Program-made: the position numbers and the translations under genes
NCBI RefSeq assembly: GCF_947503465.1
Contig: NZ_CANNDN010000001.1
Location: 1,922,001 to 1,986,000 of the forward strand
Origin: an uncultured Tateyamaria sp.
GTDB taxonomy: Bacteria; Pseudomonadota; Alphaproteobacteria; Rhodobacterales; Rhodobacteraceae
Reading direction: 5' to 3'
Length of the DNA stretch: 64,000 nucleotides
Notes under the pieces: model-generated
Databases searched by the model: none
Told to the model about the DNA's origin: nothing
The model's input: the letters and a program-made list of their open reading frames with translations, nothing else
Part shown: positions 1 through 64,000 of the stretch, in pieces
Numbering within the stretch: the first letter of the stretch is position 1
How the letters are laid out: each line of letters starts with the position of its first letter

Positions 1-1
1 G

Positions 2-811
2 CTCAAGCAGTCCTGCGACGTCTACTACTACGATCTGGCCGTCAAGGTCGGGATCGAGAAGATCACCGCCATGGCGAACCGCTTTGGTCTGGGCGAACGG
101 CACGACATTCCCATGTCGGCCGTCGCCGAAGGCCTGACGCCCACCATGGATTGGAAACAGCGGGTGCACGGGCAGTCGTGGGTCGTGGGCGACACGGTCA
201 ACGCGTCCATCGGCCAAGGCTTTATGCTGGCCTCGCCCCTGCAACTGGCGGTGATGACGGCGCGCCTGGCGTCGGGCAACGCGGTGCGCCCGCGCCTGAT
301 CAAGACCATCGACGGGATCGAGCAGCCCTCGGGCCGGGGCGAGAGCCTAGGCATGAACGAAAACAACCTGCGCAAGATGCGCCGGGCGATGTACGAGGTC
401 GTGAACGACCGGCGCGGCACGGCCTATGGCAGTCGCATCATCGAGGATGCGGTGCGTATGGCGGGCAAGACCGGCACCAGCCAGGTGCGCAACATCACCG
501 CCGCCGAACGCGCGCGCGGCGTGACCCGGAACGAGGATTTGCCGTGGGAGCGCAGGGACCATGCGCTGTTCGTGAACTTTGCCCCCTATGACGACCCCAG
601 GATCGCGGTTGCCGTGATCGTGGAACATGGCGGTGGCGGGTCCAAGGCCGCTGCGCCCATCGCCCGCGACGTGACCCTTCAGGCGCTCTATGGGGGCGAG
701 CCGCCGCTGGACGCCTATCCCACCAAGGACCGGGACCGCATCAAGACCCAGCAACAGGTGCTGCGCGGCATCCAGCCCATCGCCAACATTGCGGGACGCG
801 ATCAGGCATGA
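2..811 (+). CDS. mrdA: Penicillin-binding protein 2 (peptidoglycan transpeptidase), 3' part
   Basis: This is the C-terminal ~269 residues of PBP2, the class B transpeptidase that cross-links peptidoglycan during cell elongation in the periplasm. The reading frame is open from base 2, so the 5' end lies outside the window. Visible transpeptidase motifs are the SxD-type motif in QSCDVYYYDLA at the very start and the KTGTSQ box near the middle. The active-site serine (SxxK) is upstream and not seen. The stop overlaps the rodA start (ATGA), which is the usual mrdA-mrdB translational coupling. The identification rests on these motifs plus the RodA neighbour. Confidence 0.93.
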   Translation, partial: LKQSCDVYYYDLAVKVGIEKITAMANRFGLGERHDIPMSAVAEGLTPTMDWKQRVHGQSWVVGDTVNASIGQGFMLASPLQLAVMTARLASGNAVRPRLIKTIDGIEQPSGRGESLGMNENNLRKMRRAMYEVVNDRRGTAYGSRIIEDAVRMAGKTGTSQVRNITAAERARGVTRNEDLPWERRDHALFVNFAPYDDPRIAVAVIVEHGGGGSKAAAPIARDVTLQALYGGEPPLDAYPTKDRDRIKTQQQVLRGIQPIANIAGRDQA

Positions 812-1956
812 GTTATCTTGAGTATACGGTCAAACATGTCCCCGCAGGGCCCCGCAAGATCCTGTATTTGAACTGGCCGCTGGCCGTGCTGCTGGCGGCG
901 GTTGCCGGTGTCGGGTTCCTGATGCTGTATTCCGTGGCGGGCGGATCGTTCTCGCCCTGGGCCGAACCGCAGATGAAGCGGTTTGCCATGGGCTTTGTCC
1001 TGATGATGATTGTGGCGATGGTGCCGATCTGGTTCTGGCGCAACATGGCGGGCCTTGCCTTTGCGGGCACATTGGTGCTGCTGTTGGGGGTCGAATTCTT
1101 TGGCTCTGTCGGCAAGGGTGCGCAGCGGTGGATCGATCTGGGGTTCATGCGGTTGCAGCCATCGGAACTGGCCAAGGTCACCCTGGTCATGATCCTGGCC
1201 GCCTATTACGACTGGCTGCCCAGCCACAAGAAATCGCGCCCGTTCTGGGTGCTGGTTCCGGTTGTGCTGATCCTGCTGCCCGTCGCGCTGGTCTTGCGCC
1301 AGCCCGATCTGGGCACGTCCATCCTGTTGTTGGCCGCCGGGGGTGGAATGATGTTCGTGGCGGGGGTGCACTGGGCCTATTTTGCCGCCGTGATCGGGGC
1401 CGGTGTCGGCCTGATCACCGCCGTGTTCCAGTTTCGCGGGACCGAGTGGCAGTTGCTGAAGGACTATCAATACCGCCGGATCGATACGTTTCTGGACCCG
1501 GCGTCCGACCCTTTGGGCGCGGGGTATCACATCACCCAGTCCAAGATCGCATTGGGTTCGGGCGGCTGGACGGGCCGCGGGTTCATGCAGGGCACGCAAA
1601 GCCGCCTGAACTTTCTGCCCGAAAAGCATACCGATTTCATCTTTACCACGCTGGCCGAGGAGTTCGGGTTCATCGGGGCGTTTTCGTTGCTGGCGCTGTA
1701 TGCGCTGATCATCCTGTTCTGCGTGGTGTCTGCGCTGGCCAACAAGGACCGGTTTGCGTCGCTGTTGACCCTGGGCATCGCCTTGAACTTTTTCCTGTTC
1801 TTTGCCGTCAACATGTCGATGGTCATGGGGCTGGCCCCGGTTGTGGGTGTCCCCCTGCCGCTGGTCAGCTATGGCGGGTCGGCGATGCTGGTTCTGATGC
1901 TGGCCTTTGGACTGGCCCAGAGCGCGCATGTGCACAGGCCGCGCCAGAGCTATTGA
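808..1956 (+). CDS. rodA: Rod-shape-determining SEDS glycosyltransferase RodA
   Basis: A 382-residue multi-pass inner-membrane protein of the SEDS family, which polymerises lipid II glycan strands together with PBP2 in the elongasome. It has about ten hydrophobic segments. The hallmark SEDS stretches are visible: QPSELAKV near residue 115, RQPDLGTS near 165, EKHTDFIF near 270 and a C-terminal PLVSYGGSAM. Length is normal for the family. Start ATG overlaps the mrdA stop by 4 nt, so the two partners are made together. Confidence 0.95.
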   Translation: MSYLEYTVKHVPAGPRKILYLNWPLAVLLAAVAGVGFLMLYSVAGGSFSPWAEPQMKRFAMGFVLMMIVAMVPIWFWRNMAGLAFAGTLVLLLGVEFFGSVGKGAQRWIDLGFMRLQPSELAKVTLVMILAAYYDWLPSHKKSRPFWVLVPVVLILLPVALVLRQPDLGTSILLLAAGGGMMFVAGVHWAYFAAVIGAGVGLITAVFQFRGTEWQLLKDYQYRRIDTFLDPASDPLGAGYHITQSKIALGSGGWTGRGFMQGTQSRLNFLPEKHTDFIFTTLAEEFGFIGAFSLLALYALIILFCVVSALANKDRFASLLTLGIALNFFLFFAVNMSMVMGLAPVVGVPLPLVSYGGSAMLVLMLAFGLAQSAHVHRPRQSY

Positions 1957-2052
1957 TCGCGGGCGTTGACGCGGCCCATCACGGATCGCCGTTTTGCAAT
2001 CGAGCATGGGCACGGTACACCCCCGGTGACAGACAATGACCGGAGGTGCCCC

Positions 2053-2463
2053 ATGGCCTTGTTTCACCTTGCCTTCAACGTGTCCGACCTGGATGCGACA
2101 CGTGCGTTTTATGGCGGCCTTCTGGGCTGTGCCGAGGGGCGCAGCACCGACACGTGGGTCGATTTCGATTTCTTCGGGCACCAGTTGAGTTGCCATTTGG
2201 GCAAGCCCTTTGACAGCGCGCCCACGGGCAAGGTGGGCAAGTGCGCGGTACCCATGCCGCATTTCGGGGCCGTGCTGCCGATGGCCGCGTGGCGGGCGCT
2301 GGCAGACAAGCTGGTGGCTGCGGGCGTGGATTTTGTCCTGGAGCCGCAGGTGCGGTTCGAGGGGGAGCCAGGCGAGCAGTCGACCATGTTCTTTATGGAT
2401 CCGGCGGGCAATCCGATCGAGATCAAGGGCATGGCCGATCTGGACGGGGCGTTCGCCACATGA
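2053..2463 (+). CDS. VOC-superfamily (glyoxalase/dioxygenase fold) protein
   Basis: A 136-residue single-domain VOC protein beginning MALFHLAFNVSDLDATRAFYGG and ending with the typical PAGNPIEIKG strand. Metal-ligand candidates are the N-terminal His, the H in GHQLSCHLG and the late Glu. I chose ATG 2053 because a GGAGG lies at 2042-2046; a longer in-frame start at 1966 adds 29 non-conserved residues. The stop overlaps the next gene by ATGA, so the two are co-translated. The exact substrate cannot be told from sequence; such proteins range from glyoxalases to ring-cleavage dioxygenases. Confidence 0.85.
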   Translation: MALFHLAFNVSDLDATRAFYGGLLGCAEGRSTDTWVDFDFFGHQLSCHLGKPFDSAPTGKVGKCAVPMPHFGAVLPMAAWRALADKLVAAGVDFVLEPQVRFEGEPGEQSTMFFMDPAGNPIEIKGMADLDGAFAT

Positions 2464-3392
2464 GCGTGAATGTCCTGTTCGCGGCGACCGAGGACCGGTG
2501 GGCCGAGTACGAAGACCCCCTGCGCAGGGAGATTGCCGCCGTGGGCGTCGACGCCCGTATCGCCACCGACATTCCGGCGGCCGAGGTCGATTACATTGTC
2601 TATGCCCCGAATTCCCAGGTGAAGGATTTCACCCCCTTCACCCGCGCCCGGGCCGTGTTGAACCTGTGGGCGGGCGTCGAGGCCATTGTGGGCAACCCGA
2701 CCCTGCACCTGCCGCTGGCCCGCATGGTGGACCCTGCCCTTACCCAAGGGATGATCGAGTGGGTGACGGGCCACATCCTGCGTCTGCATCTGGGCATGGA
2801 CGCGCATATCGGCGCGCCTGCGGGGACATGGGCGCCGGTGGCGCCGCCGCTGGCCTTTGACCGGCGCGTGACGGTGCTGGGTCTGGGGGAATTGGGCGCG
2901 GCTTGTGCCGTGGCCTTGGCAGCGCTGGGGTTTCAGGTGACGGGTTGGAGCCGGTCGCAAAAGGACATTGCCGGCATCTGCTGCCTGTCGGGCGACAACG
3001 GACTGGAGCAGGCCCTGCGCGTGGCGGAGTATTGCGTGCTGTTGCTGCCCAAGACACCCGCGACGGAAAACATTCTGAACGCCCGGACGCTGGCCTTGAT
3101 GCCAGGCGGCGCGCGCGTTCTGAACCCGGGGCGCGGACAATTGATCGATGACGACGCGCTGCTGGCGGCCCTGGATGCGGGACATATCGATCATGCAACG
3201 CTGGATGTGTTCCGGGTCGAGCCATTGCCGACCGATCATCCCTATTGGACCCATCCGCGCGTGACCGTCACGCCGCATGTCGCGTCAGAAACCCGTGCCG
3301 CCTATTCCAGCAAGACCATTGCCGAAAACATCCGGCGCGGAGAGGCCGGAGAACCCTTTTTGCACCTGGTCGACCGCACCACAGGCTACTGA
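2460..3392 (+). CDS. ghrA: Glyoxylate/hydroxypyruvate reductase A (D-2-hydroxyacid dehydrogenase)
   Basis: A 310-residue D-isomer-specific 2-hydroxyacid dehydrogenase resembling GhrA, which reduces glyoxylate to glycolate and hydroxypyruvate to glycerate with NAD(P)H. Visible features are the Rossmann glycine motif VLGLGELGAAC (about residue 138), the catalytic-Arg segment LNPGRGQLIDDDALL, the DVFRVEPLP segment carrying the catalytic Glu, and the His in TPHVA. Start ATG 2460 is fixed by the 4-nt overlap with the VOC gene; longer in-frame starts would run deep into that gene. The coupling with a VOC protein suggests a shared small 2-oxo-acid/aldehyde metabolism role (inference). Confidence 0.88.
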   Translation: MSVNVLFAATEDRWAEYEDPLRREIAAVGVDARIATDIPAAEVDYIVYAPNSQVKDFTPFTRARAVLNLWAGVEAIVGNPTLHLPLARMVDPALTQGMIEWVTGHILRLHLGMDAHIGAPAGTWAPVAPPLAFDRRVTVLGLGELGAACAVALAALGFQVTGWSRSQKDIAGICCLSGDNGLEQALRVAEYCVLLLPKTPATENILNARTLALMPGGARVLNPGRGQLIDDDALLAALDAGHIDHATLDVFRVEPLPTDHPYWTHPRVTVTPHVASETRAAYSSKTIAENIRRGEAGEPFLHLVDRTTGY

Positions 3393-3507
3393 GACGCATT
3401 GTTTCAATCGCGTCACGCCCTGTTGTTTTGAACCATACGGTTCCAATCCCCATCTGTGGGTCAATCGAACGCTGCCACACACAGCCTGACCTATCGGAGT
3501 AACCGAC

Positions 3508-3882
3508 GTGACCCATCTTGTGACGCGCAAGCTGCATGCGCTGATTGACTATCCCGTGGCCCTTGGCCTGATTGCCGCCCCCTTTTTGCTGGGCATAGGC
3601 ATGGACAATGCCATCGCCTTTACCCTGTCGATCGCGACGGGAATTGCCGCCCTGTTGATGACCGCCATGACCGACCATGAAGCCGGTCTGCTGCCGGTCC
3701 TGAGCTACCGGGCGCATCTGGCCATTGACGGTCTGGTCGGGGCCAGTTTTGTCATGGCGCCGCTTGTCTTTGGATTTGTCGGGATCGACCTGGCCTATTA
3801 CCTGATCGTTGGCGCGACCGTGCTGGCCGTTGTTGCCGCACATAAAGAGGACGACGTGCCCGTCGCCCATCCCGCCGAGTAA
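3508..3882 (+). CDS. Small SPW-repeat-like integral membrane protein
   Basis: A 124-residue protein of four hydrophobic helices with an internal duplication: HALIDYPVALGLIAAPFLLG near the N-terminus is echoed by HLAIDGLVGASFVMAPLVFG near residue 70. This pattern resembles the SPW-repeat membrane family of unknown function. GTG start at 3508 is supported by GGAG at 3496-3499. It stands alone, convergent with the M3 peptidase gene, and shares a strong hairpin with it at its 3' end. Confidence 0.7.
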   Translation: MTHLVTRKLHALIDYPVALGLIAAPFLLGIGMDNAIAFTLSIATGIAALLMTAMTDHEAGLLPVLSYRAHLAIDGLVGASFVMAPLVFGFVGIDLAYYLIVGATVLAVVAAHKEDDVPVAHPAE

Positions 3883-3892
3883 CGACCTGCCC

Positions 3893-3921
3893 GGATTGGC
3901 CGCCGCCTAGGCGGCCAATCC
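3893..3921. terminator. Hairpin between convergent genes (bidirectional terminator candidate)
   Basis: A perfect 12-bp stem (GGATTGGCCGCC at 3893-3904 pairing with 3910-3921) with a 5-nt loop. It lies 10 nt past the SPW-like gene and includes the TAG stop of the convergent peptidase gene in its loop. No clear U-tract follows on either strand, so termination is inferred from stem strength and position only. Confidence 0.5.
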
Positions 3922-5919
3922 CCGTCCCTTAAGCAGCGCCTCAACACCGGGCAAGCGGCCCCGGAACGCTGTATAAAGTTCCGCCGCATCCACACTGCCG
4001 CCCGTGCTGAGGATATGTTCCTCGAGCGCGGCGGCCTTTTGGGTGTCAAAGGGCCCGTCAGCTTCCTCGAACGCGGCGAAGGCGTCGGCATCCATCACTT
4101 CGGACCACATGTAGCTGTAATAGCCCGACGAATAGCCGTCGCCTGCAAACACATGCGCAAAATGCGGCGTGGCGTGGCGCATCCCGATGGCACGCGGCAT
4201 GCCAAGGCTTTCGAGCACTTCGGCCTGTTTCTGCATCGGATCGGCGGGGGCCGGACCGTCGTGGAATTCGAGGTCCACGAGGGCAGAGGCCACATATTCG
4301 ACCGTGGCAAACCCCATGTCGTAGGTTGCTGCCGCCAGCACGTTGTCAAGCATGGCTTGCGGGATCGCCTCGCCCGTCTCGGAATGCACCGCGAATTCGT
4401 GCAGCACCTGCGGCACTTCGAGCCAATGTTCGTACAGTTGGCTGGGCAGTTCCACAAAGTCGCGGGCCACGGACGTGCCGCTGATCGACTCGTATGTCAC
4501 ATTGGACAGCATCTGGTGCAGGGCGTGGCCAAATTCGTGAAAAAGCGTGCGCGCATCGTCATAGGACAGCAGCGCCGGGTCACCCTTGGCAAAATTGCAC
4601 ACATTGATGACGATCGGCGTTTGCGGTTTCGGAAACTTGGCCTGCGCCCGCATCGCGGAACACCACGCGCCCGAGCGTTTGGAGCCGCGCGCAAAATAGT
4701 CCCCGATGAACACCGCCACATGGGCACCGCCGCGCGTCACCTCCCACGCGCGGCAATCGGGATGATAGAGCGGAATGTCCAGGGGCTTGAATTCAAGGCC
4801 AAAAAGCCTGGTCGCGCAATCGAATGACGCGGCGATCATCCGGTCCAGCTGGAAATAGGGTTTGACCTCTGCCTCGTCCAGATCGTGCAGGTCCTTGCGG
4901 CGGCGTTCTGCATAAAAGCGCCAGTCCCACGGTTCGAGCGGGCCGTCGATGCCATCCGCCTTGAGCATCTGTTCCAGAGCCCAGGCATCCGCGTTGGCCT
5001 GGGATTTTGCGGGTTCCCACACGGCCATCAGCAGGTCACGCACGGCCGCCGGCGTTTTTGCCATCTCGGTTTCCAGCTTGTAGGCGGCGAAAGTGTCGTA
5101 GCCCAGCAGCTTGGCCCGTTCTTCGCGCAGCTTGAGGATTTCCGCGGCGATGGCGCGGTTGTCCGTGTCGCCCCCGTTGGCCCCACGGGCGGTCCAGGCG
5201 CGGTACGCCTTTTCGCGCAGGTCACGGCGGGTGGAGAATTGCAGGAAGGGAACGATGATGGACCGTGACAGCGTGACAACGGGGCCGTCTGCATCCTTTT
5301 CCGCGCCCGCAGTCCGGGCCGCGTCGACGACGAAGGCGGGCAGGCCTGCCAGGTCGCCCTCGGCCAGCGGCATGAACCAGTCCCGTTCATCCGCGAGCAG
5401 GTTCTGGGTGAAGGCGGTCCCGAGCTCGGCAAGCCGCCCCTTGATCTTTTTCATCCGCGCCTCTTCCGCGCCGTCGAGGGCGGCGCCGGAGCGGACATAG
5501 CCGCGATGCGTCAGCATGAGCACACGCTGCTGTTCGTCCGTCAGGTCCAGATCATCGCGCGCGTCCCAGATCGTTGCGATCCGGGCAAACAGCGCCTTGT
5601 TGCTGGAGATATCGGCGAAATGCGCGGCCAGCCTGGGCGAAAAGTCGCGTTGCAGCCCTTCGCGCACCGGGTTGCTGTCGGCCCCTGCAACGGTGAAGAA
5701 CGTGCCTAGGACCTTGTCCAGCCCGTCGCCTGCGGCTTCCAGTGCTTCGATCGTGTTGGCGAAGGTGGGCGCGTCATCGGCGTTGGCGATGGCGTCAATC
5801 TCGGCCTTGTGCGCCTTGAGCGCTGTGTCCAGCGCCGGGGCGAAATCGTCATCGGTGATGGCGTCAAAGGGGGCGATCTGGAACGGCGTGTTCCAGTCTT
5901 GCAGCAGCACGTTGGTCAT
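3907..5919 (-). CDS. M3-family zinc metallopeptidase (oligopeptidase A / peptidyl-dipeptidase type)
   Basis: A 670-residue cytosolic thimet-family peptidase that trims short peptides. The HEFGH zinc-binding motif falls near residue 461, and a third-ligand Glu follows in the ELPSQLYEHW segment. Length fits OpdA/Dcp (about 680). I chose the ATG at 5919 because the in-frame ATG 7 codons upstream would place the purine-rich AAAGGAG ribosome site inside the gene. No signal peptide is present, so it is cytosolic. OpdA and Dcp cannot be separated safely by eye. Confidence 0.92.
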   Translation of the reverse strand: MTNVLLQDWNTPFQIAPFDAITDDDFAPALDTALKAHKAEIDAIANADDAPTFANTIEALEAAGDGLDKVLGTFFTVAGADSNPVREGLQRDFSPRLAAHFADISSNKALFARIATIWDARDDLDLTDEQQRVLMLTHRGYVRSGAALDGAEEARMKKIKGRLAELGTAFTQNLLADERDWFMPLAEGDLAGLPAFVVDAARTAGAEKDADGPVVTLSRSIIVPFLQFSTRRDLREKAYRAWTARGANGGDTDNRAIAAEILKLREERAKLLGYDTFAAYKLETEMAKTPAAVRDLLMAVWEPAKSQANADAWALEQMLKADGIDGPLEPWDWRFYAERRRKDLHDLDEAEVKPYFQLDRMIAASFDCATRLFGLEFKPLDIPLYHPDCRAWEVTRGGAHVAVFIGDYFARGSKRSGAWCSAMRAQAKFPKPQTPIVINVCNFAKGDPALLSYDDARTLFHEFGHALHQMLSNVTYESISGTSVARDFVELPSQLYEHWLEVPQVLHEFAVHSETGEAIPQAMLDNVLAAATYDMGFATVEYVASALVDLEFHDGPAPADPMQKQAEVLESLGMPRAIGMRHATPHFAHVFAGDGYSSGYYSYMWSEVMDADAFAAFEEADGPFDTQKAAALEEHILSTGGSVDAAELYTAFRGRLPGVEALLKGRGLAA

Positions 5920-5955
5920 GGGCAAATCTCCTTTGAACATGATGTAGGGTGGGGT

Positions 5956-7008
5956 TCACCCCGCCGCTATGTCTTTGCAGATGTCACAGTCGTTTCGACG
6001 GGCCAGCGCGATCTTGCGGCTTTCGCCATAGAGTGCGTCGTAGATCACCATTTCGCCGCGCAGGGGCGTGCCTGCGCCGGTGATCAGCTTGATCGCCTCG
6101 ACCGCCATCATTGATCCCACAACCCCCGGCAGCGGGCCGATCACGCCTGCCTCGGCACAGTTTGGCGCAAGTTCGGGTGCGGGGGCTTCCGGAAAAATGC
6201 ACTTGTAGCAGGGGGCATCATGGGCGGGATCGAAGACGCTGACCTGCCCTTCCCACTGTGTGAGCGCGCCCGAGATCAGAGGGATGCCCGCCCGCACCGC
6301 AGCCGCATTCACGCGGTAGCGTGTGTCGAAATTGTCGGTGCCGTCGATCACCAGATCATATTCCGCCACCAGATCGTTCGCGATGTCGTCCGTCAGGCGG
6401 CGATGATAGGGGCGCACGGTGACAAAGGGGTTCTGCGCTTCCATCGCGCCTTGTGCCGAGAACACCTTGGGCATGCCGATGCGCGCGTCGGTGTGGATGA
6501 CCTGGCGCTGCAGGTTGGTGTTTTCGACCGTGTCGTCATCGACCACCCCGATGGTGCCGACACCGGCTGCCGCCAGGTATTGCAGCACCGGTGCGCCCAG
6601 ACCGCCCGCGCCGATCACCAGCACCGATGCGTCCTTGAGCCGCTTCTGGCCCACGCCGCCGACCTCGCGCAGCACGATGTGGCGGGCGTAGCGGTTCAAT
6701 TCGGTGTCCGTGAACGGACCCTGAGGCGCTGGCGCGACCCTGGCCTCTGCCTCCTCGGCGCGGCCTTTCAGCTTGCGCAGGATGGCCCGGTAGCCAACCG
6801 CGAGGGCCGCAAAGCCGCCGATGATCAGCCACAACGCCGGGCTTTCGCCGGTGGCCATCCGGAACGGGTGCCCGTCCGGCAGCGCAACCTGGAGCGCCAG
6901 CACCAACACGTAAAGCAGGCCAATCATCAGCCAGCGGGCCCGATACGGCGCCTTCATGGCGTGGCCTATGCCCCAAAGAAGTCCCGCAAGCACCAGAACC
7001 AGAAGCAT
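5956..7008 (-). CDS. moeB: MoeB/ThiF/HesA-family adenylyltransferase with N-terminal membrane anchor
   Basis: A 350-residue E1-like enzyme that adenylates the C-terminal glycine of a small sulfur-carrier protein such as MoaD or ThiS. Residues 1-70 form two hydrophobic segments, so the enzyme is probably membrane-tethered, unlike E. coli MoeB. The catalytic part has the nucleotide loop GAGGLGAPVLQYL, the DGTDNFDTRY segment, and two zinc CxxC pairs (CYKC and CDIC). No C-terminal rhodanese domain is present. Start ATG overlaps the dut stop by 4 nt. A thiF-like role is possible. Confidence 0.88.
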   Translation of the reverse strand: MLLVLVLAGLLWGIGHAMKAPYRARWLMIGLLYVLVLALQVALPDGHPFRMATGESPALWLIIGGFAALAVGYRAILRKLKGRAEEAEARVAPAPQGPFTDTELNRYARHIVLREVGGVGQKRLKDASVLVIGAGGLGAPVLQYLAAAGVGTIGVVDDDTVENTNLQRQVIHTDARIGMPKVFSAQGAMEAQNPFVTVRPYHRRLTDDIANDLVAEYDLVIDGTDNFDTRYRVNAAAVRAGIPLISGALTQWEGQVSVFDPAHDAPCYKCIFPEAPAPELAPNCAEAGVIGPLPGVVGSMMAVEAIKLITGAGTPLRGEMVIYDALYGESRKIALARRNDCDICKDIAAG

Positions 7009-7475
7009 CAGCCGCGCCCCGTGGACCCAAAGCCGCCCGCGCCGCGGGCCGTGTCATCCAGCGTTTCGACCTGTTGGAACGTCGCCTGGACCACCGGGGC
7101 CACCACCATCTGCGCGATCCGCATGCCGTGGGTGATGTCGAACGCCTGGTCGGAGGTGTTGAGCATGATCACCCCCACCTGCCCGCGATAGTCGCCGTCG
7201 ATCGTGCCCGGGCTGTTGACCAATGCGATGCCATGTTTGAGGGCCAAGCCGGAACGCGGGCGCACCTGCACCTCGAAGCCATGCGGGATTGACAGTGCCA
7301 ACCCGGTGGGGATCAGCGCGCGCATGGCGGGGGCCAGCGTGACCCCCTGCCGGTCGGGAAAGTTCGCCCGCAGGTCCGCGCCCGCCGCACCATCCGTTTC
7401 ATAACGGGGCAGGGCAATGGCGGGATCGGACCCGGCGACACGCATGATTTTCAGGGCGATTGTATCCATCTTCAC
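7008..7475 (-). CDS. dut: Deoxyuridine 5'-triphosphate nucleotidohydrolase (dUTPase)
   Basis: A 155-residue trimeric dUTPase that converts dUTP to dUMP and pyrophosphate, limiting uracil in DNA. All five family motifs are visible: [40 protein letters not shown] and the C-terminal [11 protein letters not shown] lid. Two in-frame ATGs (first and third codons) are possible; I keep the first. It sits between coaBC and moeB on the same strand and is coupled to moeB by ATGA. Confidence 0.97.
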
Positions 7476-7520
7476 CTTGCCAAATAAACTTGAATCCCGC
7501 GACGGCCAGACGCGATCCGC

Positions 7521-8714
7521 CTAGCCCAGCGCGTTCGCGATCCTCTGGGCGAGCCGTGTCGCCACATCTGCCTTGGACATGCGCGGCCACGGATCAGACC
7601 CCTGGTCGGTGATCAGGATCACGGCATTCTCGGGTCCGCCCATGATCCCCGTCTCGGGCGAGACATCATTCGCCACGATCCAGTCACACCCCTTGCGCGC
7701 GCGCTTGGCCGTCGCGTGCGCCACCACGTCATGTGTTTCTGCCGCAAAACCCACAACAAGTCCCGGACGGCCCGTGGCCAACTGCGACACGCCGGCAAGG
7801 ATGTCGGGATTTTCCGCAAATGTGAGAACCGGCAGGCCATCCTTTGATTTCTTCAGCTTCTGATCACTGGCCGAGGCCACGCGCCAATCGGCGACGGCGG
7901 CGGCAAAGATGGCGGCATCCGCAGGCAGGGCCGCGTCGACCGCATCCTTCATCTCGTGGGCGGTTTCGACGGCCACGATTTTGACGTCGGCGGGCGGTGC
8001 AACATCCGCTGGGCCGGTTACGAAGGTCACATCCGCCCCCAGCGCGACAAGGGCGCGGGCCAGCGCCGTGCCCTGCGCGCCGGAAGAGCGGTTGGCGATG
8101 TAGCGCACCGGGTCAATGGGTTCATGGGTAGGGCCAGACGTCACGATGACATGTTTGCCTGTCAGGGGCCTGGGGCCGAAATGCCCTTCGACCGCGGCCA
8201 CGATCTCAAGCGGTTCAGACATACGCCCCGGGCCAAATTCGCCGCAGGCCATATCGCCGTCATTGGGGCCCACGACAGCCACGCCGTCGCCCGCAATCCG
8301 GGTCAGATTGCGCTGGGTTGCAGGATGGTCCCACATGCGCACGTTCATGGCAGGCGCGATCATCACCGGCGTGTCCGTGGCCAGCAGGAGGGTCGAGGCC
8401 AGATCATCCGCCCGGCCCTGTGCCATCTTGGCGATGATGTCTGCCGTAGCGGGCGCCACCAGGATCAGATCGGCCGAGCGCGACAACTGGATATGCCCCA
8501 TCTCGGCCTCGTCCGTCAGGTCAAAAAGATCACGATAGACCTTTTCCCCGGCCAGCGCCGCCACCGACAGCGGCGTCACGAACTGTTCTGCCGCGCGGGT
8601 CAGGACAGGGGTCACCGCCGCCCCGCGTTCGCGCAGGCGCCGGATCAGGTCGAGCCCTTTGTAGGCCGCGATCCCTCCGGTCAGGATCAGCAGAATACGT
8701 TTGTCTTGCAGCAT
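7521..8714 (-). CDS. coaBC: Bifunctional phosphopantothenoylcysteine decarboxylase / phosphopantothenate-cysteine ligase
   Basis: A 397-residue bifunctional enzyme of coenzyme A synthesis. The N-terminal flavin-binding CoaC half (about 1-180) begins with GGIAAYKGLDL, carries the candidate active His in EMGHIQLS and the substrate clamp PAMNVRMW. The C-terminal CoaB ligase half starts near THEPIDPVRYI and contains the ADWRV and KLKK segments used for CTP and substrate binding. Length and domain order match the family. It is the first gene of the coaBC-dut-moeB group. Confidence 0.96.
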   Translation of the reverse strand: MLQDKRILLILTGGIAAYKGLDLIRRLRERGAAVTPVLTRAAEQFVTPLSVAALAGEKVYRDLFDLTDEAEMGHIQLSRSADLILVAPATADIIAKMAQGRADDLASTLLLATDTPVMIAPAMNVRMWDHPATQRNLTRIAGDGVAVVGPNDGDMACGEFGPGRMSEPLEIVAAVEGHFGPRPLTGKHVIVTSGPTHEPIDPVRYIANRSSGAQGTALARALVALGADVTFVTGPADVAPPADVKIVAVETAHEMKDAVDAALPADAAIFAAAVADWRVASASDQKLKKSKDGLPVLTFAENPDILAGVSQLATGRPGLVVGFAAETHDVVAHATAKRARKGCDWIVANDVSPETGIMGGPENAVILITDQGSDPWPRMSKADVATRLAQRIANALG

Positions 8715-9002
8715 GTTGGCGCGTCCGGCTGACTGTGGTTGGTGCGACCATAGGCGCAGACCGGCGCGAGGGCCAGAGGGGGGGGACAGCGCCCAGCCCC
8801 CGCGGCCCGCAACCGCGCCCCCGGGATATGTCAGAAACAGAGCATGGGAACCGTCCGTGCAATTCTGTGGGGCGCGGGTTCACGTCCTACCGGCGGAACC
8901 GCGCACCGGGCCGGGCACGCTGCCGGATACGCTTTGGCGCAAGGCGCGGGGCGTCACATCCCCAAATCAGCGCCCTGCTTCCGGTTCAGACCGGCGCGGG
9001 CG
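8715..9002. other. Intergenic region upstream of coaBC, no gene seen
   Basis: About 290 bp between coaBC (divergently leaving leftward) and the end of the chaN homologue. It should carry the coaBC promoter. Open frames here (for example 8844-9068 plus) are arginine/glycine-rich, low-complexity and run into the neighbouring gene, so I do not call them. A run of eight G lies at 8778-8785. A stretch near 8872-8890 faintly resembles a tRNA T-arm but does not fold into a cloverleaf. Confidence 0.5.
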
Positions 9003-9800
9003 CTATTGCCGGAACACGGCGCACGGGTCATCCCGATCCGGGCTGGGCGCGCCGTTCAGTGTCCATGAAAACACCCCGTCCGGCGGTTCCTGCCGTTCGC
9101 CCTGGCCCACGCTGGTGATCGCGAGGGCGGGCCGGGCACGCGACAGGTAGAGCGGTACGCCCCAGTCCATGCGGGCATGCCCATTGCCGGTGATCAGCAG
9201 AACGGGGCGGCCATAGGTGTCGAGGGCCTCGATCACAGTGCGGGCAAAGGCCGCGTCGCGCAGGCGTTGTGCCTCGACCATGCCGCCCATCATCTCAAGC
9301 GGCATCGCCTCGCAATGGGCGTCGAACTGGTTCAGTTCCCGGATCGCCTGTTCGTCTTCGGGCAGTGCCTGGTCAAGGCCGTAGGTGGCGGCACCGTCGC
9401 CAAACACGACCGCCGCACCGTCTGTAAACGCGTCACGCATGTCGGCGCGGGGCAGAGCGGCCCCGACGATCACGGGACTGGCCGACAGAATGCCGGCATA
9501 GTCCGAAATGTTCGACCAGTGAAACCCTTGCGTGGCAGCAACCATGCTGTCCGGGTCGCGTGGTGTTTCGCGAAGTGCTTCGGCCTCTTCCGGGGTCAGC
9601 ATTTCGAACACGACCGCCTTGGGCATGATGATGCGGGTGGCCTTGGCCTGTTCCGCGTGATGCGCGGGGTTGTCGTGGACTTCCCCCAGGATCAGCACGT
9701 CCCCGGAGAAATCAGACCAGTCGGTCGCGCCAAACAAAACTGCCGCCGGCGACAGGGTCGCGACGGCGGCAAGCAATGTGGTTCTGATCCATGTCCTCAT
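9003..9800 (-). CDS. ChaN-family exported protein (haem/iron-related)
   Basis: A 265-residue protein with a signal peptide (about residues 1-25, ending near FGA) and the ChaN domain starting ILGEVHDNPAHH. Campylobacter ChaN is a haem-binding lipoprotein linked to iron uptake; this copy has no obvious lipobox, so it is probably soluble periplasmic. A second conserved patch, TGNGHARMDWGVP, sits near residue 210. Its start overlaps the rpoH stop by ATGA, so it is translated from the sigma-factor transcript. Confidence 0.85.
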   Translation of the reverse strand: MRTWIRTTLLAAVATLSPAAVLFGATDWSDFSGDVLILGEVHDNPAHHAEQAKATRIIMPKAVVFEMLTPEEAEALRETPRDPDSMVAATQGFHWSNISDYAGILSASPVIVGAALPRADMRDAFTDGAAVVFGDGAATYGLDQALPEDEQAIRELNQFDAHCEAMPLEMMGGMVEAQRLRDAAFARTVIEALDTYGRPVLLITGNGHARMDWGVPLYLSRARPALAITSVGQGERQEPPDGVFSWTLNGAPSPDRDDPCAVFRQ

Positions 9801-10675
9801 ACGAGGAAATGATGGACCTCGCGGCTTTGGTTTTCCAGAGCCTTGCGCATCTTTGTGAACGCCGCTGCTTCAAGCTGGCGCACACGTTCCTTGGACAGGC
9901 TCAGTTCCTGGCCCAGGCTTTCCAACGTGCGGGGGTCTTCGCGCAGCTTGCGTTCACGGACGATGAACCGTTCGCGTTCGTTCAGGCCATTGAGGGCAAG
10001 AAGCAGCCATTCCCGCAGCTGTTCGGTGTCATGCGCATGTTCGACCGCCTCGGCCGCCTGTTCGCTGTCATCCTCCAGCGCATCAATCCATTCGCGTCCT
10101 TCGTCATCGACGGATTGCGTGGCATTGAGCGAATAGTCGGACCCCGACAGGCGCCCTTCCATCATCTCGACATCATGCAGGGGCACGCCAATCTCGGTCG
10201 AGATCATCTGGCGCAGCTGGTGCTTGTCGAGCGTTTCGCCCGCCGCTGCGCTTTCACGTTCCAGCCGGGCCTGCACGCGGCGCATGTTGAAGAACAGCGA
10301 TTTCTGGCTGCTGGTCGAACCTGTGCGCACCATGGACCAGTTCCGCATGACATAATCCTGGATCGACGCCTTGATCCACCACACCGCATAGGTCGAGAAC
10401 CGGACCCCGCGGTCGGGATCGAATTTGTCCGCCGCTTTCATCAGGCCAAGGCCCGCTTCCTGGATCAGGTCATTCATGGGCGCACCATAGCGCTTGAACT
10501 TGGACGCCATCGAAATCGCCAACCGCATATAGGCCGTGATCAGGCGGTGCAACGCCGCCTCGTCGCGGTCATCCCGCCATGCATAGGCGAGCCTGAGTTC
10601 CGTTTCCGCGTCAAGCAGTTCAGCCTTCATGGCCGTGCGGGACAGGGACATGTCGCGGGCAGTATCCAATGGCAT
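9797..10675 (-). CDS. rpoH: RpoH-family (sigma-32) RNA polymerase sigma factor
   Basis: A 292-residue group-3 sigma factor. It has region 2 with DLIQEAGLGLMKAADKFD and the WWIKASIQDYV melting segment, the RpoH-box-like QKSLFFNMRR, and a region 4 helix-turn-helix LSLSKERVRQLE. Many Rhodobacterales have two RpoH proteins; the second, RpoHII, answers photo-oxidative stress. Divergence from the E. coli sequence and the coupling to a haem-related protein make RpoHII plausible (inference). ATG 10675 is preferred because GGGGGA precedes it; an ATG 13 codons upstream is possible. Confidence 0.9.
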   Translation of the reverse strand: MPLDTARDMSLSRTAMKAELLDAETELRLAYAWRDDRDEAALHRLITAYMRLAISMASKFKRYGAPMNDLIQEAGLGLMKAADKFDPDRGVRFSTYAVWWIKASIQDYVMRNWSMVRTGSTSSQKSLFFNMRRVQARLERESAAAGETLDKHQLRQMISTEIGVPLHDVEMMEGRLSGSDYSLNATQSVDDEGREWIDALEDDSEQAAEAVEHAHDTEQLREWLLLALNGLNERERFIVRERKLREDPRTLESLGQELSLSKERVRQLEAAAFTKMRKALENQSREVHHFLV

Positions 10676-10766
10676 TTGGTCATCCCCCTGGATGGTTATG
10701 CTTGTTTTGCGCACTTGATCTCTTTACGCGTGAGCGCCGCAATTGGTTCACTTGGAAGATGAAAAA

Positions 10767-11288
10767 ATGTTGCCTGACCTTACCCTCGTGCTAGGTGGCG
10801 CTGCTTCGGGCAAGTCACAGTGGGCAGAATCTCTCATTCTTAACAGCAGGTTAAATCCGATCTACCTGGCGACATCACGAATTTGGGATCAAGAGATGCA
10901 AGCCAAGGTTGATCTGCACAAGGCGCGCCGTGGCGCGGAATGGGTGACGTTGGACGCATCTGCCGGAGTTTCGGGCGGGCTGGGCGCCGTAACTGTGGAC
11001 CAATGCGTGCTTCTGGATTGCGCCACGATGTGGCTGACGAACCTGATGATGGACGAGACCGACATTGATGCGGCGCAGGCCCGGTTGCTGGACGACCTGC
11101 GCCGCTGCGCGGCACCCGTTGTCGTCGTGTCGAACGAGGTGGGTCAGGGGATTGTGCCCGACAACGCCCTTGCACGCCGGTTTCGCGAAGCGCAGGGGCG
11201 GTTGAACATTGCGTTGGCGGCACAGGCGAATGCGGTGTGGCACGTGCTGGCGGGCCTGCCCCAATTGCGCAAGGGGGACAGCTCGTGA
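10767..11288 (+). CDS. cobU: Bifunctional adenosylcobinamide kinase / adenosylcobinamide-phosphate guanylyltransferase
   Basis: A 173-residue CobU/CobP enzyme of vitamin B12 nucleotide-loop assembly: it phosphorylates adenosylcobinamide and then attaches GMP. The P-loop LGGAASGKSQWAE is at residues 6-18, and the family signature SNEVGQGIVPDNALAR lies near residue 125. ATG 10767 follows GGAAGA at 10754-10759; the longer frame begins with a TTG. It is divergent from rpoH with only about 90 bp between the starts, and its stop overlaps the next gene by GTGA. Confidence 0.94.
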   Translation: MLPDLTLVLGGAASGKSQWAESLILNSRLNPIYLATSRIWDQEMQAKVDLHKARRGAEWVTLDASAGVSGGLGAVTVDQCVLLDCATMWLTNLMMDETDIDAAQARLLDDLRRCAAPVVVVSNEVGQGIVPDNALARRFREAQGRLNIALAAQANAVWHVLAGLPQLRKGDSS

Positions 11289-11857
11289 CAACCTGGCATT
11301 GGGTGCGGCATGGGCCCACCCATCAAAAGGCCTTTACCGGGTGGCGCGATGTGGGTGCGGATCTGGGTGACACCAGCGCCATTGCCCGGTTGGCGGCGTA
11401 TCTGCCCCGGGACGCGCTTGTCATATCCTCTGATCTGACGCGGTCGGTGGAGACCGCGACCGCCCTTCAGCAAGACCGCCATCGTCTGTCCCATGACCCG
11501 GCCCTGCGCGAGTTTCATTTTGGCGTCTGGGATGGCGTTCATTTCTCCACCGTCGCCGAATGGCATCCAGAGGTCAGCCGCGCCTATTGGGAAACCCCGG
11601 GGGACGTGACACCGCCCGGCGGCGAAAGCTGGAACACCTCTGCCGCGCGTGTCGCGATGGCAGTCCGCAGGATCGAAGCGGCCCATCCGGGTCGCGATAT
11701 TATCGCGGTGGCACATTTCGGGGTCATCCTGACCCAGGTTCAGGCGGTGCTGGGCATCACGGCCCAAGACGTGCTGGCCCACACCATCGACCCCCTATCG
11801 GTCACCAGGCTGAACCGGGCGACCGGGCAGGCAGAGGTCATAAATCACCGCCCGTGA
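11285..11857 (+). CDS. Histidine phosphatase family protein (CobC/phosphoglycerate mutase type)
   Basis: A 190-residue histidine phosphatase with the phospho-accepting RHGP motif at residue 8 and the second catalytic His in VAHFGVI near residue 150. In this position, fused by a GTGA overlap to cobU, it is likely the CobC-type alpha-ribazole phosphatase of cobalamin assembly. The GTG start is chosen from the overlap; the longer frame is antisense-like text inside cobU. The assignment to CobC is contextual; the family alone only shows phosphatase chemistry. Confidence 0.82.
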   Translation: MTTWHWVRHGPTHQKAFTGWRDVGADLGDTSAIARLAAYLPRDALVISSDLTRSVETATALQQDRHRLSHDPALREFHFGVWDGVHFSTVAEWHPEVSRAYWETPGDVTPPGGESWNTSAARVAMAVRRIEAAHPGRDIIAVAHFGVILTQVQAVLGITAQDVLAHTIDPLSVTRLNRATGQAEVINHRP

Positions 11858-11917
11858 TGCCTGTCCTCACAAATCAGCGTTGGGCAAAGGACGCGCCGAG
11901 CGCCTAGCCTGCGGGCC

Positions 11918-12595
11918 ATGACCTATGACCTCTATATCGGCGACCGCACCTTCTCGAGCTGGTCGCTTCGTGGCTGGCTGATGCTTGAGAAGTTCGGCCT
12001 GCCTTTTCGCAACCATATGATTGGGCTGTATTCCGGGACCATGGCGGACGACATGACGCCGCTGGCCCCTGCGAGGCTGGTGCCCGCCTTGCAATTGCCC
12101 GATGGCACCGTGGTGGGCGAAAGCCTTGCCATGGCGGAAACGCTGGCCGAGCAGAACCCGAAAGCAGGGATGTGGCCCGCTGACCCCGCCGCCCGCGCCA
12201 CGGCCCGGTGGCTGTGCGCCGAAATGGTGGCCGGGTTCACCGCGCTGCGCGGCGCCTGCCCGATGCAGTTGCAACATGTGAACGAAGGGTTCGAGGTGAC
12301 GGATGACGTGCGGGCCGATCTGGACCGTATCGAAACGCTCTGGACCCATGCGGCCGGGTTCCGGACCGATGGCCCATGGCTGTTTGGCGCCTATTCCTTG
12401 GCGGACGCGTTCTATGCCCCGGTCTGCGCGCGGATGATCGGGTACGATCTGCCAGTGTCCGACATGGCCCGCACCTATTGCCGGACCACGATTCAGGACG
12501 TCGCATTTCAGACCTGGCGCGCCGAAGGGCAAAAGATCACCTATGATCCGTTCCCCTATGACATGGGATTGAACACGCGGCCGTGGCCTGCCTAG
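11918..12595 (+). CDS. Glutathione S-transferase family protein
   Basis: A 225-residue GST with an N-terminal thioredoxin-fold domain beginning YDLYIGDRTFSSWSLRGW, where the SSWS segment supplies the candidate glutathione-activating serine, and a helical C-terminal domain with the N-capping SLADAFYAPV motif. The cis-Pro segment (LVPALQL) and the GESLAMAETL glutathione-binding stretch are also visible. Substrate unknown. It stands alone between the cobalamin pair and comM. Confidence 0.88.
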   Translation: MTYDLYIGDRTFSSWSLRGWLMLEKFGLPFRNHMIGLYSGTMADDMTPLAPARLVPALQLPDGTVVGESLAMAETLAEQNPKAGMWPADPAARATARWLCAEMVAGFTALRGACPMQLQHVNEGFEVTDDVRADLDRIETLWTHAAGFRTDGPWLFGAYSLADAFYAPVCARMIGYDLPVSDMARTYCRTTIQDVAFQTWRAEGQKITYDPFPYDMGLNTRPWPA

Positions 12596-12658
12596 CGGCG
12601 CCTTCAGACGCCACTCGTCCAAGAAACACAAGACGCGGCAGTGCACCCCCAAGGCCCG

Positions 12659-12673
12659 TTAACCAATCGTAAA
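12659..12673. promoter_or_regulatory. CtrA-like box upstream of comM
   Basis: TTAA at 12659-12662, seven bases, then TAAA at 12670-12673, close to the CtrA consensus TTAA-N7-TTAA (one mismatch in the second half). It lies 44 bp before the comM start. In Rhodobacter capsulatus, comM is known to be under CtrA control for gene-transfer-agent reception, which makes this site credible. Confidence 0.45.
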
Positions 12674-12716
12674 CCGTGCGGCGCTAGCCATTAACCATCT
12701 TGGAAGAGGTGGTGAT

Positions 12717-14228
12717 ATGGTCGCACGGGCCTATACGGTGGCATTTCAGGGCGTCGATGCGCGCGAGGTCGAGGTGCAATGCGCCATGACGCCGGGGTTG
12801 CCTGCCTTTTCCATCGTGGGACTGCCGGACAAGGCCGTATCCGAGGCGCGCGACCGGGTGCGCGCGGCGCTGACCGCGATGTCCATCGCGCTGCCGTCCA
12901 AGCGGATCACGATCAACCTGTCGCCCGCGGACCTGCCCAAGGAAGGGTCGCATTTCGACCTGCCCATCGCCCTGGCCCTTCTGGCCGCCCTTGGCATCCT
13001 GCCCGAAGACACGGTGGAAGGCACCGTGGCCCTGGGGGAGTTGTCCCTTGACGGCACGCTTGTCCCTGTCCTTGGCGCGCTGCCTGCGGCAATGGCCGCC
13101 GCCGAACAGGATCGCGGATTGCTGTGCCCGGCCGGATCAGGGGCCGAGGCGGCCTGGGTCGATGCCACCCGGGTCATTGCGGCCGCGTCCCTGGGTGACG
13201 TGGTGCGACATTACACCGGGCAGGTGCCGCTGGAGCCCGCCAAGGCGGGACAGATCGCCAGTGGCACCGGCCTGCCCGATCTGCGTGATGTCAAAGGACA
13301 GGAACGGGCCAAGCGGGCGATGGAAGTGGCCGCCGCCGGTCGACATCATTTACTGATGGTGGGCACGCCCGGATCGGGCAAGTCCATGCTGGCCGCACGT
13401 CTGCCGGGCATCCTGCCGCCGCTGTCGGCGATGGAGGCCCTTGAGACGTCGATGATCCACTCGTTGGCCGGACTGCTGGATGCAGGCGGGATTTCGATGG
13501 ATCGCCCGTTTCGCGAACCGCATCACACGGCGTCCATGGCTGCCATCATCGGCGGCGGGCGCGGTGCAAAGCCCGGAGAGGTGTCATTGGCCCATAACGG
13601 CGTTTTGTTCATGGACGAGTTTCCCGAATTTCCACGCACGGTCCTGGAAACGCTGCGCCAACCGATCGAGACGGGCGAAGTGATGGTGGCGCGCGCCAAC
13701 AACCACGTGAAGTACCCCTGCCGGTTCATGCTGGTCGCCGCCGCAAACCCTTGCAAATGCGGCTACCTGTCTGATCCAAGCCGGGCCTGCGGACGCGCCC
13801 CGGCCTGCGGAGACGACTACATGGGCCGCATTTCGGGCCCGCTTATGGACCGCTTTGATCTGCGCGTGGATGTGCCGCCGGTGACCTATACGGACCTTGA
13901 CCTGCCTGCGACAGGCGACAGTTCGGCCACGGTCGCGGCGCGCGTGGACGCGGCGCGCAAGGTGCAGGCCGGGCGGCTGGAGGGAACCGGGATGCGAAGC
14001 AATGCGGATCTGTCCGGCGCAGCCCTTGATACATTTGCCGCCCCAGACGCCGAAGGTCGCGACCTGCTGACCAAGGTGGCCGACCGGTTCGGGCTGTCGG
14101 CGCGCGGCTATCACCGCGTTCTGCGGGTGGCGCGGACCATTGCCGACCTTGATGGGTCGGATGCGGTCCGCAAACCGCATGTGGCCGAAGCGGTCAGCTA
14201 CCGTGTGGGTGCCCTGGCCCCTGTCTGA
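12717..14228 (+). CDS. comM: YifB/ComM-family Mg-chelatase-like AAA+ ATPase
   Basis: A 503-residue ComM protein, a hexameric branch-migration helicase helping integrate incoming single-stranded DNA. An N-terminal Lon-S5-like domain (residues 1-120) is followed by an AAA+ core with Walker A GTPGSGKSML near residue 217 and Walker B VLFMDEFPEF near 295. A cysteine knot (ANPCKCGY and two following Cys) sits near 345. Full length. A CtrA-like box precedes it. Its 3' end overlaps the convergent hydrolase gene by 31 bp. Confidence 0.95.
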   Translation: MVARAYTVAFQGVDAREVEVQCAMTPGLPAFSIVGLPDKAVSEARDRVRAALTAMSIALPSKRITINLSPADLPKEGSHFDLPIALALLAALGILPEDTVEGTVALGELSLDGTLVPVLGALPAAMAAAEQDRGLLCPAGSGAEAAWVDATRVIAAASLGDVVRHYTGQVPLEPAKAGQIASGTGLPDLRDVKGQERAKRAMEVAAAGRHHLLMVGTPGSGKSMLAARLPGILPPLSAMEALETSMIHSLAGLLDAGGISMDRPFREPHHTASMAAIIGGGRGAKPGEVSLAHNGVLFMDEFPEFPRTVLETLRQPIETGEVMVARANNHVKYPCRFMLVAAANPCKCGYLSDPSRACGRAPACGDDYMGRISGPLMDRFDLRVDVPPVTYTDLDLPATGDSSATVAARVDAARKVQAGRLEGTGMRSNADLSGAALDTFAAPDAEGRDLLTKVADRFGLSARGYHRVLRVARTIADLDGSDAVRKPHVAEAVSYRVGALAPV

Positions 14229-15106
14229 GCCCTGATCCATGTGGCCAGTGCGGACAGCGTCGCGCGCGCCTCGGGCAGCGTGTTTTGGAAGATGGGCCAG
14301 ACATGGGGCAGGTCACGCTCTTCCACATAGGTCGTGTCGACGCCCTGGCCCTGCAACCGCGCGGCCATGCGGCGGCTGTCGTCCACCAAAAGCTCGGTAT
14401 CGCCGGCCGTGATCCAGACCGGTGGCGCGCCGGTGAAATCGGCAAAAAGCGGGCTGGCGCGTGGGTCATCCCGGGCCGCACCGCCAAGATACATGTTTGC
14501 CATGTCATCGACCCGCTCGACCGGCAGTTCGACCTCGGATTGTGCATTGTCGCGGATGCTGGCCCCCGAGAAGGTCAGATCGGTCAGCGGGGACAGGGCA
14601 AAGACAGCGCAAGGCAAAGGCGCCCCGTCGGCCAGCAGCGTGGCAAGCAGCGACAGGGCCAGCCCCCCGCCCGCGCTGTCGCCACCGATGACAAGGGCCC
14701 CGTCCCTGGCGCGGCAGGCGTCATATGCGGCGCGCGCATGATGCAGGGCCGCGGGAAACGGATGTTCGGGGGCCAAAGGATAGCGCGGCAGAACGGCCTG
14801 GGCCCCGGCGTGCCGCGCCAGGGCCGCGAGCATCGCGCCATGGGTGCGCGGTGAGCCGAACACGTAGCCACCGCCGTGGAAATAGAGGATCGTCAGGTCG
14901 CTTGGCTGGCGGCGCGGCGTGGCCCACAACGCCTCTGCATCGGCCAGCCTGTCCCAGGTCAGCTGCATGGACCAGGGCGCGTGAAAAAAGAGGCGCGCCT
15001 TGGTTTCAAAGCTGCGGCGCAAAACCTCCGGGCTGGCGGCGCGGCGAAGATGCGGCTTTTCCGTCAGACGCAGGTACTGGTTTAGAAGGGGGCGCAGCAG
15101 GCTCAA
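14198..15106 (-). CDS. Alpha/beta hydrolase of the hormone-sensitive-lipase type (esterase)
   Basis: A 302-residue cytosolic esterase. The oxyanion-hole motif HGGGYVFG is near residue 76, the nucleophile elbow GDSAGGG near 144, the candidate acid in [12 protein letters not shown] near 243, and the catalytic His in DLPHVWP near 270. Typical substrates are short acyl esters, not determinable here. The start overlaps the gshB stop by ATGA, so it is the distal gene of the rsmI-yraN-gshB strand. Its end overlaps comM on the other strand. Confidence 0.9.
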
Positions 15107-16038
15107 GCGATCTTGGCCTCGATCGCCTGCCAGATCTTTTCGGCAATGTTGACCCCGTCAAAGCGCTCGAGTTCCTGAATGCCGGTGGGCGAGGTCACAT
15201 TGATTTCGGTCAGGTAGTCGCCGATCACGTCGATACCGACAAAAACCTGGCCCTTTTCCTTCAAAAGCGGTCCGATGGCGGTGCAAATCTCAAGGTCGCG
15301 ATCCGACAGGCCGATCTTTTCCGGGCGCCCGCCGACATGCATGTTGGACCGCGTCTCGCCTTCGGCCGGAACGCGGTTGATTGCGCCGACCGCCTCACCG
15401 TCCACCAGGATGACGCGTTTGTCGCCATTTGACACGTCGGGCAGGAATTTCTGCACAATCAGTGGCTCGCGGCTGAACCCGGTAAACAGCTCGTGCAGCG
15501 AGGTGAGGTTGCGGTCATTGGCGTCCAGGCGGAACACACCGGCGCCGCCATTGCCATAAAGCGGCTTCAGGATGACATCGCCATGCCTGGCCTTGAACGC
15601 CTTGATCGTGTCCAGGTCGCGGGCGATGGTCGTGGGCGGGGTGAGGTCCGGGAAATCGAGGACCAGCAATTTTTCGGGATAGTTGCGGACCCAAAAGGGG
15701 TCATTGACCACCAGCGCCTGCCCCTTCAGACGATCGAGCAGGTGGGTCGAGGTGATGTAGTGCATGTCGAACGGCGGGTCCTGGCGCAGCCAGATCACGT
15801 CGAACTCTGCCAGATCGACCTCTGTAAAGGGCCCCAGATGCGCATGGTCGCCTTGCACACGCTGGACCGTGAAGTCGTGGCCGCGCGCGGTGATCCGTCC
15901 CTCTTGATAGGCCAGTTGATCGGGCGAGTAGAAAAACAGGGAATGGCCCCGTGCCTGCGCCTCTTCGGCAAGGCGGAAACTGCTGTCCGCATTGATGTCC
16001 ACGGCCCCGATCGGGTCCATCTGAAAGGCAATCTTCAT
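15103..16038 (-). CDS. gshB: Glutathione synthetase
   Basis: A 311-residue ATP-grasp enzyme joining gamma-glutamylcysteine and glycine to form glutathione. Visible features are the N-terminal [11 protein letters not shown] strand, the ATP-grasp glycine loop [11 protein letters not shown] near residue 160, and the C-terminal metal/product-binding [11 protein letters not shown] 16038 has GGAG about 9 nt upstream; an in-frame ATG 5 codons earlier is less likely. It lies downstream of rsmI and yraN, a common alphaproteobacterial order. Confidence 0.96.
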
Positions 16039-16143
16039 GGCGCAACTCCGCAAGTCTGTGCGCCCTAGATGGCGCAGCGGGCGCGGTCACGCAATGGCAA
16101 GGCGATGTGCAGGTGCGCAGAACAGGGTGCGCGGCCCCTGGGG

Positions 16144-16551
16144 TCAGGCGGCGAAGGCGTTTTCCAGAATGTCCAGTGCGCCCGTTTGATCAACGAGCGC
16201 GACATCGAAACGGACATCTGTCAGCGCCCCATTGGGCGTGGTTGCCAGATATTCTTCGGCAGTCGCGTATAACCGCGTGATCTGGGCCGGGGTCAGATGT
16301 GCGGCGGCCGATGCAAAGCTTTTGCTGGCTTTGACCTCGACCATCACAACGCCGACGGCGGTCGAAAAGATCAGGTCGATTTCACCGCGCCGACCGCGCC
16401 AGCGGTCCGCGACAAGGCGATAGCCTGCGGCCACATAGGCGCGCGCAACGATATCTTCGGCTGCAAGGCCGGCATGATAGGCAGTGTGACCGCGTGCGAC
16501 GCGTGTCCCGACCGGTTGTGCGGAGTCAAAACCGCGTTCGTGGCGCGCCAT
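16144..16551 (-). CDS. YraN-family (UPF0102) endonuclease-like protein
   Basis: A 135-residue small protein with a predicted restriction-endonuclease-like fold. The core motif is visible as GEIDLIF near residue 55 followed by VEVKAS near 70 (the E-D-ExK arrangement). The family's exact role is unsettled; it commonly sits beside rsmI and an LpoA-like gene, as here. It begins 20 bp after the rsmI stop. Confidence 0.9.
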   Translation of the reverse strand: MARHERGFDSAQPVGTRVARGHTAYHAGLAAEDIVARAYVAAGYRLVADRWRGRRGEIDLIFSTAVGVVMVEVKASKSFASAAAHLTPAQITRLYATAEEYLATTPNGALTDVRFDVALVDQTGALDILENAFAA

Positions 16552-16571
16552 GGCGATCCCCTGCCTTGTGT

Positions 16572-17429
16572 TTACATGTCGCGGGCCAGTTCAAGCGCCC
16601 GCTGATAGACACGCCGCCGTGGCACATTCAGGCTTTCCGCCACGAAAGACGCCGCATCCTTGACCGACATATCAGTCAGGGCCGAGCTTAGCGCCTGATC
16701 AATGTCTTTTTCGTTAACGGCCGACTTGTCGGCCCGGCCGATCAGAACGACGATCTCTCCCTTGACCCGTTGGTCTGCGTAGTGATCCGCCAGTTCTCCC
16801 AGTGGGCCCGACCGCACTTCTTCGAACCGTTTGGTCAGCTCGCGGCACACGGTCGCGGCGCGGTCAGTCCCGAGGACAGCCGCCGCATCCGCCAAGAGAG
16901 CCCCGAGCCGCTTGGGCGATTCGTACAGAACCAGCGTGGCTGCCAGACCGCCCAACCCCTGCAGCGCCTTTGTCCGCGCGCTGCGTGTCGCTGGCAGGAA
17001 GCCGCCAAAATGGAAGGCATCCGTCGGCAATCCCCCGACCACCAGCGCCGTCAAAACCGCCGAAGGACCCGGCGCGCATGTCACCGGAACGCCCGCTGCG
17101 CGCGCCGCCCGCCCCAACTCGAATCCCGGATCAGCGATCAGCGGCATGCCTGCTTCAGACGCGTAGGCCACGCTTTTTTCCACGGCCTGTGCCACCAGCC
17201 GGGCCACCTGACTGCCCTTGGAATGCTCATGCAGCGCTTCGATGCGGCGCCCGTTCAGCGGCACCGCGTGGATGTCCATCAGCTTGCGCAGGCTGCGCGT
17301 ATCCTCGGCCACCAGCACATCTGCCGACGCCAACACATCCAGCGCCCGCAAGGTGATGTCACGGGCGGTGCCAATGGGCACCCCAACGAACCACACCCCC
17401 GGTGCAAGGGGAATTTTGACATGATTCAA
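16572..17429 (-). CDS. rsmI: 16S rRNA (cytidine-1402-2'-O)-methyltransferase
   Basis: A 285-residue tetrapyrrole-methylase-fold enzyme that 2'-O-methylates C1402 of 16S rRNA using SAM. It has the N-terminal FVGVPIGTARDITLRALD strand, AEDTRSLRKLM, the SDAG-like SEAGMPLIADPG, and the GPSAVLTAL loop near residue 125. Length is typical. It is the first gene of a leftward set (rsmI-yraN-gshB-hydrolase), diverging from the LpoA-like lipoprotein gene across about 90 bp. Confidence 0.95.
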   Translation of the reverse strand: MNHVKIPLAPGVWFVGVPIGTARDITLRALDVLASADVLVAEDTRSLRKLMDIHAVPLNGRRIEALHEHSKGSQVARLVAQAVEKSVAYASEAGMPLIADPGFELGRAARAAGVPVTCAPGPSAVLTALVVGGLPTDAFHFGGFLPATRSARTKALQGLGGLAATLVLYESPKRLGALLADAAAVLGTDRAATVCRELTKRFEEVRSGPLGELADHYADQRVKGEIVVLIGRADKSAVNEKDIDQALSSALTDMSVKDAASFVAESLNVPRRRVYQRALELARDM

Positions 17430-17519
17430 AGCTGGACCCGCCTAACCTTACGTCTATTATCCGCCCGAAATGACCGGGCAGGCCAATGTCATGCCCTGCA
17501 ATGTTGGGAGTGACAGTTC

Positions 17520-18719
17520 ATGTTTGCGTTTTTCAATAGGCTGCGCAAGGCAGCGCGGCGGGCGGTGTTGCCTGTTGCAGCCCTGGCCTTGGCCGCATGC
17601 GACCCCGCGGCCCTCGGAGGCCTGGGCGGTGTTGCAGGCGGTGGTGGTGGTCCCCGCATCGATACGGCCAAGCCGGTGCCCGTGGCCCTGCTTGTTCCGC
17701 GTGGCTCGGGCCAACCCAGTGACGAGCTGCTGGCCAACAACCTGGAAAACGCGGCCCGGCTGGCGATGCGTGATCTGAATGGTGTGCAAATCGACCTGCG
17801 CGTCTATGGCACCGCGGGCAACGCCCAAACAGCGGCAAGTCAGGCCGCGCAGGCCGTGAATGACGGCGCGCAGATCATCGTTGGTCCGCTCTATGCCGAG
17901 GCCGCCAATGCCGCAGGTGTCGCCGTGGCCCCGCAAAACGTGAATGTGCTGGCCTTCTCCAACAACACGACCATCGCGGGCGGCAACGTCTTTGTCCTTG
18001 GATCAACCTTTGCCAACACGGCCAACCGGCTGGTCAGTTACGCCGCGAGCCAGGGCAAGGACCGGGTCGTGGTGGTACATGCACAGGACGTCGCGGGCCA
18101 GTTGGGCCGCAATGCCATCCAACAGGCCATTTCGCGCAGCGGAGCCACGCTGGTCGGAACCGTTGACTATCCGCTGTCCCAACAGGGCGTTGTGTCCGCC
18201 GTCCCGCGCGTCAAGGCCGCCGTAGATGGTGCCGCCGCCAACGCGGTGTTCATGACCGCGACCACTTCGGCCGGTCTGCCGCTGTTGTCACAGCTCTTGC
18301 CCGAAGCAGGCGTCACCCCGGCCACGACCCAGTTCGTGGGCATCACACGTTGGGACATCCCCCCCCAAACGCTTGAGTTGCCGGGCGTGCAGGGAGGGTG
18401 GTTCGCGCTGCCTGACCCGAACCGTGCGGGGGCCTTCAGATCGCAATACCAGGCAGCCTATGGCAGCGCCCCGCACCCGCTGGCGGGCCTTGCCTTTGAC
18501 GGTATCGCCGCCATCGGCGCCCTGGTTGCCCAAGGCAATGCGGGGGCCTTGACCGGGTCTGCGTTGACGCAGGGATCGGGATTTCAGGGTGCATCGGGCA
18601 TCTTTCGTCTGCGCCCTGACGGCACCAACGAACGCGGTCTGGCCGTGGCCACGGTGCGCGACAACCAGGTCATCGTGATTGACCCGGCTCCGCGGGCCTT
18701 CGGGGGCGCGGGCTTCTGA
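17520..18719 (+). CDS. LpoA/LppC-like lipoprotein (penicillin-binding protein activator family)
   Basis: A 399-residue lipoprotein with lipobox LAAC (lipidated Cys27) and a glycine-rich linker followed by a periplasmic-binding-protein-fold domain. It matches the C-terminal LpoA/LppC domain; E. coli LpoA activates PBP1A from the outer membrane. The segment IIVGPLYAEAANAAG near residue 120 is characteristic. This is the usual partner of rsmI/yraN in proteobacteria, here divergent. A second, shorter relative (61034-62095) lies in the type II secretion operon. An amino-acid-binding function is a less likely alternative. Confidence 0.85.
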   Translation: MFAFFNRLRKAARRAVLPVAALALAACDPAALGGLGGVAGGGGGPRIDTAKPVPVALLVPRGSGQPSDELLANNLENAARLAMRDLNGVQIDLRVYGTAGNAQTAASQAAQAVNDGAQIIVGPLYAEAANAAGVAVAPQNVNVLAFSNNTTIAGGNVFVLGSTFANTANRLVSYAASQGKDRVVVVHAQDVAGQLGRNAIQQAISRSGATLVGTVDYPLSQQGVVSAVPRVKAAVDGAAANAVFMTATTSAGLPLLSQLLPEAGVTPATTQFVGITRWDIPPQTLELPGVQGGWFALPDPNRAGAFRSQYQAAYGSAPHPLAGLAFDGIAAIGALVAQGNAGALTGSALTQGSGFQGASGIFRLRPDGTNERGLAVATVRDNQVIVIDPAPRAFGGAGF

Positions 18720-18741
18720 GGATGCCCAAACGGAGACCGAT

Positions 18742-21495
18742 TTGAGCGACACCGCCCTGCAGGCGCCCCGTACGCCTGACCAGCATCTGATCTGCACCGC
18801 TGCCGAGATTTTCGACAGCGGTGCATTTGACCTGTTGATGAGGACCCGCCCGGATCGTGCCGCCGTTGTCAGCCACCTCAAGGCCGCACAGAAAGCAGGC
18901 CGCGACACGATTGCCTCCGCCTTTCGCGCGTCCCCTTTCGCCTCGCGGGCCACGACGCAGGCCTATGCGTATCTGACGGATTGCCTGGTGCATGCTGCGC
19001 TGCATACGGCGCAGACCCTGATGCATCCAAACCCGACACCGACCCGCAGCGAGCGGCTGGCCGTGCTGGCCGTGGGCGGGTATGGCCGGGGCGAAATGGC
19101 CCCGTTTTCCGACGTGGACCTGTTGTTTCTGACCCCCTACAAGATCACCCCCTGGGCCGAGAGCGTGATCGAAACAACCCTCTATATCCTGTGGGACCTG
19201 AAGCTGAAGGTCGGTCATTCCAGCCGTACCGTGCGCGACTGCCTGCGCCTTGGGGCCGAAGACTTCACCATTCGCACCGCGATGCTCGAGCATAGGTTCC
19301 TGTTCGGTGACGCCCCCCTGGCCGCCGAGTTGGACAGCAAGTTGCGCAGCGACCTGTTCCAGGGCACGGAACGCGAGTTCATCGAGGCCAAGCTGGCCGA
19401 ACGTGACGCCCGCCATGTGCGACAGGGCCAACGCTATGTGGTTGAACCCAACGTCAAGGAGGGCAAGGGCGGCTTGCGCGATCTGCAATCGCTGTTCTGG
19501 ATCGGCAAGTATATTCACAAAGTCCAGGACGCCGCCGAACTGGTCCCCTTGGGCCTGTTTACCGAGGACGAGTTTGACAATTTCGTCGCGGCCGAGGATT
19601 TCCTGTGGGCCACGCGCTGTCATATGCATCTGATTACGGGCCGGGCCACGGATCAGCTGACCTTTGACATGCAGGTCGCCGTGGCCGAGGACATGGGCTA
19701 TGAAGATCAGGCCGGGCGCCGTGGGGTGGAACAGTTCATGCAGGACTATTTCCTGCATGCCACTGCCGTGGGCGATCTGACCCGTATCTTCTTGACCAAG
19801 CTTGAAGCTGTCCACCTCAAGGCCGAACCCCTGTTGGAACGGTTGTTCAAACGCAAACCCCGCACGCGCGCGGGGTACGAGGTGATCCACAACCGCCTTG
19901 CCATCGCGGACGAGACCGCCTTTTTGTCCGACAAGCTGAACCTGCTGTGCATTTTCGAGGAAGCACTGCGCACCGGCATGCTGATCCACCCGGATGCCAT
20001 GCGCACGATCAAGTCGAACCTGCATCTGATCGACGATGACATGCGCACCACGCCCGAGGCGCAACGCATCTTTCTTGACCTGCTGTTGAAACACGGCAAC
20101 CCCGAACGGGCCTTGCGGCGGATGAATGAATTGGGGGTCCTGTCGGCCTTCATCCCCGAGTTTGAGCCCATCGTCGCGATGATGCAGTTCAACATGTACC
20201 ACTCCTACACGGTGGACGAACACATCATCCAATGCGTGGCCCAACTGGCCATGATCGAGCGCGATGAACTGGAAGAAGACCTGCCTGTCGCCTCTTCGAT
20301 CCTCAGGGAAGGGGTGAACCGCAAGGTGCTGTACGTGGCGCTGCTGTTGCACGACATCGGCAAGGGGCGACCCGAAGATCATTCCATCCTGGGCGCGCAG
20401 ATCGTGCGCAAGGTGGCCCCCCGGCTGGGTCTGAAACAGGACGAGGTCGACACGGTCGAATGGTTGGTGCGCTATCACCTGCTGATGTCCGATATGGCCC
20501 AGAAACGCGACATCGCCGATCCGCGCACCGTGCGGGACTTTGCCAAGGCGGTGCAGACTGTGAAGCGGCTGGATCTGCTTTGTGTGCTGACGGTGTGCGA
20601 CATTCGCGGCGTTGGTCCAAATGTCTGGAACAACTGGAAGGCCGTGCTGATCCGCGCCCTGTACCGCCAGACCCGCCGTGCGCTTGAAGACGGGATGGAG
20701 GCGCTGAACCGCGACAATCGCGGCACCGAAGCGAAAAAGGCGCTGCGGGCCGAACTGGCCGACTGGCCGCGCAAGGAGCTTCAGGCCGAAACGGCGCGGC
20801 ACTACGATCCCTATTGGCAGGGCCTGCATGTCACCGCCCATGTCGTCTTTGCCCGCCTGTTGCGCGACATCGGCGAGAACGAGATCGCGGTGGACCTGCA
20901 CCCGGACGAAGACCGCGACGCGACCCGCGCCTGTTTCGTCATGCCGGATCACCCGGGCATCTTCGCCCGGCTGACCGGGGCGTTGGCCCTTGTGGGGGCG
21001 AACGTCGTGGATGCGCGCAGCTACACCACCTCGGACGGATTCGTGACGGATGCGTTCTGGATCCAGGACGCCGACGGCAACCCCTATGACGCCGCGCGCC
21101 TGCCGCGCCTGCGCAAGATGATCGAACGCACGCTGGCGGGCGAGGTGGTGACCCGCGACGCCATGAAGGACCGCGACAAGGTCAAGAAGCGCGAAAAGGC
21201 GTTCAAGGTGCCCACGCACATCACCTTCGATAATGACGGGTCAGACATCTACACCATCATCGAAGTGGACACGCGCGACCGCCCCGGGCTGTTGCACGAT
21301 CTGACGCGCACGCTGGCGGCCTCGAACGTCTATATCGCGAATGCGGTCATCGCGACCTATGGCGAACAGGTGGTGGACACGTTCTATGTGAAGGACATGT
21401 TCGGGTTGAAATACTATTCCGACGCCAAGCAGAAGACGCTGGAAAAGCGCCTGCGCGACGCGATCACCGAAGGGGTCGAACGCGCCGCGCGGTGA
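18742..21495 (+). CDS. glnD: Bifunctional [protein-PII] uridylyltransferase / uridylyl-removing enzyme
   Basis: A 917-residue nitrogen-status sensor that adds or removes UMP on PII proteins in response to glutamine. The nucleotidyltransferase site GGYGRGEMAPFSDVDLLF is near residue 112; the HD hydrolase site LLHDIGKGRPEDHS is near 535; and two C-terminal ACT domains bind glutamine (the second begins near IIEVDTRDRPGLLH). I choose TTG 18742, six bases after a GGAG at 18732-18735. The longer ATG frame at 18679 would start inside the lipoprotein gene. Confidence 0.95.
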   Translation: MSDTALQAPRTPDQHLICTAAEIFDSGAFDLLMRTRPDRAAVVSHLKAAQKAGRDTIASAFRASPFASRATTQAYAYLTDCLVHAALHTAQTLMHPNPTPTRSERLAVLAVGGYGRGEMAPFSDVDLLFLTPYKITPWAESVIETTLYILWDLKLKVGHSSRTVRDCLRLGAEDFTIRTAMLEHRFLFGDAPLAAELDSKLRSDLFQGTEREFIEAKLAERDARHVRQGQRYVVEPNVKEGKGGLRDLQSLFWIGKYIHKVQDAAELVPLGLFTEDEFDNFVAAEDFLWATRCHMHLITGRATDQLTFDMQVAVAEDMGYEDQAGRRGVEQFMQDYFLHATAVGDLTRIFLTKLEAVHLKAEPLLERLFKRKPRTRAGYEVIHNRLAIADETAFLSDKLNLLCIFEEALRTGMLIHPDAMRTIKSNLHLIDDDMRTTPEAQRIFLDLLLKHGNPERALRRMNELGVLSAFIPEFEPIVAMMQFNMYHSYTVDEHIIQCVAQLAMIERDELEEDLPVASSILREGVNRKVLYVALLLHDIGKGRPEDHSILGAQIVRKVAPRLGLKQDEVDTVEWLVRYHLLMSDMAQKRDIADPRTVRDFAKAVQTVKRLDLLCVLTVCDIRGVGPNVWNNWKAVLIRALYRQTRRALEDGMEALNRDNRGTEAKKALRAELADWPRKELQAETARHYDPYWQGLHVTAHVVFARLLRDIGENEIAVDLHPDEDRDATRACFVMPDHPGIFARLTGALALVGANVVDARSYTTSDGFVTDAFWIQDADGNPYDAARLPRLRKMIERTLAGEVVTRDAMKDRDKVKKREKAFKVPTHITFDNDGSDIYTIIEVDTRDRPGLLHDLTRTLAASNVYIANAVIATYGEQVVDTFYVKDMFGLKYYSDAKQKTLEKRLRDAITEGVERAAR

Positions 21496-25252
<3,757 letters not shown>

Positions 25253-25256
<4 letters not shown>

Positions 25257-26671
25257 CCAGAAGCCTTCAGGTCCGAGTACAGCGCAGCATAGGCCGCCGC
25301 CGATGGTGCCCATCCAACCGGATGCGCCATGGCGTTTCGCTGCATCTTTGACCACATCTTGGGACGCTCGAAAAGATCGCACAGCTGTGTCAGCGCATTT
25401 GAGAGCGCATCGGCGGTGATGGGGTGAAATTGCAGGCCCGTGGCAACCTCCTTGGCCAGTGTCGCGGGGGTCGCGGGCACCACCGTGTCGGCCAGCCCCC
25501 CTGTCAGGGCAACCACCGGCAATGTGCCGTATTGCAGCCCGTAAAGCTGCGTGAGCCCGCACGGTTCAAACCGAGACGGCACCAGGATCGCATCCCCGCC
25601 CGCCATCATGCGGTGTGACAGCGCCTCGTCATACCCGATGCGCGCGGCCACATGTGGATGGTCATAGTCGGCAAATGCAGCCTCCAACCCCGGGTCGCCG
25701 GACCCAAGCAGCGCCAGTTGCCCGCCCCGATCCAGCAGCGCAGGCAACGCCTCCAGAAGCAGATCAAGACCTTTTTGCGATGTCAGCCGGGATACCACCA
25801 CGCAGAGCGGCCCGTCAGCAGACGGCAGGCCGAATTCCTCGCGCAGGGCGGCCTTGTTCGCCACTTTTCCGCGCGGGGTCTTGTAGGATCGGATGTGGCT
25901 GTCCACCGATGGCGACCACACGTCCAGATCGATACCGTTCAGGATACCCGACAGATCGGCGCGCCGGGCACGCAGTACACCGTCAAGGCCCATGCCGAAA
26001 TCCGGCGTCATCAGCTCGCGGGCATAGGTCGGTGACACGGTTGTCAGGTGATCGGCATAGATCAACCCGGCCTTCAGCGCCGAAATCTGTCCCCAATATT
26101 CGACCCCTTCGCGTGTCAGATCAGCTTGGGCGATCCCCAGGGCCTTGGCCCGGTCCATGGGCACCAGCCCCTGAAAGGCGATATTGTGAATGGTCAACAG
26201 GCTTGGCACCGGTACCGCGTCGCGCCTGAGGTAGTAAGGCACCAACCCGGCCTGCCAGTCATGGCAATGCACAAGGTCAGGACGCCAATCGCCCACAGCA
26301 CCGGCAGCAATATCCGCGGCAACCCGGCACAACGCGGCAAAGCGTTCGGGGTTGTCGGGCCAGTCCACGCCATCTGCATTCAGATATATACCAGCATCCC
26401 GGTCAAACAGATGTGGCGCGTCCAGAACCAACAGATCAAGGTCTACCGCCCTACCGGACACCACCCGTGCCGCACCGCCGAAACAGTCAAATGACGCGAC
26501 CACCTGCTCCGCCTCCAGCGCGGACATCACCGCCGGATACCCGGGCAACAGCGTCCGCATCTCGACCCCCAGGGGCGCCAGAGCGGCAGGCAATGCGCCC
26601 GCCACATCCGCCAGACCGCCGGTTTTCACAAGCGGCGCACATTCCGAGGCTACGGACAGAACACGTGTCAT
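25253..26671 (-). CDS. glgA: Glycogen synthase (ADP-glucose type)
   Basis: A 472-residue GT5 glycosyltransferase that extends alpha-1,4-glucan from ADP-glucose. The ADP-glucose-binding [10 protein letters not shown] motif lies at residue 15, and the C-terminal [14 protein letters not shown] motif with the catalytic Glu is near 370. ATG 26671 overlaps the glgC stop by ATGA. The order glgC-glgA-glgX-pgm on one tightly overlapping message implies stoichiometric co-translation. Confidence 0.96.
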
Positions 26672-27927
26672 TGGGCGGCCTTCCACGCCTCCACCATCGG
26701 TTTGGTGATCAGGGTCGTACCCTTTTCCGACACACGGAAGAACTTGGCGTCTTCGGTCGGATCCTCACCGACAACAAGGCCGGTTGGTATCTCTACCCCC
26801 CGGTCGATCACGCATTTGCGCAACCGGGCTGACCGGTGAATGGTCACATTGGGCAGCACCACGGAATGATCCAGCACCGCATAGGAATTGGTGTGCACGT
26901 CCGTGAACAGCAGTGAATTGCGCACCTCGGTCCCCGAGATGATGCACCCGCCCGACACCATGGACGAAATGGCGACGCCGCGCCGGTCCTTTTCGTCATG
27001 GATGAATTTGGCGGGCGGCACGCTTTCCGAATAGGTCCAGATTGGCCAGCTTTGGTCCCAAAGGTCCAGTTCGGGGGTAAAGTCGGTGAGGTCGATATTC
27101 GCCTCCCAAAAGGCATCGATCGTGCCCACGTCGCGCCAATAGCTGGGCGCGCCATCGGCCCGGACACAACTGTCGTCGAACCGGTGGGCGACGGCCTTGC
27201 CGTTCTTGACGATCTCGGGGATCAGGTCGTGACCGAAATCGTGGCTCGAATTGGGATCCTCGGCATCCTTCACCAGCAGTTCGCGCAGGAATTTCCAGCT
27301 GAAGACATAGATGCCCATCGACGCCAGCGCCTTGGTGTCATCCTCGGGCGTGCCGGGCGGATCGGCGGGTTTTTCCAGGAACGACGTGATGCGGCTGTTG
27401 GTATCTACGGCCATGACACCAAAGGCTGACGCCTCCGCGCGTGGTACGGTCAGACACCCCACGGTCACATCCGCGCCCTGTTCGACATGCTGGCGCAGCA
27501 TGACCTCGTAATCCATCTTGTAGATGTGGTCGCCCGCAAGGATCACGATGTATTCGACGCCGTAACTGTCAACGATATCAATATTTTGCGTAACCGCATC
27601 GGCGGTTCCACGATACCACATCTCCTCGGACACACGCTGCGAGGCAGGCAGGATATCCAGAAATTCATTCCGCTCCGCCCGGAAAAAGTTCCAGCCGCGT
27701 TGGCAGTGGCGGATCAGGGAATGCGCCTTGTACTGCGTGGCCACAGCCATGCGCCGAATGCCGGAATTGACCGCGTTGGACAGGGCGAAATCGACAATCC
27801 GCGTCTTGCCGCCAAAGAACACGGCGGGCTTTACACGCCGGTCCGTCAGTTCCTTCAGCCGCGACCCGCGCCCGCCCGCCAGCACAAATGCCATGGACCG
27901 TTGCGCCAACCGTGTGGTGTCCGCCAT
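26668..27927 (-). CDS. glgC: Glucose-1-phosphate adenylyltransferase (ADP-glucose pyrophosphorylase)
   Basis: A 419-residue nucleotidyltransferase making ADP-glucose, the committed and allosterically regulated step of glycogen synthesis. The signature [12 protein letters not shown] lies near residue 17, followed by [17 protein letters not shown] left-handed beta-helix C-terminal domain follows. The [12 protein letters not shown] active-site segment is near 125. It is 12 bp downstream of glgB, the only gap in the otherwise overlapping operon. Confidence 0.96.
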
Positions 27928-27939
27928 ATCGTTTCCTCC

Positions 27940-30132
27940 CTAAAGTTTCAGTCGGAACATCACCGTCGCCAATGGCGGCACGACAATATCCACGTGGTTG
28001 GGCAGGTCGTCCCAGTCGCCGCTGTGGCTTTGGACGTCTCCCCCGTTGCCCCGATCGCCACCGCCATAAACGGCCGCGTCCGAATTCAGGACCTCCTCCC
28101 AAAGGCCCGGAACCGGCACACCGATGCGCCATTGACGCATCACAGGGGTAAAGTTGCAGACCACGATCACGGGTGCATTGCCCTCTTCGCCGAAACGGGC
28201 GAAGGCGGTCAGTGACTGATCAGGGTCATTTGCGATCCAGCGAAAGCCCGACGGATCGCAATCGCGCCGATGGAGCGCAGGCGTTGCGCGATAAAGTTGG
28301 TTCAGATCACGCACCAGCGTCTGCACACCCTTTTGCTGGTCCCCGTGCAGCGCATCCCAATCCAGGGGCACGTCGTGGTTCCATTCGGACCATTGACCAA
28401 ACTCGCAGCCCATGAACAGCAGCTTCTTGCCGGGGTGCCCCCACATGAACCCGTAGTAGGCGCGCAGGTTGGCAAACTTTTCCCACTCATTCCCCGGCAT
28501 CTTGTCGATCATCGACCCCTTGCCGTGCACCACCTCGTCATGGCTGATCGGCAGGATGAAGTTTTCCGAGAAGGAATAGTCAATCGGGAAGGTCATCAGG
28601 TGGTGATCGTATTTGCGGTGAATGGGGTCCTTTTCGATGTAGCGCAGGGTGTCGTTCATCCAGCCCATGTTCCACTTGTAGCCAAAGCCAAGGCCACCCG
28701 CGTCCACGGGCGACGACACGCCGGGAAAGGCCGTGCTTTCCTCGGCCACGGTCATGATGCCCTCGACCTCACCGTAGGCAACGGTGTTCATTTCCTTCAG
28801 AAAATCAATGGCCTCGTAATTCTCGCGCCCGCCATCCCTGTTCGGTATCCACGCGTCGCCATCACGCGAATAATCGCGGTACAGCATCGATGCGACCGCA
28901 TCCACGCGCAGCCCGTCGATGTGATATTCCTTGAACCAGTAAAGGGCATTTGCCGTCAGGTGATTGCGCACCTCGTTCCGGCCATAGTTGTAGATCAGCG
29001 TGTTCCAGTCCTGATGAAACCCCTCGCGCGGATCGGCGTGTTCATACAGATGCGTGCCATCGAACTGCGCCAGCCCATGGGCATCCGACGGGAAGTGCCC
29101 GGGCACCCAGTCCAGGATCACGCCCAACCCCGCCTTGTGCGCCGCTTCCACCAGATCGCGGAATTCATGCGGCGGACCGAACCGGATGGTGGGCGCATAA
29201 AGGCCCAAGGGCTGATAGCCCCACGACCCGTCAAAGGGAAACTCGCTGATCGGCAGGAATTCCAGATGGGTGAAGCCCATCCAGACGGCATAATCCACAA
29301 GCTCGGTCGCCAGTTCCTTGTAGCTCAGCCGCCGCCCGTCCGGCGTATGCCGCCACGACCCCAGGTGCACTTCGTAGACGGAAATGGGTTTGTCCCGGCT
29401 TTGCAGGGCGGCTCGCGACGCCATCCAGTCCGCGTCATCCCAGCCATAGCCCGTGATGTCGCGCACGACCGAAGACGTCTCGGGCGGATGCTGCGACCCA
29501 AGCCCCATGGGGTCCGCTTTCAGGAACGGCGCGCCGTGGCGCGGCGCGATCTCATATTTGTAAAGGTCCCCATCCGCGATCCCGGGCAGGAAAATCTCCC
29601 ATACCCCTGTTGATCCCACCCGGCGCATCGGATGACGGCGGCCGTCCCAGACGTTGAAGTCTCCGACAACGGATACCCGCGCCGCATTGGGGGCCCACAC
29701 CGCAAAATGCGTCCCGGCCACGCCATCGACGCAGGTCACATGCGCGCCCAGCGCCTGCCACAACTGCCTGTGGGTGCCCTCGGCGATCAGGTACTGGTCC
29801 AGATCGGTCAGAACAGGCCCGAAACGATAGGGATCGTCGAAGGACCATTCGGTGCCGTCCGAAAACGTGGCCGTCAGCGTATGCGTGAATTTCGAATTGG
29901 GAACTTTCGCAGCAAACAGCGGCCCTTCGATGCGGTCCAGAACGACTGTCTTGCGTCCCACAGTCGCCACGACCTGCACCGCATCCGGCACCAGGGCCAC
30001 GCACCACGCGGCACGGCCCGTCTTGTGCACGCCCAGCACATCAAATGGCCGGTCATGGCGCGCCTCAAGCAGCGCGGCCACGTCCGCGCCGGTCATATGT
30101 GGCGGCAAGGCCGTGGTATCCGCCGCGTTCAT
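27940..30132 (-). CDS. glgB: 1,4-alpha-glucan branching enzyme
   Basis: A 730-residue GH13 branching enzyme. It has an extended N-terminal N1 domain (about 1-110), a CBM48 module beginning FAVWAPNAARVSVVGDFN near 145, and the catalytic barrel with Asp in LRVDAVASMLYRDYSR, Glu in VAEESTAFPGV and Asp in PISHDEVVHGKG. It introduces alpha-1,6 branches. Start ATG overlaps the stop of the upstream alpha-glucosidase by ATGA. Length is typical of the long GlgB form. Confidence 0.96.
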   Translation of the reverse strand: MNAADTTALPPHMTGADVAALLEARHDRPFDVLGVHKTGRAAWCVALVPDAVQVVATVGRKTVVLDRIEGPLFAAKVPNSKFTHTLTATFSDGTEWSFDDPYRFGPVLTDLDQYLIAEGTHRQLWQALGAHVTCVDGVAGTHFAVWAPNAARVSVVGDFNVWDGRRHPMRRVGSTGVWEIFLPGIADGDLYKYEIAPRHGAPFLKADPMGLGSQHPPETSSVVRDITGYGWDDADWMASRAALQSRDKPISVYEVHLGSWRHTPDGRRLSYKELATELVDYAVWMGFTHLEFLPISEFPFDGSWGYQPLGLYAPTIRFGPPHEFRDLVEAAHKAGLGVILDWVPGHFPSDAHGLAQFDGTHLYEHADPREGFHQDWNTLIYNYGRNEVRNHLTANALYWFKEYHIDGLRVDAVASMLYRDYSRDGDAWIPNRDGGRENYEAIDFLKEMNTVAYGEVEGIMTVAEESTAFPGVSSPVDAGGLGFGYKWNMGWMNDTLRYIEKDPIHRKYDHHLMTFPIDYSFSENFILPISHDEVVHGKGSMIDKMPGNEWEKFANLRAYYGFMWGHPGKKLLFMGCEFGQWSEWNHDVPLDWDALHGDQQKGVQTLVRDLNQLYRATPALHRRDCDPSGFRWIANDPDQSLTAFARFGEEGNAPVIVVCNFTPVMRQWRIGVPVPGLWEEVLNSDAAVYGGGDRGNGGDVQSHSGDWDDLPNHVDIVVPPLATVMFRLKL

Positions 30133-31721
30133 CAGGCCAACTGTCCGATCAGAAACCCGCTGCCGCCCAAGGTCACCCGGCCCCCATTCATGTCTGCCGC
30201 TTGCGACAGCGCGGGCGTCACCATCCCCGGCAGGTCAACGGCCACGGGATTGGGGGACAGGTTGTAGATGCACATCATGTTATCTCCACGCGTGAACCCT
30301 AGCACGGGTTCCGGCAGATCAAGAAATTCAGTTTTGCCACGGCGCAATGCATCCGAGCCACGCCGCAGGGCCAGCATCTCGCGGTAGAACGCCAGAACGC
30401 TGTTGTCGCCCTGTTCGGACACCGCACGTGCTTGCTGTGGCGCCTTGACAGGCAGCCAGGTGCGGTTGGCTTTTGAAAACCCGCCATTGGCCGATCCGGC
30501 CTCCCACACCATCGGGGTGCGGCACCCATCGCGGCCCTTTTTCTCGGGCCAGAAGTTGATGCCTTCGGGATCGGTCAATTCGTCGAACCGCAGTTCGGTG
30601 TCGACTTGCCCCAACTCTTCCCCCTGGTAGAGACAGACGGACCCCTCAAACGCCAACAGCATCGCGGCCGCTTGCTTGGCCAGCGCATCCTGATCCGCCC
30701 CGTGCTCCAACCAGCGACCCACATGGCGGGGCACATCGTGGTTGGAAAAGGCCCAGCACGGCCAGCCTGCGGGCGCGTCGCGAAAGAACGCCTCGATCCG
30801 CTCGCGGAAGTGTTTGGGCGAGAAATCCGGCCCCAGCATTTCAAAGCTGTAGGCCATGTGCAGGCGCTGACCGGAGGTGTACTCGCCCATGATCTCGATG
30901 GAATGATGACTGTCCCCGACCTCACCCACCATGGTCCGGTTGTCATATTCATCCAGCAGCGCGCGCAGCTTCTCCAGGAACGCGATGTTCTCGGGCCGGT
31001 TCTTGGAAAACAGCGTGTACTGCATCTCGAACGGGCGGACGGCATCCTGCGCCCAATCGGACGGGTTGGCGGCATTGTCGCGCAGCAGGTGATCGTGGAC
31101 ATAGAAGTTCACGGTGTCGAGCCGAAAGCCATCCACACCCCGGTCCAGCCAGAAGCGCACGCAGTCCAGCAGATAGGTCTGCACATCAGGATTGTGGAAA
31201 TTCCAGTCCGGCTGCTCTTTCAGGAAGTTGTGCATGTAGTATTGGCGGCGGCGCGCATCCCAGGTCCAGGCCGGACCACCAAAGATCGAAAGCCAGTTGT
31301 TCGGCGGCGTGCCATCAGGCCTGGGATTGGCCCAGACAAACCAGTCGGCATGGGGGTTGTCCCGGCTCTGACGGCTCTTTTCAAACAGGGCGTGCTGGTC
31401 CGATGCGTGGCTAAGCACCTGATCGATAATGACCTTCAGACCCAGATCATGGGCCTTCTCCACCATCGCATCGAATTCGGCCAAGCTGCCAAAAGTCGGG
31501 TCGATGTCGCAATACTCCGATACGTCATAGCCCATATCGGCCATGGGCGACGGGAACACCGGGCTCAGCCAGATGGCATCGACACCCAGGGACGCCACAT
31601 GATCCAGACGGTCGATGATGCCCTTGATGTCACCAATGCCATCGCCATCCGCATCCATAAAGGACCGGGGGTAGATCTGATAAGTCACCGACCCGCGCCA
31701 CCAATCTTGTCCATCTGCCAT
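30132..31721 (-). CDS. GH13 alpha-glucosidase (AglA/oligo-1,6-glucosidase type)
   Basis: A 529-residue cytosolic GH13 exo-glucosidase acting on short alpha-glucosides. It begins WWRGSVTYQIYPRSF, with catalytic Asp in DGFRLDTVNFY near residue 200, Glu in TMVGEVGD near 265, and FSNHDVPRH near 330. I choose ATG 31721 rather than the in-frame ATG 14 codons upstream because the homologous region starts there. It is the first gene of the glycogen operon, and a LacI-type palindrome lies 38 bp upstream. Confidence 0.92.
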   Translation of the reverse strand: MADGQDWWRGSVTYQIYPRSFMDADGDGIGDIKGIIDRLDHVASLGVDAIWLSPVFPSPMADMGYDVSEYCDIDPTFGSLAEFDAMVEKAHDLGLKVIIDQVLSHASDQHALFEKSRQSRDNPHADWFVWANPRPDGTPPNNWLSIFGGPAWTWDARRRQYYMHNFLKEQPDWNFHNPDVQTYLLDCVRFWLDRGVDGFRLDTVNFYVHDHLLRDNAANPSDWAQDAVRPFEMQYTLFSKNRPENIAFLEKLRALLDEYDNRTMVGEVGDSHHSIEIMGEYTSGQRLHMAYSFEMLGPDFSPKHFRERIEAFFRDAPAGWPCWAFSNHDVPRHVGRWLEHGADQDALAKQAAAMLLAFEGSVCLYQGEELGQVDTELRFDELTDPEGINFWPEKKGRDGCRTPMVWEAGSANGGFSKANRTWLPVKAPQQARAVSEQGDNSVLAFYREMLALRRGSDALRRGKTEFLDLPEPVLGFTRGDNMMCIYNLSPNPVAVDLPGMVTPALSQAADMNGGRVTLGGSGFLIGQLA

Positions 31722-31745
31722 CTTGAAATCCCTTGTCCAAGGAGT

Positions 31746-31757
31746 GTTAGCCCTAAC
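31746..31757. repeat. Small inverted repeat before the glycogen operon
   Basis: GTTAG, two bases, CTAAC, forming a 5-bp-arm dyad 25 bp upstream of the alpha-glucosidase start. It lies next to the larger LacI-type palindrome and could be part of the same control region or just the leader. Confidence 0.35.
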
Positions 31758-31759
31758 AT

Positions 31760-31773
31760 TCAAAGCGCTTTGA
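31760..31773. promoter_or_regulatory. LacI-family-type operator upstream of the glycogen/alpha-glucosidase operon
   Basis: TCAAAGCGCTTTGA is a perfect 14-bp palindrome with a central CG, the form typical of LacI-family sugar regulators. It sits 39-52 bp before the alpha-glucosidase start, a position fit for repression. The regulator gene is not in this window; an AglR-like alpha-glucoside repressor is my guess. Confidence 0.6.
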
Positions 31774-32133
31774 TATGCGCCAAACGGGTGGAAAGCAAAT
31801 GATTCAGGGCGTGGTCGTGCGCAGACGCAGCATAAAGTGTCGGCCCGTCCACGCAGTAACAGGTTTTGGTCAGAAGTGGCTTGGAAATGCAGGAAGCGTT
31901 TCGCCTGTGTCTTGGGGATGGCTGGTGTGCGGACAAAACTGCCTTTTATTACAACTAGGCCAATGTCAGTTTTTGAGAGACATCGACGTTACAGTGTGTA
32001 ACGTGTAGCGGTCTCCGCTGAAGTTTGGGTTTCTCAGTTGCCTAGGAATATGGGGAGAAAACCAGGACAGGTGCCGACAGCAAACGGATTCTGTCTTAAT
32101 TTTTGTTGTTTGAGTCGAGCATGGGAGCTACTG
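31774..32133. other. AT-richer intergenic stretch, no gene recognised
   Basis: About 360 bp between the glycogen operator and the orphan secreted-protein gene, clearly less GC-rich than its surroundings. Open frames here are short and not convincing. It should contain the leftward promoter of the glycogen operon and possibly one for the rightward orphan gene. A GCGGACA fragment near 31929 is echoed in two other places in the window. Confidence 0.45.
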
Positions 32134-32490
32134 ATGAAAAAAATCCTTCTTTTGATCAGCATGGCATTAGTGGGACCAACTGCTACAGCACAAGAATCCT
32201 TTGATGAAACAAAGATTGATATAGTTCTTAAAAACACTCTGCCCGATCCTTTGTTTGGAGGGGCAAACCTTTTTTTTGATCTAAATAATTATTCCTCTTA
32301 CGTAGGAGATGTTTTGTTCTGGATTGAACAAGACGGACGAGAGTTTTGCGTTCATGTCACAGATGTTGCAGCTCAGGCTGGCTACAACATGAAAATGAAG
32401 TGTGGAGAACTTCGTAGTGGCAATTTCCGCATTCTCTACACGCACCCAGCAACCCGACCTCGTTTGGCTAGGCGAGCGAAGCGGAGCTAA
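32134..32490 (+). CDS. Orphan small secreted protein of unknown function
   Basis: A 118-residue protein with a clear Sec signal peptide (MKKILLLISMALVGPTATAQ) and a predicted mature part of about 98 residues with two cysteines (FCVHV and MKCGE) that could form a disulfide. I chose ATG 32134, which has GGGAG at 32123-32127; the longer frame adds 32 unlikely residues. Base composition is AT-rich against its neighbours. The arginine-rich tail (RPRLARRAKRS) looks unlike the rest and may be an out-of-frame extension of a truncated gene. I do not recognise a family. Confidence 0.55.
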   Translation: MKKILLLISMALVGPTATAQESFDETKIDIVLKNTLPDPLFGGANLFFDLNNYSSYVGDVLFWIEQDGREFCVHVTDVAAQAGYNMKMKCGELRSGNFRILYTHPATRPRLARRAKRS

Positions 32491-32902
32491 CAGTCCAGGT
32501 TATCATTTAAAGTGCGCGTGCCTGAATTTGTCTATACGTGAACCATCTCACCAAGCATCACTCGCTGCTGACGCGCACGTCTAAAATCTGTTGAACGCAA
32601 ATACTCTGGTTACCTTCTTTGACTTAAAGCCATTGATGACCAATAAAACCTTTTGATATCAAAGCGCAGTAGAACTGTGTCTATTTTAGCGTGCATTTTT
32701 GACCGCACGCAGAAGAGCGGACATTAGGGTGCAGAGCAGCATCCGCCACTCCGGGCTCATAGCAGACACCTATCGATCTTAGATGCCTGCTTCCTGCGTC
32801 CCGTCGATGCCATAGTACTGTGTCGCTCCAATCCGCGCCTGCCAAGCCAACACCAACATAGCCCCATTGCGCGCGGCGCGGCCAGCCGCTACCCCATTTG
32901 CA
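32491..32902. other. Gene-poor 412-bp region before murJ
   Basis: No credible coding frame. It starts AT-rich and becomes GC-rich near 32700. An inverted pair GTGCGCGT (about 32512) and ACGCGCAC (about 32571) is present. GCGGACATT at 32717-32725 resembles fragments near 31929 and 36249. The murJ promoter should lie near the right end. Confidence 0.45.
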
Positions 32903-34441
32903 ATGAAACCGGTCCGCCTTATCAGCGGCTTCCTGACCGTGGGCGTCTGGACGCTGCTTTCCCGCATCTTGGGCTTCGTGCGCGAGATAATGATCCTGTC
33001 GCTGATCGGTCCCGGCCCGCTGATGGATGCCTTTGTCGCCGCGTTCCGCCTGCCCAACATGTTCCGCCGCTTCTTTGCCGAGGGCGCGTTCAACGCCGCA
33101 TTTGTCCCGATGTTCTCGTCCAAGCTGGAGGGGAAAGAGGACGCCGCGCGGTTTGGGCAGGATGCGCTGAACGGTCTGGCGCTGGTGACCCTGATCCTGA
33201 CAGCGCTTGCCATGATCTTCATGCCTGGGCTGGTCTGGGCCACGGCGGGCGGCTTTGGGGCTGAACGGTTTGACCTGGCCGTGGGCTTTGGCCGGATCGT
33301 CTTTCCCTATATCTTCTTCATGTCGCTGTCGGCCCTGTTTTCTGGCGTTTTGAACGCCACGGGCCGGTTCGCGGCGGCAGCTGCCGCGCCTGTCCTGCTG
33401 AACGTCATGGTGGTCGCCGCCATGGCCCTGGCCTGGGCCACAAGGGGCGAGGCGATCACATGGCTGATCTGGACCATCCCGCTGGCCGGGGTCGCGCAGC
33501 TTGGGCTGACGTGGGGGGCCGCGGCGCAGGCGGGGTTTGCCCTGCGCCCCGCGCTGCCGCGCTGGACCCCGGATATGCGCCAGATGCTCCGCACAGCGGT
33601 GCCCGCCGCGCTGGCCACGGGTGTCATGCAGATCAACCTGGTCATAGGGCAGCTTGTCGCCTCGACCTACGACAACGCGGTCAGCTGGCTGTTTGCTGCG
33701 GACCGGCTGTACCAATTGCCGCTTGGCGTCGTGGGCATCGCGGTGGGCATTGTTCTTCTGCCTGACCTGTCGCGCCGGTTGAAGGCCGGGGATACGGAAG
33801 GCGCGCGCGCCGCCTATTCGCGCGCGACCGAATTTTCCATGGCGCTCACGCTACCCAGCGCCGTGGCGTTGATGGTCATCCCGTTGCCTCTGGTGTCGGT
33901 CCTGTTCCAGCGCGGGGCCACGGGTGCAGACGATGCTGCGGCCATCGCCGTCGCGGTCGCGATCTACGGCGCAGGCCTGCCGGCCTTCGTGCTGCAAAAG
34001 GTGCTGCAACCGCAATACTTCGCACGCGGCGACACACGGCGGCCGTTTCACTACGCGCTGATCGCCATGATCATCAACGCCGCCATCGCGGTTGGCCTGT
34101 CGCCCGTGATCGGCTGGATCGCGCCCGCCGTCGCAACGACAGTGGCCGGATGGGCCATGCTGGGCCTGCTCTATTGGGGGGTAAGCGGCATGGGGGACGT
34201 GGTGCGTACCGACGACCGGTACCGCACCCGCCTGCCCCGGATCATTGCGGCATCCGTGGCAATGGGTCTGACGCTCGGCATTGTGGCGACACTTCTGAAA
34301 CCCGCGCTCGGGACAGAGGGCGTGCGCTACATCGCCCTGCTGGGGCTGATCATCCTTGGGGCCGGCAGCTACTTTGGCATTGCGCATGCCATCGGCGCCA
34401 TGCGCCTGTCGGACATCAAAAGCGCGGTGCGGCGTGGTTAG
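32903..34441 (+). CDS. murJ: Lipid II flippase MurJ
   Basis: A 512-residue MOP-superfamily membrane protein with about 14 transmembrane helices that moves lipid II across the inner membrane for peptidoglycan synthesis. Family marks are SRILGFVREIMI near residue 20, LPNMFRRFFAEGAFNAAFVP near 50, and the DRLYQLPLGVVGIA segment near 270. ATG 32903 is preferred over an in-frame ATG 12 codons upstream. Its last codons overlap the convergent rhomboid-like gene by 4 bp. Confidence 0.96.
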   Translation: MKPVRLISGFLTVGVWTLLSRILGFVREIMILSLIGPGPLMDAFVAAFRLPNMFRRFFAEGAFNAAFVPMFSSKLEGKEDAARFGQDALNGLALVTLILTALAMIFMPGLVWATAGGFGAERFDLAVGFGRIVFPYIFFMSLSALFSGVLNATGRFAAAAAAPVLLNVMVVAAMALAWATRGEAITWLIWTIPLAGVAQLGLTWGAAAQAGFALRPALPRWTPDMRQMLRTAVPAALATGVMQINLVIGQLVASTYDNAVSWLFAADRLYQLPLGVVGIAVGIVLLPDLSRRLKAGDTEGARAAYSRATEFSMALTLPSAVALMVIPLPLVSVLFQRGATGADDAAAIAVAVAIYGAGLPAFVLQKVLQPQYFARGDTRRPFHYALIAMIINAAIAVGLSPVIGWIAPAVATTVAGWAMLGLLYWGVSGMGDVVRTDDRYRTRLPRIIAASVAMGLTLGIVATLLKPALGTEGVRYIALLGLIILGAGSYFGIAHAIGAMRLSDIKSAVRRG

Positions 34442-35121
34442 CGACGGCGCAAGGCGGCCAGAACCCGCACCCAACCGCCCGGCATGACAAACGCGGTGAG
34501 GGCGAACCCCGCGCAAAAGCCGGACAATTCCGCCACCCAGGCATAGCCAACCTGAAAGAACATCCCGAACAGCAGCTGCAGGCCCATCAGCACCCCGATC
34601 AGGGTAAAGGCCTGGGCCTGCGGCCCTCCGGTCGCGGCCTGTTTCTGCCAGTACAGAAACGTGAACACCCCGATCAGGCCATAGACGCTGGGATAGGCCC
34701 CGATCAGCCACGCCTGATCCGTCACAAGGGCAAAGACCAGCGCACCAATGATGCCGCACAGCACAAACATCAGGATCACGGCCCACCCGCCCATGACCTC
34801 GCCCACCAGCTTGCCCATGGCCAGCAGGATCACGCCCGCAAACACGGTCGAGGTGAAGGTGCCGTGCACAAAGGGATAGGTCACGAAACGCAGCACATGC
34901 TCGGGCAGCAATCGGCCCGTTTCCAGCATGAAATCGAACGCCTCACCGGAAAACGCGTAATCATTCAGGGCCTGCAACCGCCAGCCCACCGCGCCCGGTC
35001 CGCCGATCAGATTGGCCTCGCCCAGCGAGAACGCCAATTCCGGCAGTGCCACGGCTGCAAACAGCAGCCAAACGGCGGGCGGCAACGGGTTCACGGGACT
35101 GGGATCATACTGCTCGGACAT
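34438..35121 (-). CDS. Rhomboid-family membrane protein lacking catalytic Ser and His (pseudo-rhomboid)
   Basis: A 227-residue six-helix rhomboid-fold protein. The usual GASGxVYG serine motif reads GAYPSVYGLIG: Tyr143 is where the nucleophile should be, with a Ser two residues later. The usual AHxGGF histidine motif of the last helix reads AELSGF, with Glu198 in place of His. In the second-helix HGxxxH...N region only the first His remains. The fold is clear, but serine-protease activity is unlikely. It may act like inactive rhomboids, binding membrane clients (inference). ATG 35121 follows the conserved start better than the ATG 11 codons upstream. Confidence 0.82.
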   Translation of the reverse strand: MSEQYDPSPVNPLPPAVWLLFAAVALPELAFSLGEANLIGGPGAVGWRLQALNDYAFSGEAFDFMLETGRLLPEHVLRFVTYPFVHGTFTSTVFAGVILLAMGKLVGEVMGGWAVILMFVLCGIIGALVFALVTDQAWLIGAYPSVYGLIGVFTFLYWQKQAATGGPQAQAFTLIGVLMGLQLLFGMFFQVGYAWVAELSGFCAGFALTAFVMPGGWVRVLAALRRR

Positions 35122-35192
35122 CGGGCCTGCCTGCTTGACGCGTGTTGACCCCATGGGTAAGCCAACCCGGCATATTTGCCCAGAGGTTACCC

Positions 35193-36215
35193 ATGTCAGA
35201 CAGCCAATTCACACCCCGCGTGTTCTCGGGCATCCAGCCATCGGGCGGGCTGACGCTGGGCAACTACCTCGGGGCCATCAAACGCTTTGTGTCCATGCAG
35301 GACGCCGCGTTCGAGACGGTCTATTGCATGGTCGACCTGCACGCGATCACCGCCAAGTTCCTGGACCCCGCCACGCTGCGGCACAACACGCGCGAACTGG
35401 CGGCCGGGTTCATCGCGTCGGGCATCTCGCCTGACAAATCGATCCTCATCAACCAAAGCCAGGTGCCCGAACACGCGCAACTGGCCTGGATCTTCAACTG
35501 CGTGGCCCGCATGGGCTGGATGCAGCGCATGACGCAATTCAAGGACAAGGCCGGCAAAAACGCCGAGGCGTCTTCGCTGGGTCTCTTTGCCTACCCCGCG
35601 CTGATGGCGGCCGACATCCTCATCTACCACGCCACGCATGTGCCCGTGGGTGACGACCAGAAACAGCACCTCGAACTGACGCGCGACATCGCGACCAAGT
35701 TCAACCACGACTACGGCGTCGACTTTTTCCCGATTACAGAACCGGTGATCGAAGGGGCGGCAACACGCGTCATGTCCCTGCGCGACGGGTCCAAAAAGAT
35801 GTCGAAATCCGACCCCTCGGACGCCAGCCGCATCAACATGACCGACGATGCCGACACCATCGCCAGGAAGATCCGCAAGGCCAAGACCGACCCCGACGCC
35901 CTGCCAAGCGAGGCCAAGGGGCTGGAAGACCGCCCCGAAGCGCGCAACCTCGTCAACATCTACGCCGCGCTGGCGGACATCAGCGTGGACCAGGTGCTTG
36001 CTGATCACGGCGGCGCGCAATTCGGCACGTTCAAACCGGCACTCGCGGAACTGGCGGTCGACAAACTCTCCCCCATCTCGGCCGAGATGGCGCGCCTGAT
36101 GGATGACGTGACCGAGATCGACAGGATCCTCGCCCGCGGCGCCGAGCAGGCGCGCGAGATCACCGCGCCGATCTTGAAAAGGACCTATGAGATCGTGGGG
36201 ATGGTGGGCAGTTAA
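35193..36215 (+). CDS. trpS: Tryptophanyl-tRNA synthetase
   Basis: A 340-residue class I aminoacyl-tRNA synthetase charging tRNA-Trp. The HIGH-like motif appears as [12 protein letters not shown] near residue 12, the KMSKS loop as KKMSKSDPS near 197, and the tryptophan-binding [13 protein letters not shown] near 153. Length is standard. ATG 35193 has AGAGG upstream. It diverges from the rhomboid-like gene across about 70 bp. Confidence 0.97.
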
Positions 36216-36307
36216 CCGATCCGAGAAAGGGTGGGTAAGGTCCGGAGTGCGGACGAAGCTGACATTACCTGACTTCTATTCTAACGTTTAGAAGCGGAGG
36301 AACAGCA

Positions 36308-36697
36308 ATGTCAGAGCGATTGTCTGGTGGATGCAAATGTGGGTTGGTTCGCTATGAAGGAACCCGAGTGGATGTCCCAATGTTTCGATGTCATTGCCGT
36401 GATTGTCAGCAACTCACCGGCTCGGGGCATTCAGAGATGATGCCTCTCGCACGCGACAGCTTTTCGATAACAAATACCTGCAAAACATATGAGATGACGG
36501 GTGGATCAGGTCAGTCAACGTTCAGCGGATTCTGTCCGAATTGTGGATCACAGGTTACACGCAACAGCCAACGGATGAGTGATCGAATATACGTGCATGC
36601 GTCTTCCCTGGACGACCCAGGCAAGTATGAACCGGCAAAGTCGATTTGTCCGAACGCTGCTCAAGCGTGGGATGAGGCATCAATTATTCAGAGGTGA
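36308..36697 (+). CDS. GFA/CENP-V-family zinc protein
   Basis: A 129-residue protein of the glutathione-dependent formaldehyde-activating (GFA) family. The zinc-binding cysteines appear as GGCKCG near residue 8, CHCRDCQ near 29 and CPNCGS near 75. Many family members have no proven formaldehyde role. GGAGG precedes the ATG. Base composition is visibly lower in GC than trpS and the dehalogenase gene on either side, suggesting separate acquisition. Confidence 0.85.
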   Translation: MSERLSGGCKCGLVRYEGTRVDVPMFRCHCRDCQQLTGSGHSEMMPLARDSFSITNTCKTYEMTGGSGQSTFSGFCPNCGSQVTRNSQRMSDRIYVHASSLDDPGKYEPAKSICPNAAQAWDEASIIQR

Positions 36698-36749
36698 TTT
36701 GGGCTCAAAGCCGCCGCCGCCCACCTCCCCAATCTCCAACCACTCCGCC

Positions 36750-37658
36750 CTACCCATTGGCCGCCATAAACGCCACCGCCGCCCGGGCCAGCTCCTCCCC
36801 CACGTCCTCCTGCAAGAAGTGTCCGGCCCCGTCAAAGATCACGTGATCCTGCCCAGCCGCGCCCGGCATCATGCGTTGAAACACCTTCTCCACCCCCGCC
36901 ATCACCCTGTCCTGCGCGCCAAAGGCGGTCAGCACGGGCAACTCCAACCCCGCCAGCACGCGCCACGCCGCGCGGTTCGGCTCTGCCGCGGGATCGTCGG
37001 GGCTGTCCGGCACCAGCATCGGGAACATCCGCGCGCCGGCCTTGTGACTCTCATCCGGGAACGGGGCGTTGTAGGCAGCGACCTCCGCCTCCGTCAGCTT
37101 GGTCTCTGTCCCGCCAAAGACAATCCGTCCGGCATCGAACGGATCGACCGTCTGGGAAAAGTCGCGCCACGCCTTGAACGCATCGCTCATGGGCTGGTCG
37201 CCCGTGGGCAGGGCGGTATTGGCCACCACCAACCGCCTGAACCGCTCCGGCATCGCCGCCAGCAGGCGCAACCCGATCAGCCCGCCCCAGTCCTGACAGA
37301 CCAGCGTGATGCCCGTCGCATCCACCTGCCGCAACCAGTCGCTCATCCAGTCCACATGCCGCTGATAGGTGTAGTCCGACTGCGCCACCGGCTTGTCCGA
37401 CCGTCCAAAGCCCACCAGGTCCGGGGCCAGCACCCGGTGGCCCGCAGCGACAAAGACAGGGATCATGTGGCGATAGAGGTACGACCACGTCGGCTCGCCA
37501 TGCATCACCAACACCACCTCGCCGTCGCGCGGCCCCTCGTCCAAAAAATGCACCCGCAGGGTTCTCCCTTCGGTGTCATCGACCTCGACATAGTGCGGGG
37601 CGAAATCGAAATCCGGCAGCCCGTCAAAGCGGGCGTCATCAGTGCGCAGCACGTCCAT
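36750..37658 (-). CDS. Haloalkane dehalogenase, subfamily I (DhlA-like)
   Basis: A 302-residue alpha/beta hydrolase splitting carbon-halogen bonds to give an alcohol and halide. The full pentad is visible: HGEPTW oxyanion motif, nucleophile Asp123 in VCQDWGG, halide-binding Trp124 and the cap-domain Trp164, acid Asp250 in FGAQDRV, and His280 in GAGHFLQED. The spacing closely follows DhlA (D124, W125, W175, D260, H289). It has no signal peptide. It is divergent from a VOC gene across a 128-bp gap holding a perfect palindrome. Halogenated marine metabolites are plausible substrates (inference). Confidence 0.9.
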   Translation of the reverse strand: MDVLRTDDARFDGLPDFDFAPHYVEVDDTEGRTLRVHFLDEGPRDGEVVLVMHGEPTWSYLYRHMIPVFVAAGHRVLAPDLVGFGRSDKPVAQSDYTYQRHVDWMSDWLRQVDATGITLVCQDWGGLIGLRLLAAMPERFRRLVVANTALPTGDQPMSDAFKAWRDFSQTVDPFDAGRIVFGGTETKLTEAEVAAYNAPFPDESHKAGARMFPMLVPDSPDDPAAEPNRAAWRVLAGLELPVLTAFGAQDRVMAGVEKVFQRMMPGAAGQDHVIFDGAGHFLQEDVGEELARAAVAFMAANG

Positions 37659-37724
37659 GTGATCCTCCTGTGGCAGGCATCCAGCCTAAGGCGCGCTTCG
37701 TGCGCCTGTCTACCAATCCTGTGC

Positions 37725-37740
37725 GCCCATGCGCATGGGC
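37725..37740. promoter_or_regulatory. Perfect 16-bp palindrome between divergent genes (operator candidate)
   Basis: GCCCATGCGCATGGGC is its own reverse complement and lies in the short gap between the haloalkane dehalogenase and VOC genes. Position and symmetry suggest binding of a dimeric regulator controlling both. No regulator gene is adjacent, so the assignment is inferred. Confidence 0.5.
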
Positions 37741-37786
37741 AAGCCTGACATGACCTCCTACAGTCGCGGGCAAAGGAGAGCACGAC

Positions 37787-38272
37787 ATGACAGCACAGGT
37801 TCCGGCCGCAACGTGCGTTGGCCACATCCATCTCAAGGTCACGGACCTTGAACGCTCCATCACCTTCTACCGCGACGTGTTGGGCTTTGCCCTCGTCCAA
37901 AGCTACGGGATGCAGGCGGCGTTCCTGTCGGCGGGCGGCTATCACCACCATATCGGGCTGAACACATGGCACTCGCGTGGGGCGGGGCCCGCACCGGAAC
38001 GGGCGGCGGGGCTCTATCACGCGGCGTTCCTCTTTCCTGACCGCGCGTCGCTGGGCGCGGCACTCCGGCGTGTCCTCGACCACGGCACCCCGCTCGACGG
38101 GGCCGCAGATCATGGCGTGTCCGAGGCGGTCTATTTCCGCGACCCCGACGGCAACGGGATCGAACTGTACCGCGACCGGGCGCAGGCCGACTGGCCACGC
38201 GGCGCGGACGGCGCACTGGCCATGGTCAATGACCCGCTCGATGTCCAGGCACTTCTGGCCGACGCGCGTTAA
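37787..38272 (+). CDS. VOC-family extradiol-dioxygenase-like protein
   Basis: A 161-residue VOC protein beginning GHIHLKVTDLERSITFYRDVLGF, with a second module ending in RDPDGNGIELYRDR. Candidate metal ligands are the His in GHIHLKV, a His in the YHAAFLFPD strand and the Glu in GIELYRD. It resembles CatE-like catechol 2,3-dioxygenases/glyoxalases, but the substrate is unknown. AAGGAG lies just before the ATG. Divergent to the haloalkane dehalogenase. Confidence 0.82.
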   Translation: MTAQVPAATCVGHIHLKVTDLERSITFYRDVLGFALVQSYGMQAAFLSAGGYHHHIGLNTWHSRGAGPAPERAAGLYHAAFLFPDRASLGAALRRVLDHGTPLDGAADHGVSEAVYFRDPDGNGIELYRDRAQADWPRGADGALAMVNDPLDVQALLADAR

Positions 38273-38337
38273 CCCTTTGGTCATGTTTCACAGCGCACGC
38301 CCCGTTAACCACGGGTTCGGCGCACACGCGGTGTACG

Positions 38338-38358
38338 GGGTGTGCACAGGGTGTGCAC
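38338..38358. repeat. Tandem 10-bp repeat with 11-bp period upstream of the amidohydrolase gene
   Basis: GGGTGTGCAC occurs at 38338-38347 and again at 38349-38358, each containing the palindrome GTGCAC. One helical turn separates them. The site is in the 220-bp gap before the histone-deacetylase-like gene, so it could be a regulator binding site; a chance repeat is possible. Confidence 0.4.
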
Positions 38359-38492
38359 GCGTGGTGTATCGCCCAAACACCTTGTTTTGCGGGCGTTAAC
38401 CCTGATTCGCGGCGCCATGGCGGATCGGCCCACCGTACGTTGCGCCTGGCCCCGTTTTCCGCCACGGTGCCGCTCGAACGCAGGAGGGGCAG

Positions 38493-39599
38493 ATGAGCAC
38501 CGGATTCTACTGGGACGAACGCACCATGTGGCATGGCGGTGGCAACTACGCCTTCACCGTGCCCTTGGGTGGCTTGGTGCAGCCTCTCGCCGCCGGTGGC
38601 CTGCCCGAAAGCCCCGAAACCAAGCGGCGCATGAAGAACCTGATGGATGTCACCGGGCTGACCCGGGACCTGCACGTCACCTCGGCGGATGTCGCAACCA
38701 CCGAACAGCTCTTGCGGGTGCATCCACAGGAATACCTGAATGAATTCAAATCGCTATCCGATGCAAACGGGGGCGAGATCGGCCACCACGCCCCCTTCGC
38801 GAAGGGGGGATACGACATCGCGGCACTGGCAGCGGGTCTGACCGTGGCCGCGGTCGAGGCGGTGCTGGCAGGCACATATGACAACGCCTATGCCCTCGCA
38901 CGCCCGCCCGGCCACCATTGCAAAGCCGCAACCCCCATGGGCTTCTGCCTCATGGCCAACATCGCCATCGCGGTCGAGGCGGCCAAGGCCACCCGCCCCG
39001 ACCTGCGCGTGGCCGTTCTGGATTGGGATGTGCACCACGGCAACGGCACGGAATCCATCTTCTATGACCGCGCCGACGTGCTGACCATCTCGCTTCACCA
39101 GGAGGGGAATTATCCCCTGGATACCGGGTACTTAGCCGACCGCGGCACGGGTGTCGGAGAAGGTGCGAACCTGAACCTTCCCCTGCCCGCCGGCGCCGGT
39201 CACACCGCCTATCTTCATGCCATGGACAGGGTCGTCACCCCAGCCATCGACGCTTTCAATCCCGATCTGATCATCGTCGCCTGCGGCTTTGACGCAGCCG
39301 CCGTCGACCCCCTCGCCCGCATGCTTGCCACGGCCGAGACGTTCCGCGAAATGACGCTCAAAATCAAAGCGTTAGCCGAACGCATCTGCGACGGAAAACT
39401 CGTCCTCAGCCACGAGGGCGGGTACTCGGAAATCTATGTCCCCTTCTGCGGCCATGCCACGCTTGAGGCGCTGTCCGGCAGCGCAATCACCGCGGCAGAC
39501 CCGATGGCCCGCGCCCTGAACACCCGCCAACCGGGGCCAAGGTTCGATGCGTTCCTGCGCGCCGAAATTGACCATATGGCACAACAACTTGGCCTCTAA
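38493..39599 (+). CDS. Class II histone-deacetylase-like amidohydrolase (acetylpolyamine-type)
   Basis: A 368-residue arginase-fold zinc amidohydrolase of the HDAC superfamily, acting in bacteria on acetylated polyamines or other N-acyl amines. The catalytic His pair is in ARPPGHHC near residue 136; zinc ligands are in LDWDVHHGNGTE near 180 (Asp and His) and a later Asp in the AAVDPLARM segment near 270. The glycine-rich HEGGYSE motif is near 310. Substrate not determined. Confidence 0.9.
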   Translation: MSTGFYWDERTMWHGGGNYAFTVPLGGLVQPLAAGGLPESPETKRRMKNLMDVTGLTRDLHVTSADVATTEQLLRVHPQEYLNEFKSLSDANGGEIGHHAPFAKGGYDIAALAAGLTVAAVEAVLAGTYDNAYALARPPGHHCKAATPMGFCLMANIAIAVEAAKATRPDLRVAVLDWDVHHGNGTESIFYDRADVLTISLHQEGNYPLDTGYLADRGTGVGEGANLNLPLPAGAGHTAYLHAMDRVVTPAIDAFNPDLIIVACGFDAAAVDPLARMLATAETFREMTLKIKALAERICDGKLVLSHEGGYSEIYVPFCGHATLEALSGSAITAADPMARALNTRQPGPRFDAFLRAEIDHMAQQLGL

Positions 39600-39660
39600 C
39601 CCCTTGACGTCGCAGCCCTTCGCCACGACATGACCTTCAACATGTAAAAAGGCGTAACAT

Positions 39661-40239
39661 ATGCCCGCACGCAACCAAGCCGCCCTTGACTTTCTGCTCA
39701 GCCGCCGGTCCCGCCCGGCCAAGACACTGTGCGAACCGGTGCCTGACCGCGCGACCCTCGAACAGCTTCTGATCGCTGCTGCGCGCACGCCGGATCATGG
39801 CAAGCTTGAACCATGGCGCTTTGTGGTGCTGGGCAAGGGCGCGATGCCGCGACTGGCCCAAATCGCAGAACAACGTGGTCATGCACTTGGTCTGGATACG
39901 GAACAAATCGCAAAGGGACGCAGTCAATTTGATCAGGGGCATCTGGCCGTTGCCGTCATCGAAATCAACCGTCAGGTCGAAAAAATCCCAACACTTGAAA
40001 TGACTTACTCGGCAGGCGCCGTCTGTCTCTCGCTCCTGAATGCTGCCTTGGCGGCAGGATGGGGGGCAAACTGGCTGAGCGGTTGGCCCAGCCACGATCG
40101 CGGCTTCATGGTCGACGCGCTGGGTCTTGCAAACCACGAACGCATCGCGGGCTTCATCCATATTGGCACCGAAACCTCGGCCCCACCAGAACGGCCACGT
40201 CCGGATGTCCCCGCCATCACCACATGGGTCGACGCATGA
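39661..40239 (+). CDS. Nitroreductase family protein (YdjA-like)
   Basis: A 192-residue FMN-dependent oxidoreductase. The FMN-binding RRSRPAKTL segment is near residue 15, the AARTPDHGKLEPWRF segment near 40, and the glycine stretch AAGWGANWLSGW near 125. This short form resembles YdjA. Physiological substrate unknown. Its stop overlaps the EI24-domain gene start (ATGA), so the two are coupled. Confidence 0.88.
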   Translation: MPARNQAALDFLLSRRSRPAKTLCEPVPDRATLEQLLIAAARTPDHGKLEPWRFVVLGKGAMPRLAQIAEQRGHALGLDTEQIAKGRSQFDQGHLAVAVIEINRQVEKIPTLEMTYSAGAVCLSLLNAALAAGWGANWLSGWPSHDRGFMVDALGLANHERIAGFIHIGTETSAPPERPRPDVPAITTWVDA

Positions 40240-40961
40240 TCCTGACCTCTTTCTTCGCGGCCCTTGGACAGATCAGCGACCCGCGTTTTCGGCGCGTTCT
40301 CTTGCTGGGTATCGCGCTTACCATCGCGTTGCTGATTGCGGCGACGTCAGGTTTTGTGTGGTTTATCGGATGGCTGACCGCGGACGGGGTATCTGTTCCA
40401 TGGATCGGAACGATCACCTGGCTGGGTGATATCATCACCTGGAGTTCGTTCTTCCTGTTCCTTGTCCTTTCGGTCTTTCTGATGATGCCGGTGGCATCCG
40501 CGATCACCTCGATGTTCCTGGAAGAAGTCGCGCAAGCGGTTGAAGACAAACACTATCCCCATCTGCCGCCCGCACACAGCATCCCTTTCGGCGATGCGGT
40601 CGTGGATACGGTGAACTTTCTTGGTGTCTTGATCGGCGCCAACATTCTGGCGCTGATCCTGTATGTCTTCTTCGCCCCGGCGGCGCCTTTCATCTTCTGG
40701 GCGCTGAACGGGTTCCTTTTGGGGCGGGAATATTTCACGCTGGCCGCCATGCGCCGCGTGGGCCGTGCACAGGCCAAAGAGCTGCGTCGCGCGCACAACG
40801 GCACCATCTGGCTGGCCGGAACGCTAATGGCGATCCCCCTGTCCGTGCCCCTGGTGAACTTGCTGATCCCCATCATCGGGGCCGCAACCTTCACCCATAT
40901 CTTTCACTCGGTCACAGCGGCTCAAGCGCCCGGTCAAAGAAGTTCATATCGTCCAGACTGA
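40236..40961 (+). CDS. EI24-domain membrane protein (CysZ-like)
   Basis: A 241-residue membrane protein with about four hydrophobic helices and the EI24/CysZ-type loop FLEEVAQAVEDKHYP near residue 92. CysZ transports sulfate in other bacteria, but no sulfate-assimilation genes are nearby, so the cargo is open. ATG 40236 is fixed by the ATGA overlap with the nitroreductase. Its last 50 bp overlap the convergent DUF1467 gene. Confidence 0.82.
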   Translation: MILTSFFAALGQISDPRFRRVLLLGIALTIALLIAATSGFVWFIGWLTADGVSVPWIGTITWLGDIITWSSFFLFLVLSVFLMMPVASAITSMFLEEVAQAVEDKHYPHLPPAHSIPFGDAVVDTVNFLGVLIGANILALILYVFFAPAAPFIFWALNGFLLGREYFTLAAMRRVGRAQAKELRRAHNGTIWLAGTLMAIPLSVPLVNLLIPIIGAATFTHIFHSVTAAQAPGQRSSYRPD

Positions 40962-41187
40962 TCCATCCCGACAGGATGATCCCGGCGATGACAATCCACA
41001 ACACCAGGGCAACCCATGTCACAATCCACGCCTTGCGACGGGTGTGGTGGTGTTCGGGCGCACCGGCATGGGTGCCCGGCTCGACCGCGCCCAGATCACC
41101 TTGGGTCTGCACCTTGATCGGCAGGGCAATCAGAAAACACAGCCACCAGATGACCGCATAAAGAACAAGGGCTGATGTGATCCCCAT
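40912..41187 (-). CDS. DUF1467 small membrane protein
   Basis: A 91-residue protein with two transmembrane helices flanking a His-rich loop (APEHHHTRRKA). It matches the DUF1467 family, of unknown function, which is regularly found next to methylmalonyl-CoA epimerase in alphaproteobacteria, as here. Start overlaps the epimerase stop by ATGA. Its coding end overlaps the EI24-domain gene by 50 bp on the opposite strand. Confidence 0.85.
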   Translation of the reverse strand: MGITSALVLYAVIWWLCFLIALPIKVQTQGDLGAVEPGTHAGAPEHHHTRRKAWIVTWVALVLWIVIAGIILSGWISLDDMNFFDRALEPL

Positions 41188-41591
41188 CAGACCTGCTCGA
41201 GCTCGGTCAACGTGCCGTTCATGTCCTTGGGATGCAGGAACAGGACCGGTTTGCCGTGGGCCCCGATCTTGGGTTCCCCATCCCCCAGAACGCGCAGGCC
41301 GCTGGCCTTCAGGTGGTCGCGGGCAGCGATGATATCTTCGACCTCGTAGCAGACGTGGTGGATACCGCCCGACGGGTTCTTGTCGAGAAACCCCTGGATG
41401 GGGCTGTTGTCGCCCAAGGGGTACAGCAATTCGATCTTGGTGTTTGGCAATTCAATAAAAATGACCGTCACGCCGTGATCGGGTTCGTCCTGCGGCTCCC
41501 CCACATTTGCGCCCAGCGCGCTGCGATATTGTGCGGCGGCGGCGTCTAGGTCGGGGACAGCGATGGCGACGTGGTTCAGGCGACCGATCAT
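41187..41591 (-). CDS. mce: Methylmalonyl-CoA epimerase
   Basis: A 134-residue VOC-fold enzyme that converts (S)- to (R)-methylmalonyl-CoA in propionyl-CoA catabolism. Metal-ligand candidates are His in LNHVAIAVPDLD, His in GGIHHVCYEVED and the C-terminal Glu in GTLTELEQV. Length is typical. The mutase and carboxylase partners are not in the window. Co-translated with the DUF1467 gene. Confidence 0.94.
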   Translation of the reverse strand: MIGRLNHVAIAVPDLDAAAAQYRSALGANVGEPQDEPDHGVTVIFIELPNTKIELLYPLGDNSPIQGFLDKNPSGGIHHVCYEVEDIIAARDHLKASGLRVLGDGEPKIGAHGKPVLFLHPKDMNGTLTELEQV

Positions 41592-41659
41592 GATTCAGGG
41601 CTCCGTTGACGTGTATTTGTGCCCTTATCCCCAACGGACGGGCGACGCGCAATGTGACG

Positions 41660-41674
41660 TTAACGCGCTGTTAG
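41660..41674. promoter_or_regulatory. CtrA-like box upstream of the response regulator
   Basis: TTAA at 41660-41663, seven bases, then TTAG at 41671-41674, one base off the CtrA consensus TTAA-N7-TTAA. It is 46 bp before the response-regulator start. CtrA is the master regulator of motility and gene-transfer agents in Rhodobacterales, so this is a plausible target. Confidence 0.5.
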
Positions 41675-41719
41675 GCATGGCGACGTAACGATGAGTCGCA
41701 AGAGATTTTGGAGGATCTG

Positions 41720-42439
41720 ATGGACACGACGGACCCGTTCAAGCCAACATACCCAGCCCCGACGCCTTTGCGCCCCTTGCTTGGGCTCACAGTGCTGGTG
41801 ATCGAAGACAGCCGATTTGCCTGCGAAGCGATGCGCCTGCTGTGCCTGCGCAGCGGCGCGCGCATCCGGCGGGCCGACACGATGCGTGCGGCACGACGGC
41901 ATCTGCAGGTCTACCGCCCCTCGGTGGCTATCGTCGATCTGGGGCTGCCAGATGGCAACGGCGCGGATCTGATCCACGATCTGGCCAATGCCGCGCAACG
42001 ACCGGACGTGATCCTGGGTATCTCGGGGGATGCAGACAGCGAACATCGCGCGCTTGACGCCGGCGCGGACGGGTTCCTGGAAAAACCGGTTGTTTCACTG
42101 GCACAGTTTCAGGAAGCGATCCTGACCCACCTGCCGGAAGACCGGCAACCTCTTGGCCCACGCGCCCTGCCGGATGGAGAGGTCCAGCCGGACCCGATCG
42201 CCTATCGCGACGACATGGTGCATGTGGCGGACGTGCTGGAAGATGCGCAAGACGCCCGCGCACTGGATTACGTTGTGCAATTCCTGGGCGGCGTTGCACG
42301 CAGCGCACGGGACACCGAACTGTTGCAGGCCACGGATGCCCTGGCGGCCAAACGCGCCCGTGGGGATGCCGCAGCATCGGAAACCGCAGTGATTGCAGGG
42401 TTGGTACAGGATCGTCTGGCGGAAAAGATTGCGATCTAG
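41720..42439 (+). CDS. Response regulator with receiver domain and unassigned helical C-terminus
   Basis: A 239-residue protein with a receiver domain at about residues 25-145: acidic pocket VLVIEDSR, phospho-Asp in AIVDLGLPDGNG and the Lys in GFLEKPV. After a linker, the last 75 residues are helical and lack a DNA-binding or enzymatic motif that I recognise. ATG 41720 has GGAGG at 41710-41714. No histidine kinase is adjacent. A CtrA-like box upstream suggests a cell-cycle or motility link (inference). Confidence 0.85.
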   Translation: MDTTDPFKPTYPAPTPLRPLLGLTVLVIEDSRFACEAMRLLCLRSGARIRRADTMRAARRHLQVYRPSVAIVDLGLPDGNGADLIHDLANAAQRPDVILGISGDADSEHRALDAGADGFLEKPVVSLAQFQEAILTHLPEDRQPLGPRALPDGEVQPDPIAYRDDMVHVADVLEDAQDARALDYVVQFLGGVARSARDTELLQATDALAAKRARGDAAASETAVIAGLVQDRLAEKIAI

Positions 42440-42448
42440 ACCGTTGTC

Positions 42449-43180
42449 TTAGCCGTCGGTCGCAATCAATGGGTCATCGGCAACACGAACCAGCCGGGTC
42501 AGATCCGACAATCGTTCCTTCTGATTGCCGTCTGCGTCAAAGTTGCTGTCGGACAGCCATGCGCCAAATGCCTCTTGCAAGGCGGGCCATTCGGCATCGA
42601 TGGCGGCAAACCACGCGGTGTCGCGGTTCCGCCCCTTGACCACTGTCGCTTGGCGAAACACGCCTTCATAGCTCAGCCCAAGGCGCTGTGCTGCGCGCCG
42701 CGACCTGGTGTTGAGCGCATCGCATTTCCACTCGAACCGCCGATACCCGGCTTCAAACGCCCAGGCCATCATGAGGTACAGCGCCTCGGTGGCCGCGCGG
42801 GTCTTTTGTAATGCAGGGCTGAAGTTGATGTGCCCGACCTCGATGCTGCCTGATTGCGGCGCAATCCGCAGGAAACTGGCAACCCCCTCGCATTGGCCAC
42901 TCGCCACGTTGAAGATCGCGTAGAATTGCAACGCGGGATCATGCTCCATATCCCGCACCCACCGGTGATACTGGGCCGAGGATGAAAACGGCCCGTATGG
43001 CAGGAAATCCCAAACGGTGTCGTGATCCACATAGGACCGAAACAGCAGCGCGGCATGGACATCTGCGCGCAGCGGTTCCAGCCGGGCATGCACGCCCGTC
43101 AGAACAGTTGTCGCATCGGGTACCGCGGGCGGTGTCCAGTTCGGCACAGGGGTCGCGTTCAGGGTGTACATCGCAGTCAT
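42449..43180 (-). CDS. GNAT family N-acetyltransferase (RimJ/RimL type)
   Basis: A 243-residue GNAT protein with the acetyl-CoA-binding region around SPALQKTRAATEALYLMM and the RimL-like segments FEWKCDALNTRSRRAAQRLGLSYEG near residue 170 (split here as motif B). It may acetylate a protein N-terminus or a small amine. Two closely spaced in-frame ATGs are possible; I keep the first. Convergent with the response-regulator gene. Confidence 0.88.
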   Translation of the reverse strand: MTAMYTLNATPVPNWTPPAVPDATTVLTGVHARLEPLRADVHAALLFRSYVDHDTVWDFLPYGPFSSSAQYHRWVRDMEHDPALQFYAIFNVASGQCEGVASFLRIAPQSGSIEVGHINFSPALQKTRAATEALYLMMAWAFEAGYRRFEWKCDALNTRSRRAAQRLGLSYEGVFRQATVVKGRNRDTAWFAAIDAEWPALQEAFGAWLSDSNFDADGNQKERLSDLTRLVRVADDPLIATDG

Positions 43181-43233
43181 GCGCGGACGTTAGGCAAGGA
43201 ACCGCCCAAGGCCAAGGGGGCATTGGCCCATAG

Positions 43234-44406
43234 CTACAGCATAACGCCGGGATCGGAGCCCATATCCAGACCGGGGAACACGGCACCTTCCAGAACATGG
43301 CGGTCAAGGCCCGTCAGGCTGCGCATGATCCAGGCGGCATGCGCGCGCACATCGCCCGTCGGCATCAGATCGCGGTCCTGATAAAGGTCGCCGTCGCCCA
43401 ATCTGGGCCACTGCCCGAAAACCCGCCCGCCCTTGATGGCGCCACCGGCAAGGATCATCAAACCGCCGGTCCCGTGATCCGTCCCGCCCGACCCGTTCTG
43501 GCGCGCAGTGCGGCCGAACTCCGTCATGGCGACGACAGCCGTCTTGTGCCAGGCATCGCCGCGCATCTTGTCCTGCAGGGTCAGCAGCGTTTCCGACAGC
43601 CGGTTCAAGGCGCGTCCCATCAACCGGTCCTGCGCGCGGTGCATATCCCACCCATTGATCGAAAACGCGGCGATCCGCGCATCCTCGGACAGACGGGCCG
43701 CAGCGAATTTGGCAATTTCAAGGTGGTCCCCTGCCGGACGTCCCTGCCTGTCGCCGGTCATTTCAGACAGGACCTGCGCCTCTGCCAGAGCAGCATGCAA
43801 GGCAGGATCGCTTTGCGTCACCAGCTCCAAAAGGCGCACGGCCTGCGGGCTCAGGTCAAAGTCCGCGTCCGGCGACCAATTCGCGACCTCTGCAGCGCCT
43901 TGCATCAGCCGCATATCCCCACGACCAATGGCATAGGCAGTCTGCCCGGTCACGCCGGGCACGGCCTGCAACATGCGGTTCAGCCACCCGTCGCGCACCC
44001 CGGCCAAGCTGGTTGTCCCTGCCTCAAGCAGGTCCTGCCCGTCAAAATGGCTGCGTTTGTCACGATAAGGCGTCGACACCGCGTGCACGAAAGACAAATG
44101 GCCCGCCTTCCACATCGGGATCAGCGGGGCAAGGCCCGGGTGCATCGCAAAGTACCCATCCAGATCATACGCCTCTTCCGACGGGTCCAGCGCAAGAGAC
44201 CCGCGCAACCCGGCAAAGCCCGGGTCACCATAGGGTTGCACCACGTCCAACCCATCCATGCCTCCGCGCAGGATAATGACCACCAGCCGAGTGTCCCAGG
44301 GCGCAGAGGCGAAGCTGACCGGGGTCAGCAGCGGGCTGGCCGCAAGCGAGCAGCCGATGACACCGGAGCGGGCCAGGAAATCACGGCGGGATATGGGCTG
44401 CGGCAT
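43234..44406 (-). CDS. DUF1501 Tat-exported protein
   Basis: A 390-residue DUF1501 protein (sulfatase/phosphatase-like fold by family assignment) of unknown function. A twin-arginine signal SRRDFLARSG is at residues 5-14, followed by a hydrophobic stretch, so it is exported folded. The conserved LRGGMDGLD motif is near residue 47, and FGRTARQNG and GTDHGTGG near 300. It lies 10 bp after the DUF1800 gene, the usual partner, so they are one operon. Confidence 0.9.
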   Translation of the reverse strand: MPQPISRRDFLARSGVIGCSLAASPLLTPVSFASAPWDTRLVVIILRGGMDGLDVVQPYGDPGFAGLRGSLALDPSEEAYDLDGYFAMHPGLAPLIPMWKAGHLSFVHAVSTPYRDKRSHFDGQDLLEAGTTSLAGVRDGWLNRMLQAVPGVTGQTAYAIGRGDMRLMQGAAEVANWSPDADFDLSPQAVRLLELVTQSDPALHAALAEAQVLSEMTGDRQGRPAGDHLEIAKFAAARLSEDARIAAFSINGWDMHRAQDRLMGRALNRLSETLLTLQDKMRGDAWHKTAVVAMTEFGRTARQNGSGGTDHGTGGLMILAGGAIKGGRVFGQWPRLGDGDLYQDRDLMPTGDVRAHAAWIMRSLTGLDRHVLEGAVFPGLDMGSDPGVML

Positions 44407-44415
44407 CGTTGCCTC

Positions 44416-45828
44416 CTATCGGCGTTGAAACGCGGGGGACATCAGCACAAGGCCAATCGCCTCGGGCCGGCTTTCGGCCGAAGCCGCGACAAAACGCACC
44501 GCATCATTGGCAAAACGGCCCAGCGCCGCATCCGCAAATACGCGGGGATCAGGCAAGGGCGTGATCAGCTGGAAGGGCTGGCGCATGGCCCAATCCACAC
44601 GCGCGGCCATGCCCTGCGGTGTAATCCATTCCGGGTCTTCTTCGGCCCAGCCATCAGGGCCGATGGGCCGTTCCCACTGCTGGCCCATGCGCACAAGCGG
44701 TACGGCCAGAACCTTGCGCATTGCCCGCTCGTCCAGGTCGCGCAAAGCATCGCGCGGCAAGGCCAAGGCGCGCAATGCAGAGGACACGAAATCGATCGGT
44801 AGTTTCATATTGGTCAAGGTCGGAGACCATGCCGCGAAATGGGTCAACAGCACCTCATAGACTGGCAGAAGCGCGCCATCATGCCCGACATAGGCCGACT
44901 CCAACGCGTCAATCAGGGCAGGATCAGGCGTATCTGACACAAAATGCACGGCAAGCTTCCACGCCAGATGCCGCGCGGTGGACGGATGCGCTGCCAGATC
45001 GCGCAGCACGGCGCGGATCGCATTGACGTTCGGTGCGTTGCCATAGCTGACCCCCATCACGGTTTCCGCCCCCGGTTCGGCATAGTCCTTGCGAAACTTG
45101 AACCCGTTGCGCGCGTCAAAGCTGAGGCCGGTGAACAGCTCGGCCAGCTGGGTCACATCCTCTTGCGTGTACGGGCCGTCCACCCCAAGCGTGTGCAACT
45201 CCATCACCTCGCGCGCGAGGTTTTCGTTCAATCCACTGCGTTTCTTCGGTCCGCGTTTGAGTGCACGCACGCTGTTCGGGCCCATGGACGCTTGCTGGTC
45301 CAGATATCCGATCATCAGCGGGTGCATCACGGCCGATTGCAGCAGATCCTCGAACCGGCCTGCGATAAAGGGACGGATTGCATCCTCTACGTAAGGGCCA
45401 GTCGCACGGCGGGCGACACCCGCCTTGCCCATGGCGGTAAAATGATCCGCCCAAAAGGCGACGATGCGTTCCCGAAAGGCGGTTGTGGTATGCACACGGC
45501 GCTGCATCGCTTGTCCCAACCAGGTGAACATCGCAATGCGTGCCGCGCCATTCAGCTTGTTGCGTTCCTTGCGCGCCTCTTCGGCCAATTCGGTGCCACG
45601 ATTCTGGCGCCGCACCTTGCGCGCCTCTTGCGCAGCCAGCATGCGCGACCGGAATGTGACGAAGGTTTCGATCGGGAATTCCGCCTGGGCAGTATCCGGG
45701 CCCACCAACCCCGATAGCATTTGTGCAGCATTTGCAGGCGCCGCCACATGGGGCGACAGGCCGTATCCAAACCGGATTTCCGCAAGCTCTGGATCAAAAT
45801 CACGCACGCGCACACCCCTTGGGGTCAC
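44416..45828 (-). CDS. DUF1800 protein
   Basis: A 470-residue DUF1800 protein of unknown function, which almost always pairs with DUF1501. Family signatures include FWADHFTAMG near residue 132, NENLAREVMELHTLG near 210, and the TQEDVTQLAELFTG segment near 230. I see no signal peptide; it may need DUF1501 for export (inference). A strong hairpin separates it from aspS. Confidence 0.88.
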   Translation of the reverse strand: MTPRGVRVRDFDPELAEIRFGYGLSPHVAAPANAAQMLSGLVGPDTAQAEFPIETFVTFRSRMLAAQEARKVRRQNRGTELAEEARKERNKLNGAARIAMFTWLGQAMQRRVHTTTAFRERIVAFWADHFTAMGKAGVARRATGPYVEDAIRPFIAGRFEDLLQSAVMHPLMIGYLDQQASMGPNSVRALKRGPKKRSGLNENLAREVMELHTLGVDGPYTQEDVTQLAELFTGLSFDARNGFKFRKDYAEPGAETVMGVSYGNAPNVNAIRAVLRDLAAHPSTARHLAWKLAVHFVSDTPDPALIDALESAYVGHDGALLPVYEVLLTHFAAWSPTLTNMKLPIDFVSSALRALALPRDALRDLDERAMRKVLAVPLVRMGQQWERPIGPDGWAEEDPEWITPQGMAARVDWAMRQPFQLITPLPDPRVFADAALGRFANDAVRFVAASAESRPEAIGLVLMSPAFQRR

Positions 45829-45850
45829 TGATTGTCACCCACAAGATAAC

Positions 45851-45883
45851 ACTGCTTGCCCAAGGTTTCACCGGGCAAGCAGT
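45851..45883. terminator. Hairpin between aspS and the DUF1800 gene
   Basis: An 11-bp perfect stem (ACTGCTTGCCC at 45851-45861 with 45873-45883) and an 11-nt loop. It lies 20 bp past the aspS stop on the minus strand. No run of T follows, so it may be a weak terminator, a transcript-stabilising hairpin, or an operator for the DUF1800/DUF1501 operon. Confidence 0.5.
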
Positions 45884-45902
45884 CACATCTGCAAATGCTT
45901 GC

Positions 45903-47768
45903 CTAGTCCTGCGGGATGACGCGCAGCCCCAGTTCCATCAGTTGGTCGCTTGTGGGGTCGCTTGGCGCATCCATCATCAAATCCTCGGCCCGCTGGTTCA
46001 TCGGGAACAGGATCACCTCGCGGATGTTCTGTTCACCCGCCAGCAGCATCACGATCCGGTCAATGCCGGCAGCACAGCCCCCGTGGGGCGGCGCGCCATA
46101 CTGGAACGCGTTGACCATTCCGCCAAAGCGCTTGCGCACCTCGGCCTCGTCATAGCCTGCGATCTCGAACGCCTTGAACATGATCTCGGGCCGGTGGTTC
46201 CGGATGGCCCCCGACACCAATTCATAGCCGTTGCAGGCAAGGTCGTATTGGAAACCAAGCACCTTGAGCGGATCACCCTGCAACGCCTCCATCCCGCCCT
46301 GGGGCATGGAAAACGGGTTGTGTTCAAAGTCGATCTTGCCGGTGTCCTCGTCCGCCTCGTAGATCGGGAAATCCACGATCCAGGCAAAGGCGAACCGGTC
46401 CTCGTCGATCAGCTTCAGTTCCTCGCCGATCACATTGCGCGCCCGACCCGCGATGGCCTCGAACGCCTTGGGCTTGCCGCCCAGGAAAAAGGCCGCGTCG
46501 CCCACCCCAAGCCCCAGTTGCTGGCGGATTGCTTCGGTGCGCTCAGGCCCGATGTTCTTGGCCAGCGGGCCTGCTCCCGCCCAAATCGTATTTGCAAGGG
46601 AGCTTTGATATTCGACGCCAGAAGTCTGCTGTGCTTCTTGAATTGCCATCAGCTTCTCATCGGCCGTATCAAATTGCTCTTCGCGCCAAAAGATATACCC
46701 CATCCCCGGCAACCCTTCCTTCTGCGCATAGGCGTTCATCCGGTCGCAGAACTTGCGGCTGCCGCCCGTGGGCGCGGGGATGGCGCGGATCTCCGTGCCC
46801 TCCTGCTCCAGCAGCTTGGCAAAGATGGCAAAGCCGGAACCAGCGAAATGTTCCGACACCACCTGCATCTTGATCGGGTTGCGCAGGTCGGGTTTGTCGC
46901 TGCCATACCACAGGGCGGCGTCGCGATAGCTGATCTGCTCCCACATCTCGGGCGCGTCGACATTCTTGCCGCCGCCGAACTCTTCGAACACACCCGCGAT
47001 CACGGGGCTGATCGTATCGAACACATCCTGCTGTGTGACGAACGACATCTCCATGTCCAGCTGGTAGAAGTCGGTAGGCGACCGGTCCGCGCGCGGGTCT
47101 TCATCGCGGAAACACGGAGCGATCTGGAAATATTTGTCAAAGCCCGACACCATCAACAGCTGCTTGAACTGCTGCGGGGCCTGCGGCAGAGCATAAAATT
47201 TTCCCGGATGCAGGCGCGAGGGCACCAGAAAGTCGCGCGCGCCTTCGGGAGACGACGCCGTGATGATCGGCGTCTGGTACTCGCGAAATTCCCGGTCCCA
47301 CATGCGCTTGCGGATCGACGCAACCACGTCCGACCGGAGTTTCATGTTCTCCTGCATCTTGTCGCGGCGCAGGTCGAGATAGCGGTAGGTCAGGCGCGTC
47401 TCTTCCGGATATTCCTGGTCACCAAACACCATCAACGGCAGCTCCGCCGCGTGGCCCAGCACCTCCATGTCACGGACAAACACCTCGATCTCGCCCGTCG
47501 GGATCTTGTCATTGACGAGGCTCGCATCGCGCGCCTTCACATTGCCGTCGATGCGAATGCACCATTCAGACCGCACCTTTTCCATCTCGGAAAACACCGG
47601 GCTGTCGGGGTCGCACAACACTTGCGTCACGCCGTAATGGTCGCGCAGGTCAATGAACAAGACGCCGCCGTGGTCGCGTACCCGGTGGACCCAGCCCGAC
47701 AGACGCACGGTATCACCCACATTGGCCGAGGTCAGAGCGGCGCAGGAGTGAGAGCGGTAAGCATGCAT
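45903..47768 (-). CDS. aspS: Aspartyl-tRNA synthetase (with an unusual 32-residue insertion)
   Basis: A 621-residue class IIb aminoacyl-tRNA synthetase. The N-terminal OB-fold ([25 protein letters not shown], split motif) binds tRNA; the catalytic core has [19 protein letters not shown]-type motif 2 and the C-terminal GIDRIVMLL motif 3. Length exceeds the usual ~590 because residues 365-396 (46581-46676) form an inserted block in the bacterial GAD-type domain, between FWREE and [10 protein letters not shown]. The block is about 46% GC against richer flanks. ATG 47768 has AGGGA upstream. The frame is intact, so the protein is likely functional. Confidence 0.94.
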
Positions 47769-47886
47769 GGTCGTGTCCCTTCGGGGCTGCGGATTTGATC
47801 GGCGCAGATACACCGGGCAAGGGGTGGAAAGTCAAGGCGACAACGGCCCTGACCCCATGCTATCACGGACAAAAAGGGAGGGTCCG

Positions 47887-48270
47887 ATGGACGACAAATG
47901 GGCCAGAGGCATGGGCGTGCGCCGCACGGTGCTGGGCGACGCCCACGTGGACCGGGCGGAGGCGGTGAAAACGGCGTTCGATGCCCCGTTTCAGGAACTG
48001 ATCACCGAAGGTGCCTGGGGCACCGTCTGGGCCAGCGACGCGATCAGCTTGCGGGAACGGTCAATGTTGACGCTCGCCTTGCTGGCCGCGACCGGCAATT
48101 TCGAGGAAATCCCCATGCACATTCGCGCGACCGCGCGCACAGGGGCCACACCCAGCGATGTGGCCGAAGCCTTCCAGCACGTCGCGATCTACGCCGGGGT
48201 CCCGCGCGCCAACAGGGCACTCAGGATTGCCAAAGACACCTATGCCGAGATGGAGGCAAACGGTGACTGA
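47887..48270 (+). CDS. pcaC: 4-Carboxymuconolactone decarboxylase
   Basis: A 127-residue AhpD-like-fold enzyme of the protocatechuate branch of the beta-ketoadipate pathway, decarboxylating 4-carboxymuconolactone. The core reads [15 protein letters not shown] near residue 58, then [23 protein letters not shown] (split) carrying the conserved His. AGGGAGGG precedes ATG 47887; a longer in-frame start at 47767 lies in the aspS leader. It overlaps pcaH by 8 bp. Confidence 0.92.
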
Positions 48271-48985
48271 ACCGCTTAACCGCCGGGATCGCGCCTGGCA
48301 CCCTGCGCCGCATTTCCCCGACTACAAATCCAGCATCTACAGGTCCCCGCGAAAGCCGTTGGTCATGGCCCCGCCATCAGCCAGCGAAGACAGCGGTCCC
48401 GTCTTCGGCCACGATATGATTGGGCCGCTTGACAATGACCTGATCCGCAACTTTGCCGCCCCGGGCGAGATGGCGATCGGCCCGCGCCTGATCGTGCACG
48501 GCCGGGTGTTGGATGAAAACGCGCGCCCCGTGCCCGGCACCCTGATCGAAGTGTGGCAGGCCAATGCAGGCGGACGCTATCGTCACGCGAAAGAAGGATA
48601 CCTTGCCCCGCTTGATCCCAATTTCGGTGGATGCGGGCGCATGATCACGGACGACAACGGCGCGTATCGTTTCACGACAATCAAGCCCGGACCCTACCCG
48701 TGGCCCAACGGGCCCAATGACTGGCGGCCGGCGCATATCCACTTCTCCGTCTTCGGGCACAGCTTTGGTCAGCGTCTGGTGACACAGATGTATTTCGAAG
48801 GTGACCCGCTGATCCCGCTGTGCCCCATCGTCCGCTCCATCGCCGATCCGGCCGCCATCGCGCAACTGACGGCGCCGCTGGATATGGCGGCAACGGCCCC
48901 GATGGACGCCCTGTCCCACCGCTTTGACATTGTGCTGCGCGGGCGCGGATCGACCCTGTTTGAAAACCGGAGAGAGGGGAATTGA
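48263..48985 (+). CDS. pcaH: Protocatechuate 3,4-dioxygenase beta subunit
   Basis: A 240-residue iron(III) intradiol dioxygenase subunit opening the protocatechuate ring to beta-carboxymuconate. Iron ligands are visible as Tyr in GGRYRHAKE near residue 109, Tyr in GPYPWPNG near 145, and the two His of [10 protein letters not shown] near 160. The GTG start at 48263 follows TGGAGG at 48251-48256 and makes an 8-bp overlap with pcaC. Its TGA stop overlaps the pcaG ATG. Confidence 0.94.
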
Positions 48986-49554
48986 TGGCAAAGCGTCGGT
49001 TGAAAGAAAGCCCTTCACAGACAGCCGGGCCTTATGTGCATATCGGCTGCACGCCGAATTTTGCAGGGATCAGAGGCATTTACGACACCGATCCCGGCAA
49101 CATCATGCGTACTGACACCACCCTTGGCGATCAGATCACCATCACCGGCACTGTGTTTGATGGACAGGGCACGCCCCTGACCGATGCCCTGGTCGAGATT
49201 TGGCAAGCAGATGCAGAGGGCCGGTTTGCGCCCACAAATATCGGGTTTTCGGGCTGGGGGCGATGCCCGGCAGACCAGGATACAGGCGCGTGGCGCTTTG
49301 ACACGATCCGACCTGGGGCAACCAAAGACGGTGCCGGTCACGTCACCTTTTGGATCGTCGCGCGGGGAATCAATGTCGGCCTACACACGCGCATGTACTT
49401 CCCCAATGATCCATTGCTGGACAGCGATCCGTGGCTTGCACTGGTGGAAGACGCGCGTCGCAGCACGTTGATCGCAACGCAGACCGGCGACGGGCAGTTC
49501 AATTTTGACATTCATCTTCAGGGGCCAGCCGAAACCGTGTTTTTCGACGCTTGA
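48985..49554 (+). CDS. pcaG: Protocatechuate 3,4-dioxygenase alpha subunit
   Basis: A 189-residue non-iron subunit of the same enzyme, sharing the intradiol-dioxygenase fold but lacking the iron His pair (it has HVTFWIVARG where pcaH has HIHFSVFG). It begins with the family's SPSQTAGPYVHIG segment. ATG 48985 is just after a TTG codon in frame and overlaps the pcaH stop (TGATG). pcaB, pcaD and a pcaQ regulator are not in the window. Confidence 0.93.
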   Translation: MAKRRLKESPSQTAGPYVHIGCTPNFAGIRGIYDTDPGNIMRTDTTLGDQITITGTVFDGQGTPLTDALVEIWQADAEGRFAPTNIGFSGWGRCPADQDTGAWRFDTIRPGATKDGAGHVTFWIVARGINVGLHTRMYFPNDPLLDSDPWLALVEDARRSTLIATQTGDGQFNFDIHLQGPAETVFFDA

Positions 49555-49560
49555 AACGCA

Positions 49561-49588
49561 AAACGCGGGCCATCAAAGACCCGCGTTT
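49561..49588. terminator. Bidirectional terminator hairpin between pcaG and katG
   Basis: AAACGCGGG at 49561-49569 pairs with CCCGCGTTT at 49580-49588 around a 10-nt loop, just past the pcaG stop and before the convergent katG stop. The stem ends in T-rich arms on both strands, so it can serve both genes. Confidence 0.6.
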
Positions 49589-49606
49589 CACCCATATTGC
49601 TAACGC

Positions 49607-52012
<2,406 letters not shown>

Positions 52013-52921
52013 ATGAATGTCACACTTCGCCAACTGCGCTACTTCAAGGCACTTGCACAGGACTTGCATTTTGGCCGTGCCGCAGACCGCTGCGCAATCT
52101 CGCAACCTGCGCTATCGGTTCAGATCCGCGAACTGGAGGACGGCCTGGGATTGCAACTCTTTGAACGCCAGCCAAGGGCGTTGCGATTGACGTCATACGG
52201 CGAGGCGTTCGAGGACAGGGTTCGCCCGATCCTGCAGTCCATTGATGAATTAGGCGATTGGGTGGCGACAACCCAGGGCGCCGGTTTCGGGCGGCTGCGG
52301 CTTGGCATCATTCCAACCATTGCGCCGTATCTGTTGCCCAACCTTATCAGCGCCTTGCACACGGCGGACCCGAACATTGACCTGCACATACGGGAAACCG
52401 TGACGCCGCGGTTGATCGATGAACTGTCCGACGGGCAGCTTGATGCAGCCATCCTGGCCTTACCCCTGGACGAGCCCGGTTTGGTCGAAACGCCTGTGTT
52501 TTCCGAGGAGATGGTGCTGGTTCGGCCGGACAAGGACACGGCTGCGCCACCCATCTCGGTCAACGATCTGGCAGCACACCGGTTGCTGTTGCTGGAGGAA
52601 GGGCATTGCTTCCGGGATCAGGCAATGTCCTTTTGCAACCTCAACCCGAACCGGCGGCGCGACGGGTTGGATGGCAGTTCGTTGAGCACCTTGGTGCAGA
52701 TGGTTGGTGCGGGGATTGGCATTACCCTTATCCCCGAGATGGCTATCGAAGTCGAAACTCGGTCCGCAGCCGTGTGCATCAACCGCTTTGTCGGCGTTAA
52801 ACCCACACGGTCAATTGGTGTGGTTTGGCGCGCGACGCACCCAATGGAAACCGCCTTGAACGATCTGGTGGAAACGGTGCGGTCCGTCGCAGGTCGGCCG
52901 CAACAAACGCATATCGAGTGA
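52013..52921 (+). CDS. oxyR: Hydrogen-peroxide-responsive LysR-type regulator OxyR
   Basis: A 302-residue LysR-type activator. The winged helix-turn-helix (residues 1-60) reads LRQLRYFKALAQDLHFGRAA. In the sensor domain Cys199 and Cys208 appear in EEGHCFRDQAMSFC, at exactly the E. coli OxyR numbering for the redox disulfide. It is divergent to katG, its expected target. This gene is nearly certainly a true OxyR and not a generic LysR. Confidence 0.95.
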   Translation: MNVTLRQLRYFKALAQDLHFGRAADRCAISQPALSVQIRELEDGLGLQLFERQPRALRLTSYGEAFEDRVRPILQSIDELGDWVATTQGAGFGRLRLGIIPTIAPYLLPNLISALHTADPNIDLHIRETVTPRLIDELSDGQLDAAILALPLDEPGLVETPVFSEEMVLVRPDKDTAAPPISVNDLAAHRLLLLEEGHCFRDQAMSFCNLNPNRRRDGLDGSSLSTLVQMVGAGIGITLIPEMAIEVETRSAAVCINRFVGVKPTRSIGVVWRATHPMETALNDLVETVRSVAGRPQQTHIE

Positions 52922-53213
52922 TCTCAAACCCGCTCAATCCAAAGGGAAACGCCGTATTGCGGGTGGGTGAGATCGGTCGAAGAGACTTTCTGGTAAGTGA
53001 AATCGGAAACTGAAGACTTGAACATCTCCACCCATCGGTTTGAGCCCAGATGAAAAGGTGACCAATCTGTTTGTGCGGTCTGTCTACGCTCAACCCAGCA
53101 TCCCGTGTCATGTGTGGGCCCACAACCCCACGCACTGGAGGAGGCGAATTCACAGTTTTGCGATTGGATAGACGAGCGAACGGCATTGCGCTGCCCGCTC
53201 GCCTCATCCTGTT
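52922..53213. other. Intergenic region between convergent oxyR and fasciclin genes
   Basis: About 290 bp with no coding frame I can support. A weak inverted repeat (CGAGCG and CGCTCG around 53174-53206) just beyond the fasciclin stop might terminate its transcript. Confidence 0.45.
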
Positions 53214-53768
53214 TTACTTGGGCAAGAGAACCTTGTCGACGACGTGGATAACGCCGTTGGATTGCTTGACGTCGGCAATGGTGATTTTGGCAGCGTTGCC
53301 GTTTTCGTCGAAGATGAAGATGTTGTTGCCGCGCACCTGTGCCGACAGGGCATCACCTGACAACGTTTCGACATGGGCAAAGCCATCCGCGCTGTTTGCC
53401 GCCTTGGTCTTCAGCGCCTGAGCCGACAGATCGCCCGCGATCACGTGTGCGGTCAGGATTTTGGTCAGCTGACCCTTGTTTTCGGGCTGGAGCAGGGTGT
53501 CGACAGTACCAGCAGGCAGGGCGGCAAACGCATCGTTGACCGGCGCGAAGACGGTGAAGGGGCCTGCGCTCATCAGGGCGTCGACCAGCCCGGCGGCCTG
53601 CACGGCGGCAACAAGCGTTGTGTGATCTGCCGAGTTCACGGCGTTTTCGACGATGTTCTTGTCCGTGAACATGGGCGCGCCACCGACGTCCGGATTGGCG
53701 GCGAAAGATGCGGTTGCGGCCAGCGCGAGGCAGAGAACGGCAGCGGCGGTCTTGCGGGGGGTGAACAT
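53214..53768 (-). CDS. Exported fasciclin (FAS1) domain protein
   Basis: A 184-residue protein with a signal peptide (residues 1-23, ending SFA) and one FAS1 domain: TLVAAVQAAGLVDAL, the FAPVNDAFAAL motif near residue 78, and the C-terminal VIHVVDKVLLP. FAS1 domains mediate adhesion or protein contacts; this one is periplasmic or secreted. An ECF-type promoter pattern lies 70 bp upstream on its strand, sharing the gap with the one for the cytochrome b gene. Confidence 0.93.
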   Translation of the reverse strand: MFTPRKTAAAVLCLALAATASFAANPDVGGAPMFTDKNIVENAVNSADHTTLVAAVQAAGLVDALMSAGPFTVFAPVNDAFAALPAGTVDTLLQPENKGQLTKILTAHVIAGDLSAQALKTKAANSADGFAHVETLSGDALSAQVRGNNIFIFDENGNAAKITIADVKQSNGVIHVVDKVLLPK

Positions 53769-53837
53769 GAAAATTCCTTTCGTTTGCGTTCAGATGTCCC
53801 GGCGGGAACAGCAGTTCCTGCGAAAGACAGCGAACAG

Positions 53838-53864
53838 AACGGGGGGCGCGCTGAAAAAGTTTCA
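53838..53864 (-). promoter_or_regulatory. ECF-sigma promoter pattern for the fasciclin gene
   Basis: On the minus strand: TGAAACT (53864 to 53858), 15 nt, CCGTT (53842 to 53838). It is one of six copies of the same pattern in this region, 70 bp before the fasciclin ATG. Confidence 0.7.
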
Positions 53865-53887
53865 GTGCGGTGATCCGGGCGGTGCAC

Positions 53888-53914
53888 TGAAACTCTTGGG
53901 CGGCGGCGGTCGTA
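53888..53914 (+). promoter_or_regulatory. ECF-sigma promoter pattern for the cytochrome b / oxidoreductase pair
   Basis: TGAAACT at 53888-53894, 15 nt, TCGTA at 53910-53914, 33 bp before the cytochrome b ATG. Spacing is identical to the other copies. It diverges from the fasciclin promoter, with the two -35 elements about 24 bp apart. Confidence 0.75.
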
Positions 53915-53946
53915 GAACCCCGTGACCCAAGAAGGAGAACGCCATC

Positions 53947-54666
53947 ATGAACGTCACGCATTCGCCTGGCTCCGGACCCCTTGTCCGCCGCCATACCATC
54001 GTCACGCGTGTCACGCATTGGATCTGGGCGGTTTGCCTATTCTTTCTGTTGCTGACGGGGCTGCAGATATTCAATGCACATCCTGTGCTGTATTGGGGCG
54101 ACCAATCCGGGTTTGCCTTTGACAACTCAGTGCTGCGACCTGGCCCATTCCCAGGTTGGGCCACGATCCCGAGCAATGTTGATCTGGCAACGGGCCGCGT
54201 CATTCATTTCTTTTTCGCTTGGATCTTTGTGGCGACACTTTTGGTGTGGGCGATGGGTTCTTTGCTGTCCGGGCATCTGGTGCGCGATCTGGTCATGCGC
54301 AAGCGGGACTGGGCCGCGTTGGTATCCGATGCACGTGACCATGCGCGTCTGCGGTTCCGGCACGGGGTGCGGTACGGGCCGTTGCAGCGGTTGAGCTATG
54401 GTGTCGTGCTGTTTGTGCTGTTTCCGCTGATGGGTCTGACCGGGCTGGCGATGTCGCCGGGGGCGAATGCGGCGGTGCCGTGGTTGCCCGAAATCCTGGG
54501 AGGGCGGCAATCGGCGCGCACCCTGCATTTTGTCATTGCCGCCGGGTTGCTGGGGTTCTTTTTCGTGCACGTTGCGATGGTGTTGCTGGCAGGTCCGCTT
54601 AACGAAATGCGTGCCATCCTGACCGGGTGGTACCGCGCGGATTCCGAGGAGGCTGACGATGTCTGA
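53947..54666 (+). CDS. Cytochrome b561-type membrane subunit
   Basis: A 239-residue four-helix b-type cytochrome of the hydrogenase/thiosulfate-reductase cytochrome b family. Candidate haem-ligand His residues are in RRHTIVTRVTHWIWAV near residue 15, RVIHFFFAW near 85, and in TLHFVIAAGLLGFFFVHVAMV (split) near the C-terminus. It passes electrons between quinone and a periplasmic partner, here the coupled molybdopterin oxidoreductase. The 8-bp overlap with the next gene supports a complex. It carries an ECF promoter pattern. Confidence 0.9.
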   Translation: MNVTHSPGSGPLVRRHTIVTRVTHWIWAVCLFFLLLTGLQIFNAHPVLYWGDQSGFAFDNSVLRPGPFPGWATIPSNVDLATGRVIHFFFAWIFVATLLVWAMGSLLSGHLVRDLVMRKRDWAALVSDARDHARLRFRHGVRYGPLQRLSYGVVLFVLFPLMGLTGLAMSPGANAAVPWLPEILGGRQSARTLHFVIAAGLLGFFFVHVAMVLLAGPLNEMRAILTGWYRADSEEADDV

Positions 54667-55438
54667 TCTGTTGTGGACACGCCGCGCGGTGCTGGGCGGA
54701 TTGGCCGGGTCCACACTGGGCGGCTGCCAGGTGCTGGACGGGTTAAGCGCGCCCGACAACAGGGTGCGCCAGTTCATGGCGCGGGCAAATGATCTGACCA
54801 TGGCTATGCAGCGGGGTGTGCTGGACCGTGACGCGCTGGCCCAGGAGTTTACCCGCGCAGACATTCGCCAGCCGATGCGTCCCAACGGCGTCATCGACCC
54901 GCAGGATGCGGACTATGTTGCGCTGAAGACGGGGGATTTTTCTGCTTACCGATTGCAAGTGGACGGCCTTGTGGAAAGGCCGTTGTCGCTGTCGCTGGAC
55001 GAGATCCGGGCAATGCCGACCCGATCACAGATCACGCGGCACGATTGTGTGGAAGGCTGGAGTTGCATTGCGGAGTGGGCTGGTGTCCCACTGTCACATG
55101 TTCTGGATCTGGCAGGTGTCCGCCCGAGCGCGCGGTTTGTTCTGTTTCACTGCTTTGACACGATTGAACGCAGTCTGTCCGGGGGTGTAAAATACTACGA
55201 GACGATTGATCTGGTCGATGCGCGCCACCCGCAAACAATCCTGGCGTGGGGCATGAACGGTGGCGCGCTGCCTGTCCCCAATGGCGCGCCCTTGCGCGTC
55301 CGGGTCGAACGGCAGCTAGGCTACAAGATGGCCAAGTATATCCGCGCCATTGAGTTGGTAGACGACTTTTCCGGGGTTGGCCGTGGGCACGGCGGATACT
55401 GGGAAGACCGTGGATACGAATGGTATGCTGGGATCTGA
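54659..55438 (+). CDS. Sulfite-oxidase-family molybdopterin oxidoreductase, Tat-exported
   Basis: A 259-residue protein with the sulfite-oxidase/YedY Moco domain. A twin-arginine leader TRRAVLGGLAG (residues 7-17) is followed by a lipobox-like LGGC, so it may be a Tat lipoprotein. The molybdenum-ligating Cys is in HDCVEGWSC near residue 123, and the GYKMAKYIRAIELV segment is near the end. It lacks the dimerisation domain of classic sulfite oxidase. The physiological substrate could be sulfite or an S- or N-oxide, not resolvable here. It is coupled to the cytochrome b gene. Confidence 0.88.
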   Translation: MSDLLWTRRAVLGGLAGSTLGGCQVLDGLSAPDNRVRQFMARANDLTMAMQRGVLDRDALAQEFTRADIRQPMRPNGVIDPQDADYVALKTGDFSAYRLQVDGLVERPLSLSLDEIRAMPTRSQITRHDCVEGWSCIAEWAGVPLSHVLDLAGVRPSARFVLFHCFDTIERSLSGGVKYYETIDLVDARHPQTILAWGMNGGALPVPNGAPLRVRVERQLGYKMAKYIRAIELVDDFSGVGRGHGGYWEDRGYEWYAGI

Positions 55439-55459
55439 AGTCGGTGACGCAACGGAAGC

Positions 55460-55486
55460 TGCAACTTGCGCGATGCGGCGCCCGTA
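55460..55486 (+). promoter_or_regulatory. ECF-sigma promoter pattern for the sigma-factor operon
   Basis: TGCAACT at 55460-55466 (one mismatch to TGAAACT), 15 nt, CCGTA at 55482-55486. It is 49 bp before the first gene of the anti-sigma/sigma/cupin operon, implying autoregulation. Its -10 lies in the palindrome CGTACG shared with an opposing copy. Confidence 0.6.
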
Positions 55487-55511
55487 CGACCTTGTACATC
55501 CACAAGTTTCA
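55485..55511 (-). promoter_or_regulatory. Opposing ECF-sigma promoter pattern, antisense to the oxidoreductase gene
   Basis: On the minus strand: TGAAACT (55511 to 55505), 15 nt, TCGTA (55489 to 55485), the full consensus. It would transcribe leftward across the 3' end of the molybdopterin oxidoreductase gene. No leftward gene follows, so it is either an antisense-RNA promoter or a coincidence. Confidence 0.5.
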
Positions 55512-55534
55512 GACACGCGCAATTCGCTCAGGCC

Positions 55535-56017
55535 ATGAAAACACTGCTCAACCGTGCCCTTGCGGCCCTGCGATCTGGCAAGCCTCATCGCCCGGACATC
55601 GAGGCCGCAGCACCCTTGATGCACTTGCTGCAAGAGGCGGAGCCCGCACCGGACATGCTTGCCCTGATCGAAGCGCGGATTGACGGGGAACCGCGCATTT
55701 CCCGTCGCGCGCCTGTCGGCGTGGTGGTGTTCGTATTTCTGTGCGGTCTGGCAATGGGCGGGTTGGCGGTAGTAATCGGTCAGGACCGCCAGAGTATTGT
55801 GGCCCGGACCAGCGCCGGTGCGCCGTGGGTGCCCCTTGGGACGGTGACGTTGCACGGGTCAGGCTTGCGCGGGTTTGTGGAGGCAAAGTGCGACGGAAAC
55901 ACGCATTTCTTTATCACGATGCACGGCCGGGGCGTTGCGGACGAACCTGATGAAACGCCTGTCGATTTCCCGCTGATGCGGGAAGACGAAAAAATTCGGA
56001 TGGAGTGCATCTTTTGA
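55535..56017 (+). CDS. Single-pass membrane protein, candidate RskA-like anti-sigma factor
   Basis: A 160-residue protein with a cytosolic N-terminus, one transmembrane helix at about 60-82 (VGVVVFVFLCGLAMGG), and a periplasmic C-terminal domain with two Cys (EAKCDG and the final MECIF). The PAPDMLALIEARIDGEP stretch before the helix resembles the PPxGLxxxIE motif common in RskA-type anti-sigma factors. The next gene, about 50 bp on, is an ECF sigma factor. Anti-sigma activity is inferred. ATG 55535 begins the conserved-looking part. Confidence 0.65.
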   Translation: MKTLLNRALAALRSGKPHRPDIEAAAPLMHLLQEAEPAPDMLALIEARIDGEPRISRRAPVGVVVFVFLCGLAMGGLAVVIGQDRQSIVARTSAGAPWVPLGTVTLHGSGLRGFVEAKCDGNTHFFITMHGRGVADEPDETPVDFPLMREDEKIRMECIF

Positions 56018-56066
56018 TCTGCGAGGTCCGTAGTGCTATGAAACAGCACGATGGAAAGGACCGGAT

Positions 56067-56666
56067 GTGGGTGTGACCAAGTTGGTGCCCAGGTCTCAGC
56101 AACATGGGGGCGCGCGGGCAAAAATGGGGACGGCGGAACAGTCCCGCTTGATTTCAGATTTGCTCATCAAATGTGCCGCGGGCGACCGCGCCGCGTTTCG
56201 CCTGTTTTACGACGCCAGCTCCAGATACGTGTTTGGCGTCGTTCTCGGTATTTTGCGGGATCGCGAGGTTGCAAGCGAAGTTGCACAGGAAACCTATGTG
56301 CGGATCTGGAAACGGGCCGGGCATTTTCAGGCGGAGTGCGGTAATCCGCTGTCGTGGATCGGGTCGATTGCCCGCAATTGCGCCATTGATCGCCTGCGGT
56401 CGGAACGGGCGCGGGGCTTCGTGCAGTTTTCCGATGACGTACCGGACATCAGCGGTGATCCGGACCCCTCAAGCGCGACGTTGGACACCATGGTGATCCG
56501 CAAGTTGCTGGAAGAATTGCGGCCCGAATATCGGCAGGCACTGCTGCTGTGCTATTTTCAGGGCTATACCTACATCGAGTTGGCCAGTGTGATGGATGTT
56601 CCGGTCGGAACAGCCAAGAGTTGGGTACGCCGCGGGATCGCGGCATTGAAGGAAGCGATGATATGA
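56067..56666 (+). CDS. ECF-family (extracytoplasmic function) RNA polymerase sigma factor
   Basis: A sigma-70 group-4 factor of 199 residues from GTG 56067, which has AAGGA upstream; an in-frame ATG at 56124 (180 residues) is also possible. Region 2 reads FRLFYDASSRYVFGV and SEVAQETYVRIWKR (residues 45-95), with IARNCAIDRLR after it. Region 4 has the YIELASVMDVPVGTAKSWVRRG helix-turn-helix (split). It overlaps the cupin anti-sigma gene by ATGA. I infer that it recognises the TGAAACT-N15-YCGT sites around it. Confidence 0.93.
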   Translation: MGVTKLVPRSQQHGGARAKMGTAEQSRLISDLLIKCAAGDRAAFRLFYDASSRYVFGVVLGILRDREVASEVAQETYVRIWKRAGHFQAECGNPLSWIGSIARNCAIDRLRSERARGFVQFSDDVPDISGDPDPSSATLDTMVIRKLLEELRPEYRQALLLCYFQGYTYIELASVMDVPVGTAKSWVRRGIAALKEAMI

Positions 56667-57178
56667 AGAAAGCCGACGCGACACATTCTGCCGAGGTTTT
56701 GGATGCGCTTTTGGGTGGCATGGGGGCGAGCCTGCCGGGCACGCGCCCAGATCTGGCGGATGAGGCGACAGTCTTTGGAGCGCATCTGTCGCCGCTGTTG
56801 ACCCGTTTGCCCGAAGCCACACCGCCGGATGGTCTGTTCGATGCCATCGAGGCCGAGCTGGATGCGGTGGATGATGCCCCGTTTCAGAGTGTGCGCGCCG
56901 AGGAGGGAGTGTGGGAACAACGCTCCGACAAGGTCTGGAAAAAGGTGCTGGCTCAGGAAACGGGATCAGGTCGCACGATGTATCTGCTGCGGTGCCTGCC
57001 GGGGGCTTCGATCAAGCCGCATATCCACGAACGGGCGGAACACCTGTTCATTCTTGAGGGCGAGCTGTGGATTGACGGCAAGCTTTATTCAGCAGGGGAT
57101 GCGCAGGTTGCCATGCCCGGCAGTGTACATCCCGAGATCACGATGCCCGCGGGCTGTTTGGTTCTGGTCAGCGCCTAG
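56663..57178 (+). CDS. ChrR-type cupin anti-sigma factor lacking the zinc motif
   Basis: A 171-residue protein with a C-terminal cupin domain; its metal-ligand candidates are His120, His122 and His127 in PHIHERAEHLF, plus His156. The N-terminal segment ends in RLPEATPPDGLFDAIEAELD, similar to other ChrR-family members. Unlike Rhodobacter ChrR it has no His-x3-Cys-x2-Cys zinc site, so any anti-sigma contact must be zinc-independent. The ATGA overlap with the sigma gene strongly supports a partner role. Confidence 0.82.
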   Translation: MKKADATHSAEVLDALLGGMGASLPGTRPDLADEATVFGAHLSPLLTRLPEATPPDGLFDAIEAELDAVDDAPFQSVRAEEGVWEQRSDKVWKKVLAQETGSGRTMYLLRCLPGASIKPHIHERAEHLFILEGELWIDGKLYSAGDAQVAMPGSVHPEITMPAGCLVLVSA

Positions 57179-57636
57179 GCGTTGATCCGAACCACCCAAA
57201 TCACCCAGAACGCCCCGGACAACCACGGGCCAAACGCGATTTTGCGCCGGCCAGTCATGACCGCGAAGGTCAGCGCACCGATAGCGGCAACGCCGACCAG
57301 CATGGGGAGGTCCTGCAGGCCCAGCCACGCACCGGCGGCTGCAAGCAGTTTTGCATCGCCGAGGCCCAGTCCATCCTGACCCGTGTGGTGATAGAATGCC
57401 GTGCCCAGACCTGCGAACGCGACATATCCAACGGTTGCGCCAAGCACGGCGGCTAACGGGGTGACGACGGGCGACAGGAAACTGAGCGCAAGGCCCGACA
57501 GCATCAACCCAAGACTTGCGGCATCGGGAATCTGAAAACGCCGGGTGTCCACGACGCAGACCCAGCCAAGGACCACCGCCAGAAAGGCTGAGGCCAGCCA
57601 TGCAAAGCTGGCAGTGTGCGACAGACCGTCCGTCAT
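57175..57636 (-). CDS. Prepilin peptidase, protease domain only (A24 aspartic peptidase)
   Basis: A 153-residue six-helix membrane peptidase cleaving prepilin/pseudopilin leaders. The two catalytic Asp are in DTRRFQIPD near residue 28 and in the GLGLGDAKLLAA (GxGD) motif near 93. The N-terminal methylation domain of PilD/GspO is missing, as in CpaA/TadV. The type II secretion pseudopilin genes 3 kb away are likely clients. An ECF promoter pattern lies 31 bp before its start. It overlaps the cupin gene end by 4 bp. Confidence 0.88.
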   Translation of the reverse strand: MTDGLSHTASFAWLASAFLAVVLGWVCVVDTRRFQIPDAASLGLMLSGLALSFLSPVVTPLAAVLGATVGYVAFAGLGTAFYHHTGQDGLGLGDAKLLAAAGAWLGLQDLPMLVGVAAIGALTFAVMTGRRKIAFGPWLSGAFWVIWVVRINA

Positions 57637-57666
57637 CCGCTCTCTCCCCTTCCGGTTACAGAACAG

Positions 57667-57693
57667 TACGGGCGCACGTGCAGACTTGTTTCA
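57667..57693 (-). promoter_or_regulatory. ECF-sigma promoter pattern for the prepilin peptidase
   Basis: On the minus strand: TGAAACA (57693 to 57687, one mismatch), 15 nt, CCGTA (57671 to 57667), 31 bp before the peptidase ATG. It is back-to-back with the DUF4331 promoter; only 5 bp separate their -35 elements. Confidence 0.65.
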
Positions 57694-57698
57694 CAGCC

Positions 57699-57725
57699 TG
57701 AAACTTTTTCGGGCCGCCTGTCGTC
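57699..57725 (+). promoter_or_regulatory. ECF-sigma promoter pattern for the DUF4331 gene
   Basis: TGAAACT at 57699-57705, 15 nt, TCGTC at 57721-57725, full consensus. The DUF4331 start is 141 bp downstream, leaving a leader of roughly 130 nt that may have its own control. Confidence 0.7.
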
Positions 57726-57866
57726 TTGTTGGGTGCAGCACCTGAAGTCCCACCACCGCGCATTTGCGCCAGGGCTGAGTTCCGCTGTCGGACGGCTTCA
57801 CACGCAAAAACAGGCGTTTTTGCGGCCGGGAATGCCGTGCGCAATTTCGATCTGAGAGGACATGAT

Positions 57867-59495
57867 ATGAAGACTCAAAAGGCATTGGCCCTAAGCACGG
57901 CTTTGCTGGCCGTACTTGCGGCGACAACCGGCCCGATTGCGGCATCATCGCACCGCGAAGCGCCTGCGATCACCGAACATCCCAAAGTGGACGGAACCGA
58001 TTTCTATCTGTTTCGCAGCTACGAGCCAGGACGCGAAGGTTACGTGACCCTGCTGGCCAACTACCAACCTCTGCAGGTGAACTATGGCGGCCCCAGCTAC
58101 TACACGATGGATGCAGACGGCATTTACGAGATCCATATCGACAATGACGGTGACGCCATTGAAGACCTGACCTTCCAGTTCGACTTCGAGAACCAGTTGG
58201 CCAACGATGGTGCGGGCATTGGTTTGGATATCGGAGGCGTCAACGTGGCCATCCCGCTGAAATATGCCGGGCCCATCCTGCCCAATGATCAATCGCTGCT
58301 GAACGAAAGCGAGAGCTATCAGTTGACCCTGATCGAGGGAGACCGCCGCAGTGGCACACGAAGCGCGATCACGCGCGCAGGATCAGGTCAGACCACATTC
58401 ACCAAGCCATTGGATCATGTCGGGCTGAAAACCCTTCCAGACTATGACGGATACGCCAACCAGTTCATCTATGATTTCGATATGGCGGGATGTGACATGC
58501 CGGGTCGCGTGTTCGTCGGACAGCGTGCTGACGCTTTTGCGCTGAACCTTGGCGAAGTGTTCGACCTGATCAACTTTGTGCCCATCGAGGGGGACAGCGC
58601 TCCGGGTGCGGGGGACGGCGCGGGCTTTGACGGCGGGATCACCCAAAGTCGAGTCAACGACGATGTGTTTGGCAAGGTCAACGTGTCCACCCTTGCCCTC
58701 GAACTGCCGATCGCCTGCATCACCGAAGGCGATGACCCTGTCATCGGGGCTTGGACCTCATCCAGTCTTGCCCAGGCCGAGCTGGAAAACCCGTCACCAA
58801 GCTTTGAAGACACGTCCCGGGTCGGCGGTGCGCTTGTGCAACAGTCGCGCCTGTCCACGCCGCTCGTGAATGAGGTGGTGATCGGGATCACCGACAAGGA
58901 CCGGTTCAACGGCTCGGAACCCATCGATGACGCCAGCTTTGCCACCTATGTCACCAACCCCACTTTCCCGCGACTGGTCGAGTTGCTGTTTGGTCCGGAT
59001 CTGGGGCTGGTCGACAATATCGCCCCCAAGAACCTGCCGCGGACAGATCTGGTGGCCACATTCCTGACCGGTTTGCCCGGTCTGAATCAGCCACAGAACG
59101 TGACGGCCGCAGAGATGATGCGCCTGAATACCGCCATTCCCGCCACGCTGCGGGAGGATCAGCATTCGTTTGGTGTGGTGGCCGAAGACCTTGCCGGTTT
59201 TCCGAATGGGCGCCGTCCGGGTGATGACGTGATTGACGTGATCCTGCGCGTTGCCTTGGGTGCCCTGTGTCATCCCGTTCCCCTTGGTGCGGAACTGGGT
59301 GTGGAAGGTGCCGAAGACGGCACGCCAAGCGATCTTATTAACCTGGGCTTCTGCAATCCCGATCAAGCGCCAGTTGGCAATGTTGCCTTTACGGATGGCG
59401 CTCCGATCTCGGCTTTGGAATTGCAGAACGCGTTCCCGTATCTGAACTCTCCCATCCCCGGTTCGCCCAACGGCACCGTTGCGGTCGCCAACTGA
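57867..59495 (+). CDS. Exported DUF4331 protein
   Basis: A 542-residue protein with a Sec signal peptide (residues 1-27, ending ASS after TGPIAA) and the DUF4331 domain starting SSHREAPAITEHPKVDGTDFYLF (split at SSHREAPAI). Residues are rich in Asp/Asn/Gly, suggesting a calcium-rich or repetitive extracellular fold. Function is unknown for the family. ATG 57867 has GAGAGGA upstream. A small lipoprotein gene follows in the same transcript, and the T2SS operon is convergent to it. I infer it is a candidate T2SS cargo or surface-anchored partner. Confidence 0.88.
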   Translation: MKTQKALALSTALLAVLAATTGPIAASSHREAPAITEHPKVDGTDFYLFRSYEPGREGYVTLLANYQPLQVNYGGPSYYTMDADGIYEIHIDNDGDAIEDLTFQFDFENQLANDGAGIGLDIGGVNVAIPLKYAGPILPNDQSLLNESESYQLTLIEGDRRSGTRSAITRAGSGQTTFTKPLDHVGLKTLPDYDGYANQFIYDFDMAGCDMPGRVFVGQRADAFALNLGEVFDLINFVPIEGDSAPGAGDGAGFDGGITQSRVNDDVFGKVNVSTLALELPIACITEGDDPVIGAWTSSSLAQAELENPSPSFEDTSRVGGALVQQSRLSTPLVNEVVIGITDKDRFNGSEPIDDASFATYVTNPTFPRLVELLFGPDLGLVDNIAPKNLPRTDLVATFLTGLPGLNQPQNVTAAEMMRLNTAIPATLREDQHSFGVVAEDLAGFPNGRRPGDDVIDVILRVALGALCHPVPLGAELGVEGAEDGTPSDLINLGFCNPDQAPVGNVAFTDGAPISALELQNAFPYLNSPIPGSPNGTVAVAN

Positions 59496-59520
59496 GCGGA
59501 GGACAAAAGAGGTGAATGAT

Positions 59521-59727
59521 ATGAACAAAACGCACTTACGCCTTGCTGCCCTTGTAATTGGGTTGACCACGATTGCCGCCTGTGGTGGCGGTGGCGGCGG
59601 GGCCGGAATGGCTGCTTTGGGGTCGGTTTTTCAGCAGGCATTCGCGCAAGGTCCAAACGACACGCCACTCGATATTTCGAACGCCAATCTGATCGTGGAT
59701 CTGTCACAGGATCCGTTCGAGCTTTGA
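59521..59727 (+). CDS. Small lipoprotein downstream of DUF4331
   Basis: A 68-residue protein with a lipobox IAAC (Cys21) followed by a run of six Gly, then a short acidic tail ending DLSQDPFEL. ATG 59521 has GAGGTG upstream and lies 25 bp after the DUF4331 stop, so it shares the transcript. No family recognised. It could anchor the DUF4331 protein or help its release (inference). Confidence 0.7.
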   Translation: MNKTHLRLAALVIGLTTIAACGGGGGGAGMAALGSVFQQAFAQGPNDTPLDISNANLIVDLSQDPFEL

Positions 59728-59752
59728 CGGCGCAGAAGTGAACAGGCAATTG

Positions 59753-59783
59753 CGCCGCCGGGACACCCCGGCGGCGTTTTTTT
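59753..59783 (+). terminator. Rho-independent terminator after the DUF4331/lipoprotein transcript
   Basis: A perfect 10-bp GC-rich stem (59753-59762 with 59767-59776), 4-nt loop, followed by seven T. The clearest terminator in the window. It overlaps the gspK stop on the other strand. Confidence 0.9.
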
Positions 59784-60597
59784 ATTGCAAGGGGATGCTT
59801 TGGACCGCGCCGCTGTCGGGATCGCGCAACAGCCGTCGGCGCAGCGCGGCCCGTGCCACCCCCACGCTGGCATTGGCGGTCACGTCGAAGACGTCCGACG
59901 TGAACCCCGCCAGCGGCGGCAGCGGGACCCCAAGGGCCGAGAGGTCGCTGGCGTCCAAAAACCCTTTCGCAGCGCGGCGCGCGATCAGACCACGTGCCGC
60001 GGGCGGATTGCTCAATAGCGCTGCCATCAAGGGTTCTGTCACGGTGTTCAGGTTCATCGGGCCGCGAACGGGCGTCGCTGTTACGTGCGGTGCGAGGCGG
60101 TCGATATCGCCTTGCGCGATGCCAAGACGGACCAAGTCCTGTGGTGCGCGCAAGGGACCGTTTTGCGTGATGATCTGCGTAATCTGGCCAGCGAGCGTTT
60201 CCGGCAGGCCGAGGATTGTCAGCAGGGCGGCAAAAACGCGTTGTTCCGCAAGAGCAGCGGGGTGCAGCGCATTGAGGTCGAACATGCCGCGTCCGTCCAC
60301 GATCGAGACGTCGTACTGGCCAAAGTCGAGGGCGATGCGTTCTTGTGCAGCGTCTGCCCAAGGTTCGCCGGGATGATCGGACAGCGGTGCAGTGCCAAAG
60401 TCACGGCGCAGCGTCACCGCAACCGACGTGATGCCGCTGCGTGCGAGGCTTTGTGCCTGTGCCACGTCATTGGCTGATGCAAGCCGTTGAAGCGCTACAT
60501 CCTGGTCGCTCAGCATGACCTGCACCAGACCCGTTCCGACCGCGAGGATCGCGAGCACGTTGAGGAGGCTGACACCGGCCTGTCTGTTCCGCGTCAT
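59782..60597 (-). CDS. gspK: Type II secretion minor pseudopilin GspK
   Basis: A 271-residue minor pseudopilin at the tip of the T2SS pseudopilus. The prepilin leader ends RQAG and the mature protein starts VSLLNVLAILAV, with Asn at +5 instead of the Glu found in other pseudopilins, a GspK hallmark. A helix-hairpin-helix-like repeat follows (GMFDLNALHP near residue 105 and LNTVTEPLM near 185). Slightly shorter than the E. coli protein. Last gene of the leftward operon, overlapping gspJ by ATGA. Confidence 0.9.
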   Translation of the reverse strand: MTRNRQAGVSLLNVLAILAVGTGLVQVMLSDQDVALQRLASANDVAQAQSLARSGITSVAVTLRRDFGTAPLSDHPGEPWADAAQERIALDFGQYDVSIVDGRGMFDLNALHPAALAEQRVFAALLTILGLPETLAGQITQIITQNGPLRAPQDLVRLGIAQGDIDRLAPHVTATPVRGPMNLNTVTEPLMAALLSNPPAARGLIARRAAKGFLDASDLSALGVPLPPLAGFTSDVFDVTANASVGVARAALRRRLLRDPDSGAVQSIPLQ

Positions 60598-61037
60598 GGT
60601 CGGTGTCCGGCGTGCAGAGCCATCTGGCGCCAGATATCCGCTTCCGGCAGGGTCAGCATGATGGTGTCGCCGTCCGGCGACGACAGCGTGGCTGCGTCGT
60701 CAAGAACGAGTTGTTCCATCATTGGTCGATCCGCAGATGTAATCCGTCGTATCAGACCGGCCTTCGACGCCTTCCATGTGATGATTTGGCTTGCGACATG
60801 CAACTCAAGCTCAGTCCCGAAGCTTGCCCTATGAGCCTGTTCGACGTCGCGCGCCAAGATGTGAAAGGCCCGGTCCTGCAGCTTGATCTGTTCCAGCCGT
60901 CCCGTCACCCCGGCTTCGGTCCGGGTCACACTTTCCAAAAGGATTAGTCCCGCCAATCCGATCATGGCCGAAACAGCAAGAGCCACCAGCATCTCGATCA
61001 GAGTGACGCCCGCCTGTGCCGATCGGTGTTGCCTCAT
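60594..61037 (-). CDS. gspJ: Type II secretion minor pseudopilin GspJ
   Basis: A 147-residue pseudopilin. The cleavage site is QAG followed by VTLIEMLVALAVSAMIG, with Glu at +5 in the mature chain. The RDVEQAHR segment near residue 65 fits GspJ more than GspI or GspH. ATGA overlaps join it to both neighbours (the LpoA-like gene and gspK). The prepilin peptidase at 57175-57636 is the likely processor. Confidence 0.83.
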   Translation of the reverse strand: MRQHRSAQAGVTLIEMLVALAVSAMIGLAGLILLESVTRTEAGVTGRLEQIKLQDRAFHILARDVEQAHRASFGTELELHVASQIITWKASKAGLIRRITSADRPMMEQLVLDDAATLSSPDGDTIMLTLPEADIWRQMALHAGHRP

Positions 61038-62095
61038 GCGACCGGCAGCACGTTTCCGCCGTCGATCCGCAGGATCGCCAAGTCGCGTTCGCAGGTCTTG
61101 TTCCGGTCAAACCGGGTGTTGCCTAGCAGTCCCTCGAACGCTGTGCGGCGGTTTGGATTTGCAGCCCCGTCCAGGCTGTGCGCCATCCCGACTGCGTCAA
61201 CGGCAAGTGCTGCGATCACGCCCAGTTCTTCGTCCAGCTGTGCGCGAAAGAAAGACGACATCCGATCGAAGCGCACCGGGTCAGGCCCAGTGAAGCACGC
61301 CTTGTCAAGGCGTTCCAGATCTTCCTGACCAAGGCCGGACCATTGCAGTGACCCAATGGTCGTCACGCCTGTTTTCACGGCGGCTTCTGCCTGACGCAAG
61401 GCGTTTGCGCCGGTGCCGGGAACATAGACAATGTCCGGCATCGCGCCTCCGCCGGATTGACGCAGAGCGTCGGCCATATCCTTGGGTTGTGTTGCGGCGG
61501 GGATGTTGGGCAGTGGTTTCACCTTGGCTGTGCGTGCCCGCGACTGCACGGCAAGCGACGCCTGTTGGCCCAAGGTGCCGCCGGTTTCGACAACAGCCAG
61601 CGATTGCGCGCCAGTATCCTTGGCGAACCGGAGCACCGTGTTCACCGATTGTGCGGGTGTGACACCAAACACCCATGCGCCGGATGCAGCGAGTGCCGTG
61701 TCATTGGACAGCGACAAGACAGGTACAGGACCTGCAGCCTGCACAACGGCAGGGGTCTGGTCGCGAAAAAGCGGGCCCACGATGATATTGGCTCCCTGGG
61801 CCATGGCGTCACGGGCTGCTTGTGCTGCGGATTGCGTGGTTTCGCCGCTGTCCAGTACACGGGTCATTCCGGGTGTACCGCCAAAGTCTTCTACCAGCCA
61901 CACCGCCTTGGCCATCTGTTGTCCCAGCCCGGCACGGGCGCCGGACAAGGGCAACAGCAACGCCACCTGCGCGCCGGGCTGCGAAGCGCCCTGCGCACCA
62001 TTTCCGATTGGCCCGCGTGCACAGGCACCAACCAACGGTGTCACGGCCAGCAATGACAGGCATTTGCGACGGCTCAAACGTGGTGCGGGCAACAT
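61034..62095 (-). CDS. LpoA/LppC-like lipoprotein inside the T2SS operon
   Basis: A 353-residue lipoprotein with twin-arginine-like SRRKCLSLL and lipobox VGAC (Cys25), then a periplasmic-binding-protein fold. It resembles the 17520-18719 protein along its length, for example VALLLPLSGA against VALLVPRGSG and GANIIVGPLFRDQ against GAQIIVGPLYAEA. It sits between gspF and gspJ and is coupled to gspJ by ATGA. LpoA-like genes are not standard T2SS parts. It could assist passage through peptidoglycan or act as a pilotin (inference). Confidence 0.82.
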   Translation of the reverse strand: MLPAPRLSRRKCLSLLAVTPLVGACARGPIGNGAQGASQPGAQVALLLPLSGARAGLGQQMAKAVWLVEDFGGTPGMTRVLDSGETTQSAAQAARDAMAQGANIIVGPLFRDQTPAVVQAAGPVPVLSLSNDTALAASGAWVFGVTPAQSVNTVLRFAKDTGAQSLAVVETGGTLGQQASLAVQSRARTAKVKPLPNIPAATQPKDMADALRQSGGGAMPDIVYVPGTGANALRQAEAAVKTGVTTIGSLQWSGLGQEDLERLDKACFTGPDPVRFDRMSSFFRAQLDEELGVIAALAVDAVGMAHSLDGAANPNRRTAFEGLLGNTRFDRNKTCERDLAILRIDGGNVLPVA

Positions 62096-62122
62096 GGGGT
62101 TATCCTTTTGATGTGTTGCGGG

Positions 62123-63328
62123 TCATCCGACCAGCGTATTCAAGTTCACGATAGGCAGAAGAATGGCGAGAACCAGCAGCATCACGACCCCACCCATGCC
62201 CAGCAGGACCATAGGCTCCACCAAGCCAACCAGCGTCTTGACGCGCGCTTGGAGGTTTTGTGACTGGTCTTCGGCAAAGCGGCCGAGCAACGCGGGCAGC
62301 GCCCCCCCGGCTTCGCCGCTCGCGATCATGGTGATCATCATGGGCGGGAACCCGGGTCGGGAAGATAAAGCGCGCGAGAGGGTTTGCCCATCCCTGACCT
62401 CGCGCGATACCTCGTGCAGGGTCTCGCGTGCCGTCAGATTGCCGACCGTCTGAGTGGCTGACGACAGGGCATCGGACAGTGGCACGCCACTTTGGATCAG
62501 TGTCGCAAGCGTGCCCGAGAATTGAACAATCGTCATCTGTCGCGCCAGCCCGCTGCTCCACAACAATCTGTGCCAGTTCTTTTGCAAGGCAGGTTGTCGC
62601 GCTGCGGCGCTTGCACCCAGGATCATCGCTGCGACCCCGATGCTCAGGATTGCGGCATTGCCGATCAGAAAGTCGCTTAGGCCGATCATGATTTTCGTGA
62701 GTGGCGGCAGATCGGCGCCGCGAGCGGCAAACACCCGAACGATATCAGGCAACAGAAAGACCAGAAGACCAACAACAACGGCAATTGACACGATGATCAG
62801 GATGACGGGATAGATCAGCGCGAGCCCGACGACTTGCCGATTGCGCAGACGCCCTTCGACGTGGTCGGCAAGGTGGGTCAGCACGGTCGCTTGCCGTCCG
62901 GCCCGTTCGCCGGCCTCTATGGATGTCAAATAGAAGCGGTCAAATCCACCACCGATGTCGCGCAACGCAGTGCTCAGGCTTGCGCCGTCAAGGATGGCTT
63001 GCCGCAAGGTGCGGCATGTCGTGCTCAGCCTTGTCGATGATTGCTGGGCCAGCGTTGCAAGGGCCACTTCGACCTGAACGCCGCTGCCCAGCAAGGTAGC
63101 CATTTGCCGTGTAAACGCCGCAAGGTCTGTGGGCGACAAGGGCCGCGAACCCGTGCGCACATACGACCATAACCGGTCGATTGACCAAATAGCAGCGGGT
63201 GTAAGGGAAAGTGGCAGCAGGCCCTTTTCACGCAAGGCGGCGCGCGCGGCCTCGGCGCCATTTGCCTTGATCCGACCCGTCTGGGCCTTGCCGTCCGCAT
63301 CGACGGCGCTGTAGCGAAATTCCCTCAT
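62123..63328 (-). CDS. gspF: Type II secretion inner-membrane platform protein GspF
   Basis: A 401-residue protein with the duplicated T2SSF domain and three transmembrane helices (near 170, 225 and 375). Typical segments are [19 protein letters not shown] near residue 70, its echo [19 protein letters not shown] near 270, and the [15 protein letters not shown] stretch near 330. It anchors the GspE ATPase. Start overlaps the gspE stop by ATGA. Confidence 0.95.
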
Positions 63329-64000
63329 GCAGGCCCGTCCTGCGCCGCGTCAAAGACCACCCGCGCAACTTCTTGCGGGGTGGTGCGCCCTTCCCGTATC
63401 TTTTGCACGCCATCCATGAGCAGACCGGGCACTTCACGCTGCAATACCTGTCCAAGCTCTGCTTCCGATGCGCCAGCTGTTATCGCTTGTTCCAACTCTG
63501 GCGTCACCTCGATCAGGTCATAAAGAGCGACGCGGCCGTGAAAGCCGGTGTCGTTGCAATCGTCGCACCCCAACCCTTTCAACGCCGTCTCGCCACTGGT
63601 TATTACGTAGGACAGAAGTGCCGCCTCGGTATCCGTTATCGTATGGACGGCCGCACACCGCGGGCAGGTCTGGCGCACAAGCCGTTGCGCGATCAAACCA
63701 CGCAGCATGGGCGCCAGCAAAAACCGTTCCGCCCCCAAATCAATCAGGCGCGCAACGGAGCCGATGGCGGAGTTGGTGTGCAAAGTCGACAACACCAGAT
63801 GCCCGGTCATAGCGCTTTCGACGGCCACCCGCGCGGTTTCGCCATCGCGGATTTCGCCGACCATGATCACGTTTGGGTCCTGGCGCAGCAAGGCCCGCAG
63901 TCCACGGGCAAAGGTCAGGTCCGTTGCGGTGTTGACCTGCATCTGCGCGATCCCCGGCAGGGCATATTCGATCGGGTCCTCGATGGTCATGATGTTGCGG
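63325..64000 (-). CDS. gspE: Type II secretion ATPase GspE, 3' part
   Basis: The C-terminal ~224 residues of the hexameric ATPase driving pseudopilus assembly. The frame is open to the window edge, so the N-terminus and Walker A lie outside. Visible are TIEDPIEY (Asp box), the Walker-B-like [10 protein letters not shown], the His box [11 protein letters not shown], and the tetracysteine zinc finger CPRC...CDDC. The upstream reading continues as RNI before TIEDPI, as in GspE. Confidence 0.94.

Follow-up and report, generated by a model that had tools for sequence, protein, structure and literature searches.

A conserved TGAAAC-N17-CGT motif forms putative ECF promoters around a sigma/anti-sigma operon and a type II secretion locus in Tateyamaria

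The window analysed is a stretch of 64,000 nucleotides from an uncultured Tateyamaria sp. It contains a gene cluster with an ECF sigma factor operon, redox and FAS1 genes, a DUF4331 gene and a type II secretion system (T2SS), part of which extends beyond the window (Table 1). The Moco oxidoreductase scored 96 bits against the MsrP model NF003767, under the cut-off of 207. Its partner is a cytochrome b561, not MsrQ, and the pair does not qualify as MsrPQ. GspE, L, M, G, C and K, N_methyl pseudopilins and an A24 peptidase were recognised, while GspD, F, I and J are annotated in orthologous loci; secretin, ATPase, pseudopilins, platform and prepilin peptidase are all represented. The first-pass annotation regarded the target genes as otherwise unlinked. 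The prepilin peptidase, DUF4331 and gspL nevertheless form one type II secretion locus, known also without the sigma factor. DUF4331 is probably the cargo of the adjoining T2SS, judging from its position. The predicted structure of DUF4331 was too poor to be of use (pLDDT 27), and the literature searched held no paper with the term DUF4331 and no published function of the family. No Rfam family was above threshold in the region.

Table 1. Genes and putative regulatory features of the cluster, in window coordinates
Feature	Position	Strand	Remarks
FAS1 (fasciclin) protein, signal peptide	53214..53768	-	Pfam Fasciclin E 8e-35
Putative FAS1 promoter	53839..53864	-	exact, TGAAACT-N15-CCGT; relatives: CGAAACT
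Putative cytochrome b - Moco promoter	53888..53913	+	exact, TGAAACT-N15-TCGT(A); -35 identity 1.00 in 5 genomes
Cytochrome b561	53947..54666	+	Pfam Ni_hydr_CYTB E 1e-20
Sulfite-oxidase-fold Moco oxidoreductase	54659..55438	+	best NCBIfam match MsrP, below cut-off; Tat-like/lipoprotein N-terminus (from sequence)
Putative orf4-sigma-anti-sigma operon promoter	55460..55485	+	TGCAACT-N15-CCGT(A), one mismatch; aligned in 8 genomes, scores 8-11 of 11
Leftward exact match	55486..55511	-	absent in all relatives
orf4, small membrane protein at RskA position	55535..56017	+	one TM helix; two invariant Cys in predicted periplasmic part
ECF sigma factor, SigK-like (sigma1)	56067..56666	+	GTG start conserved; best solved relative 4nqw SigK, E 1e-22
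Candidate soluble anti-sigma, ChrR-like cupin domain	56663..57178	+	Cupin_7 47.5 bits
Prepilin peptidase (A24, GspO-type; gspO)	57175..57636	-	Pfam Peptidase_A24 E 7e-15
Putative gspO promoter	57668..57693	-	TGAAACA-N15-CCGT(A), one mismatch; CGT invariant in 8 genomes
Putative DUF4331 promoter	57699..57724	+	exact, TGAAACT-N15-TCGT(C)
DUF4331 mRNA 5' leader	57725..57866	+	long, conserved, covarying structure
DUF4331 exported protein	57867..59495	+	Pfam DUF4331 E 1e-133; equal position in T2SS loci of other genera
GspK	59782..60597	-	
GspJ-like pseudopilin	60594..61037	-	N_methyl; orthologous loci annotate GspJ
LppC-like periplasmic protein	61034..62095	-	conserved in T2SS operon

Sigma1 consists of regions 2 and 4 only (Pfam Sigma70_r2 and r4_2; TIGR02937 above cut-off). 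The SigK family model PRK09646 is its best NCBIfam match, at 136 bits and below the cut-off of 226. The sigma1 gene is overlapped by that of the cupin protein, in which the metal ligands H120/H122/E126/H156 are invariant in six genomes. The N-terminal domain of this protein lacks the zinc cysteine pair of the zinc anti-sigma motif, the only cysteines being at 111 and 165, and no solved structure matched the cupin profile. It is a candidate soluble anti-sigma that may hold sigma1. The orf4 protein matched no Pfam family, RskA_C included, and its predicted structure is weak (pTM 0.35). A short helix module is common to orf4 and the cupin protein, and a short helix to orf4 and RskA (hhalign 28%). 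On a Leisingera plasmid an RskA_C gene takes the place of orf4, followed by sigma (56%) and cupin (47%) genes in unchanged order. The orf4 protein is a candidate second anti-sigma, located in the membrane, which probably also holds sigma1. In a distant alphaproteobacterium sigma, two cupin proteins, DUF4331 and HupE are all encoded in one row.

The first-pass annotation described six sites of the form TGAAACT-N15-YCGT with a common gap and CGT. All six are present, four of them exact and two with one mismatch, and the case is stronger than had been claimed. The exact copies compare with 0.02 expected in shuffles of the window and 0.003 in 5.5-kb shuffles. Allowing up to one mismatch, the window holds 8 matches against 1.13 expected, a number attained by 0 of 100 shuffles. 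The shared gap was likewise borne out: TGAAAC-Nx-CGT occurs seven times at x=17 in the 17.5-kb cluster and 0-1 times at every other x from 8 to 27, and other sigma-bearing loci have 30 occurrences at x=17 against 0-6 at other spacings. The genome was scanned by pattern searches. Seven exact copies were found in 4.11 Mb, six of them within 13.4 kb (C1:1975839-1989262) and the seventh inside the hmgA coding sequence; the one-mismatch copies were not enriched (60 on forward and reverse strands, 75 in the reversed control). As these lie at genome background, one-mismatch sites were weighed solely by position and conservation. A dispersed regulon was rejected on the same ground, none being evident outside the cluster in the pattern search of the genome.

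Two of the exact copies lie just beyond the window end, in T2SS genes, one upstream of gspL and one inside gspH. Together with the sites before FAS1, cytochrome b/Moco, the sigma operon, the prepilin peptidase and DUF4331, they make up seven sites that as many as eight independent genomes sharing this cluster retain. The distance from the -35 box to CGT is exactly 17 nt in these genomes, while the spacer diverges. Footprinting of the seven sites in 5-8 genomes gave identities of 0.87-1.00 for the -35 box, 1.00 for CGT at each site and 0.37-0.71 for the spacer. The alignment of orthologous regions, the fixed spacing and the close similarity to the published sigma-W promoter form, TGAAAC-N16,17-CGTA (PMC2375139), strongly support the ECF promoter motif proposed for the surroundings of the sigma/anti-sigma operon. 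Exact 27-mers, which include the -10 A, fall inside the cluster in 12 of 13 cases in seven other cluster-bearing genomes. Of 101 relatives, 6 have both the anti-sigma and the DUF4331 gene; the exceptions to this co-occurrence are a single weak anti-sigma match and a single genome with DUF4331 only. The neighbouring katG and OxyR-like LysR genes were considered as parts of the system. The LysR gene was left out, as it is missing from the cluster in the relatives; of the two genes, this comparison covered LysR only.

The intergenic sites are located 24-70 nt ahead of the start codon (142-147 nt for DUF4331), a distance that is near-constant across genomes. The gspO and DUF4331 sites stand back to back, with their -35 boxes 5 bp apart in 8 of 8 genomes. 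The -35 box of gspL shares bases with the ribosome site of gspG and with its start codon, so the gspG start region itself may conserve part of the box. Within gspH, the codons AAA CTT and CGT ATC are invariant in 7 of 7 genomes, although CTT and CGT account for 18% of Leu codons and 16% of Arg codons, respectively. The alignment of the sigma operon's own site in eight genomes points to autoregulation. The leftward copy at 55511, one of the six listed in the first-pass annotation, is a genuine exact match but was dropped as a promoter. It is probably a chance match, because it is absent from relatives and its CGTACG overlaps the -10 of the sigma operon.

Chance could in principle account for the clustering of a ten-base pattern, and the background level of one-mismatch copies and the unconserved 55511 copy are what it would predict. 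For every site but 55511 it is refuted by the concentration of exact copies and their conservation, and as a general explanation it is scarcely credible. It is also very improbable that the TGAAAC boxes, instead of being -35 boxes, serve as half-sites for a DNA-binding repressor or activator. The gspO/DUF4331 pair does form a perfect inverted repeat, GTTTCA-N5-TGAAAC, with a constant gap, but two back-to-back promoters would look the same. The remaining sites are single boxes, and half-sites do not predict the CGT found exactly 17 nt downstream of every box.

A more serious competitor for the role of reader is encoded in the same cluster. A second SigK-like sigma with its RskA (sigma2-rskA2) lies immediately downstream of gspD in each of the six sigma1 clusters readable on that side and on a Sulfitobacter 2-538A contig. 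Since this second SigK/RskA pair is present, we infer rather than observe that the reader of the motif is sigma1, either without sigma2 or jointly with it. Sulfitobacter DUF4331 loci without sigma1 carry TGAAAC-N16/17-CGTG or CGTT in 19 of 19 cases; sites much like these can thus be read by a different sigma. A scan upstream of the Sulfitobacter sigma2-like operons gave no autoregulatory TGAAAC site; instead, the chromosomal sigma2 relatives of this genus carry TGAAAC-N16/17-CGT immediately downstream of rskA, in front of FAS1, MsrB or DoxX genes. The CGTG sites of the sigma1-less T2SS/DUF4331 clusters are probably read by this chromosomal SigK/RskA, and the motif would therefore belong to a SigK-like clade. 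These observations would suit RskA-controlled sigma2 reading the ECF promoters, alone or jointly, with sigma1 as its target or cascade partner. Against this, no TGAAAC-type site is present at the cluster's sigma2 operon, and the sigma1 operon bears one in its own promoter in eight genomes. The base after CGT is A, C or T in the eight sigma1 loci and G in nearly all sigma1-less loci, which suggests a different reader. Sigma2 as the reader, alone or jointly, is considered unlikely, at perhaps one chance in several. The paired systems, with -10 CGTA/C and CGTG, may offer a natural case of a promoter-specificity shift, and TGAAAC-N16/17-CGT could serve in regulon prediction as a promoter for the SigK-like clade in Roseobacteraceae.

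Motif, exact spacing, conservation and gene content are read directly from the sequence. The motif is probably a start signal, and within a single cluster of 14 kb it precedes at least six transcription units, and probably seven. The explanation that fits best, and is held with good though incomplete confidence, is that these are ECF promoters read by an autoregulated, anti-sigma-held sigma1 that drives T2SS, DUF4331 and redox/FAS1 genes. In the resting state the soluble cupin protein would restrain sigma1, probably together with the membrane protein orf4. Once freed by a signal from the envelope or of redox type, sigma1 would take RNA polymerase to TG(A/C)AAC-N17-CGT(A/C/T) and turn on its own operon of orf4, sigma and cupin anti-sigma, amplifying the loop. 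Six more transcripts would be started: FAS1; cytochrome b561 with the Moco oxidoreductase; gspO; DUF4331; and two of the T2SS. Of the latter, the leftward operon would begin with gspL, and the gspH-internal promoter would serve gspI-gspC-gspD and possibly the following sigma2-rskA2 genes. In the active state the cell would thus have a dedicated T2SS with DUF4331 as its likely cargo, along with redox repair in the periplasm. A more elaborate version is put forward tentatively, as a possibility with the balance against it. Here sigma1 would be a two-input switch, held at the same time by a metal- or small-molecule-sensing cupin and by a membrane protein derived from RskA that has two cysteines paired in its periplasmic part. 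The switch would be devoted to a private T2SS with DUF4331 as main cargo, further controlled by the structured mRNA leader.

No description of a sigma1/T2SS/DUF4331 circuit was found in the literature searched. The sites offer a testable functional link that would make ECF sigma, T2SS, DUF4331, FAS1 and Moco/Met-repair enzymes parts of one response.

SigK/RskA of Mycobacterium tuberculosis (ECF18/19) includes the nearest solved relative of sigma1 (4nqw) and its best NCBIfam match. SigK has a reported cysteine pair (133, 183). The sigma2-rskA2 genes are a plain pair of this type. Sigma1 differs in scoring below the family cut-off, in having a cupin gene next to it instead of RskA, and in that its type of site precedes T2SS and DUF4331 genes. 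M. tuberculosis SigK controls mpt70 and mpt83 (PMC7509140), and a FAS1 domain is present in MPB70 (PMC10540498); the present sites would extend this SigK-FAS1 link of mycobacteria to Roseobacteraceae.

RpoE-ChrR of Rhodobacter sphaeroides (ECF11) has a soluble anti-sigma with a ChrR cupin domain, like the candidate anti-sigma here, and the ligand spacing H-x-H-x3-E...H is identical to that of ChrR H141/H143/E147/H177 (PMC6852236). The photooxidative-stress table of R. sphaeroides also includes a fasciclin gene, RSP_1409 (PMC7074977). However, the cupin protein lacks the zinc anti-sigma motif (ChrR H6, H31, C35, C38), the whole-protein ChrR model scores far under its cut-off, and sigma1 is SigK-like, not ECF11. 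With Sigma-W of Bacillus subtilis the likeness is in the promoter only; sigma group, anti-sigma and regulon are all different.

The ECF systems BcrS-AbcS (ECF16, Brucella) and SigF (Caulobacter) control a Moco enzyme of YedY/MsrP type, which they induce, in Brucella together with MsrQ (PMC8315932, PMC3511200). Unlike here, they use promoters of the form GTAAC(C)-N16/17-CGAA, Brucella has an anti-sigma of the NrsF family, and the parts of these reports consulted describe no T2SS or DUF4331. RpoE1/RpoE4 of Sinorhizobium meliloti (ECF26) have the Moco sulfite dehydrogenase SorT in their regulon and in their own operon (PMC3511301). Their anti-sigma is of a different type, and the Moco gene of the present cluster is nearer MsrP than SorT.

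The motif TGAAACT-N15-YCGT, whose first box and CGT correspond to the -35 and -10 elements of a candidate ECF promoter, is present at all six sites of the first-pass annotation, four exact and two with one mismatch. The exact form occurs four times in the window against 0.02 expected from dinucleotide shuffling. A genome-wide pattern search of the host genome (4.11 Mb), in which the window spans C1:1922001-1986000, found seven exact copies, six of them within C1:1975839-1989262 of the host contig, and the seventh inside the homogentisate dioxygenase gene. The one-mismatch copies did not exceed a reversed control, and a regulon outside the cluster is therefore not indicated. Both exact sites beyond the window (see table) fall in the adjoining type II secretion (T2SS) locus, to which the prepilin peptidase (gspO), gspK, gspJ and DUF4331 genes of the window also belong. 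The targets, described initially as otherwise unlinked, are largely members of one secretion locus.

Of 101 relatives searched, four congeners (Tateyamaria) and one further member of the family carry the anti-sigma gene, and a single weak match came from another part of the class. It is also present in Candidatus Rhodobacter lobularis and a Sulfitobacter. Gene order is identical in all genomes bearing the cluster, and FAS1 and cytochrome b are restricted to the Tateyamaria loci among the clusters compared. Alignment of the orthologous promoter regions, a check proposed at the outset for the intergenic ones, showed both boxes kept at seven promoters (-35 box 87-100% identical, CGT 100%) and the 15-nt spacer diverged (37-71%). 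For TGAAAC-Nx-CGT, x=17 is far commoner than every other spacing. Within gspH, the codons under both boxes are invariant in seven genomes despite being uncommon synonyms, and the constraint therefore acts on the DNA. The leftward copy at 55511 was dropped from the promoter set and is treated as a chance match: it is missing from relatives, transcription from it would enter the Moco gene in antisense, and its palindromic CGTACG overlaps the sigma-operon -10.

The SigK family is the best NCBIfam match of sigma1, the ECF sigma of the cluster, yet under its cut-off; the nearest solved structure is M. tuberculosis SigK. The product of the gene 3′ of sigma1 is soluble and has a cupin domain of the ChrR type; the spacing of its four metal ligands exactly equals that of ChrR (PMC6852236), but it lacks the zinc anti-sigma cysteines. 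Upstream in the same operon, orf4 has one predicted membrane helix followed by two invariant cysteines, and a Pfam search found no family for it. A short helix module is common to orf4 and the cupin protein (hhalign 84%, E 7e-6, 29 columns). A Leisingera plasmid carries homologues of sigma1 (56%) and the cupin protein (47%) with a true RskA_C anti-sigma at the orf4 position; we infer that orf4 may be a reduced RskA-like partner.

The shared ECF promoter motif around the sigma operon is supported by conservation and fixed spacing, with sigma1 as its probable reader. The rival to sigma1 is sigma2, a second SigK-like sigma beside the T2SS genes, acting alone or together with sigma1. T2SS/DUF4331 loci exist without sigma1 in Sulfitobacter, Jannaschia, Marinovum, Paracoccus and one further genome (G025). 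In those of Sulfitobacter, TGAAAC-N16/17 precedes 19/19 DUF4331 genes, followed by CGTG in 18 and CGTT in the other. Many of these genomes have a chromosomal SigK/RskA operon, 44-52% identical to sigma2, with TGAAAC-N16/17-CGT sites 3′ of it preceding FAS1, MsrB (SelR) or DoxX genes, a likely SigK regulon of Roseobacteraceae. As a clade, the SigK-like sigmas of this family appear, from these comparisons, to read TGAAAC-N16/17-CGT. The base after CGT is mostly G with RskA-type sigmas and A, C or T in sigma1 loci. Sigma1 is put first as the probable reader of the cluster motif because its own promoter carries the site, whereas the sigma2 operon has no TGAAAC site of its own.

Sites and genes by location (C1, host contig; L-numbers, loci of the host or other genomes used for comparison)
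Feature	Location	Context
Exact site beyond window	C1:1988444-1988469 (-)	before leftward operon with gspL as first gene
Exact site beyond window	C1:1989237-1989262 (+)	within gspH
sigma2, true RskA, DUF4198 gene	L032:564-2546 = C1:1992564-1994546	directly after gspD; kept in relatives
Site after Sulfitobacter SigK/RskA	L140, L141, L147, L149, L151, L165	before FAS1
Site after Sulfitobacter SigK/RskA	L155, L161	before MsrB
Site after Sulfitobacter SigK/RskA	L143, L157, L160, L163	before DoxX
gspO/DUF4331 promoters	window 57687-57705	back to back
DUF4331 5′ leader	window 57725-57866	
HupE/UreJ, DUF4198 or copper amine oxidase genes	L171:3268-9503, L071:2755-9492, L070:8926-12962	distant bacteria
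Sulfitobacter cluster copy	L054/L087	NZ_CANMQS010000009.1 (105,176 bp)

The cluster promoter is the same as the sigma-W consensus of Bacillus (PMC2375139). In M. tuberculosis, SigK controls FAS1-domain antigens (PMC7509140, PMC10540498). An RpoE of Rhodobacter capsulatus is noted to be closer to SigK than that of R. sphaeroides, whose photooxidative-stress table includes a fasciclin gene (PMC7074977). YedY/MsrP-type enzymes are under ECF control in Brucella and Caulobacter, with promoters that differ from the cluster motif (PMC8315932, PMC3511200). For the Moco/cytochrome b pair the nearest family is MsrP, at a score under its cut-off. This pair, the FAS1 genes and the Met-sulfoxide repair by MsrB in Sulfitobacter together suggest an envelope oxidant as the signal.

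DUF4331 adjoins gspK in every T2SS locus examined, including those lacking sigma1, and gspO where listed, which makes it a probable cargo of this T2SS. The term DUF4331 was not found in the literature searched. Links between DUF4331 and ECF systems recur outside this cluster: a distant alphaproteobacterium has a sigma, two cupin proteins, DUF4331 and HupE together, and Pseudoalteromonas has sigma-RskA-DUF4331. HupE/UreJ, DUF4198 or copper amine oxidase genes lie repeatedly beside DUF4331 or a cupin-type sigma, hinting at a metal link.

The DUF4331 leader is of near-constant length (142-147 nt, window and seven orthologous loci) and has a conserved covarying structure, with nine pairs changed on both sides and a covariation score reached by 0/500 shuffles. 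It has no Rfam match and was found in sigma1-bearing loci only. The -35 boxes of the gspO and DUF4331 promoters form GTTTCA-N5-TGAAAC, separated in each of eight genomes by exactly 5 bp, and two polymerases could hardly bind simultaneously.

T2SS genes and ECF sigmas were reported on Sulfitobacter plasmids in 2026, with no mention of the sigma1 circuit in the available part of that paper (PMC13386836). The Sulfitobacter copy of the cluster spans the contig ends, and the contig is therefore probably a circular plasmid. T2SS/DUF4331 loci without a sigma are also found on plasmids of Sulfitobacter, Jannaschia, Marinovum and Paracoccus.
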